From Candidatus Gastranaerophilales bacterium (lineage in GTDB: Bacteria > Cyanobacteriota > Vampirovibrionia > Gastranaerophilales > Gastranaerophilaceae), in assembly GCA_944322895.1 (NCBI GenBank), contig CALUQL010000011.1:1-39455 (forward strand): a DNA stretch of 39,455 nucleotides, in the 5' to 3' direction. Each line of letters begins with the position of its first letter. The first letter of the stretch is position 1. The notes under the pieces are model-generated. The model did no database searches, was not told the DNA's origin, and was given only the letters and a program-made list of their open reading frames with translations. Made by a program: the position numbers and the translations under genes. This document shows positions 1 to 39,455 of this stretch, piece by piece.

Positions 1-297
<297 letters not shown>

Positions 298-390
298 CAG
301 AAAAGTTATGTCCTTAGTTCATATTCCTATGAACCGCTCGACTTCATTTTATTTTTCTTGTCCGTCTCATTTTTTCAAAATCAACAGGTA

Positions 391-419
391 TTTATCGTCT
401 TCAGCTATTCTATTGTCAA
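391..419 (-). promoter_or_regulatory. Candidate rRNA promoter P2
   Basis: On the minus strand TTGACA (419-414) is followed after 17 bases by GATAAA (396-391). The -35 is a perfect consensus and the -10 matches at four of six positions. The predicted start is near 384, giving a leader of about 90 nt before the mature 16S end. Confidence 0.5.
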
Positions 420-516
420 TGTTCTATTCTTCTTATCGCTCAAAAGAAAGTCACCAAAAATTCTTATCTTCCGTTCCCTTCTCTTTCACTTCGCCGCCTC
501 CTCAGCGACATCTTCC

Positions 517-544
517 ATCCTATCACCTCAATCTACTTTGTCAA
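517..544 (-). promoter_or_regulatory. Candidate rRNA promoter P1
   Basis: On the minus strand TTGACA (544-539) is followed after 16 bases by TAGGAT (522-517). It lies about 125 bases upstream of P2 and points the same way, so the rRNA operon probably has tandem promoters, a common arrangement for rrn operons. Predicted start near 510. Confidence 0.5.
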
Positions 545-585
545 CTTATTTTTTATTTTTTCTTGAGGGTTAGTTTGTCAGTTTT

Positions 586-606
586 AAAACACCCGATTGG
601 TGTTTT
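586..606. terminator. Hairpin with T-run upstream of rRNA promoters
   Basis: AAAACACC (586-593) pairs with GGTGTTTT (599-606) across a five-base loop, with T-rich sequence following on either strand. It could insulate the rRNA promoters from upstream transcription. No gene ends close to it on either strand, so its role is unclear. Confidence 0.4.
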
Positions 607-869
607 TAAGTCAATTCTAAATTAAAAAGAAAATCTCATTCCATCTCAGTCTTGACTTCGTGGTTATTAGCCACTTAGACAATATAAAACAAAAAAAAAA
701 TAATTTCAATACTTATTTTTATTTTTTTTTTACTTTTTTGTTTATATTATTCTCAACCCTTATAATTACTGCTTTTTAACCTTTCTTATTCTTTATAAAA
801 ATTAATGATTTGCTATTATCAGAAAAATATAATACTATATTTTAAAGTCATTTTTTAGAGGAATATATC

Positions 870-1034
870 ATGGCAAGAATTGTTAGACCAACTTGGGCAA
901 TAAGATGTGTTCAATCAGGATGTAAATGCCTTTTTGAAGTTGCCGTTTTGGAAAATGGTAAACAACAAGAAGTTGTCTGCCCTAATTGTGGTGAACATTA
1001 TGTTTACCCTTCTATTGATGATAAACAAGAATAA
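870..1034 (+). CDS. Small zinc-ribbon protein, 54 aa
   Basis: A 54-codon frame starts MARIVRPTWAIRCVQSG and ends PSIDDKQE. It has Cys13, Cys18 and Cys20 near the start and a CPNC knuckle (Cys37, Cys40), the spacing expected of a rubredoxin-type zinc ribbon, so one structural zinc is likely. AGAGGA eight bases upstream of the ATG is a good ribosome binding site. Its TAA overlaps the ATG of the downstream radical SAM gene by one base (TAATG), so the two are probably translationally coupled. The family is not recognised. Small ribbons like this often bind nucleic acid or RNA polymerase, but nothing here proves it. Confidence 0.8.
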   Translation: MARIVRPTWAIRCVQSGCKCLFEVAVLENGKQQEVVCPNCGEHYVYPSIDDKQE

Positions 1035-1963
1035 TGTTTTTCTATAATTCTAATATTAGATATAATCGCTTTAGCGATCATCTTAGAAACCTTTATGGAG
1101 TTAAAGTATATAAGGTTACATTAGATGCCGGTTTTACATGCCCTAATAGAGATGGTACTATATCAAATGAGGGTTGTATTTTTTGTGATAATGGTGGGAG
1201 TTTCTCTCAGCTCTATCCAAATAATATTTCTATCAAAGAACAATTAGATTTGGGTATCTCTTTATCTATAGACAAATATAAAGCAAAAAAGTTCCTGGCT
1301 TATTTTCAAGCATACTCAAATACGTATAAACCGGTTGAAGAACTTGAAAAAATCTACAATTCGGCACTTTCACATAAGGATGTTATCGGTATGTCTATCG
1401 GTACAAGACCTGATTGTGTTGATAATGATAAGCTTGATTTAATTGCAGGTTACACAGAAAAACACTATATTTGGCTTGAGTATGGTCTACAAAGTATTCA
1501 TGAACGCTCACTTAAATTCATAAACAGAGGGCATTCTTTTGAAACTTTTTGTCATGCTCTAAAAGAAACTCAAAAAAGAAATATTAATGTCTGTGCCCAT
1601 GTAATTTTGGGATTACCGACTGAAACTAAAAAAGATATGTTACAAACTGCCAAAGTTTTAGGTGATTTGGGTGTTAACGGAGTTAAAATTCATCTGCTTT
1701 GTGTTCTAAATAATACAAGACTCACTAAATTATATTTTCAAGGCAAAATTCCGATGATGGAAGAGGATGAGTATGTTGAAACAGTTTGTGATTTTCTGGA
1801 ATTATTGCCGCCTGAAGTTACTATTCACAGGCTTGCCGGAAACGGTTTAAAACCTAATATGTTAGCACCTGCTTGGTTGAGTAAAAAATTCGTTGTATTA
1901 AACAAAATTGATAAACTTCTCGAAGAACGTAATTCATACCAAGGATTAGCTTTAAAAAAATAA
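1034..1963 (+). CDS. TIGR01212/YhcC-family radical SAM protein
   Basis: This 309-aa protein has the radical SAM cluster signature in the long-spaced form of the YhcC family: Cys36, Cys48 and Cys51 within TCPNRDGTISNEGCIFC. Downstream blocks YIWLEYGLQSIHE and HVILGLPTETKKDM are typical of the TIM-barrel core, and the length matches the family. It should bind a 4Fe-4S cluster and cleave S-adenosylmethionine; the substrate is unknown. The family is related to Elp3-like proteins and has been linked to RNA modification, which is inference here. Its ATG overlaps the stop of the zinc-ribbon gene, so the pair forms an operon. It converges on the aldolase gene with only 10 bases between stops and no obvious terminator. 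Confidence 0.9.
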   Translation: MFFYNSNIRYNRFSDHLRNLYGVKVYKVTLDAGFTCPNRDGTISNEGCIFCDNGGSFSQLYPNNISIKEQLDLGISLSIDKYKAKKFLAYFQAYSNTYKPVEELEKIYNSALSHKDVIGMSIGTRPDCVDNDKLDLIAGYTEKHYIWLEYGLQSIHERSLKFINRGHSFETFCHALKETQKRNINVCAHVILGLPTETKKDMLQTAKVLGDLGVNGVKIHLLCVLNNTRLTKLYFQGKIPMMEEDEYVETVCDFLELLPPEVTIHRLAGNGLKPNMLAPAWLSKKFVVLNKIDKLLEERNSYQGLALKK

Positions 1964-1973
1964 TATCCAAAGA

Positions 1974-2591
1974 CTAACTTCTTGAATGTTTTAATTTTAA
2001 TAAATCACTTATATCTTCATCGCTTAAATATTTAGGCTTACCTATTATATGAGTATTCAATGTAACTTGTGCATAATATTCAGCAGTTTCTATTTTAGCA
2101 AAAGCATCTTCTAAGCTCGATGCAATTGCTATTGCTCCATGATTTGCCATCATGACAACATCTCGTTTTTTTAAATGTTTTATAGTATTTTTTACAAGTT
2201 CATCCGAGGATGGCATTGCATATTTAGCAACGGGAATATCTTCGAAATATAATATATTTTCAGACATTATAGGTTCTTTTAATGATTTATGACATGCCGC
2301 AAATGAAGTTAAATATAACGGATGAGTATGGATTATTGCATTTATTTCAGGTCTCATTTTATAAATTGCAACATGCAATTTCTTCTCTGATGAGGCTTTT
2401 CCTTGTGATATCTCATTACCATCACTATCCATAAATATAATATCTTCTTTTTTTAGGCGGCCTAAAGAACTCCCTGTTGCGGTAATATATATACCTTCAT
2501 CTGTTTTGATACTTATATTCCCTGATGTTGCAACTGTCAAATTCTTTAAATATAATCTTTTACCAATTTCAATGATTTCTTCTTTTTTCAC
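1974..2591 (-). CDS. Class II aldolase/adducin-family protein (FucA-like)
   Basis: A 205-aa protein with all landmarks of the fuculose-phosphate aldolase superfamily: SGNIS (23-27), TGSSLG (39-44), SSE with Glu69, the zinc-binding HTHP (His88, His90) and NHG (His151). These give the three-His zinc site and catalytic Glu of class II sugar-phosphate aldolases, which cleave a phosphorylated sugar to dihydroxyacetone phosphate and an aldehyde. The same fold serves methylthioribulose-phosphate dehydratase and ribulose-phosphate epimerase, so the substrate is open. The start is GTG, supported by AAAGG seven bases upstream. It is divergent from recF across a 78-base gap. No sugar-pathway gene lies nearby to narrow the function. 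Confidence 0.85.
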   Translation of the reverse strand: MKKEEIIEIGKRLYLKNLTVATSGNISIKTDEGIYITATGSSLGRLKKEDIIFMDSDGNEISQGKASSEKKLHVAIYKMRPEINAIIHTHPLYLTSFAACHKSLKEPIMSENILYFEDIPVAKYAMPSSDELVKNTIKHLKKRDVVMMANHGAIAIASSLEDAFAKIETAEYYAQVTLNTHIIGKPKYLSDEDISDLLKLKHSRS

Positions 2592-2655
2592 AGGTTAACC
2601 TTTTTATTGTTACAAAATAATTCTATCAATTTTTTTATATTTAGTCATATATTTT

Positions 2656-2672
2656 GGTATAATTACTTTATG
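2656..2672 (+). promoter_or_regulatory. Extended -10 promoter of recF; predicted leaderless start
   Basis: TGGTATAAT ends at 2663 and the recF ATG begins at 2670, exactly where transcription should start. There is no Shine-Dalgarno sequence before the ATG and no consensus -35 at normal distance, fitting an extended -10 promoter and a leaderless mRNA. The same arrangement occurs upstream of rqcP. Confidence 0.6.
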
Positions 2673-3815
2673 TTTATTAAAAATCTAAAACTTAAAAATT
2701 ATAGAAATTATGACAATATTGAGATTACTTTTAACTCAAACAAAATTCTTTTCATTGGAAAAAACGCACAGGGGAAAACAAATCTCTTAGAATCTATTTA
2801 TTACTTATCAACCCTTGATGCATTAAGAGCGAAATCTGATAGCGAGCTAATCACTTGGGGAAAAGATTTTTGCAATATTAAAGCTGAAATTAAAAAATTT
2901 GATATTGATATCGATTTAGACATATATATAAATCCACCTAACAGAAAAAAATTGAAAGTTAATGGTATTAATAAAAATAAATCATCTGATTTCATTAGTA
3001 ATATTTCAACCGTTTGTTTTACAACTAATGATTTATTATTACTTAGAGGTACACCTGAGGACAGAAGAAAATGGCTTGATTTAGCTATTAGCCAAATTTT
3101 TCCTGCATATTCCGAAAGAATTTCAAAATACAATAAAATAAAAACTCAAAAAAATAATTACCTAAAAAATTTAAAAGGGAATATTAATTCTGATACTTCT
3201 TTGTTAGATGTTTGGAATGAGCAACTTGCAATTACAGGAAGCAATATAACATATATAAGAATAAATTTTTTACACGAGCTTTTGAAAATTGCAAAACAAA
3301 AACACTCACAAATCTCTGAGGAAGAAGATTTATCTATATTCTATAACTCATGTATTATTGGTGATATTCCATCTGCTGAAAAATTTGATTTTAACAATGA
3401 ATTTATATTAGAAAATTTTAAAAATAAACTTGAAGAAAAGAAACTGGAAGAAATTATTAGAGGACAATCTATTCTGGGACCGCATAGAGATGATGTTTCT
3501 TTTTATATAAATAATAATGATTCTAAAAAATATGCTTCACAAGGACAACAAAGAACTATAGTTCTCTCTCTTAAACTAGCAGAACTTCAACTTATAAAAG
3601 ATAAAATTAACACAAATGCAATTCTTTTATTAGATGATGTATTGGCTGAACTTGATGATCTAAGGCAAAACTTTCTTCTTAATGCCATTGGCAATGATAC
3701 TCAAACTATTATTACTTCTGTAGATACATTACATTTTAAAGAAGAATACTTGAAAAAAGTTGAAATCTTTAATATTAAAGAAAATGGAAATATAAAAATT
3801 GAGAAACTATATTAA
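2670..3815 (+). CDS. recF: DNA replication and repair protein RecF
   Basis: RecF is an SMC-like ATPase that loads RecA at gaps with RecO and RecR. The 381-aa protein opens MFIKNLKLKNYRNYD, a standard RecF start, then has Walker A GKNAQGKT (30-37), the signature SQGQQRTIVLSLKLAE and Walker B ILLLDDVLAELD followed by the D-loop. An in-frame TTG 63 bases upstream would add an AT-rich tail absent from the family, so the ATG at 2670 is chosen. The promoter puts the mRNA start at or next to this ATG. Its last 17 bases overlap the next gene. recR, its usual partner, is at 31672 in this window, but dnaA, dnaN and gyrB are not adjacent. Confidence 0.94.
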   Translation: MFIKNLKLKNYRNYDNIEITFNSNKILFIGKNAQGKTNLLESIYYLSTLDALRAKSDSELITWGKDFCNIKAEIKKFDIDIDLDIYINPPNRKKLKVNGINKNKSSDFISNISTVCFTTNDLLLLRGTPEDRRKWLDLAISQIFPAYSERISKYNKIKTQKNNYLKNLKGNINSDTSLLDVWNEQLAITGSNITYIRINFLHELLKIAKQKHSQISEEEDLSIFYNSCIIGDIPSAEKFDFNNEFILENFKNKLEEKKLEEIIRGQSILGPHRDDVSFYINNNDSKKYASQGQQRTIVLSLKLAELQLIKDKINTNAILLLDDVLAELDDLRQNFLLNAIGNDTQTIITSVDTLHFKEEYLKKVEIFNIKENGNIKIEKLY

Positions 3816-4761
3816 AATCATAACTATTAATATATTAAGTTTAATTGGATTAATATTAGTTGGTGACTATATCTTCTTTAAATATATAGAATATAATTAT
3901 CGACAAGATTGCATAAAACAAAATATTCCTTTCGACTATAATATAAAGTATAAAACATATGAGTTTATTAATGTAAAGAAAAAAAATACAACAAATATTT
4001 ATAAATCTTTTTTAAATGAAAATCTTTTCTTAGCTCCAATTATTCCACAAAATACCAATATAAAAAGACCAATTATCCTTTTAGGATGCTCATATACTTG
4101 GCTAAACAATACTGATGGATTACAAGGACTTTTAGCCAAGTACAGCAAAAGACCTGTTTTTAACTTTTCTTTCTGGGGATGGGGTGGCGCACAAGCTTAT
4201 TATTTAGTAAATGATCCATTATTCTACGAAAAAATAAATAGTTACAATTTGGGAATTCCAGAATATATTATATATACATATATAAGAGATCATAAAAATA
4301 GAATAACTGATGTTATGGATTTTTTTATTGATATAGAACCTTATCTTAATTACTATATTGCAGATAACGAATTGAAAATCAAAGAACATAACTTTATACA
4401 AAAACTAATATTCAGATTATTCACATATAGATATTTATATAAAAAATTTGAAAAAAATGATAATAACTACAGATATAAAATTCTGTATAACTTACTTTTT
4501 GGAAGTTATACAGAAATAAAAAAACATTATCCAGATATAAAATTCATTATTCTTGAATACTACCAAGGCGATGAAGAAGATAAACTAGAAGAAGAAATGT
4601 TAGAAAAACTGCAAAATAGAGGAATTATTTTTATTAGTACAAAAAATCTTACTAATGAAAATTTAAAATCTAAAAAATATACAGAAGCTGATGGATATCA
4701 TCCAAATGCATATGCTTGGGGAACAATTGTTGAAACACTTATAAAAGAAATACAAATATAA
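3799..4761 (+). CDS. Membrane-anchored SGNH/GDSL-like hydrolase
   Basis: A 320-aa protein with one N-terminal hydrophobic helix (about 7-27), then a soluble domain. GCSYTW carries the likely nucleophile Ser98, GWGG (127-130) matches the glycine block, and DGYHP (298-302) is the C-terminal Asp-x-x-His block with His301. This is the SGNH esterase/acetyltransferase pattern, and the anchor suggests a domain outside the membrane acting on cell-surface glycan or lipid; the substrate is unknown. The start is TTG inside recF (17-base overlap, no clear ribosome binding site), implying coupling to recF translation. Function is unrelated to recF, so the pairing is probably historical. A strong terminator follows immediately. 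Confidence 0.7.
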   Translation: MRNYIKIITINILSLIGLILVGDYIFFKYIEYNYRQDCIKQNIPFDYNIKYKTYEFINVKKKNTTNIYKSFLNENLFLAPIIPQNTNIKRPIILLGCSYTWLNNTDGLQGLLAKYSKRPVFNFSFWGWGGAQAYYLVNDPLFYEKINSYNLGIPEYIIYTYIRDHKNRITDVMDFFIDIEPYLNYYIADNELKIKEHNFIQKLIFRLFTYRYLYKKFEKNDNNYRYKILYNLLFGSYTEIKKHYPDIKFIILEYYQGDEEDKLEEEMLEKLQNRGIIFISTKNLTNENLKSKKYTEADGYHPNAYAWGTIVETLIKEIQI

Positions 4762-4800
4762 AACAAAAAGAAGAGCTTTTTAATTCTCTTCTTTTTGTTT
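4761..4800. terminator. Bidirectional intrinsic terminator
   Basis: A perfect 15-bp stem, 4761-4775 with 4786-4800, has a ten-base loop. It carries a U-rich 3' arm in both directions, so it can stop the SGNH gene on plus and the ribosomal operon on minus. Confidence 0.88.
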
Positions 4801-4827
4801 ATAAATTACATATTTATGATTAAATTA

Positions 4828-5196
4828 CTAGAAATTCAAACCAGCTTCTCTTGCAGCATCAGCTAAAGCTGCAACTCTTCCGTGATATAAGAATCCGCCA
4901 CGGTCGAATACTACATCTTTAACACCTGCTTTTAAAGCTTTCTTTGCAATTGCTTCGCCAACTGCTTTTGCAGATTCGATATTTCCTCCGTGTGCCAAAT
5001 CTTTCTTCATATCTTTATCTATTGAAGAAGCAGAAACTATTGTTACTCCTTTTACATCATCAATGATTTGAGCATATATATGCTTTGTACTTCTGTATAC
5101 AGCTAAACGTGGAGCTTCTGTTGTACCAGATAATTTTGCTCTTAATCTTTTATGACGTTTTTGTGTTGCTTCTTTTTTGTTTGCTTGTTTAATCAT
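4828..5196 (-). CDS. rplR: 50S ribosomal protein L18
   Basis: L18 binds 5S rRNA in the central protuberance with L5. The 122-aa protein has the basic N-terminus [13 protein letters not shown], the central [17 protein letters not shown] strand pair and the typical ending REAGLNF. AAAGGAAAG lies just upstream of the ATG. It is the last gene of this cluster: in most bacteria rpsE, rpmD, rplO and secY follow, but here the strong terminator at 4761-4800 comes next. A hairpin lies in the 72-base gap separating it from rplF. Confidence 0.96.
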
Positions 5197-5214
5197 TTTT
5201 CTTTCCTTTCACCC

Positions 5215-5240
5215 AAACCTTCTTGCTTTTACAAGGGTTT
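5215..5240 (-). promoter_or_regulatory. Hairpin in the rplF-rplR gap
   Basis: AAACC plus CTTG (5215-5225) pair with CAAG plus GGTTT (5232-5240) around a two-base bulge and a six-base loop. It sits just upstream of the rplR ribosome binding site. No U-run follows, so it is more likely a processing or translational element than a terminator. Confidence 0.35.
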
Positions 5241-5268
5241 ATATTGGCAATTTTTACTACATTAATTT

Positions 5269-5808
5269 CTATTTTTTACCTGTTTTACCAGCTTTACGTC
5301 TGATATATTCACCTTCGTATTTAATACCTTTACCTTTATATACTTCAGGTGGTCTCTTGCTTCTGATTAAAGCTGCTACATCACCTACAGCCTGCTTATT
5401 TGCACCTGTAACAGTAATTTTTGTATTTGCTTCGACTGAAATTTTTATTCCTTCCGGTGCATCTATATTTACAGGATGTGAATAGCCTAAAGCTAAGTTT
5501 AATGTATTACCTTGCATTGCTGCACGATAACCAACACCAACTATTTCTAACTTCTTTGTAAATCCGTTTTTAACACCGTTAATAGTATTTGCTACTAATG
5601 TTCTTGATAAACCATGTAATGAACGTGATTTTCTATCATCGTTTATTCTTGTTACTACTACTGTATTATCAACTTTTTCAAGTTTTATTTCTGGACGAAC
5701 TTCAACTGTTTCTGTACCTAAAGGTCCTTTCGCAGTTACTACTTGTCCATTTATTGTTACCTCTACACCATCCGGTATGATGATTGGTAATTTTCCTATA
5801 CGTGACAT
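5269..5808 (-). CDS. rplF: 50S ribosomal protein L6
   Basis: L6 binds 23S rRNA near the factor-binding site. The 179-aa product begins [17 protein letters not shown] and contains the C-terminal signature [16 protein letters not shown], both typical. The two halves correspond to the duplicated L6 fold. It lies 36 bases after rpsH. Confidence 0.97.
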
Positions 5809-5844
5809 TTTTTTATCTCCAATTTTTATTATTTACTTACTCGA

Positions 5845-6246
5845 TTACCATACATAGCAAAGAATTTCGCCGCCGACATTTTCTTTTCTTGCTTTTCTGT
5901 CTGTCAATAAACCTTTGCTTGTTGATATTATAGCTATGCCCATACCACCTAATACTTGTGGAAGATTTTTTGCTTTACAATAATTTCTCAAACCTGGTCT
6001 TGAAACTCTCTTCAAATTTGATATTACAGGTTTTGATTTTTCATCATATTTTAATGTGATTTTTAATGTTTTGAATGCACTGCCTTCTTTTTCAACAACT
6101 GCATAATCTTCAACATATCCTTCTGACTTTAATAATTTTGCTAGTTCTACTTTCAATTTTGAACTTGGCATATCTACTTCAGTTAAAGATACCATGTTGG
6201 CATTTCTTATTCTTGTTAGCATATCTGCTATTGGATCTGTATTCAT
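5845..6246 (-). CDS. rpsH: 30S ribosomal protein S8
   Basis: S8 binds helix 21 of 16S rRNA and, in E. coli, also represses translation of its own operon. The 133-aa protein starts [17 protein letters not shown] and ends with the signature [31 protein letters not shown] precedes the ATG. A structured 128-base gap separates it from rpsN, which is unusual here because most neighbours are within 50 bases. Confidence 0.97.
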
Positions 6247-6374
6247 TTCTTATTCCTTTACCTTTTAAGACGGAATACCGTCAACTACTTACTAAAATTT
6301 ATCTAGCAGTATAGAAAAGTTATTGAAAAATTAAGTTTTGTATAATAGTTTTTACTCTACTATACAAACCTTAA
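6247..6374 (-). promoter_or_regulatory. Structured 128-base gap between rpsN and rpsH
   Basis: Two inverted repeats are visible. Arms 6335-6348 and 6357-6369 pair over about 12 bp with one bulge and a G-T pair. GACGG (6269-6273) pairs with CCGTC (6278-6282) over a four-base loop, about 20 bases before the rpsH start. Neither has a U-run on the minus strand, so simple termination is unlikely. An S8 autoregulatory site is possible but unproven. Confidence 0.4.
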
Positions 6375-6581
6375 CTACCAACTAGCTTTAACTACACCGG
6401 GTAATAAACCTTGATGAGCCATCTTTCTTAGACAAACTCTGCATATGCCAAAGTCTCTGTGAAATCCATGAGGACGTCCGCAGATTGAACATCTGTTATG
6501 TAGTCTTACTCTTGGATATTTTCCTTTAGCTGCTAAAGCTTCTCTTTTTAGCTCTTTATCTATCATTGCTTTCTTAGCCAC
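6375..6581 (-). CDS. rpsN: 30S ribosomal protein S14, zinc-binding type
   Basis: The 68-aa length and four cysteines (Cys31, Cys34, Cys47, Cys50 in CSIC and CRVC) identify the short zinc-ribbon (type Z, C+) form of S14 rather than the longer 101-aa zinc-free form. It ends PGVVKASW, as expected. S14 sits in the 30S head near S3 and S10. It starts 17 bases after rplE. Confidence 0.96.
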
Positions 6582-6598
6582 GTTTTATACTCCTTTTG

Positions 6599-7150
6599 TT
6601 ATTTTTTAAATGGCATTCCAAGCGCTCTTAATAAAGCTCTTGCTTCTTCATCTGTCTTCGCTGTTGTTATTATTGAAATATTCATTCCATGAACTGCATC
6701 CAATTCATCATATGAAATTTCAGGGAATAATGACTGCTCTTTTAAACCTAATGTATAATTTCCTCTTCCGTCAAAACTTTTTGCACTTATACCTCTAAAG
6801 TCACGAATTCTTGGAAGTACTACACAAATTAATTTTTGTAAGAAGTCATACATTCTTTCGCCTCTTAGTGTTACCATTGCACCTACTGGCATTCCTTCTC
6901 TTAACTTGAAAGCAGCAATTGATTTCTTTGCTTTTGTTGACAATGCTTTTTGTCCTGCGATTTTTGTCAACTGATTTACAATTGCTTCTGCTAATTTTGA
7001 GTTATGACAAGCCTCACCAACACCCATATTTAAAACAATTTTGCTTAATTTTGGAATTTGATGTACATTTTCATACTTAAACTCTTCTTGAAGAACTTTT
7101 TTTACTTCTTCTTCATATTTTGTTTTTAGATTTTTTGTTACTACTGTCAT
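6599..7150 (-). CDS. rplE: 50S ribosomal protein L5
   Basis: L5 binds 5S rRNA and contacts the P-site tRNA. The 183-aa product contains VLNMGVGEA, the loop [19 protein letters not shown] and RDFRGIS, all conserved. The reading frame extends 15 codons upstream, but [15 protein letters not shown] is the normal L5 beginning and the ATG at 7150 has AAGGAAAG just before it, so that start is chosen. A 136-base structured gap separates it from rplX, the longest gap within the cluster. Confidence 0.96.
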
Positions 7151-7286
7151 TTTTCTTTCCTTCTCGTAGAATGTACCCCCTTGCGGGATACCCATACTTA
7201 CACTATTTTATCTTTAATTATATCTTAAAAATAAATTTTAGAAACAACTTAGGGGCGTGCATTAAATGAACTACCCCGTTGAATTC
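7151..7286 (-). promoter_or_regulatory. Structured 136-base gap before rplE with possible internal promoter
   Basis: On the minus strand a TATAAT (7222-7217) lies in the middle of the gap, with a weak TTGTTT (7247-7242) 19 bases upstream. Arms 7173-7179 and 7185-7191 form a hairpin just before the rplE ribosome binding site. A second, weaker GGGG/CCCC pairing spans 7252-7277. In E. coli, S8 represses the spc operon from a site at the start of rplE, so a regulatory site here would be in a familiar place. Confidence 0.4.
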
Positions 7287-7625
7287 TTAGTCTAACTTTT
7301 CTCCGCATTTTTTACAAACACGTACTTTTTTGTTGTCTACTACTTCATATTTGATTCTGGTTGCTTTTTCACAAGCCGGACAATATAGCATTACTTTTGA
7401 TGAATCCATCGCTGCTTCTACTTTTATTAATCCGCCTTGGTTTCCGCCTTGAGCTTTTTGAGCTTTTGTTACTATGTTAGCTCCTTCTACAACAACTTTA
7501 TTTTCAGCTGTTATAACTTTCTTTATTGAACTAACTTTTCCTTTATCTTTTCCTGAAGTAACAACAACTTTGTCACCACTTTTTACATGTATTGGATGTT
7601 TTTCAACTGTCTTTTTGTTTCTCAT
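7287..7625 (-). CDS. rplX: 50S ribosomal protein L24 with zinc ribbon
   Basis: L24 is an early assembly protein of the 50S subunit. The 112-aa protein has the KOW motif GDKVVVTSGKDKGK (17-30) and the Asn-rich loop VEGANIVTK. Its C-terminus carries four cysteines as YCPACE and VCKKCGE (Cys82, Cys85, Cys104, Cys107), an intact zinc ribbon that many bacterial L24 proteins have lost. It follows rplN by 10 bases. Confidence 0.95.
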   Translation of the reverse strand: MRNKKTVEKHPIHVKSGDKVVVTSGKDKGKVSSIKKVITAENKVVVEGANIVTKAQKAQGGNQGGLIKVEAAMDSSKVMLYCPACEKATRIKYEVVDNKKVRVCKKCGEKLD

Positions 7626-7635
7626 CGTTCGTCTC

Positions 7636-8004
7636 CTAAATTACTTCCGGAGCTAGAGATATTATCTTCATAAAGTTTTTATCTCTTAACTCTCTGGCAA
7701 CCGGTCCGAATACACGAGTACCTCTTGGGTTACCGTCTTTATTTATTATTACTGCTGCATTTTCGTCAAATCTGATTACACTGCCGTCTGCTCTTTTGAT
7801 ATCAGCTTTTGTTCTTACAACAACCGCTTTTACTACTTCAGATTTTTTTACAGCCATATTTGGTGTAGCATCTTTTACTGCTGCCACTATAACATCTCCT
7901 ACATGTGCATATTTCTTGTTTGAACTACCCATTACTCGGATACATAACAATTCTTTAGCACCTGTATTGTCTGCTACTTGTAATCTTGTCTCTTGCTGTA
8001 TCAT
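7636..8004 (-). CDS. rplN: 50S ribosomal protein L14
   Basis: L14 lies at the subunit interface and contacts 16S rRNA. The 122-aa protein begins [18 protein letters not shown] and contains the GVARE-like ending region [20 protein letters not shown], all standard. It is separated from rpsQ by 50 bases. Confidence 0.97.
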
Positions 8005-8054
8005 CTTATTTCATCCTTTGAAATTACTTAATTACTTCATCTAGTGAATTATCA

Positions 8055-8300
8055 CTATTTTACTTTTTCTACAATTTCAGATACTACCCAACGTTTTCCA
8101 CCTGAAATCGGTTTTGATTCAACAATTCTTACAATGTCACCTTCACTACATTGATTTAGCTCATCATGTGCCTTGTAATTTTTTGTTGTTTCTATAATTT
8201 TCTTATATTTAGGATGTTGGTTGTAAGAAGCCACTTTTACTACGGCTGTCTTTTCCATTTTATTACTTACTACAACACCTTGCTTTTCCTTCTTAGGCAT
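8055..8300 (-). CDS. rpsQ: 30S ribosomal protein S17
   Basis: S17 is a primary 16S rRNA-binding protein with an OB fold. The 81-aa product has [16 protein letters not shown] and the family-typical [19 protein letters not shown] block. It starts 20 bases after rpmC. Confidence 0.96.
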
Positions 8301-8320
8301 TTTAATTTAACCTCATTTTG

Positions 8321-8533
8321 TTATACTGATTCTTTTTGCTTAATTACAGTTTTTACTCTTGCTATTGTTCTTCTGATTTCTTTTATTTGTGAATTCGCTT
8401 TTCCTAAATCAGTAGCATTTTCAAACTTATTTGTAAATTTTTTGAATCTTAAATCAAATAATTGTTTCTTATAATCTACAACTAATTCATTAAGTTCATT
8501 TACAGATTTTTCACGTATTTCTTCTAGTTTCAT
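8321..8533 (-). CDS. rpmC: 50S ribosomal protein L29
   Basis: L29 lies beside the nascent-chain exit tunnel near L23. The 70-aa helical-hairpin protein has KKQLFDLRFKKFTN and IKEIRRTIARVKTV, the two conserved blocks. Only two bases separate it from rplP, so translation is probably coupled. Confidence 0.95.
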   Translation of the reverse strand: MKLEEIREKSVNELNELVVDYKKQLFDLRFKKFTNKFENATDLGKANSQIKEIRRTIARVKTVIKQKESV

Positions 8534-8535
8534 AG

Positions 8536-8949
8536 TTATTCACCTGTTTTCTCAACAATTTTTACTTTAATTGGAAGTTTTTGAGCAGCCAATTCAAGTG
8601 CGCGAATAGCTACTTCTCTTTGAGGGTAATCTAATTCAAAAAGAATTCTGCCCGGTTTTACTACAGCTACCCAATATTCAGGGTTTCCTTTTCCCTTACC
8701 CATACGTGTTTCAGCAGGTTTCGCTGTAATTGGTTTATCCGGAAATATCTTTATCCATACATTACCGCCTCTTTTAATTTCACGAGTCATTGCTCTTCTT
8801 GCAGCTTCTATTTGTCTACTCGTAATCCAAGCAGGATCTTGGGCTTGTAAACCGTATGAACCTAATTCTAATTGGGTTCCACGTGTTTCATGTCCTTTCA
8901 TTCTGCCTTTCATCATTTTACGATATTTAGTTTTCTTGGGCATTAACAT
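8536..8949 (-). CDS. rplP: 50S ribosomal protein L16
   Basis: L16 helps organise the A-site tRNA region of the 50S subunit. The 137-aa protein begins [19 protein letters not shown] and contains [20 protein letters not shown] and [18 protein letters not shown], all diagnostic. The first ATG (MLMPK) is the usual start. Confidence 0.97.
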
Positions 8950-8978
8950 GATTGTTTTTCGCTCCTAATTATTCTTAC

Positions 8979-9743
8979 TTAGTTATTCTCTTCTTCAACA
9001 GCTGCAGTTTGAGCCTGAGTTGCTGCTGATTTCTTTTTTCTTCTTCCGCCAACTGGTTTTTCTTCAAAATTGTTAGCGCCTACTTTTTTTGCTTTGATGT
9101 TTTGATCTGCCATTTCTCCAGGCATTAAGTTGCCTTTGAAAATCCATACCTTAACACCAATTTTACCCATTATAGTATCTGCTTCAGCAAATCCATAGTC
9201 AACGTTTGCTCTTAGTGTTTGAAGAGGAATTCTTCCTTCTTTTGCCCACTCGCTACGTGCGATTTCTGCTCCGCCTAAACGACCTGATACCATAACTTTT
9301 ATTCCTTGAGCTCCACCACGCATTGCTCTTTGCATTGCTTGCTTCATTGCTCTTCTGAACGCTACACGTTTTTCTAATTGTAATGCAATTGATTCTGCTA
9401 CTAATTGAGAATCTATATCTACTCTTGCAACTTCAACTACGTCTATCGTTACTGTCTTATTTATTAATTTTGCAACCGCTTGCCTTAATTCATCAATACC
9501 TTGACCACCACGGCCTACTACTATACCTGGTTTCGCTGTTACAACTGTTACTGTAACATTTTGTGCTTTTCTTGCAATTAATATTCTTGAAATGCCAGCT
9601 GCATAAAGTCTCTTCTTTACAAACTTTCTGATCTTAGCATCTTCTGCAACAAACTCAGGATAATCTTTTTTTGAAAACCATGTGCTGAACCAAGGTTGAA
9701 TTATTCCTACTCTAAATCCGGTTGGATGTGTCTTTTGTCCCAT
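8979..9743 (-). CDS. rpsC: 30S ribosomal protein S3
   Basis: S3 forms part of the mRNA entry channel. The 254-aa protein starts [18 protein letters not shown], has the KH motif [16 protein letters not shown] (about 73-88), and the C-terminal domain block [17 protein letters not shown] low-complexity Lys/Ala/Gln/Glu tail of about 35 residues follows, longer than in E. coli S3. Confidence 0.97.
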
Positions 9744-9755
9744 GTCTATTACCTT

Positions 9756-10094
9756 CTACTTCGATTCTTTTGTTACTTTAACAGTTAAATGAGATGTACG
9801 TTTTACTCTTGAATATATTCTACCTTGAGCTCTCGGTTTACCTCTTTTAAGTGTTCTTGATTCATCTGCGTATATTTCAGAAACTTTTAATGCTTCTGCT
9901 GTAGCACCAAACTTCTCTGTCGCATTTGCCACTGCTGCTGTGATGTTCTTTTCTACTACACGAGCGGCAAAATATGGCATAAACTTCAACATACTTAAAG
10001 CGTCTGCTGCTGATTTGCCTCTTACAAGATTGATTACTCTACGTAATTTTCTTGCAGGCATTGTTATATCTGTTTGTCTTGCCTTAGCTTCCAT
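9756..10094 (-). CDS. rplV: 50S ribosomal protein L22
   Basis: L22 spans the subunit and its beta-hairpin lines the exit tunnel. The 112-aa protein has PARKLRRVINLVRGKSA and the tunnel hairpin KRGKPRAQGRIYSRVKRTSH (79-98). It begins three bases after rpsS. Confidence 0.97.
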   Translation of the reverse strand: MEAKARQTDITMPARKLRRVINLVRGKSAADALSMLKFMPYFAARVVEKNITAAVANATEKFGATAEALKVSEIYADESRTLKRGKPRAQGRIYSRVKRTSHLTVKVTKESK

Positions 10095-10097
10095 AAT

Positions 10098-10388
10098 CTA
10101 TTTCCTTTTCGCTGTTTTATCTTGCCCTGCGTGGCCTCTGAACATTCTTGTAGGTGCAAATTCACCTAATCTATGTCCTACCATTGGTTCTGATATATAT
10201 ACCGGCACGTGAGTTTTACCGTTATATACTGCTATCGTGTGGCCTACCATATCTGGATTTTCAGGAGTAATCATAGACGCTCTTGACCAAGTCTTAATTA
10301 CTCTCTTTTCTTTATTAGCATTTAATTTATCTATTTTTGCTTTTAAAGAGTCGTGTACATATACACCCTTTTTTAGTGAACGTGTCAT
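10098..10388 (-). CDS. rpsS: 30S ribosomal protein S19
   Basis: S19 lies in the 30S head near the A and P site tRNAs. The 96-aa protein starts [15 protein letters not shown] and has the signature [18 protein letters not shown]. It starts 15 bases after rplB. Confidence 0.97.
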
Positions 10389-10403
10389 TAATTATCTCCT
10401 TTA

Positions 10404-11231
10404 TTAGCGTTTTCTTCTTCTAACAATTAACTTGCTAGATGCTTTTTTTACTTTTCTTGTCTTACGACCTAATGCAGGTTTACCCCAAGGTGTTTTTGGA
10501 TTTCCTCCTGGTCCGGTTTTACCTTCACCACCACCGTGTGGGTGATCACAAGGGTTCATTGTTACACCACGTACTGTTGGTCTGATACCTAAGTGACGTG
10601 TACGTCCTGCTTTACCTATCTTTAGGTTTTTGAACTCTGCATTACCTAAAACGCCGATTGTTGCTAAACATTCTTTTCTTACCATTCTCATTTCTGAACT
10701 TGGCATTTTTATTGTTACGTAGTTGCCGTCTTTTGCCATTAATTGTGCACCGGCTCCTGCTGTTCTTACCATTTTTGCTCCACGTCCAGGTATTAATTCT
10801 ACGTTGTGAATTATTGTACCTAATGGGATTAATTCTAATGGAAGTGCATTCCCTACTTGTATTTCTGCTTCAGGTCCTGATAATATTGTGTCACCTACTT
10901 TTAAATCATGTGGAGTTAATATATATCTCTTTTCACCATCTGCATATACTACTAATGAAATTCTTACATTTCTGTTTGGATCATATTCTACAGTTTTTAC
11001 TGTTCCTGGTATACCGAATTTATCTCTTTTGAAATCAATAACTCTGTATGCCTGTTTATGTCCTCCGCCTTTATGACGGCATGTAATTCTTCCCGTATTG
11101 TTTCTTCCGGCTTTCTTTCTCATAGGCTTTAATAATGACTTTTCAGGAGTTGATGTTGTTACTTCCGCAAAATCACTTTTTGTCATTCCTCTTTGTCCCG
11201 GAGATGTCGGATTAATTTTTCTGATACCCAT
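10404..11231 (-). CDS. rplB: 50S ribosomal protein L2
   Basis: L2 is needed for subunit association and peptidyl transfer. The 275-aa protein contains [20 protein letters not shown] near the start and the near-invariant [19 protein letters not shown], including the His corresponding to E. coli His229. The end ALGRKTRK is standard. Four bases separate it from rplW. Confidence 0.98.
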
Positions 11232-11235
11232 TTGC

Positions 11236-11544
11236 TTACACTCCTGCTAATTCTTCAATTGGATCGCCTTCGATTGTTACTATCGCTTTTTTGCTTGATT
11301 GAGTTCTTCCAACTGAATATCCTACTCTTTTTGCGTGTGACGGCATATATACCGTTCTTACTTTTGTTACTTTTCTGTTAGGAAATGCCAACTCTATAGC
11401 TTGTGCAATCTCTACTTTTGTTGCATCTTTTGCTACTTCAAATGTATATTGAGATAATGCTGCTACAGTCATTGATTTTTCTGTGATTATAGGTCTCTTA
11501 ATGATATCGTATAATCTTTCTTTGTTTTGCTTCATTGTACTCAT
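11236..11544 (-). CDS. rplW: 50S ribosomal protein L23
   Basis: L23 sits at the exit tunnel and docks trigger factor and SRP. The 102-aa protein has the opening block [11 protein letters not shown] and the RNA-binding loop region [19 protein letters not shown]. Its start overlaps the rplD stop by one base, indicating translational coupling. Confidence 0.95.
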
Positions 11545-12179
11545 TATTTTGATAACCTCTCAGTTATTTCTAATATTGCTGCTTCTGTCATTACTAAGCT
11601 GTCTGCTTCTAATAAATCTTTTACATTCAAATTTGAAGGTAATATGATTTTTACATTTGGAAGATTTCTTGCTGCTAATTCTAATTGACCGTTTTCTGCT
11701 GCCTTTGTATTAGCTATTATTAAAATCTTTCCTTCTACTTTTAATGCCTTTAATGACTCTGCTACCATTTTTGTTTTAGCTTCAGTAATTTCTGAAAAAT
11801 CTTTTACTAAAACAGTATTATCTAATCTTGCTGATAATGCGGATCTTAATGCTAGTCTTCTAGCCTTTTGTGGCATTGAAAATTCGTAGTCTCTTGGTTT
11901 TGGTCCAAATACTACACCACCACCTGCGAACAATGGAGATCTTAATGAACCAGCTCTGGCTCTACCAGTTCCTTTTTGCTTCCATGGTTTTCTTCCGCCA
12001 CCTGATACTTCTGCTCTTGTTTTTGCACAAGCATTCCCGCTTCTTGCGTTACTTAGTTGTCTTCTTAATGCCATATGCATTACATGCAAATTCGGTTCTA
12101 CTCCGAATACTTTTTCATCAAGAGCAATTTGTCCGACTTGCTTTCCGCTTGTACTTAATATTGAAACTTCTTTTGTCAT
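11544..12179 (-). CDS. rplD: 50S ribosomal protein L4
   Basis: L4 reaches into the exit tunnel. In E. coli it also represses its own operon, by attenuation and translational control through the S10 leader. The 211-aa protein has the tunnel loop GGRKPWKQKGTGRARAGSLR (61-80), followed by SPLFAGGGVVFGPKPRDYEF, both strongly conserved. It lies 31 bases after rplC. Confidence 0.97.
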   Translation of the reverse strand: MTKEVSILSTSGKQVGQIALDEKVFGVEPNLHVMHMALRRQLSNARSGNACAKTRAEVSGGGRKPWKQKGTGRARAGSLRSPLFAGGGVVFGPKPRDYEFSMPQKARRLALRSALSARLDNTVLVKDFSEITEAKTKMVAESLKALKVEGKILIIANTKAAENGQLELAARNLPNVKIILPSNLNVKDLLEADSLVMTEAAILEITERLSK

Positions 12180-12210
12180 AATTTCTTTTTCCTTTTAATT
12201 GAACTCCGAG

Positions 12211-12846
12211 TTAGTTCCATTTAACTCTTGATGGTACAACTGTTACTAATTTTCCTTCAGGACCAGGTACTGAACCTTTTACCAATAACAAATTGTTTTC
12301 GCTGTCTACTCTTACTACTGTAAGTTTTGTTATTGTTACTCTTTCGTTACCCATGTTTCCGGCCATTCTTTTGCCTTTTATTACACGTCCTGGTGTTGTA
12401 CCAGCTCCGATTGAACCGGGTTCTCTATGGTTCTTTGAACCGTGTGCCATTGGTCCACGTCCAAAATTCCATCTCTTTACTGTACCTTGAAATCCTTTTC
12501 CGATTGATGTTCCTGTTACATCTACTTTTGTGCCTTCTGTTAATACAGATAAATCTATCTTTTGACCTACTGTATATGCTTCAGGATTATCTAATCTGAA
12601 TTCTTGTAAATGTCTGAAATTTTCTAATCCGTTTTTCTTAAAATGTCCTATTTCAGCTTTTGTTAAATGTTTTTCCTTTGCAGGTACTACACCCACTTGA
12701 ATCGCATTGTAACCGTCTGAATCAACAGTTTTTACTTGTGTTACTGTTAACGGATCAACTTTTATTACTGTTACGGGAATTGCAAGTCCTTGTTCGTCAA
12801 ATACTTGTGTCATCCCAAGTTTTTCACCTATTACTCCCAGTGTCAT
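12211..12846 (-). CDS. rplC: 50S ribosomal protein L3
   Basis: L3 extends toward the peptidyl transferase centre. The 211-aa protein begins GVIGEKLGMTQVFDE and carries the signature KGFQGTVKRWNFGRGPMAHG followed by SKNHREPGSIG. AAAGGTGAAAT precedes the ATG. It is separated from rpsJ by a 105-base gap able to form two stem-loops. Confidence 0.97.
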   Translation of the reverse strand: MTLGVIGEKLGMTQVFDEQGLAIPVTVIKVDPLTVTQVKTVDSDGYNAIQVGVVPAKEKHLTKAEIGHFKKNGLENFRHLQEFRLDNPEAYTVGQKIDLSVLTEGTKVDVTGTSIGKGFQGTVKRWNFGRGPMAHGSKNHREPGSIGAGTTPGRVIKGKRMAGNMGNERVTITKLTVVRVDSENNLLLVKGSVPGPEGKLVTVVPSRVKWN

Positions 12847-12951
12847 ATTTCACCTTTCTTTTGTGAGCGCTACGTTTTTCTACTTGCCTCGTAGATCACA
12901 TTCAATTTATGGAGTCTCCCTCTATTAAATTGTATGTGCTGTTAAATCTTC
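12847..12951 (-). promoter_or_regulatory. Structured rpsJ-rplC intercistronic region
   Basis: Two inverted repeats nearly fill this gap. Arms 12898-12909 and 12926-12937 pair over 12 positions with one T-T mismatch and a 16-base loop. GTGA and CTACG (12863-12874) pair with CGTAG and TCAC (12890-12899) around a small internal loop. The outer arms of the two stems share two bases, so they may compete. No U-run follows, which argues against a terminator. It could serve processing, mRNA stability or feedback by a ribosomal protein. Confidence 0.45.
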
Positions 12952-13269
12952 TTAAAGTTTAACCACGATATCTACTCCGGCAGGCAAATCAATTCTTGTA
13001 AGTTCTTCTGTTATTTGAGCAGTCGGATCATAGATATCTATGATTCTTTTGTGTATTCTCATCTCAAAATGTTCTCTTGACTTCTTGTCTACGTGAGGTG
13101 AGCGAAGTACACAATATAATCGACGTTTTGTTGGTAATGGAATCGGGCCAGCTACTCTAGCTTCGCTTCTCTTTACAACTTCTACAATTTTGCTTGCAGA
13201 TAAGTCGATTAACTTATGATCGTATGCTTTCAAACAAACTCTCATTCTTTGTTGCTTGCTTTCGTTCAT
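12952..13269 (-). CDS. rpsJ: 30S ribosomal protein S10
   Basis: S10 is a 30S head protein and, as NusE, an antitermination factor. The 105-aa protein has GPIPLPT (41-47) and [20 protein letters not shown], diagnostic for the family. It is the first gene of the ribosomal cluster. rpsL, rpsG, fusA and tuf, which often precede it, are absent; a helicase gene with its own terminator lies upstream instead. Confidence 0.97.
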
Positions 13270-13311
13270 TTCTACTTCCTTTTGTGTATTGACTTTCGCT
13301 TATGGTAATAC

Positions 13312-13361
13312 ATTTTACCACTTAGCATATTAACTCTATGTCAAACATATTCCATAGTCAA
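13312..13361 (-). promoter_or_regulatory. Candidate promoters of the S10-spc operon
   Basis: Two overlapping candidates lie on the minus strand. TTGACT (13361-13356), 17 bases, TAGAGT (13338-13333). TTGACA (13344-13339), then extended TGGTAAAAT (13320-13312) with a long 21-base spacer. Either gives a leader of about 35-60 nt before rpsJ, too short for an E. coli-like S10 leader. Confidence 0.5.
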
Positions 13362-13433
13362 CCAGTATTTTCTCTTTTTCTCTTTTTTTCTTAATATTTC
13401 TTTATTTTTGTGTAAATTTCTTGACAAACGTTA

Positions 13434-13475
13434 AAAACGTATACAGACTATGTGTTAACCATCTGTATACGTTTT
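13434..13475 (-). terminator. Intrinsic terminator of the helicase gene
   Basis: A perfect 14-bp stem joins 13434-13447 and 13462-13475 with a 14-base loop, and on the minus strand a T-run follows. It lies 25 bases past the helicase stop, separating it from the ribosomal operon. Confidence 0.8.
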
Positions 13476-13499
13476 ATTACCCCCTCTTCTTTTTTGTTT

Positions 13500-16400
13500 T
13501 TACATTTTTACAGGCTCATTCATCAATAACATTCTTGCTTCTGTTGCTGTATCTTTTAGTGATGAATAATACGCCCTGTCTTCTTCACTTTTTGAATCTC
13601 TTACTCCAACTTCTGCTATTTCTCCAATCTGACTTAATAAGTCTGCTGTCTGCATTATATTTCTGTATATTGTTCCTTCATCTGCTTTTTCACCTACTGT
13701 TCTTATTAATTGAGACCAGTTTGACATACTGTCATATGGATTTGAATTATTTAAACTTGTCCACATATATGCCATTTGTGCAGCGTCCTTATTATAACGG
13801 CTATATCCCGGATTTATTCCTTTATCTATTTCCTCATTATATATTTCAGCAGATTTCTTCAATAACTTCTTAAATACACTGTTAACTTTTCTTGAATCAT
13901 AGCTTGTTATATCTGAATTACCTTCTTCTACTTCACTTTCTTCTAATGCCTGCAATGCTTTTATTCTGCTTATTAACATATCCTTCATTGTTAACTTAAG
14001 GTATGCCATCTCTGCATCATTATAATCTTCTTTTACTTGGCTTGGAGGGTTCTTTTTTATAAATTGATGGTTTGCAGCCAATGCATCTGGAATATTTTCC
14101 TCCAGATATCTCATATTTTCTGCTGTTTGGATAGATGCTTCAACTTCTTTACGTTTTCTTTCTATTCGAGCTTTCGCTTTATTCCCTTTTGATGTTGTAT
14201 CCATGCCTGCAAGTTCTGAATTTAACTTTTCAATATAATCATCGATTGTTCTTGTATTTATTCTTTTCTTGTATGTTTGAACTGCAGATAAATTTGATTC
14301 TAATACCTTTGTAGGCACAACTTCTCCACGCTTTAAAGCTCCGACAATTTCATCTATTGAATAATTGCCTGTTGTTTTCATTATTTTATACATTTTTGCT
14401 CTTTTTAGCTCAAGTTCGTTCATTGCCGATTTTATCTCTTCTGCTGAAATATCAGGTTTTTCTATCCCCTCTACAAATTTCAACATATCTTCATAACTCG
14501 CAAAACTTTCCATTGTTTTTCCAAATTTTGCAAGCATTGATGCCACTGAACTAGATAACTTCTGCTGAATATTTCCTAAACCTTCTGCAGTTTTTTCAAA
14601 AATATATGATAAATCTGTATCGTATCCAATTGCGGTCTCATTTGATTTTGCAGGCAACGCCATACTTGATGCAATCATTGCTAAACCCTGTGGTGATAAT
14701 CCTTCAAATACTTTTGAAGAAATAGCTTCAACAAGCGTTAACGTATCATACCCTTTAACTTTTGATGCCATTTTGGCTAATAATGTAGGCTCAATAATTC
14801 CGTCTTCTTCAATTAAGAAACCTCTTGAAAGTAATATATTCCTCTTTCTTGAGCTTATTTCCATTAATTCATCTATTTTTGATTTTCTTTGATTTTCATC
14901 ATCACTATATGCATAAAACGTTTTACCGAATATATCAGGCAACCCTTTATCATTTACATTGTGCTCATAATAACCGGATAAGAATGAATAATCAGGATTA
15001 TAATTACTTTCAATCGGATCACAATCCACTGCTTCAAGATACAAAAAATCTTGTTCTGATGCCCTATCTGTCGGCATTGTATATACATATCCTATTGTAT
15101 CTATACCTCTTCTTCCCGCTCTTCCTGACATTTGCTTGAATTCATTTGCAGAAAGCATTCTTACAGGAGTTTTTTCTCTTTCTTCCTTTTTATCTGCCGA
15201 TTGCTCTCCTGTTTGTACAGATATTTCTTCCGTCTCATCTCTTTCTTCTATTTTTACCTTATTTTCTGAAAGAAGTTTTCCCACATCTTCACCTTCATCA
15301 CAAGGTTTATATGGGCTTGATATTACAACTGTCTTTGCAGGCATATTTATACCTGCTGCCAATGTTTCTGTTGCTATTACTGCTTTTAACAACTTCTTCT
15401 GGAATAATTCTTCTATTAATTCTTTTTGCCCAGGTATTATTCCTGAGTTATGTATCGCATACCCTTTTTCTAAAGCTTTATTATCTAAGTCTGCACCTAT
15501 ATATTTCTCTGCAGAATATTTGTCTACTATTCTTTTTATTTCTTCTTTTTCAGCTTGAGTTGTTAAATCAGCACCTTCTTTTCCCATATATTCAAGCACT
15601 TCTCTTGAATATTTTTTACTGAATATAAAGAATATTGCAGGTAACTTTTCTTCTTTTTGTAATTGTTCAACTGCTAATTTAAAATCACTTAGTTTTGGTT
15701 TCTTTACTTTTAACGTGTCTTCAAAATCAGGAGTTTCTCCTCTTCTGATAGCCTTTTCTATTCTTTTTTCGGCTTTTTCATATGCTTGGGTGGTAAGCAT
15801 ATCAAAAGATAAAGGAACATGTCTTGCTTCTGAAGGAATAGATACTAATGCAACATTATCTGTTCCGTTTAAACTTCCTATCCAACTCCTTAAAGCTTTC
15901 GGGTTCCCTATTGTAGCACTCAACTCTAATGTTTGGACATCTTTTGGTGTGAACATTATGGACTCTTCCCATACAGGACCTCTGTCTTTATCGCCCAAAT
16001 AATGGAACTCGTCGAATATTACAGTACCCAAGTTTCTCATTAAAGGATTGTCTTCCCCATATAAATTTGATAACGCCATATTTCTGTATACTTCAGTTGT
16101 CATTATCAAAATCGGAGCTTCTACGTTTTCTCTTCTGTCTCCTGTTAATATACCTATATTTTCTTCACCGTATATATTCTTAAACTCATTTAACTTCTGA
16201 TTACTCAATGCCTTTAACGGTGCTGTATAAAACGTTTTCTTTCCATCTGCCATATTTCTTGTGGATGCATAATATGCAATTGCTGTTTTACCTGTTCCTG
16301 TTGGAGCTTCGACAAGAACAGTCTTGCCTTCATTTAATGATTTTCCCGCATCTATCTGGAATGCATCAGGATAACATCCTGTTGGTAGTTGATAGTAATT

Positions 16401-16586
16401 ATCTTTTAACGTTTCACTATATCTTCTTCCCCCAAAAGATACAATATCTCTACCTATATAAGGCTGAAATAAAAGTGAAGGGTTTGTTATATTGACTCTG
16501 TTCTTATTATTTTCTAAATTTACTTTTTTTTGATTGAAACCAATTCCTTTTTCAGACTTAAAACTTGTTACTTTTGATATTTTCAT
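13500..16586 (-). CDS. Ski2/Mtr4-like superfamily 2 helicase
   Basis: This 1028-aa protein is an SF2 RNA helicase of the Ski2-like group. It has Walker A APTGTGKT (94-101), the DEVH-type box DEFH (192-195), motif III SAT (223-225), motif V ATETLAAGINMP (405-416) and motif VI QMSGRAGRRG (485-494). A charged insertion of about 55 residues (426-480) lies between motifs V and VI. The C-terminal half is helical and charged, consistent with an arch or ratchet region but not recognised by motif. The N-terminal 60 residues are low-complexity, with IVSFGG near the join. AAAGGG lies nine bases before the ATG. Ski2-like proteins unwind structured RNA for decay or maturation; the bacterial role is inferred. 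Confidence 0.85.
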   Translation of the reverse strand: MKISKVTSFKSEKGIGFNQKKVNLENNKNRVNITNPSLLFQPYIGRDIVSFGGRRYSETLKDNYYQLPTGCYPDAFQIDAGKSLNEGKTVLVEAPTGTGKTAIAYYASTRNMADGKKTFYTAPLKALSNQKLNEFKNIYGEENIGILTGDRRENVEAPILIMTTEVYRNMALSNLYGEDNPLMRNLGTVIFDEFHYLGDKDRGPVWEESIMFTPKDVQTLELSATIGNPKALRSWIGSLNGTDNVALVSIPSEARHVPLSFDMLTTQAYEKAEKRIEKAIRRGETPDFEDTLKVKKPKLSDFKLAVEQLQKEEKLPAIFFIFSKKYSREVLEYMGKEGADLTTQAEKEEIKRIVDKYSAEKYIGADLDNKALEKGYAIHNSGIIPGQKELIEELFQKKLLKAVIATETLAAGINMPAKTVVISSPYKPCDEGEDVGKLLSENKVKIEERDETEEISVQTGEQSADKKEEREKTPVRMLSANEFKQMSGRAGRRGIDTIGYVYTMPTDRASEQDFLYLEAVDCDPIESNYNPDYSFLSGYYEHNVNDKGLPDIFGKTFYAYSDDENQRKSKIDELMEISSRKRNILLSRGFLIEEDGIIEPTLLAKMASKVKGYDTLTLVEAISSKVFEGLSPQGLAMIASSMALPAKSNETAIGYDTDLSYIFEKTAEGLGNIQQKLSSSVASMLAKFGKTMESFASYEDMLKFVEGIEKPDISAEEIKSAMNELELKRAKMYKIMKTTGNYSIDEIVGALKRGEVVPTKVLESNLSAVQTYKKRINTRTIDDYIEKLNSELAGMDTTSKGNKAKARIERKRKEVEASIQTAENMRYLEENIPDALAANHQFIKKNPPSQVKEDYNDAEMAYLKLTMKDMLISRIKALQALEESEVEEGNSDITSYDSRKVNSVFKKLLKKSAEIYNEEIDKGINPGYSRYNKDAAQMAYMWTSLNNSNPYDSMSNWSQLIRTVGEKADEGTIYRNIMQTADLLSQIGEIAEVGVRDSKSEEDRAYYSSLKDTATEARMLLMNEPVKM

Positions 16587-16690
16587 GAGTTTTGCCCTTT
16601 ACATTCCCACTAAGCTTAAACCCTGAAAATATTTTTTTATTGATTATCCACAGCTATGTTAAAATAATGTTACATCTTATATGAGAAATC

Positions 16691-18073
16691 TTATTTTATA
16701 AACTTATTTAAATCATCTATGTCCAATACTTCAATTCTATCTGGATTATGGACAAAAATAATACACGAAATTAAAGGTTTGAACATTTCAAAATCACTAT
16801 ATGAAAGTTTCTTGTTCAAATCTGCCATATTATCTGCTAAAAATTCAGTAATGAGAACTTTGTCCTTAAAAACCAATGAACTAAAGTAATCTAGCGCAGA
16901 TTTACTTGTAATCCCTTCGAAATATATCAAATCCGGAGACTGAAATTCAATAAACCTCATAGCTTTATCAATATTAAAGCCAATGTTTTCATTTAACTCA
17001 CACTGATTTACATTCTCTAGATTATATTTCGAAATTGATTCCAACGTCATTATATTTCGATTTGAACCGGATAGTGCAGACAATATAGAATAAATTATAT
17101 GTGTTTTACCGGCAAGAGAAGAACCACATACCAATATAACGCCCGGAATCTCCGTAGCTTTTTTTATAATCTCAATTTGGATATCAGTTAAACCTATTTC
17201 AGAAAGTAACTTTGGAGGTTTATATATCTTTAAAGAAATTCTTTCTCCATTAATTGTTGGGAATGCTGATATACTTGCAGTTAAAAGAATATCATCTACT
17301 TTAAAAACTAATTTACCCAATTGCGGAAGCTCACAAACACTTGCATCTAAAGACGACAATGTTTTTAATTTTGATATAAAAGGAACAACTAATACTGATG
17401 GGATCTGTCCAGTCTCAACAATTTCCGTTCCTTGTCTAAAATTAACCGTAAGCCCGTTTGGTATATGCTCAAAGAATAATTCATGAACTTTATTTAGGAT
17501 TGCTTGCTTTAATATTGCTCGAATTAATATTTGAATATGCTCATCTGAAAGAACATCATTATGTAGTTCCTCTTGCCAATCAAACTTATTTTCCGAACTT
17601 TCTATGTTAATTTCACCAACAGAACTATCTGTTTTATAATATTCTTCAATTTTCTTTAATACGGATGTTTCTGCTGAAATAACAGGTTCAATATCACAAC
17701 CTGTCTTTTCAACAATCTTGTCTATTGCAAACAAATCTAAAGGATCTGCCATAGCAACCGTTAAAACATTCTCTATTTTAAATAATGGGATAATTTTATA
17801 CTTTTGAGCATCATTAAAATTTATATAAGCCAAACATTTCTTATCCAAAGTATAATCTTTCAAATCAACATATGGAATATGAAGTTTACTTTCCAAAAAC
17901 TTTAGCAACTTTTCTTCTGAGATCAAATTAGACTTTATCAATATCTGCCCTATATTTACTTTTTGAGAATCAGCTAGCTCTTGCGCCCTTTCAATATCTT
18001 CATAACTTACAAGCCCATCACGCACCAAATCATATTTTAATTTTTCAAGAGTTTTATTAGTAACTAATTCCAT
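16691..18073 (-). CDS. Degenerate GspE/PilB-like ATPase with MshEN domain
   Basis: The 460-aa protein has a GspE-type N-terminal domain (about 20-145, with DGLVSYEDIERAQELADSQ and YKIIPLFKIENVLTVAMADP) and a secretion-ATPase core. Walker A is present but altered: GSSLAGKT (317-324) instead of GPTGSGKT. The Walker B/Asp-box stretch is IYFEGITS (383-390) where families have VGEIRD, and the His-box is replaced by ITEFLAD. The C-terminal Cys-rich zinc module of GspE/PilB is absent. It probably binds nucleotide poorly and may regulate rather than drive secretion. It lies three bases after a response regulator in a kinase operon. No pilus assembly genes adjoin it. Confidence 0.78.
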   Translation of the reverse strand: MELVTNKTLEKLKYDLVRDGLVSYEDIERAQELADSQKVNIGQILIKSNLISEEKLLKFLESKLHIPYVDLKDYTLDKKCLAYINFNDAQKYKIIPLFKIENVLTVAMADPLDLFAIDKIVEKTGCDIEPVISAETSVLKKIEEYYKTDSSVGEINIESSENKFDWQEELHNDVLSDEHIQILIRAILKQAILNKVHELFFEHIPNGLTVNFRQGTEIVETGQIPSVLVVPFISKLKTLSSLDASVCELPQLGKLVFKVDDILLTASISAFPTINGERISLKIYKPPKLLSEIGLTDIQIEIIKKATEIPGVILVCGSSLAGKTHIIYSILSALSGSNRNIMTLESISKYNLENVNQCELNENIGFNIDKAMRFIEFQSPDLIYFEGITSKSALDYFSSLVFKDKVLITEFLADNMADLNKKLSYSDFEMFKPLISCIIFVHNPDRIEVLDIDDLNKFIK

Positions 18074-18076
18074 TTA

Positions 18077-18442
18077 CTAACACTCCAAATAACTCTTTAC
18101 TTTTTCTACAACATAATCAACATTAAATGGCTTTGTTATATATTCATCAGCACCTGTTTCTTCTCCGATAATTTTATCTTCTTCTTGAGAACGTGCCGTT
18201 ATCATTAAAATTGGTATGTCTTTATATTTATTATCATATTTTAATAGTCGACTTATTTTATATCCGTTAATCTTTGGCATCATTACATCCAATATAATTA
18301 AATCCGGATGAATCTCGCGAGCTAGATTTAATCCGGTTTCTCCGTCATATGCAGTAAAGCATTGAAAACCTTCAGTTTCTAATACAAACTGCAATATTTC
18401 TATTATATCTGCTTCATCATCAACTATTAATATCTTTTTCAT
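18077..18442 (-). CDS. Single-domain response regulator (CheY-like)
   Basis: A 121-aa receiver with no output domain. The acidic pocket is Asp8/Asp9, the phospho-acceptor is Asp52 (LIILDVMMP), and Thr82 and Lys104 complete the active site. It starts immediately after the histidine kinase stop and ends three bases before the GspE-like gene, so the three are co-transcribed. It should receive phosphate from that kinase and act by protein contact; the neighbouring GspE-like protein is the obvious candidate partner, by inference only. Confidence 0.93.
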   Translation of the reverse strand: MKKILIVDDEADIIEILQFVLETEGFQCFTAYDGETGLNLAREIHPDLIILDVMMPKINGYKISRLLKYDNKYKDIPILMITARSQEEDKIIGEETGADEYITKPFNVDYVVEKVKSYLEC

Positions 18443-20503
18443 CTATATCCCCTTTTGAAAATTATTCAGCTTTCCAATTAAATCAACCAATTGTTCACCA
18501 TCTTGCGGATATAATGCTGATGAGTATAATATATCACAATCTTGAAACTCATATGAATTTGAATTTATATATGTCTGAAGTTTTCTGACTTCAAAATCGT
18601 GCACAAATGAATCCATGTCAACTGAATAAAAATAATAATTCCTTCTATCCTTTTCACTAATGAAACATTCTTTACAGACAGAGGTTTTTCTTACTACATC
18701 TTCTGCTAATATTTTATCTATTAAAGACTTTCCTTCAACTATTTTTTCAGATAACGATATCAATGATATATTTATATGTTCCTGTTTCGCTTTTTGCATA
18801 TCCTGTTCTAAAGAAAGCTCAAATATTTCCTTCTCTGACATTATAGGTATAGCCAGATAAAATGTTGAACCTTTATTAATTTCACTATCTAACCAAATAA
18901 ACCCTTTATGAACATCCATTAAACGCTTTGCTATAGGTAATCCCAAACCTGAACCGCCAACTTTTCTACTCAATGAATTTTCTATTTGTTTAAATTGCTC
19001 AAACACTTTTCCCCAATTTTCTCTTGCAATACCTATACCATTGTCCTTTACTGATATTTGAACATATTCTTTACTTAAATTTTCAGGAATTACATTAAAA
19101 AATTTATTATTTTTTATATCTTCTGCAGAAATCATTGATGTTACAACATCTATAGTACCGTTCTCTTTTGTAAACTTTATTGCATTTGAAATTAAATTGG
19201 TTACAATCTGTTCCATTCTTTGTGTATCTATATACACATTGGGCAATGAAGTATCTAAATCAAGATTAATAGTAATATTTTGCTCCTTAGCCCAGCTCTC
19301 AAGCGTATTTTTTACTAATTCTACAGGCAAATTTATATTTGTTCTTTCAAAACGAAATTCCATTTTCCCTGCTTCTATCTTGGATAAATCCAATAAGTCG
19401 TATATTATTGCTGAAAGTCTTGTAACATTTCGTTTCGCTAAATTCAAAAATTTTTCCATTGCATCATTTATTTCACCGGTTGTACCTTTTAAGATAATAT
19501 CTAAAGCACTATTTATTGAAGTCAATGGAGTTCTTAATTCATGAGAAACTATAGAAATAAATTCTGATTTCAATCTTTCCAATTTTTCTAGTTTTATATT
19601 TGTATCTTTAATTTCTTCATATAAAATAGCACTCTCTAAAGGAAGTGAAACTTGTTTTACAAGTGTAGTGAAACACTTTGTATCATCTTGAGCAAAATCA
19701 GATTCTCTGAATACCTCAATAATGCCATAAAACTTATTCTTTATATTTATTGGGGCAAAAAGATTATCATACCCAAATACATTTAAATCATATTCACCAA
19801 ATTTATCCTTATTATATTTGACAACCTCTATGTCTTCTATATAAGGGTTAATAGAAAATAAATTTTTATAATTTAACAATGCTCTTAATTTTATTGCATT
19901 TTCTAATCTTTGAGAAATAGGAAAAAGAGACTTTATTATTAATTTTATATCATTTACTTCATTTAAAATTAAGGCATAACATAACGATAATGACAAGCTT
20001 TGTTCTAAACCATCCGTCATAATTTCAATTAATTTAGTCTTATCCAAAGATCCTGCTAATTGTGTACTGGTATTATATAGAACATTCAACTGATATAAAC
20101 TTTTAGCTAAATCATTATTGTTTTTAGAAAGAACTCTAAATGTCTCCCTTAACTGCAAAGCTGAATCTAATGTTGCCGTTAATAGATTTTTTTCTAATGG
20201 CCTTTTTATATACGAATTTACATATTTTAAAACATCATAATTAATATTTTTTTCGGGGAGAAGCATTACAGAACGAATATCTTTCGTCTGCATAGAAATT
20301 TTCATTTTTCTTACTAATTCAACTATATCTATATTTTTCGAAGCACAATCAAAAATAATAACATCAGCTTTATCATTTTTTATAACATCTTCAAACATTT
20401 CTATATCTGAAATAAAGTTTAATATATATGGAGCTTTGAGTCCCAGTGTTTCTATTTCTTTTTGTGTATCATTATTATCCGAAACAACTATTATCTGAGC
20501 CAT
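18443..20503 (-). CDS. Histidine kinase with receiver-like and GAF domains
   Basis: A 686-aa soluble kinase. Residues 1-115 resemble a receiver domain (Asp52 in VIIFDCAS, Lys100 in SYIKRP) with a reduced acidic pocket. Residues about 140-295 look like a GAF sensor. HisKA has His321 in SIVSHELRTPLTS, and the ATPase domain has the N-box NLISNAIKF (Asn440), DNGIG (487-491) and GGSGLGL (516-522), so it should be active. A C-terminal extension of about 120 residues (565-686) with CKEC (610-613) is not recognised. AGGAAG precedes the ATG. No transmembrane segment is visible, so the signal is intracellular. Confidence 0.88.
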   Translation of the reverse strand: MAQIIVVSDNNDTQKEIETLGLKAPYILNFISDIEMFEDVIKNDKADVIIFDCASKNIDIVELVRKMKISMQTKDIRSVMLLPEKNINYDVLKYVNSYIKRPLEKNLLTATLDSALQLRETFRVLSKNNNDLAKSLYQLNVLYNTSTQLAGSLDKTKLIEIMTDGLEQSLSLSLCYALILNEVNDIKLIIKSLFPISQRLENAIKLRALLNYKNLFSINPYIEDIEVVKYNKDKFGEYDLNVFGYDNLFAPINIKNKFYGIIEVFRESDFAQDDTKCFTTLVKQVSLPLESAILYEEIKDTNIKLEKLERLKSEFISIVSHELRTPLTSINSALDIILKGTTGEINDAMEKFLNLAKRNVTRLSAIIYDLLDLSKIEAGKMEFRFERTNINLPVELVKNTLESWAKEQNITINLDLDTSLPNVYIDTQRMEQIVTNLISNAIKFTKENGTIDVVTSMISAEDIKNNKFFNVIPENLSKEYVQISVKDNGIGIARENWGKVFEQFKQIENSLSRKVGGSGLGLPIAKRLMDVHKGFIWLDSEINKGSTFYLAIPIMSEKEIFELSLEQDMQKAKQEHINISLISLSEKIVEGKSLIDKILAEDVVRKTSVCKECFISEKDRRNYYFYSVDMDSFVHDFEVRKLQTYINSNSYEFQDCDILYSSALYPQDGEQLVDLIGKLNNFQKGI

Positions 20504-20605
20504 AATCTTCCTAACTAATCTATATCAATATATATACATTGTATCAGTAAACAAGATTATAAATTTTTTGTAAAGATATATTAATTTTTAAATAAATAGG
20601 GCAAT

Positions 20606-20633
20606 TTGCAAAGTAAAAAATACTTTATATAAA
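20606..20633 (+). promoter_or_regulatory. Candidate promoter for a plus-strand small RNA
   Basis: TTGCAA (20606-20611), 16 bases, TATAAA (20628-20633), with a predicted start near 20640. The region is very AT-rich, so the match is only suggestive. Confidence 0.35.
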
Positions 20634-20639
20634 TACGAG

Positions 20640-20771
20640 GATTCAATTAAGTTTTAATTAAGATACCAATTTTAAATTTTATATTCATACTTACCTTACT
20701 TACTACCTTTACTAACACACGAGGAAATTGAAAAAGATTTCAGAGGAACCCTAAAAAGTTCCTTTTTTTTT
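20640..20771 (+). ncRNA. Candidate small RNA ending at an orphan terminator
   Basis: A clear plus-strand intrinsic terminator at 20744-20771 has no protein gene upstream of it on that strand: both neighbouring genes lie on minus. With the promoter-like sequence at 20606-20633 it would define an RNA of about 130 nt. Most of it is A/U-rich and pyrimidine-rich (ACCTTACTTACTACC near 20692-20706) with little internal structure. An eight-codon TTG frame after GAGGAAA is too weak to call. It matches no RNA family that I recognise. Confidence 0.35.
20744..20771 (+). terminator. Intrinsic terminator, plus strand
   Basis: AGGAAC (20744-20749) pairs with GTTCCT (20758-20763) across an eight-base loop and is followed by a run of nine T. 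Confidence 0.75.
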
Positions 20772-20786
20772 GCATAAAAGAAAAGT

Positions 20787-20824
20787 AAAAAAGGCTCTTT
20801 CCGTTTATTAGGAAAGAGCCTTTT
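20787..20824 (-). terminator. Intrinsic terminator of the secreted-protein gene
   Basis: A perfect 14-bp stem joins 20789-20802 and 20811-20824. On the minus strand it runs into six T. It lies 16 bases past the stop of the gene at 20841. Confidence 0.85.
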
Positions 20825-20840
20825 AAATCTTTAAAATTAT

Positions 20841-21335
20841 CTAGTCTTGGACAATTTCTTCAAAACCAGCCGGAACGGCTTCATCGGGTCTATTTATCGT
20901 ATCTATAACATAGTAATCAGCAGCTTCTCTTAGGAATCTTTTTACTAATATTTCTTTCCCTTGGTTTGTTTCATTATTCACATTATTAACAGGCTGTATA
21001 TGTTCTTCTTTATTAGTTTGAGCATTATTAACAGCATATCCCCAAGTAGTACCAACTAATTCAGGACGAATATTCGCACCTAGCAATGGTCTATAAACTT
21101 GCTCATATTTTTCATCGTTGTATACACTTTGGTTTATATTAGATTGTTGTTCTTCATTATGCTCTGTTTCTTCAGTATACTCTTGCTCATTATAATCTTC
21201 ATATAATTCAGAAGGAGAACTACTTCTTGAAGGAACTGTTCTATCCGTACTTTCGTTAACAATAATTTTTAGAGCGAAGCACGGCATTACCGAAATAAAA
21301 GAAAATAACATCATTAATATAAAAAATTTCTTCAT
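20841..21335 (-). CDS. Secreted hypothetical protein, 164 aa
   Basis: No family recognised. MKKFFILMMLFSFISVMPCFA is a classical signal peptide with cleavage expected after CFA (about residue 21). The mature part is acidic and low-complexity to about residue 75 (many Glu, Asn, Gln, Tyr), followed by more ordered stretches including RPELVGTTWGYAVNN and VKRFLREAADYYVIDTI. No Cys remains in the mature part, so it is not a lipoprotein. The ATG at 21335 is chosen over an upstream one because GAGGAAA lies just before it and the signal peptide begins there. An extended -10 TGGTAAATT (21383-21375) lies upstream. It is monocistronic with a strong terminator. Confidence 0.7.
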   Translation of the reverse strand: MKKFFILMMLFSFISVMPCFALKIIVNESTDRTVPSRSSSPSELYEDYNEQEYTEETEHNEEQQSNINQSVYNDEKYEQVYRPLLGANIRPELVGTTWGYAVNNAQTNKEEHIQPVNNVNNETNQGKEILVKRFLREAADYYVIDTINRPDEAVPAGFEEIVQD

Positions 21336-21374
21336 ATTTCCTCGCTTACCTTTATAAAAGACACCAATATTCAT

Positions 21375-21383
21375 AATTTACCA
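21375..21383 (-). promoter_or_regulatory. Extended -10 promoter of the secreted-protein gene
   Basis: TGGTAAATT on the minus strand, with TTTAAG (21402-21397) 16 bases before the hexamer. The predicted leader is about 33 nt. An inverted repeat AATACT/AGTATT (21423-21442) lies just upstream and could bind a regulator. Confidence 0.35.
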
Positions 21384-21588
21384 CGCCATAGGAAATCTTA
21401 AACGTATTACAAACAAAAAACAATACTCTATATCTAGTATTTTAATATGTTGGATTTGAACTATAACTTATTTCTAATTTTATAATTTTTATTTTCTTAA
21501 CAAAATTTACAATTCTGGTATTAATTAGTAAATTCATACCCTTAAAAATACTTTATTAACATGTGTAGAAAAGGATTTGGTATTATTT

Positions 21589-22692
21589 ATGGTAAGTGCA
21601 ATAAGTTCAACAAACGTTATAAATCAACAACCTGTAAAAGAATCAGATATAAAAAAATTAGCTCAATATGCAGGAACTGAAACACTACAAGAAGTCCCTG
21701 ATACTTTTTCAAGTACAACAAAAAGTGCAGCATCAAGCGCCTTATTCTTTGAAGGTATACCTTTATTAAATTTTCTTTTTAGAAACAAAAAAGTAAATGG
21801 AACTTTTGGTAATGCAAACTTAAAAATATTAGGACAAGCTGATAAAGAAGCATTAAGCAAACTATTAAAAGGTGACGGTAAACTTTCTACAAGAATTGCT
21901 GATTATATAAAACATGCAAATCAAAGTAAATTTGTATATATGGATGAAAAAGCTGCTGTAAAAGCTAAAGCAAAAGCTGCAAAACTTGCAGAAAAAGCTA
22001 AAAAATTGGCAGATAAAGCAGCAAAAAAACCAGGCAGTAAAATAGCAGAAACATTAGCGCATAAAGCAGAAACAAAATCTCAAAAAGCTATTGCAGACTG
22101 TATAAGCAAAACTGAAAAAGCTGTAGATTCAAGGATTGCAATCACAACCGGAAGTGCAAATTCAACTGCAAAACTTGGTAAAATTGGAACAAAACTAAAC
22201 AAGCTTACAAAAGGTAAATTCGGAAATATTTCTAAATTTATGAAATCATCCGGTGCAGGCTTTATGGTTGTGTTTAGCGGTATAATAGAAGGTGTTACAG
22301 AAGTTATACCAACTTTCAAAGAACTCGGAACAGAAAAAGGGTTAAAACAACTTGGAAAATCTACAATTAAAGTTTTAGGTGATACAGCCGGATTCATTGC
22401 AGGAGAACAAGCCGGTATGGCTCTGGGTAGTGCAATAGGTACTGCTATTTGTCCGGGTATTGGTACTGCTGTAGGTGCTGTTTGCGGTTTTGTTGGTGGT
22501 ATGTTAGGTTCATTTGCTGCTGGTAAATTAACAAAAGCTATAACAGGAAAATCAGAAAGAGAAATTGCTAACGAACAACAAAACAAAGAAAACACAAAAG
22601 AAATTACTGAAAATACTACTATTTCCGATATAACTCAATCTCAAGAAATTGAAAACCTCAATGCAACAAATCCTTTTAATGTAACTGTATAA
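21589..22692 (+). CDS. Ala/Lys-rich protein with glycine-zipper membrane segment
   Basis: No family recognised. The protein is 367 aa from the ATG at 21589; a TTG four codons earlier is less likely because it would sit one base from the AAGGA motif. Residues about 120-165 are a Lys/Ala-rich helix (KAKAKAAKLAEKAKKLADKA). Residues about 255-320 are hydrophobic and glycine-rich (GFIAGEQAGMALGSAIG, GIGTAVGAVCGFVGGMLGS), the pattern of glycine-zipper membrane or pore-forming segments. The tail is polar, with Asn, Thr and Glu. No signal peptide is seen. It is flanked by a divergent secreted protein and ends at its own terminator. A toxin, effector or surface function is conceivable, but evidence is thin. 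Confidence 0.7.
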   Translation: MVSAISSTNVINQQPVKESDIKKLAQYAGTETLQEVPDTFSSTTKSAASSALFFEGIPLLNFLFRNKKVNGTFGNANLKILGQADKEALSKLLKGDGKLSTRIADYIKHANQSKFVYMDEKAAVKAKAKAAKLAEKAKKLADKAAKKPGSKIAETLAHKAETKSQKAIADCISKTEKAVDSRIAITTGSANSTAKLGKIGTKLNKLTKGKFGNISKFMKSSGAGFMVVFSGIIEGVTEVIPTFKELGTEKGLKQLGKSTIKVLGDTAGFIAGEQAGMALGSAIGTAICPGIGTAVGAVCGFVGGMLGSFAAGKLTKAITGKSEREIANEQQNKENTKEITENTTISDITQSQEIENLNATNPFNVTV

Positions 22693-22722
22693 CAATATAA
22701 AAATTCTATAAATAATTAATAA

Positions 22723-22750
22723 AAACCATTCTTCTAACGGATGGTTTTTT
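22723..22750 (+). terminator. Intrinsic terminator
   Basis: AACCATTC pairs with GGATGGTT (one G-T pair) across a six-base loop and runs into TTTTTT, about 30 bases after the glycine-zipper gene. Confidence 0.8.
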
Positions 22751-22920
22751 ATTTATAAAAATAAAATGCGACCTAAAGCCGCATAAGTCAAGAAAGGAAT
22801 GGTTAGACTATTAATTTATCTGTATTATTACATATAATTGAATACTACGCAAATTTATGAATATTTGTTAACAATTTTTAACAATTTCATTTATAATGGT
22901 AATCTGATATTGAGGACAAT

Positions 22921-23730
22921 ATGAAAATAGGAATAATAAGCTTAGGTTTAATTGGCGGCTCTTTATTAAAAGCATTATCAGAAACAGATAATACAATTTA
23001 TACTGTAACCAGAAATAAAGATACTGTTGAAAAAGCAAGAAAATACACAAAAAATTCATCTGACGATATAGAATCGTTAAAAGATTGTGAAATTATATTT
23101 GTAGCTTCGCCTATTAATAAAACACTTGATATACTTGATAAATTAGAGAATATAGTAAGTAAAAATTGTATTGTTCTTGATTGTGCCAGTGTTAAAGAAT
23201 TCATTATGGTAAAAAAAAGACCATATAAATTCATCGGTTCACATCCAATGGCAGGAACAGAATTTAATGGTTTTAATGCTTCTTTTAAAGAACTCTTTTG
23301 CGGAGCAAAATGGGTCTTAACACCAAGTGAAACAGTAAATGATTCTGATATTAAACTTGTTGAAAACATAATCACTGAAACAGGTGCGGATATAATTATT
23401 ACATCCGCAAAAGAACATGATGAAGCAGTTGCTCTAATAAGTCATATGCCTTTAATTGTTTCTCAAGCATTGTTTCATTGCACCCAAAATAATTCTCTTG
23501 CTCTAAAGCTAGCTTCAAGCGGTTTTAGAGACATGACAAGACTTAGTATGTCTAATCTTGAAATGGCTCAAGATATGAAACTTTATAACTCTTCAAACAT
23601 AAATACCGCAATCGAAAAACTTCTTTCTTCAATTAATTTATTAACAAAAACTAAAGACTTTGAAATTTTATCCGATATTAAAAATACACGATCCAAAATG
23701 TATTCAAGTGAAGGGAAAAATATTCTTTAG
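22921..23730 (+). CDS. tyrA: Prephenate/arogenate dehydrogenase family protein
   Basis: TyrA oxidatively decarboxylates prephenate or arogenate for tyrosine synthesis. The 269-aa protein has an N-terminal Rossmann motif SLGLIGGS, the family block GSHPMAGTEFNG (106-117, His108), the SHMPLIVSQAL helix (His175) and SSGFRDMTRLS (Arg203). The first Gly of the GxGxxG motif is Ser7 here, a mild departure. It is slightly shorter than most TyrA proteins and lacks an ACT domain, so no fused feedback domain is visible. TTAACA (22868-22873), 18 bases, TATAAT (22892-22897) forms a fair promoter, and TGAGGA lies just before the ATG. No other aromatic-pathway gene is adjacent. Confidence 0.88.
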   Translation: MKIGIISLGLIGGSLLKALSETDNTIYTVTRNKDTVEKARKYTKNSSDDIESLKDCEIIFVASPINKTLDILDKLENIVSKNCIVLDCASVKEFIMVKKRPYKFIGSHPMAGTEFNGFNASFKELFCGAKWVLTPSETVNDSDIKLVENIITETGADIIITSAKEHDEAVALISHMPLIVSQALFHCTQNNSLALKLASSGFRDMTRLSMSNLEMAQDMKLYNSSNINTAIEKLLSSINLLTKTKDFEILSDIKNTRSKMYSSEGKNIL

Positions 23731-23775
23731 TATCATCTTATATGTTTCAAATATATAAAATATTCTTCATAAAAT

Positions 23776-23798
23776 AAAAAAACCGATTGTCATCGGTT
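23776..23798 (-). terminator. Intrinsic terminator, minus strand
   Basis: AACCGAT (23781-23787) pairs with ATCGGTT (23792-23798) over a TGTC loop. The T-run (23782-23776) follows only on the minus strand, so it points away from tyrA's direction. It may still serve tyrA weakly. Confidence 0.7.
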
Positions 23799-23943
23799 AA
23801 GTTCACTTTATATCAGAGAGAGGAATAAGAGAGAGAAAACACTTATTTATCACTATATAACTTTAATACCCTCTACACATGTAATTTCCACAAGTTATTA
23901 TTTTAATAACGTGTACAATATACACTTGTAACATTTTGTTACA
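23776..23943 (-). ncRNA. Candidate CU-rich small RNA with three 5' hairpins
   Basis: On the minus strand a perfect TATAAT (23955-23950) predicts a start at 23943. Three hairpins then follow at once: 23942-23928 (GTAACA/TGTTAC), 23925-23911 (GTGTA/TACAC) and 23910-23894 (GTTATTA/TAATAAC). A single-stranded region includes two CUCUCU tracts separated by UUAUUC (23835-23815), complementary to GA-rich ribosome binding sites. A 7-bp hairpin (23798-23781) with seven U ends the RNA. No protein frame is convincing. The layout resembles regulatory RNAs that pair with Shine-Dalgarno regions. No consensus -35 is visible. Confidence 0.5.
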
Positions 23944-24025
23944 TTTAACATTATACTTGCATTAAAAAAGAAAGCTTAAAAGTCATAATTTATGCTATTA
24001 TTGTTGAAAGAGGAAAATCATAATT

Positions 24026-24709
24026 ATGAAATATAAATCAAGGCTCAATCAACCTCATAATTTGTCTGGAGTGCTTATTTGCGTTGAAGGTATAGATGGT
24101 TCAGGCAAATCAACCCAGCTTGCAATACTTAGAGATTGGTTAAAATCAAGAAAACAGGATGTTATTTTTACGGAATGGAATTCATCAGACTTGATTTCCC
24201 AGACAACAAAGCTTGCAAAAAAGAAAAATCTTTTAAGTCCAAGAACATTCTCTCTATTGCATGCTGTAGACTTTGCAGATAGATTGGAACAAATCATCAT
24301 TCCGGCATTAAAAGCAGGTTTTATTGTTTTAGCAGACAGATACGTCTATACAGCCTTTGCAAGAGATGTTGCAAGAGGCGTAGATAGAGATTGGGTCAGA
24401 AAAGTTTATGGTTTTGCAGTAAAACCTGACTTGACCTTATATTTTAGAGTATCTGAAGATGTATCCTTAGAAAGAATCTGTTCTAATCGTTCTCCCAAAT
24501 TTTATGAAGCAGGTATGGACTTAAAAATAAGTAATGATCCGTATGAAAGCTATAAGATTTTTCAAAAAAGAGTCAATGACGAATACAAAAAAATGATAGA
24601 AGAATACGATTTAGTTGAAATTGATGCAAACGAAAGTATTCATAAAAAGCAAGTATTTTTTAGAGAAGAAGTTCAAAAAATATTAACAAAAAAGGGAATT
24701 ATTCTATAA
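24026..24709 (+). CDS. Thymidylate kinase-like protein (paralogue 1)
   Basis: Thymidylate kinases phosphorylate dTMP to dTDP. The 227-aa protein has Walker A EGIDGSGKSTQ (P-loop 22-30), the DRY motif (104-106) in ADRYVYTAFARD, and the ALKAGFIVLADRY strand typical of the family. The usual REPGGT motif after the P-loop domain is replaced by TEWNSSDL (49-56), so substrate handling may differ. A 13-residue N-terminal extension precedes the core. AGAGGAAAA precedes the ATG. Its TAA is directly followed by the ATG of a close paralogue, so the two are co-translated. It could act on another nucleoside monophosphate, or as half of a heterodimer. Confidence 0.82.
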   Translation: MKYKSRLNQPHNLSGVLICVEGIDGSGKSTQLAILRDWLKSRKQDVIFTEWNSSDLISQTTKLAKKKNLLSPRTFSLLHAVDFADRLEQIIIPALKAGFIVLADRYVYTAFARDVARGVDRDWVRKVYGFAVKPDLTLYFRVSEDVSLERICSNRSPKFYEAGMDLKISNDPYESYKIFQKRVNDEYKKMIEEYDLVEIDANESIHKKQVFFREEVQKILTKKGIIL

Positions 24710-25369
24710 ATGACACAATACAAATCAAAACATGGTTACGAAGGTTTATTAATAGTAATAGAAGGAACTGACGGCTCAGGTAAATCAACACAAATAGAGC
24801 GATTAAAGCGTTGGATTGAAGACCAATCATATGGTGTTATGGTAAGTGAGTGGAAGACATCTAAATTTATTGCTGATGCAATAAATGATGCAAAAGACAG
24901 AAATTTATTAAATGCAACAACATTTAGCTTGCTTTATGCAGCAGATTTTGCAGATAGACTTGAACAGGTAATAATTCCAGCACTAAAAGCAGGATTTGTA
25001 GTTATTTTAGACAGATATATTTATACAGCATACGCTCGTGATGTTGTAAGAGGGCATAATATAGAATGGTTAAAAAATCTTTATGATTATGCACCGGAAC
25101 CAGATATGGTGTTCTATTTAGATGTACCTGTTGAAATCCTATTAAAAAGAATTATTGGCACTACGGGTTTAGATTACTGGGAATCAGGTAGAGATATTGG
25201 TCTAAGCAGCGATTTTTATAAAAGTTTTCAAATTTATCAAGGTAAATGTCTTGATGAATACCAGAAAATGATAAAAGAATATGGGTTTATTTCTATTGAT
25301 GGAACTCTAAGTGAAAAAGAAATTCATAAAAAAATCATATCTAAAGTAAAAGATATTCTAGAAGTTTAA
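24710..25369 (+). CDS. Thymidylate kinase-like protein (paralogue 2)
   Basis: The 219-aa protein aligns along its whole length with the gene immediately upstream: P-loop EGTDGSGKSTQ (19-27), SEWKTSKFI in place of REPGGT, DRYIYTAYARDVVRG (101-115). Shared unusual blocks such as FADRLEQ-IIPALKAGF show a tandem duplication, by eye at roughly half identity. No canonical Tmk with REPGGT is present in the window, so which copy makes dTDP is unknown. The start is directly after the previous stop with no gap. No terminator is visible before the dciA promoter. Confidence 0.82.
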   Translation: MTQYKSKHGYEGLLIVIEGTDGSGKSTQIERLKRWIEDQSYGVMVSEWKTSKFIADAINDAKDRNLLNATTFSLLYAADFADRLEQVIIPALKAGFVVILDRYIYTAYARDVVRGHNIEWLKNLYDYAPEPDMVFYLDVPVEILLKRIIGTTGLDYWESGRDIGLSSDFYKSFQIYQGKCLDEYQKMIKEYGFISIDGTLSEKEIHKKIISKVKDILEV

Positions 25370-25383
25370 GAACATTAACTTTT

Positions 25384-25412
25384 TTGAAAGTACCCCAAAA
25401 AAAATATATAAT
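25384..25412 (+). promoter_or_regulatory. Consensus promoter of dciA; predicted near-leaderless start
   Basis: TTGAAA (25384-25389), 17 bases, TATAAT (25407-25412), the best full promoter in the window. The predicted start is at 25419-25420 and the ATG is at 25421, with no Shine-Dalgarno sequence, so the mRNA should have almost no leader. Confidence 0.7.
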
Positions 25413-25420
25413 TATTTATT

Positions 25421-25759
25421 ATGAAAAGAATAAACAATTCAAATTTTGAATTATTGGAAGATATAATAAAAACAATTGATTTTAATTACAATCCTGATTC
25501 ACAAAATGTAGTTAATGAACTAAATGCTTTATGGAGGGAAGTTGTTGGTAATAAAATTTCAAAATATTCTAAAGTTTATGAAATTTCTTCCGACAATAAT
25601 TTAACAATTATTTGTGCAGACTCATACATCTCAAATGAACTACTCTTTAACAAAAATAAACTGATAGATTTTATGAATAAAAAAACAAAAAAATTGGGAA
25701 TTAAAATAGAAGATATAAGATTTGATTATAAAAAATGGAAAGAAAAAAGCAATGAATAA
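25421..25759 (+). CDS. DUF721/DciA-like helicase-loader protein
   Basis: The 112-aa protein has the DUF721 pattern: LWREVVGNKISKYSKV (about 38-53), then SDNNLTIICADSYISNELLF and NKLIDFMNKK, matching the KH-like domain of DciA, which helps load the replicative helicase DnaB. The length fits the short DciA forms. The promoter puts transcription at or next to the ATG and no ribosome binding site is seen. Its last eight bases overlap the pilin-chimera gene, so the two are co-expressed, which is functionally unexpected. Confidence 0.75.
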   Translation: MKRINNSNFELLEDIIKTIDFNYNPDSQNVVNELNALWREVVGNKISKYSKVYEISSDNNLTIICADSYISNELLFNKNKLIDFMNKKTKKLGIKIEDIRFDYKKWKEKSNE

Positions 25760-28091
25760 AAAATTAAAAGGGTTTTCTCTTGCTGAGTTATTGATTTCTC
25801 TATTAATCATCAGTATTGTATTATCAGCAGCAATACCAACTATAACAAGAAAAGCAGGAGCTGATAGAGAAGCTATCTGGCGTTGGACCAATGAAGGGAA
25901 TAATGCATACTTTGGTACAGGAAGTAACCAGAGTGCCATTTTAGGTTTATCCAGTATTCCAAAAGCAGAAGAAGGTATTGCAGATATAATGCAAGATGTC
26001 ACTGTTATTGATGATGCAGTTGATGATATCACTGATACGGCGAATACTGGTACAAAAAGAGCAAACATCGGAAACATAAACACAGGGGATTTACGATACA
26101 GTAATTTTGGTGATAAATTTATCATATTAAAGAAAACTATTCAAAATGATAACTCAAACTTTATGAATTCCCATATTTCATTTTTCACAATGAAGAATGA
26201 TGATACAGCAACAACAGCAGATATAAAATACGGGGGCCGTTTAACATTAGACCCCGGTAATATAGCACTTGGTATGGGAACATTACAAAATATCGATCAA
26301 AATAATAACGGAGAAAATACTGCAATAGGTCACTTCGCATTATTAAGAACAAAAGAAGGTTTTAGAAATACCGCAATCGGCAAAAAAACTTTATCATATA
26401 ATGAAAGCGGTTCATACAATACAGCGGTCGGATTTGGAGCTCTTTTTGAAATGGGCAGATTAGAAAGCATTGTTGATGACGCATTTTATGAAAATACAGC
26501 AATTGGTGCTTTATCTCAACAACAAAGAGCAACCGGTCGTTTTAATACGTCAATAGGCTCACAATCTTTGAAAAGAAATACTGATGGAGACAGCAATACA
26601 GCTATTGGAAGACTTGCACTTGGTAACCTTACAACTGGAAGCAATAATACAGTAATAGGTGATAAGGCCTGCAGATATGTAGAGTCAGGAAACAACAATA
26701 TCTGTATCGGAAACAATGTAAGAACAACAAATACTACAGTTGGTGCTTCAAGCGTAAGCACTGAAGAAAACTATGGTATATTCATTGGTACCGCAACAGA
26801 AAACGATGAAACTCCACTTATTAGCGGACATAGTACACTTGTATTGGGAGATGGAGGCTCTTACCAGCTTCCTACAGCACACAAAGAGTTCATTGCTAAC
26901 GCTAGAAAAGTTGAATTCAGACCTTATAACGGAGCAAAACCAACTTTCAGATTTAATTCCTACTACGGTGCTAATAACAATTATAACGGATATGATCCAA
27001 CCTCAGGTCAAGCAGTAATTGGTACTGCTGAATTTAATCTTAGAGATACAGGGGGCGGCAGCGATTATTCTTCTGTTTCATTAGTTTTCGGTGGTATTGG
27101 TACAAATGCAAACGACAAAGAAGTTCGAATTAATGCATACGACTTGCATCACCCAGCAACATCAGACAAATGGGCAGACATAACTTTCAACAATATATTA
27201 AGATTTGACTTCCCACCTGTAACACATGAAGATGGTACTACTGATTATGGCGCTTTCAGAATGAATACAACAACTCCGGCAACGGCAGATTATCCTACTG
27301 AAACAAAATATACTATGTTAATCAATGACCGATTAGAAATCGGTAATAGTGAAGAAGTACCATATCTTCAACTCACAGCTGGAGAAGGGTTAAAATTCCA
27401 TTTTGGTAATAATACAGAATCATTTATAAATATCACAAAAGATAATGCTTTTATCAACTTTGTAAGTTCGAGTTCAATACCAGGGAGTTTATGGTTTGAT
27501 TTGCAAGGTGGTTTACAACTAACAACACCAGGAAAAATCACATTAAAATCAACCGGTAGTGATAATGTTATCAAATTCGGTAAAATATATATTGATGATA
27601 ATGAAATATACATTAATGATTTAAGAACATTTTCAAGTACTGGCGGTATAAAAGCAGAAATAAAAGGTATAAAGGAAGAAATTGACAACTTAAAAGCAAC
27701 AATGTCCGATGAGAGAAAAAAGAATATTCTAAGTGATAGTAAAGCAGGCTTGAAAGAAATCAATGCTTTAGAAGTAAAGAACTATACATATAAAGATGAT
27801 AAAAATAATACACCTCATGTTGGTGTTATAGCTCAACAATTACAAAAAGTATTCCCAAATTCTGTAATTGAAGGCAGTGATGGTTTCTTAAGAATAAAAA
27901 CTGAAGAAATCTTCTATGCGATGGTTAATTCTATAAAGGAACTTTGTTCCAAATTACAAGATTTAACTGCCAAAATATCAGGTTTGGATAAACGTATTAC
28001 AGAGCTTGAGAACCAAAATAAATTGTTACTTGACCAAAATAAAGAATTTGAAAAACGTCTTGAAAAACTTGAGAAACAACAAAATAAATAA
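25752..28091 (+). CDS. Prepilin fused to NTAIG-repeat fibre and Peptidase S74 chaperone domain
   Basis: A 779-aa chimera. Residues 1-34 are a type IV prepilin N-terminus: MNKKLKG then FSLAELLISLLIIS, cleaved after Gly7, with the conserved Glu at mature position 5. Eight copies of an NTAIG repeat follow (189-320), spaced exactly 17 residues except one 8-residue insertion. Residues about 340-640 are beta-rich. SDERKK (652-657) begins a Peptidase S74 domain with Ser652 and Lys657 at the catalytic dyad spacing, followed by HVGVIAQQLQKVFP and a coiled coil (about 735-779). S74 domains trimerise phage tail spikes and then cleave themselves off. The ATG at 25752, inside dciA, is chosen because the prepilin leader begins there. 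A surface adhesin is likely. Confidence 0.85.
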   Translation: MNKKLKGFSLAELLISLLIISIVLSAAIPTITRKAGADREAIWRWTNEGNNAYFGTGSNQSAILGLSSIPKAEEGIADIMQDVTVIDDAVDDITDTANTGTKRANIGNINTGDLRYSNFGDKFIILKKTIQNDNSNFMNSHISFFTMKNDDTATTADIKYGGRLTLDPGNIALGMGTLQNIDQNNNGENTAIGHFALLRTKEGFRNTAIGKKTLSYNESGSYNTAVGFGALFEMGRLESIVDDAFYENTAIGALSQQQRATGRFNTSIGSQSLKRNTDGDSNTAIGRLALGNLTTGSNNTVIGDKACRYVESGNNNICIGNNVRTTNTTVGASSVSTEENYGIFIGTATENDETPLISGHSTLVLGDGGSYQLPTAHKEFIANARKVEFRPYNGAKPTFRFNSYYGANNNYNGYDPTSGQAVIGTAEFNLRDTGGGSDYSSVSLVFGGIGTNANDKEVRINAYDLHHPATSDKWADITFNNILRFDFPPVTHEDGTTDYGAFRMNTTTPATADYPTETKYTMLINDRLEIGNSEEVPYLQLTAGEGLKFHFGNNTESFINITKDNAFINFVSSSSIPGSLWFDLQGGLQLTTPGKITLKSTGSDNVIKFGKIYIDDNEIYINDLRTFSSTGGIKAEIKGIKEEIDNLKATMSDERKKNILSDSKAGLKEINALEVKNYTYKDDKNNTPHVGVIAQQLQKVFPNSVIEGSDGFLRIKTEEIFYAMVNSIKELCSKLQDLTAKISGLDKRITELENQNKLLLDQNKEFEKRLEKLEKQQNK
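26316..26711 (+). repeat. Eight 17-residue NTAIG-type protein repeats
   Basis: NTAIG-like pentads start at residues 189, 206, 223, 248, 265, 282, 299 and 316 of the pilin chimera. All steps are 17 residues (51 bases) except one of 25. Copies have diverged at DNA level, so this is an old protein repeat rather than a recent tandem DNA array. Confidence 0.88.
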
Positions 28092-28100
28092 AAATAAAAA

Positions 28101-28126
28101 ACGTCTCTTTTTAAGAGGCGTTTTTT
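28101..28126 (+). terminator. Intrinsic terminator of the pilin-chimera gene
   Basis: ACGTCTCTT pairs with AAGAGGCGT (one G-T pair) across a TTT loop and runs into six T, ten bases after the stop codon. Confidence 0.85.
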
Positions 28127-28131
28127 ATTTC

Positions 28132-28149
28132 TGGTATAATAACCATATG
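28132..28149 (+). promoter_or_regulatory. Extended -10 promoter of rqcP; predicted leaderless start
   Basis: TGGTATAAT ends at 28140, six bases before the rqcP ATG at 28147, so transcription should start on the ATG itself. The nine-base core and the six-base gap are identical to those at recF. The preceding terminator hairpin supports an independent promoter here. Confidence 0.6.
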
Positions 28150-28392
28150 AGATTAGATAAATTTTTAAAAGTATCAAGATTAATAAAACGAAGAACTATA
28201 GCAAACAAAGTTTCAGAACAAGGCCGTATATATGTTAACGGTATAATTGCAAAACCTGCTAAACAGCTTAAAGAAGGGGATATAATTACTATCGTGCAAG
28301 CTGATACGGAAATAAAAGTCAAAATAATAAAGATACCTTCAAACAATGTATCTATACAGGAAGCAAGTACTTTATATAAAGAAATAAAATAA
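28147..28392 (+). CDS. rqcP: RqcP-like S4-domain RNA-binding protein
   Basis: The 81-aa protein is almost entirely an S4 RNA-binding domain: MRLDKFLKVSRLIKRRTIAN and EQGRIYVNG are very close to Bacillus RqcP (YabO), which works with RqcH to add alanine tails to nascent chains on stalled 50S subunits. The frame stays open upstream into the pilin gene, but MRLDKFL is the standard start and the terminator lies between. There is no ribosome binding site; the mRNA is predicted to be leaderless. rqcH is not in this window. The stop codon overlaps a terminator hairpin shared with the convergent ABC transporter. Confidence 0.88.
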   Translation: MRLDKFLKVSRLIKRRTIANKVSEQGRIYVNGIIAKPAKQLKEGDIITIVQADTEIKVKIIKIPSNNVSIQEASTLYKEIK

Positions 28393-28420
28393 AGTCATTT
28401 TTTACAATGACTTTATTTTT
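28391..28420. terminator. Bidirectional terminator between rqcP and the ABC exporter
   Basis: AAAGTCATT (28391-28399) pairs with AATGACTTT (28406-28414) and is flanked by A and T runs, so it can act on both convergent genes. Its left arm overlaps the rqcP stop. Confidence 0.75.
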
Positions 28421-30237
28421 TAATTTTCATCTTCAAGTTTTATTCGAGATAATTTCACGATTTCCTTAAAGTCAGAGTATTTAGAAGCTAAATCTTTGAA
28501 TGTTCCAACATCAACAATTGTACCATCTTTGATATAAGCTATTCTATCGCAATTAACAAGTGTACTTAATCTGTGTGCAATAGCAATGATAGTCTTTTGT
28601 CCTTTCAAATTTGCTAAAATATCTGTCAGTTTATTTTCTATTTTTACATCCAAATTTGCTGTAGCTTCATCAAGCACTATAATTTCAGGATTTCTATATA
28701 AAGCTCTGGCAATTCCTATCCTTTGCATTTGCCCACCCGATAAACCTGTGCCATCTTGTTTTAGTTCAATTTCCAAACCATTTTCAGTTTGTTTTAATTG
28801 ATCATATAATTGAGCTGTTTTTAAAACTTCATCAACTTTGTCTTTATCTATATCTTTTCTTTCTATCCCCCAAGCAACATTTGCATATATATCACCTTCG
28901 ACAGTGCAAGTTTTCTGTGGAACATAGCCAATTATATTCCTAAATTTTTGTATGTTGTCAGTACTTAAACGTTCATTATCAACATATATATTTCCTTTAT
29001 AGTCCAATAATCCAAGCAAACAATCAACAAAAGTACTTTTCCCGGCTCCGGATAAACCAACTATTCCAATAAATTCACCTTTTTTTATATTTATATTTAT
29101 ATTTTTTAATACATCCTCTTTCTTATCATACGAATAACTCATTTGTTCAACCGAGATTTTTTCTACAAAAGACATTTTTTCTTTTGTATCCTTATCTTGC
29201 GAATATTCATATAATGAATATTGTTCATAAAGTTTGAACAAATCATCAACCTTTACTTTCGTAAGATTAATATAATTTAAATAAACTTGATTTTTATATA
29301 CTTGTGGAACTACTCTATATATTGCAATAGCAACTACACCAAATGATACAAGTATATTCGTTGGATTTTCTCCATACTGAGCAAGAATTCCCAAGCATAA
29401 AATTGTCATTGTAAATATAAAAATTATTTCTATGATATATTGAGGAATCACCGGACTTAAATTAATTTTTTCATTATAAGGAATCACCTTTGCAGAAATA
29501 TCAGCATAAAGGTCATAAAAGTACCTCTGACAACCGTTAATTTTTATATCCTTAATACAAGTTAAACTATTAATTACAGAACTATATGGCCCATTCACAA
29601 GATTTTCTTTTTTTGCAGCAAGCTTATTGCTCCATTTTTTAAATAAACCGGCTTGCAGAGAACCTGCCACCGAAAAGAAAAATACAGCCAAAAGCGTATA
29701 TAAAGGTAACAGAAACATCAATATTAAAAAGACAAACAGGATTACAAAACTGTTTGATATAAAGGAAATGACTTTAGAAACAAAATATTGCATAATATCA
29801 TCAATATTTACTGTTATTTTATTAATAATATTATTATCTCCACGCTGTATATCTGTTTCATAAGGAGAATAAAGAAAATAAGCCAACATTTTTTCTTTAA
29901 CTTCTAACCCCCACTGGCTAATCATTTTACTTTGCCAGTATTGAATCAAAATACTATATAGATTCTTTACTATAATTGCGCCTGCAATTAAAGAACCTAT
30001 AAATATAATCATATTGTTTATTCCGTGTACATGAAAATTTTGTTCAACAAAGATTGCAATAGGATTATTTACAACTCTTCCCGGATTTACCATTATCAAA
30101 ATAAACGGAAATACCAAAACTATACTTAGAAACTCTAAAAGATTAATCATAAAAGATAAGAACAACATGTATAATAACTTAAATTGATACCCGGCACCAA
30201 AATAACGTAAAAACTTTATAAATTGAGAAAAAAACAT
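28420..30237 (-). CDS. ABC exporter, PglK-like (type I, fused TMD-NBD)
   Basis: A 605-aa half-transporter with about six membrane helices in residues 1-310 and a C-terminal ATPase. The ATPase has Walker A GLSGAGKST (394-402), signature LSGGQ (499-503), Walker B IIVLDEA (519-525) and the switch His in AHRLST. The membrane part (EFLSIVLVFPFILIM early, FGVVAIAIYRVVPQV late) resembles PglK, which flips lipid-linked oligosaccharides, more than it does MsbA. Substrate is unproven: a glycolipid, lipid or peptide is possible. The ATG at 30237 is chosen because GAGGAT lies seven bases upstream; a TTG two codons earlier lacks this. No glycosylation genes are adjacent. Confidence 0.82.
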   Translation of the reverse strand: MFFSQFIKFLRYFGAGYQFKLLYMLFLSFMINLLEFLSIVLVFPFILIMVNPGRVVNNPIAIFVEQNFHVHGINNMIIFIGSLIAGAIIVKNLYSILIQYWQSKMISQWGLEVKEKMLAYFLYSPYETDIQRGDNNIINKITVNIDDIMQYFVSKVISFISNSFVILFVFLILMFLLPLYTLLAVFFFSVAGSLQAGLFKKWSNKLAAKKENLVNGPYSSVINSLTCIKDIKINGCQRYFYDLYADISAKVIPYNEKINLSPVIPQYIIEIIFIFTMTILCLGILAQYGENPTNILVSFGVVAIAIYRVVPQVYKNQVYLNYINLTKVKVDDLFKLYEQYSLYEYSQDKDTKEKMSFVEKISVEQMSYSYDKKEDVLKNININIKKGEFIGIVGLSGAGKSTFVDCLLGLLDYKGNIYVDNERLSTDNIQKFRNIIGYVPQKTCTVEGDIYANVAWGIERKDIDKDKVDEVLKTAQLYDQLKQTENGLEIELKQDGTGLSGGQMQRIGIARALYRNPEIIVLDEATANLDVKIENKLTDILANLKGQKTIIAIAHRLSTLVNCDRIAYIKDGTIVDVGTFKDLASKYSDFKEIVKLSRIKLEDEN

Positions 30238-30287
30238 ACACAAATCCTCATAAAATACAAAAGAATTATATCATAATATTAGTGTCT

Positions 30288-31001
30288 TCACATATATTTA
30301 AGTACATAGATATTACTATCATCTTTCAGTATATTTAGTATTTTTATAAACTCAACATTTTTCTTCGCTAATACTTGTGCTGTTTTAGCTGTTTTTTCTC
30401 TTATTGTATAATCATTAGATAATGCCGTTTGGCTAAGGATTTCTAATAATAAATTATCAGGTTTAAGTTTTGAAGATATACTAACTATTGCTTCAAGATT
30501 CCAATATAAATTAAAGTTTTTCTTATTTGTAACATATGAGCGTTCTTGTTTCATATCGCCAAACTTGGAAAGAGTCGTTTTAATCTCAATTAAAATTGAA
30601 TTATATAAATATTTCCAATCGTCAATATAAGTAATTATCTCAACAACATTACGAGATACAGATGGGTTTATATCAGTTATTCCTTTTACAAAAATATCTA
30701 AATTTTCTCGTTTCTGAAATAAATGCCTATATTTTTCATCTTTGATAAATTCAAGGATTTTAAACGAGGCAGTTTCTCTTATTGGTCCTGATTGGTTAAT
30801 TAAATTTGAAACTAAAATATCTGCTTCCGCTTGAGAAATTAATGTGTTTAACTCAATAAGACATAATTGTTTCTTTAAATCATCACACCCTGAAAGTTCA
30901 TTTATTATTTCTTCATGTTTGAGATTGGCCTCACAATATGAAAAAGCCTGTAATAACATTTTTAAGTTCTTATCATAATTAATTTCTAAATAATTCTCCA
31001 T
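30288..31001 (-). CDS. HEAT/armadillo-like helical-repeat protein, 237 aa
   Basis: The protein reads as stacked amphipathic helices with recurring Pro/Arg turns: NQSGPIRETASFKILEFI, TDINPSVSRNVVEIITYI and SNDYTIREKTAKTAQVL are spaced like HEAT repeats. It has no catalytic motif, signal peptide or membrane helix, so a protein-binding scaffold is likely. No specific family is recognised. No ribosome binding site is visible before the ATG, and TATATT ends seven bases upstream, so it could be another leaderless start, less clear than at recF. It lies 50 bases upstream of the ABC exporter on the same strand, with no terminator between. Confidence 0.6.
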   Translation of the reverse strand: MENYLEINYDKNLKMLLQAFSYCEANLKHEEIINELSGCDDLKKQLCLIELNTLISQAEADILVSNLINQSGPIRETASFKILEFIKDEKYRHLFQKRENLDIFVKGITDINPSVSRNVVEIITYIDDWKYLYNSILIEIKTTLSKFGDMKQERSYVTNKKNFNLYWNLEAIVSISSKLKPDNLLLEILSQTALSNDYTIREKTAKTAQVLAKKNVEFIKILNILKDDSNIYVLKYM

Positions 31002-31047
31002 AAAAATAAATATAGCATAATTGGAGGTTAAAAATGAACTTTAATAA

Positions 31048-31075
31048 TTGTAGAGTAGTTATATAAAAATATAAA
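31048..31075 (+). promoter_or_regulatory. Candidate promoter of the 54-aa ORF
   Basis: TTGTAG (31048-31053), 16 bases, TATAAA (31070-31075). The predicted start near 31082 leaves a short leader containing GAGAGGTAAAGGA. Confidence 0.4.
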
Positions 31076-31099
31076 ACATGTGAGAGGTAAAGGAATAAT

Positions 31100-31264
31100 A
31101 TGAACGAAATAGTAAATTTTGTAAAAGAAATTTTTATGCTTGACACTAACGAAAAGATGTTTGTAGGCTTATGTGGTTTTGAACATATGAAAGAAAAATC
31201 CGCAACTACAAAAACAAAACCAAAAAGAAAAAGAGAAATGAGACTTTCTGAATTAATGGAATAA
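31100..31264 (+). CDS. Small protein, 54 aa, unknown
   Basis: A 54-codon frame begins MNEIVNFVKEIFMLDTNEKM and ends KPKRKREMRLSELME. AAAGGA lies about five bases before the ATG and a promoter-like sequence lies further up. The N-terminal half is amphipathic (with VGLCGFEH), followed by a Lys/Arg-rich stretch (38-45) and an acidic end. It has its own start and stop signals and fills the gap before the ybaB promoter, so it is probably a real gene. No family recognised. Confidence 0.55.
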   Translation: MNEIVNFVKEIFMLDTNEKMFVGLCGFEHMKEKSATTKTKPKRKREMRLSELME

Positions 31265-31268
31265 TTAC

Positions 31269-31297
31269 TTGCTAAGAACAAAAGCTTGTCTTATAAT
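31269..31297 (+). promoter_or_regulatory. Promoter of the ybaB-recR operon
   Basis: TTGCTA (31269-31274), 17 bases, TATAAT (31292-31297). The predicted start is near 31304, giving a leader of about 27 nt with GGAG at 31321-31324. Confidence 0.6.
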
Positions 31298-31330
31298 ATT
31301 TGCACGGGATTATGTTATACGGAGTTTAAA

Positions 31331-31669
31331 ATGATGAATTTAGCAAATATGATGAAACAAGCACAACAAGTGCAAAAAAGATTACAAGATGCTCAAAAAG
31401 ATTTAGCAGAAACAGAAATCAAAGCAGAAGCTGCTAATGGTGCCGTTACCGTTATATGCGACGGACATGGCAAATTCAAATCAATAAAATTGACAAAACA
31501 GGCAATTAATGCAGAGAATCCTGAAGCAGTAGATGATGAATCTGTTGAAATGCTTGAAGATTTAATTACAACTGCAATGAAACAAGCTACTGCAGATGCT
31601 CAAAAGAAAATGCAAGATAAAATGAAAGGCATTGTTCCTGCAGGTATCAATATTCCCGGATTATTCTAA
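31331..31669 (+). CDS. ybaB: YbaB/EbfC nucleoid-associated protein
   Basis: A 112-aa protein: [20 protein letters not shown] at the start, then [22 protein letters not shown], both standard for YbaB/EbfC, a dimeric DNA-binding protein. The frame can be extended to a TTG at 31286 but that would overlap the promoter; ATG at 31331 has GGAG six bases upstream. The recR gene follows by two bases, the classical ybaB-recR pair. Confidence 0.93.
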
Positions 31670-31671
31670 AA

Positions 31672-32271
31672 ATGGAATATACAAAACCATTAGCACAACT
31701 TATTGAATTTTTCCAAAAGTTTCCGGGCATCGGACCAAAATCAGCTCAGAGGATGGCTTTTCACTTGTTAAAAATGCCATTATCTGAGGTGCAGAGGTTT
31801 TCACAAGTATTAGTTGAAGCAAAAGAAAACATTCATTATTGTAGTATCTGCTTTAATATGTCAGCTTCAAATCCTTGTGAAATATGTAGTGACGATAGGC
31901 GTGACAAATCTGTAATATGCGTAGTAGCAGAAACAAAAGATTTAATTGCGATTGAAAAAACAAGAGAATATAAAGGCTTATATCACGTACTTCAAGGAAC
32001 ATTGTCTCCACTAGATGGAATAGGTGTTGAAGATATAAGAATAAAAGAACTCTTGACAAGAGTAACAGACACAAATGTTAATGAAGTAATCTTAGCTTTA
32101 AGTCCTTCTGTTGAAGGAGAAGCTACAAGTATGTATATAACAAAATTACTAAAACCGTTTAATATAAAAATCTCAAGAATTGCTTTTGGTTTACCTATAG
32201 GTTCAGATTTGGAATATGCAGATGAAATCACTTTAGCAAAAGCTATTGAAGGAAGAAGAATTATCGATTAA
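31672..32271 (+). CDS. recR: Recombination protein RecR
   Basis: RecR works with RecO and RecF to load RecA at single-strand gaps. The 199-aa protein has the helix-hairpin-helix [17 protein letters not shown], a four-Cys zinc finger (Cys57, Cys60, Cys69, Cys72), and a Toprim domain ([16 protein letters not shown], then [15 protein letters not shown]). The end [20 protein letters not shown] is typical. It lies between ybaB and a 58-aa gene. Confidence 0.96.
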
Positions 32272-32281
32272 GGAGAAAGAC

Positions 32282-32458
32282 ATGAGTCAAATCACTATCA
32301 GATCAGATAGACAAACAGATTATACTTTTACTTACAAAGGTGAAGATGTAGTATTAGAAGCAGGTAGTGTAATAAGTATTGCAAATGGGCTTCAAGATGT
32401 TGTTCTTCCTACTTGCAAGATGAAAATTGCAAATAATTTAATTGTTATAAAAGAATAA
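32282..32458 (+). CDS. Small protein, 58 aa, unknown
   Basis: A 58-codon frame starting MSQITIRSDRQTDYTFTYKG and ending NNLIVIKE. AAGGAGA lies a few bases before the ATG, 10 bases after the recR stop, so it is the third gene of the ybaB-recR operon. It looks like an all-beta mini-domain (DVVLEAGSVISIANG). No family recognised. Its stop lies four bases from the stop of the convergent ATPase gene. Confidence 0.65.
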   Translation: MSQITIRSDRQTDYTFTYKGEDVVLEAGSVISIANGLQDVVLPTCKMKIANNLIVIKE

Positions 32459-32462
32459 CTTA

Positions 32463-33521
<1,059 letters not shown>

Positions 33522-33523
33522 AA

Positions 33524-34675
33524 TTAAGCCTGAATTTCTTCTATAACTGCCTTTTCTATAGGAACTATAAATACAAATGAAACCTGATTAGCATATTGAT
33601 TATTTATCCAAATTTCACCTTTCAATTTATTTATATATTTTTTTGTACTACCTAAAAGAAAACTTTGTAATAAATATTTCTTTGAGTTTTTTTCAACTTG
33701 AACATAAGGATCAAATATATCTTCATTATTATAAAGAGTAGCATCTAACCCTTTACAAGCCACCTCAAACATCAAATATGATTTTTCATTAACATTAGTT
33801 CCAATTTCAAAACCCTTAGCCAAAAGAAATTCTGGTATAGGATTAGAAAGATTTATGCTAATAGCACCAGTTTCAATCAATTCTAATGCATTTGAGATTA
33901 AATTAGACATTACGGTTTTTAATACATTCTTGTCTGAATAACAATTTTGTTTTACCAAATCAGAGGTATTAACAGTTACTTTTATATCTTTATTTTGTAA
34001 TTTAACATTTAACTCATTTGTAACAACAGACAAAAGAGCTGCTGCATCAAAATTGTTATAATCAAACTTATAAATATCTGCTTCAACTTGAGATAATTCA
34101 ATAAGTTTTTCAAGGAACAACAATAATTCTGATGAATTAGAATTCATAATCTGTAAATACTTTGTTTGTTTTTCATTGATTTCACCGCTGAGTCCTTGAA
34201 GCATAGCTTGAGAAAACCCAACAATTGAATGAAGAGGAGAACATAGATAATTAGACATCTTTGTCAACAGTACATTTTTTGTATGGTTCAATATTTTTTG
34301 TTCCTGACGTTCTGTAATAAGCTGATCTAACAATGAGTGATCTTGTGTATTGTCGATGATTGTGAGTATATATCGTTTTTTCTTTCCTGAAGAAACATCT
34401 GTAACTTTAACATCTGTAATTTTTGTATTTTGTTCTTCTGAAACGATTTTAAGAATTTGTTTAATTTCTTCATCTTTATTAGAGATGATGTTGTCAGAGT
34501 TGATGATAAAGTATTCATTAATATTTTTACCTCTTAATTTATTAGTTTCAAAAAGTTTGAATGCTCTTTTATTTGCATAGTGAATTTTACCTGTTTCATC
34601 AATAACCAAAACTGCTTCTGGTAAATATGTAAGAATGTTATACTGTTTACCAAGCAATAAACTAAAAATATTCAT
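33524..34675 (-). CDS. PAS-containing histidine kinase-like protein, likely pseudokinase
   Basis: The 383-aa protein has an N-terminal PAS domain (about 12-110: [19 protein letters not shown]) and a HisKA/HATPase layout. The phospho-acceptor His is replaced: [20 protein letters not shown] has Asn142 where kinases have MSHELRTPL. The N-box is kept ([10 protein letters not shown], 258-267), but the G1 box DxGxG is absent ([10 protein letters not shown]) and the G2 glycine loop is reduced to LLGSTKKYI. It therefore should not autophosphorylate and may act as a sensor or scaffold. AAGGGAA precedes the ATG. It lies two bases from the UgpC-type ATPase. Confidence 0.85.
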
Positions 34676-34780
34676 GTAAAATTCCCTTATAATAATGTAC
34701 TCTGATAATCTACAAGGACTATTTTAGCATATTATAAGGGATTTGAACAAGGATTAATTAACAAACGCTTTATATAAAAA

Positions 34781-35713
34781 TCAATTAAGATAATCTTTTA
34801 AATGTTTAATATTCTCAACTGCACGTAATTTTCTTAATGCAATACATTCTATCTGCCTAATTCTTTCTTTTGAAAAGCCCATATTTTTACCCAATTCTTC
34901 AAGTGTTTTTGGTTTATTACCATCCAGACCGAACCTTCCTATTATAATTTTTCTTTCTTTTGGGGTCAGATGATTTAGAACCTTATCAATGTAAATTCTA
35001 AGCATACTTCCTTGTGTATTAACTTCAGGCGAAAGATAATTCTCATCAGAAATATAATCTTCAAGAGAAAGATTATCTGCTATAGGGGTATCTAAACTAA
35101 TAGGTTCCAATTTAATTGTATTCAGAACTATTTCAACTTGTTTAACAGGCATTCTTAATTTATTCGCTATTTCTTCAACAAATGGTTCTCGTCCAAGATT
35201 ATAATTCAATTCAAAAATAGCTCTTTTCACAAGTCTTATTTTATCTATCATATGCACAGGAATTCTTATTACTTTTGAATTATTTGCAATAGCTCTTGCA
35301 ATAGTTTGACGAATCCACCATGTAGCATAAGTTGAAAATTTAAAACCTTTAGAATAATCAAAACGATTAGCTGCTTTTATAAGTCCCAAAGATCCTTCCT
35401 GAACTAAATCCATAAATAAGACACCTTGCCCTGTATACTTTTTAGCAATACTTACAACAAGTCTTAAATTAGCCTGAACAAGTTTTTTCTTCGCAATTAA
35501 AGAGGCGTGCCCATCCCCTTCCATTATAATCTTCCCCAACTCTTGCTCTTCACCTTTTCTCAAGAGCTTTGTACGTCCAATATCTTTTAAATACATTTGC
35601 AGGATATCATCTTTATAAACAATACTGTTAAATGAAGCTATTTCTTCTTGTTCGTCATCATAATCAAGATATTTCTCCTCACAACATAAATCTTCAAGGT
35701 ATTGAATACTCAT
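34781..35713 (-). CDS. RNA polymerase sigma factor, RpoD-like (probable group 2)
   Basis: A sigma-70 factor of 310 aa. It has region 1.2 ([17 protein letters not shown]), region 2 with the promoter-melting block [19 protein letters not shown], region 3, and region 4.2 ([20 protein letters not shown]). Region 1.1 and the long non-conserved insertion of primary sigmas are missing, so it is probably a group 2 sigma, as cyanobacteria have in several copies. The primary sigma would be elsewhere. The ATG at 35713 is preferred over a GTG eight codons upstream because GAGAGGG lies just before it. It follows the YkgJ-type gene by 66 bases. Confidence 0.88.
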
Positions 35714-35779
35714 ATAATAAACCCTCTCACTTCTCACTAATTATTTTTGACGGAAGATTTATTTAGGAGTTCCATAAAA

Positions 35780-36352
35780 TCAAAAAAAGTCTATTAATCT
35801 TTTAGCTTCACCAAAATCAATATTCAATTCTTTTGCCAGAGGAAGATTCATTATTACTTTATTATTTAGACGAAATATCCTAGGGAATATCTGAAATCCG
35901 CCTTTTTCAACTAAATCTGCAGATAAATGTTTTTTTTCTTTATCATATATCTGTGAAAAGTTTAAACCGTTTACTGCGCACGAAGGATATGCAGGATTTC
36001 CTTTTGCATCTTCGGTTAAAACTCCAAATGTTCTGCAAACAAACGGACGATGATTATATATACTGCAACTTTTATTTATCAAAAAAGGACAACAATATAA
36101 TTCTTTTTTCTCGCTTTTTATCTTTTCTACATTTTTATCAATTTGTAATCTGGTCGTTTTATCAAGATTATCATAAGCTATTTTTATATATTCAAACTCC
36201 AATTCCGACAAAGGATAGTCACCATTTTCACAGCATAAAGAACAACCTTTTTTACAAAAGATATATTCTTTTTGATAATCAAAAATTTTCTTTAAATCCA
36301 AATCTACACTTTCAAGAAACTTTTCGAAATTTTCAAAATTTGGAAAATTCAT
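35780..36352 (-). CDS. YkgJ-family cysteine-cluster protein
   Basis: A 190-aa protein with the family cluster CKKGCSLCC (Cys33, Cys37, Cys40, Cys41) and a second group CPFLINKSCSIYNHRPFVCR, the pattern annotated as a putative zinc- or iron-chelating domain. Function in the family is not established. It starts two bases after the polyferredoxin gene, suggesting a role in a metal-related or redox process shared with it. Confidence 0.85.
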   Translation of the reverse strand: MNFPNFENFEKFLESVDLDLKKIFDYQKEYIFCKKGCSLCCENGDYPLSELEFEYIKIAYDNLDKTTRLQIDKNVEKIKSEKKELYCCPFLINKSCSIYNHRPFVCRTFGVLTEDAKGNPAYPSCAVNGLNFSQIYDKEKKHLSADLVEKGGFQIFPRIFRLNNKVIMNLPLAKELNIDFGEAKRLIDFF

Positions 36353-36354
36353 AA

Positions 36355-37029
36355 TTATTTTCTACTTCTTAAAAAACTTATACCGATTGCACCTTTTGGA
36401 CAATTACTCATACATTTTAAACATTTAACACAGGTTTCATTGTCTATTGATTCTTCTAACGACTCAACACTGCAAGAAGGACAACTTCTCTCACAAATTC
36501 CACAGCATACACATTTTTCTTTATCTATAGTTAACTTAAATAAAGAAATTTTTGATAATAAACCAACTAAAGTACCGCAAGGACAAATATGAGTACAAAA
36601 AATTCTGTCTTTAAAAGCAGAAAGAACCCCTGTTATTACGAACAAACTAAAAGTAAATACTAAACACATAAAAGGAATATTTAAATCTGTAATTTTTTTA
36701 TATTTAACAGCGAAAATACCAGAAACAATAAAAAAGAGTAATAAAATAATATATTTCCCAATCCAATTCGGTCTTTTTTCATTTTGCCTGTCAAAAAATA
36801 AAGAAACTATTTCCTGAAAAATTCCGAAAGGACAAACTAAAGAACAACCTATGCGCCCAAACAATAATGCTGCAAGAAGAATTGTTACAACTGATATCAA
36901 TCCAATCTTAAATATAGGAAGATTATGTAAAACTTGAGGATTTAAGAATAAAAACACCCCAGAACTGATAATTGAAACAAATATAATTATAGCGATAATT
37001 AATCTTATTTTATAAGTAAATTCTCTCAT
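36355..37029 (-). CDS. Membrane polyferredoxin, NapH/YccM-like
   Basis: A 224-aa protein with four or five membrane helices and an inside ferredoxin tail. Membrane-side motifs GCSLVCPFGIFQE (61-73) and CTHICPCG (145-152) are typical of NapH-like proteins. Two full 4Fe-4S motifs follow: Cys173, Cys176, Cys179, Cys183 and Cys200, Cys203, Cys206, Cys210. It should carry electrons across or from the membrane; NapH itself takes them from quinol, but no nap gene is near. The start at 37029 is chosen for GAGAGG just upstream. It is divergent from murF. Confidence 0.83.
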   Translation of the reverse strand: MREFTYKIRLIIAIIIFVSIISSGVFLFLNPQVLHNLPIFKIGLISVVTILLAALLFGRIGCSLVCPFGIFQEIVSLFFDRQNEKRPNWIGKYIILLLFFIVSGIFAVKYKKITDLNIPFMCLVFTFSLFVITGVLSAFKDRIFCTHICPCGTLVGLLSKISLFKLTIDKEKCVCCGICERSCPSCSVESLEESIDNETCVKCLKCMSNCPKGAIGISFLRSRK

Positions 37030-37116
37030 ATTTTTACCTCTCTTTTTAAATAAGATTACCACAATAAAGAAAAACGGTCATTTAATTTAACAATTGAGTT
37101 GAAACATATGTTTTAT

Positions 37117-37124
37117 GGTAAAAT
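37117..37124 (+). promoter_or_regulatory. Extended -10 promoter of murF-mraY
   Basis: TGGTAAAAT-type hexamer (TAAAAT 37119-37124 preceded by TGG). The best -35, TTGAGT (37094-37099), is 19 bases away, so the extended -10 may do most of the work. GGGG lies before the ATG at 37146. Confidence 0.4.
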
Positions 37125-37145
37125 TATTGAAGAATTGGGGATAAT

Positions 37146-38465
37146 ATGAAACTTGATTTTGGCGAGATATTAAAGGCTACAAATGCCGAAGTTATAAAGA
37201 GTGAAAACAGTAATAATTTATTTGAATTTTCAACTGATACAAGAACAATAAAAGCTGGAGATATATATATTCCGCTAAAAGGTGAATCATTTGACGGTTC
37301 TAATTTTATAGAAAAAGCAATAGACTCAGGTGCAAAAGGATATTTTACATCAGATAAAACTAAAATATTCAATAAAGCAGCTTTCATCCTTTATGTAGAA
37401 GACACAAAAGAAGCATATCTTCAACTTGCAAATTTCTATAAAAACAAAATCAAACCATATACAATCGCAGTAACAGGCAGCAGCGGAAAAACAACTGTAA
37501 AAGAAATGATGTACAGTGTTTTTAAGAATGCAGGGAAGACTGTAAAATCTATTTTAAATCACAATAACGAAATCGGACTATGCCAAACATTATCTTCATT
37601 AGAAAATGATACAAAATATCTTATAGTAGAAATGGGAATGCGTGGACTTGGTGAAATAGAACTTCTATCAAAATATGCTCAGCCGGATATTGCAGTTATT
37701 GTTAATGTCGGAAGCGCACATATTGGTAGATTGGGTTCTTTGTTAAATATCGCAAAAGCAAAGTTTGAGATTACAAAATATTTAAATCCTAAAGGAATTT
37801 TAATTTCACATAAAAATGAACTTATAGAACAAATAAACGATAAAACTCATCAAACTGTTTATTTCAGCTTGGAAGATAAAAATTTAGAAATAAAAGAAAT
37901 GACATCAAAAAGCTGTCGATTTGAATACAAAAATCAAGAATACAAGCTTAACGTCGGTGGTGAACATAATATACAAAATGCTCTAAGCGTGATAGAAGCA
38001 GGTTTATTTACAGGGCTAACGTCAGATATTATAGCAAAAGGCTTAGAAGAATTTGTACCGATTGAAAAAAGATGGGATATAAAAGAAGTTAAAGGCTTTA
38101 AAATTATTAACGACAGCTACAATTCAAATCCTGAATCTGTTAAAGCAGCCATAAAAACATTTTTATTGTATACTGAATCTCCAAAATCAGTAGTTTTGGG
38201 TGATATGGGTGAATTAGGATTAAACGAAGAAGAATACCATAGTGAAACAGGTAAATTTTTAGAACAATTTGAATGCGATTATGTCCTAACAATAGGCGAA
38301 CTTGCAAAACATATAAACCCGATAAATAAAAAAACATTTCACTTTGATGATAAAAAAGATTTAGTTGATTTTATCAAAAAAAATCTACCGAAAGGTTCAA
38401 ATATTTTACTAAAAGCATCACGATTTATGAAATTTGAAGAAATAATTGAGGAGCTCGATAAATAA
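37146..38465 (+). CDS. murF: UDP-MurNAc-tripeptide--D-Ala-D-Ala ligase
   Basis: MurF adds D-Ala-D-Ala to the peptidoglycan precursor in the cytoplasm. The 439-aa protein has the N-terminal substrate domain (STDTRTIKAGDIYIPLKGES), the ATP loop TGSSGKTTVKEMM (110-122), NHNNEIGLCQTL, and the conserved block INDSYNSNPESVKAA. EMGMRGLGEIELL is also standard for MurF and separates it from MurC, MurD and MurE. It precedes mraY by two bases, the dcw-cluster order. Confidence 0.95.
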   Translation: MKLDFGEILKATNAEVIKSENSNNLFEFSTDTRTIKAGDIYIPLKGESFDGSNFIEKAIDSGAKGYFTSDKTKIFNKAAFILYVEDTKEAYLQLANFYKNKIKPYTIAVTGSSGKTTVKEMMYSVFKNAGKTVKSILNHNNEIGLCQTLSSLENDTKYLIVEMGMRGLGEIELLSKYAQPDIAVIVNVGSAHIGRLGSLLNIAKAKFEITKYLNPKGILISHKNELIEQINDKTHQTVYFSLEDKNLEIKEMTSKSCRFEYKNQEYKLNVGGEHNIQNALSVIEAGLFTGLTSDIIAKGLEEFVPIEKRWDIKEVKGFKIINDSYNSNPESVKAAIKTFLLYTESPKSVVLGDMGELGLNEEEYHSETGKFLEQFECDYVLTIGELAKHINPINKKTFHFDDKKDLVDFIKKNLPKGSNILLKASRFMKFEEIIEELDK

Positions 38466-38467
38466 TC

Positions 38468-39442
38468 ATGGATTTCAACATATTAATTATAGTTTCAATG
38501 CTTGTTGCAATTGTATTAACTTTGTTATTCGGAGTTGTATATATAGATTTTTTAAAGAAAAAAATGTACACGCAATATATCTTAGATGACGCACCTGAAC
38601 GCCATGCACAAAAAGCAGGCACTCCAACAACAGGGGGCGTATTTATAATAATACCTGTAATATTAGCATCATTAGCAGCTTTAACAATGAACCAATCACT
38701 AACTCCTGCCGCATTAATAACACTTATGACTTTATTCTTTTTTATGCTTGCAGGTTTAAGTGATGACATAGGTAAAATAAAACATAAAGCAAATAAAGCA
38801 GGATTAACTCCAAGAAACAAACTGTTTTTACAAATTGCCATATCAATACTTCCTGCTGTTTATATGACAATATCAGGTCAAACATATTTAAACATAGGTC
38901 AATACAGTTTAGATTTACATTATATATATCCGTTCTTTGTAATTCTTTTTATGACAGGTGTATCTAATGCAGTTAACCTAACAGACGGTTTAGACGGATT
39001 AGCATCATCAAATATAGCAGTTGCAATGGCTGCTTGTGCTGTAATATGTGCAATAACAGGTCATACTGATTTAGCAATAATATCAGCTGCAACAGTAGGT
39101 TCTGCAATAGCATTTTTGCATTATAACAGATACCCTGCGAAAGTATTTATGGGAGATACAGGCTCCTTAGCTTTAGGGGGATTATTAGGCACAATTGCTG
39201 TTATGGGCAAATTTGAACTTTGGATTTTATTTATTGGTATAGTTTTTTGCATAGAAACATTATCTGTTATTATTCAAGTAACAAGCTTCAAATTGACAGG
39301 CAAAAGAGTTTTTAAGATGAGTCCTATTCATCATCATTTTGAATTATGCGGATGGAATGAAAACAAGATTGTGACTGTATTTTCTTTAGTTACATTGATT
39401 TTCTGTACAATAGCAGTAGTACTTTTTAAAATTTTATGGTAA
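38468..39442 (+). CDS. mraY: Phospho-MurNAc-pentapeptide transferase
   Basis: MraY transfers phospho-MurNAc-pentapeptide to undecaprenyl phosphate, making lipid I in the membrane. The 324-aa protein has about ten helices and all key blocks: KAGTPTTGGVF, the first Asp pair SDDIGKIKHK, NAVNLTDGLDGLA, FMGDTGSLALGG and the C-terminal HHHFELCGWNENKIV. It is complete. The sequence TAAGTAATTTTATGAA after it (39440-39455) suggests another start at 39451, probably the next dcw gene, but too little is present to name it. Confidence 0.96.
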   Translation: MDFNILIIVSMLVAIVLTLLFGVVYIDFLKKKMYTQYILDDAPERHAQKAGTPTTGGVFIIIPVILASLAALTMNQSLTPAALITLMTLFFFMLAGLSDDIGKIKHKANKAGLTPRNKLFLQIAISILPAVYMTISGQTYLNIGQYSLDLHYIYPFFVILFMTGVSNAVNLTDGLDGLASSNIAVAMAACAVICAITGHTDLAIISAATVGSAIAFLHYNRYPAKVFMGDTGSLALGGLLGTIAVMGKFELWILFIGIVFCIETLSVIIQVTSFKLTGKRVFKMSPIHHHFELCGWNENKIVTVFSLVTLIFCTIAVVLFKILW

Positions 39443-39455
39443 GTAATTTTATGAA

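Follow-up and report, generated by a model that had tools for sequence, protein, structure and literature searches.

In this study, we analysed a stretch of 39,455 nucleotides from a Candidatus Gastranaerophilales bacterium (the window) and observed an uninterrupted reading frame that leads from a type IV prepilin leader to a C-terminal Peptidase_S74 domain (Table 1). With some reservation, we favor the reading that the product is a modular type IV minor pilin, whose S74 domain folds and then frees a trimeric fibre that is presented by the pilus, most likely at its tip. The combination of prepilin and S74 domain is already known, and the window protein is an unusually well conserved example of it.

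Table 1. Coordinates in the window of the prepilin-S74 gene, its parts and the adjoining genes.
Feature	Coordinates	Strand	Basis
Prepilin-S74 modular pilin gene (P0001)	25752..28091	+	Single 779-aa ORF
Class III (prepilin) leader MNKKLKG / FSLAE and hydrophobic helix, residues 1-29	25752..25838	+	Pfam N_methyl, TIGR02532, alignment, model
Conserved post-helix segment, residues 36-65 (W.W...N.AYFG.G.NQSAI.G)	25857..25946	+	Orthologue identity
Nine NTAIG-type repeats, residues 170-333	26259..26750	+	Spacing, model, phrog_4636 match
Beta-rich, fast-diverging fibre part, residues 334-651	26751..27704	+	Orthologue identity, model
Peptidase_S74 / intramolecular chaperone domain, Pfam part, residues 652-705	27705..27866	+	Pfam, PDB profile, fold
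SDERKK, proposed cleavage just before Ser652, Lys657 included	27705..27722	+	Motif conserved in S74 ORFs of the order
Long C-terminal helix / coiled coil, residues 717-778	27900..28085	+	Models
dciA (DUF721)	25421..25759	+	Pfam DciA 3.5e-9; 8-base overlap with pilin gene start
S4-domain RNA-binding protein gene, next 3' of pilin gene	28147..28392	+	Pfam S4 7.5e-12; synteny

Domain composition of the prepilin-S74 protein

Prepilins are inserted in the membrane with their C-terminal part outside and are cleaved by PilD at the G/F junction, and the glutamate E5 is required for entry into the filament. The features of class III leaders, G(-1), a hydrophobic helix and E5, are all present in the prepilin-S74 protein. 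Its leader MNKKLKG/FSLAELL places G7 at position -1, F8 at +1 and E12 at +5, and these residues are invariant among 31 aligned orthologues. Pfam N_methyl (residues 3-28, E 3.8e-6) scored over its gathering cut-off and the NCBIfam prepilin domain TIGR02532 above its own, which bears out the leader proposed in the initial annotation of this DNA. In the predicted structure the N-terminal helix comprises residues 10-35. Residues 36-139 are poorly modelled; a pilin globular domain is not recognisable there, and only residues 36-65 form a conserved stretch.

Towards the C-terminus, the protein possesses two additions that are not specific to pilus biology, the NTAIG repeats and the S74 domain. Nine NxxxG units were found from residue 170 to 316, at intervals of 19, 17, 17, 25, 17, 17, 17 and 17 residues, and each repeat forms two short strands in the predicted model. 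Thus, the repeats described in the initial annotation are present, while its count of eight has to be corrected and its exact 17-residue spacing applies to six of the eight intervals only. The following part (residues 334-651) consists mostly of strands in the model, in agreement with the beta-rich middle that had been described. Searches against PHROGs related residues 157-307 to phage tail spikes (phrog_4636) and residues 605-756 to phage tail fibres. The NTAIG region matched neither PDB sequences nor, in Pfam, a YadA-type head, and a YadA-like beta-roll for this region is only a guess. The best phage record, Roseobacter phage CRP-7, matched only parts of the stretch 165-754, and no phage record covered most of the 779-aa query. 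Moreover, a prepilin leader was present in 0/79 viral S74 ORFs whose start is intact. From both observations it follows, as far as sequence can tell, that the passenger belongs in kind with phage fibres, the pilin anchor being a cellular addition.

S74 fibres trimerise via the S74 domain and a coiled coil and then cleave before the Ser. In the window protein, Pfam Peptidase_S74 was detected at residues 652-705 with E 3.3e-14 (53.4 bits, cut-off 22), and a PDB sequence profile had the MYRF ICA as top match (4.3e-14), followed by phage fibres. In the profile match, Ser652 and Lys657 (S-x4-K) align with the MYRF dyad S587/K592, as the dyad spacing noted at first had implied. The motif S-D-x-[RK]-x-K is intact in 118/118 distinct S74 ORFs read from the order. 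A model of the S74 part (pLDDT 87, alignment of 73 sequences) has the ICA fold with a C-terminal helix. Foldseek placed the MYRF ICA (7dc3) first at E 1e-5, with 3gw6, 3gud and 4uw8 as weaker matches; among the matches listed all are intramolecular chaperones, and the best ones are the self-cleaving chaperones of MYRF, endosialidase, phi29 and T5. A second comparison with 7dc3 gave Z 7.3 over 91 residues at 1.9 A. The full-length monomer AlphaFold model was poor (pLDDT 59) and, being of low confidence, its lack of any match against the PDB at E <= 0.001 is uninformative; it contains the helix from residue 717 to 778 that corresponds to the coiled coil suggested initially. For MYRF, S587 and K592 were shown to be indispensable and cutting requires the trimer (PMC8326128). 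Given the S74 fold and the strict conservation of the Ser-Lys dyad, the expected product, on sequence and model grounds, would be a trimeric fibre from which residues 652-779 are removed.

Conservation and genomic context

The neighbors of the gene in the window encode ribosomal proteins, two tandem thymidylate-kinase-like proteins, DciA, an S4-domain protein and an ABC exporter. No phage genes were found in the window, and instead of lying in a cluster of virion structural genes the prepilin-S74 gene is part of a genus-conserved housekeeping operon (tmk-tmk-dciA-X-S4), away from the pilus genes. The genome (2.15 Mb, 159 contigs) encodes one S74 protein, and a second S74 gene was not found in it. 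The two thymidylate-kinase-like genes (24026-24709 and 24710-25369, + strand) are clearly different, each sharing about 46% identity with the orthologues of the other, and are both conserved in the genus. Elsewhere in the window, a gene for a shortened MshEN and T2SSE ATPase (16691-18073, - strand, 460 aa, covering T2SSE positions 4-215 only) adjoins response regulator and histidine kinase genes.

Matches to the prepilin-S74 protein were present in 34/34 other genomes of the genus, in three of which the gene is split across two contigs, and in one further genome (G029) it has one internal stop. The named relatives, with identities of up to 90%, belong to Candidatus Gastranaerophilales and include Candidatus Avigastranaerophilus faecigallinarum, which places the window in a gut Gastranaerophilales genome (Vampirovibrionia/Melainabacteria). 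The gene order tyrA-like, tmk, tmk, dciA, prepilin-S74 and S4 gene is fixed in the genus, and in most orthologues the end of dciA, stop included, shares 1-17 nt with the beginning of the pilin gene. Compared with four close orthologues, dN/dS is 0.08-0.09 over the whole gene length, indicating purifying selection. The mean identity to distant orthologues is 78% for residues 1-35, 54% for residues 36-65 and 18% for the following 74 residues; it is 21% for residues 334-480, 14% for residues 481-651 and again 74% for residues 652-730. As read from this alignment, conserved ends with a divergent middle fit a fibre whose anchor and folding domain are constant and whose outer part diverges. A misassembly or frameshift joining two genes, which had been named initially as a possible refutation, is excluded, since the fusion recurs in relatives from many independent assemblies, the dciA overlap is kept and the low dN/dS extends over the full length.

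The same domain order was also found beyond the genus. Among 129 S74 ORFs in relatives, 107 also have a prepilin segment, and those without it run off the sequence edge, apart from L041, L050 and L099. In L041 and L050 a ten-G run divides the S74 ORF from a short ORF for the prepilin. The S74 ORF at L099:5926-6873 has no recognisable prepilin leader upstream and is preceded by an unrelated gene. In the S74-pilins of relatives (L032-L131), the leader position -1 is occupied by Ala in 40/96 and by Ser in 2/96 cases in place of Gly. In a phylum-wide draw, S74 was detected in 108/386 genomes, mostly of the family of the window organism, and 18/18 complete S74 ORFs read from this family have a prepilin leader. 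The S74 ORF of a photosynthetic cyanobacterium (L295) is without one.

S74-pilin sets in relatives and proposed function

In relatives, S74-pilins frequently occur as sets. Families f6 and f7 have three S74-pilins in tandem, one group of genera has three within one locus, and genomes of genus g23 mostly have three S74 matches. In L033 and L035 a prepilin-type gene that lacks S74 comes after the trio, an arrangement that resembles a minor-pilin operon. One-locus trios, the f6/f7 tandem sets among them, were seen at L032-L037, L097, L103-L105, L108, L109, L111 and L123. As to a shared triplication in the ancestry of the trios, the S74 tree has three groups in one family and three in a group of genera, with weak deep nodes.

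Several of the S74-pilin genes of relatives are associated with poly-G tracts. Runs of at least nine G/C lay within 300 nt of prepilin leaders, i.e., in 5% of the bases, in 9/15 cases (binomial p 1e-8, an optimistic value since the runs come from related genomes). At or near S74-pilin starts, 9-11 G runs were observed at L107:5959, L115:68, L124:5924, L129:5929, L090:6198, L081:6126, L088:5866 and L082:161. In four of these (L107, L115, L124 and L129) the run separates an ATG from the leader, which by sequence reading is in frame with the ATG in L115 and L129 and out of frame in L107 and L124; in L041/L088 and L050/L082 the G run splits the gene. Because the leader is in frame in some and out of frame in others, these genes have the look of phase-variable genes, and the tracts likely confer phase variation by slippage. 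No paper on poly-G phase variation of these S74-pilins was found. Similar poly-G/C runs are located just 5' of non-S74 prepilin genes (L081:2966, L091:2058), and the genomes G032, G007 and G018 combine very many runs of at least nine G with an enlarged S74-pilin set. The pilin gene of the window has no phase-variation tract (its G runs reach 5 at most), and a search of the whole genome found no nine-G run; thus, poly-G switching does not apply to the window's gene.

Judged by its gene content, the genome of the window is equipped with the machinery of a type IV pilus. Contig 18 carries, grouped together, the genes for one secretin, an MshEN/T2SSE extension ATPase and a platform protein, and contig 36 the gene for a prepilin peptidase (PilD) that has both A24 domains. 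Another platform protein and further ATPases are encoded elsewhere, with several ATPases of the PilB/PilT class in total, and the genome has six prepilins (N_methyl). Of the interpretation given in the initial annotation, what stands is a conserved and selected pilin-S74 fusion whose S74 part has the fold and dyad of self-cleaving trimeric chaperones, in a genome with a pilus machine.

A four-step model can be proposed. First, the N-terminal helix would insert the prepilin in the inner membrane with residues 36-779 outside, and PilD would cleave after Gly7, as the leader and the PilD gene suggest. Second, three chains would associate via the C-terminal coiled coil and the S74 domain, a step based on homology and fold, and this association would set the register of the repeats and the beta-rich fibre. 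Insertion as a pilin and trimerisation by S74, when combined, would result in a trimer of pilin helices bearing one fibre. Third, the conserved dyad implies that S74 would self-cleave before Ser652 after trimerisation, freeing residues 652-779, so that a stable trimeric fibre would remain on three pilin helices. Fourth, the type IV pilus would present the fibre, probably at the tip in analogy to the trimeric pilins CofB/TcpB, with the trimer capping the helix; the variable middle may then serve as adhesin for host, food or microbial surfaces. The tip location is the weak link of the whole reading. It is tempting to speculate further that the S74 device is reused for trimeric type IV pilus tips throughout the Gastranaerophilales, as a homotrimer in this genus and as paralogue sets of three in other families (perhaps as heterotrimers comparable to the GspI-J-K tip), some of them switched by poly-G tracts. 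This extension is tentative and we hold it with low confidence; if true, S74 self-cleavage would be a maturation checkpoint for pilus tips.

A different fate of the fibre has to be weighed against incorporation into the pilus. Potentially, the leader serves as insertion signal and anchor only, and the trimer stays attached to the inner membrane or leaves via the secretin in a manner similar to a pseudopilus or type II secretion. The position of the gene in a housekeeping operon away from the pilus genes and the unrecognised pilin globular domain past the helix are consistent with this, and the single secretin and platform might equally serve a secretion pseudopilus. Retention of the leader and E5 in all orthologues, the several PilB/PilT-class ATPases of the genome and the S74-pilins of other families that lie in operons with another prepilin argue against it, and we regard a fibre that never enters a pilus as rather unlikely.

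It is highly improbable that the S74 domain is a pilin-borne peptidase acting on other proteins. The family name and a guess made for S74 in modular pilins (Raynaud et al. 2021, PMC8179133) point in this direction, but characterised S74 domains cut their own chain only and serve as trimeric chaperones (PMC10769870, PMC8326128), and an S74 domain C-terminal to a beta-repeat fibre with a coiled coil is the usual fibre layout. If the minor pilin reading is right, S74 in modular pilins should be re-read as a self-processing chaperone instead of a peptidase. Finally, the resemblance of repeats and S74 to phage tail fibres might suggest a prophage remnant or an artefactual join of pilin and tail fibre genes, a notion with a negligible chance of being correct given the genus-wide fusion and gene order, the purifying selection, the window without phage genes and the missing leader in 79 complete viral S74 proteins, on which grounds a prophage origin was rejected.

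Comparison with known systems

The protein was initially suggested to be an undescribed system, which cannot be maintained. In a survey of modular pilins, the combination IPR012902-IPR030392 (prepilin and S74) is among the 15 commonest architectures, with the same order of an N-terminal prepilin motif and a C-terminal S74 domain; in the survey text the layout is only counted, and family, context, trimer or self-cleavage are not discussed for it (Raynaud et al. 2021, PMC8179133). Nothing was found in the literature on S74 pilins by that name, the layout appearing under modular pilins in the same survey. No description of an order-wide S74-pilin family, of its context or of a trimer reading for pilins was found in a literature coverage that was partial and is not proof of absence. 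If the minor pilin reading is right, a phage folding module would be reusable for a rigid, exchangeable, trimeric and adhesive pilus end, and a probable main surface adhesin would be named for the gut-dwelling Gastranaerophilales, of which few surface factors are known.

Cellular S74 fibres were also described before. The Bdellovibrio MAT (mosaic adhesive trimer) proteins are non-viral fibres that terminate in S74 with SDxxxK; they are trimeric surface adhesins with proven self-cleavage, Bd3182 being cut at the Ser (PMC10769870). Their N-terminus consists of a signal peptide followed by a beta domain of 130 aa that is conserved among them; the window protein differs in that it has a prepilin leader in place of a signal peptide. 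Phage fibres and spikes (endosialidase NF, phi29 gp12, T5 pb1) share the S74 fold and dyad, and many of them the NTAIG-type repeats, but their N-terminus docks to the virion and a prepilin leader is missing from all 79 complete viral relatives. MYRF, the nearest solved S74 structure, is likewise membrane-anchored with a self-cleaving trimeric ICA domain; it is, however, a eukaryotic transcription factor and has its membrane anchor on the opposite side of this domain. CofB/TcpB are homotrimeric tip minor pilins of type IVb pili, in which the pilin helix is followed by beta-rich C-terminal domains (PMC9565799). They answer the conflict between a trimer and helical pilus packing that had been raised initially, and they differ from the window protein in that they are without S74 and NTAIG repeats and retain their C-terminal domains.
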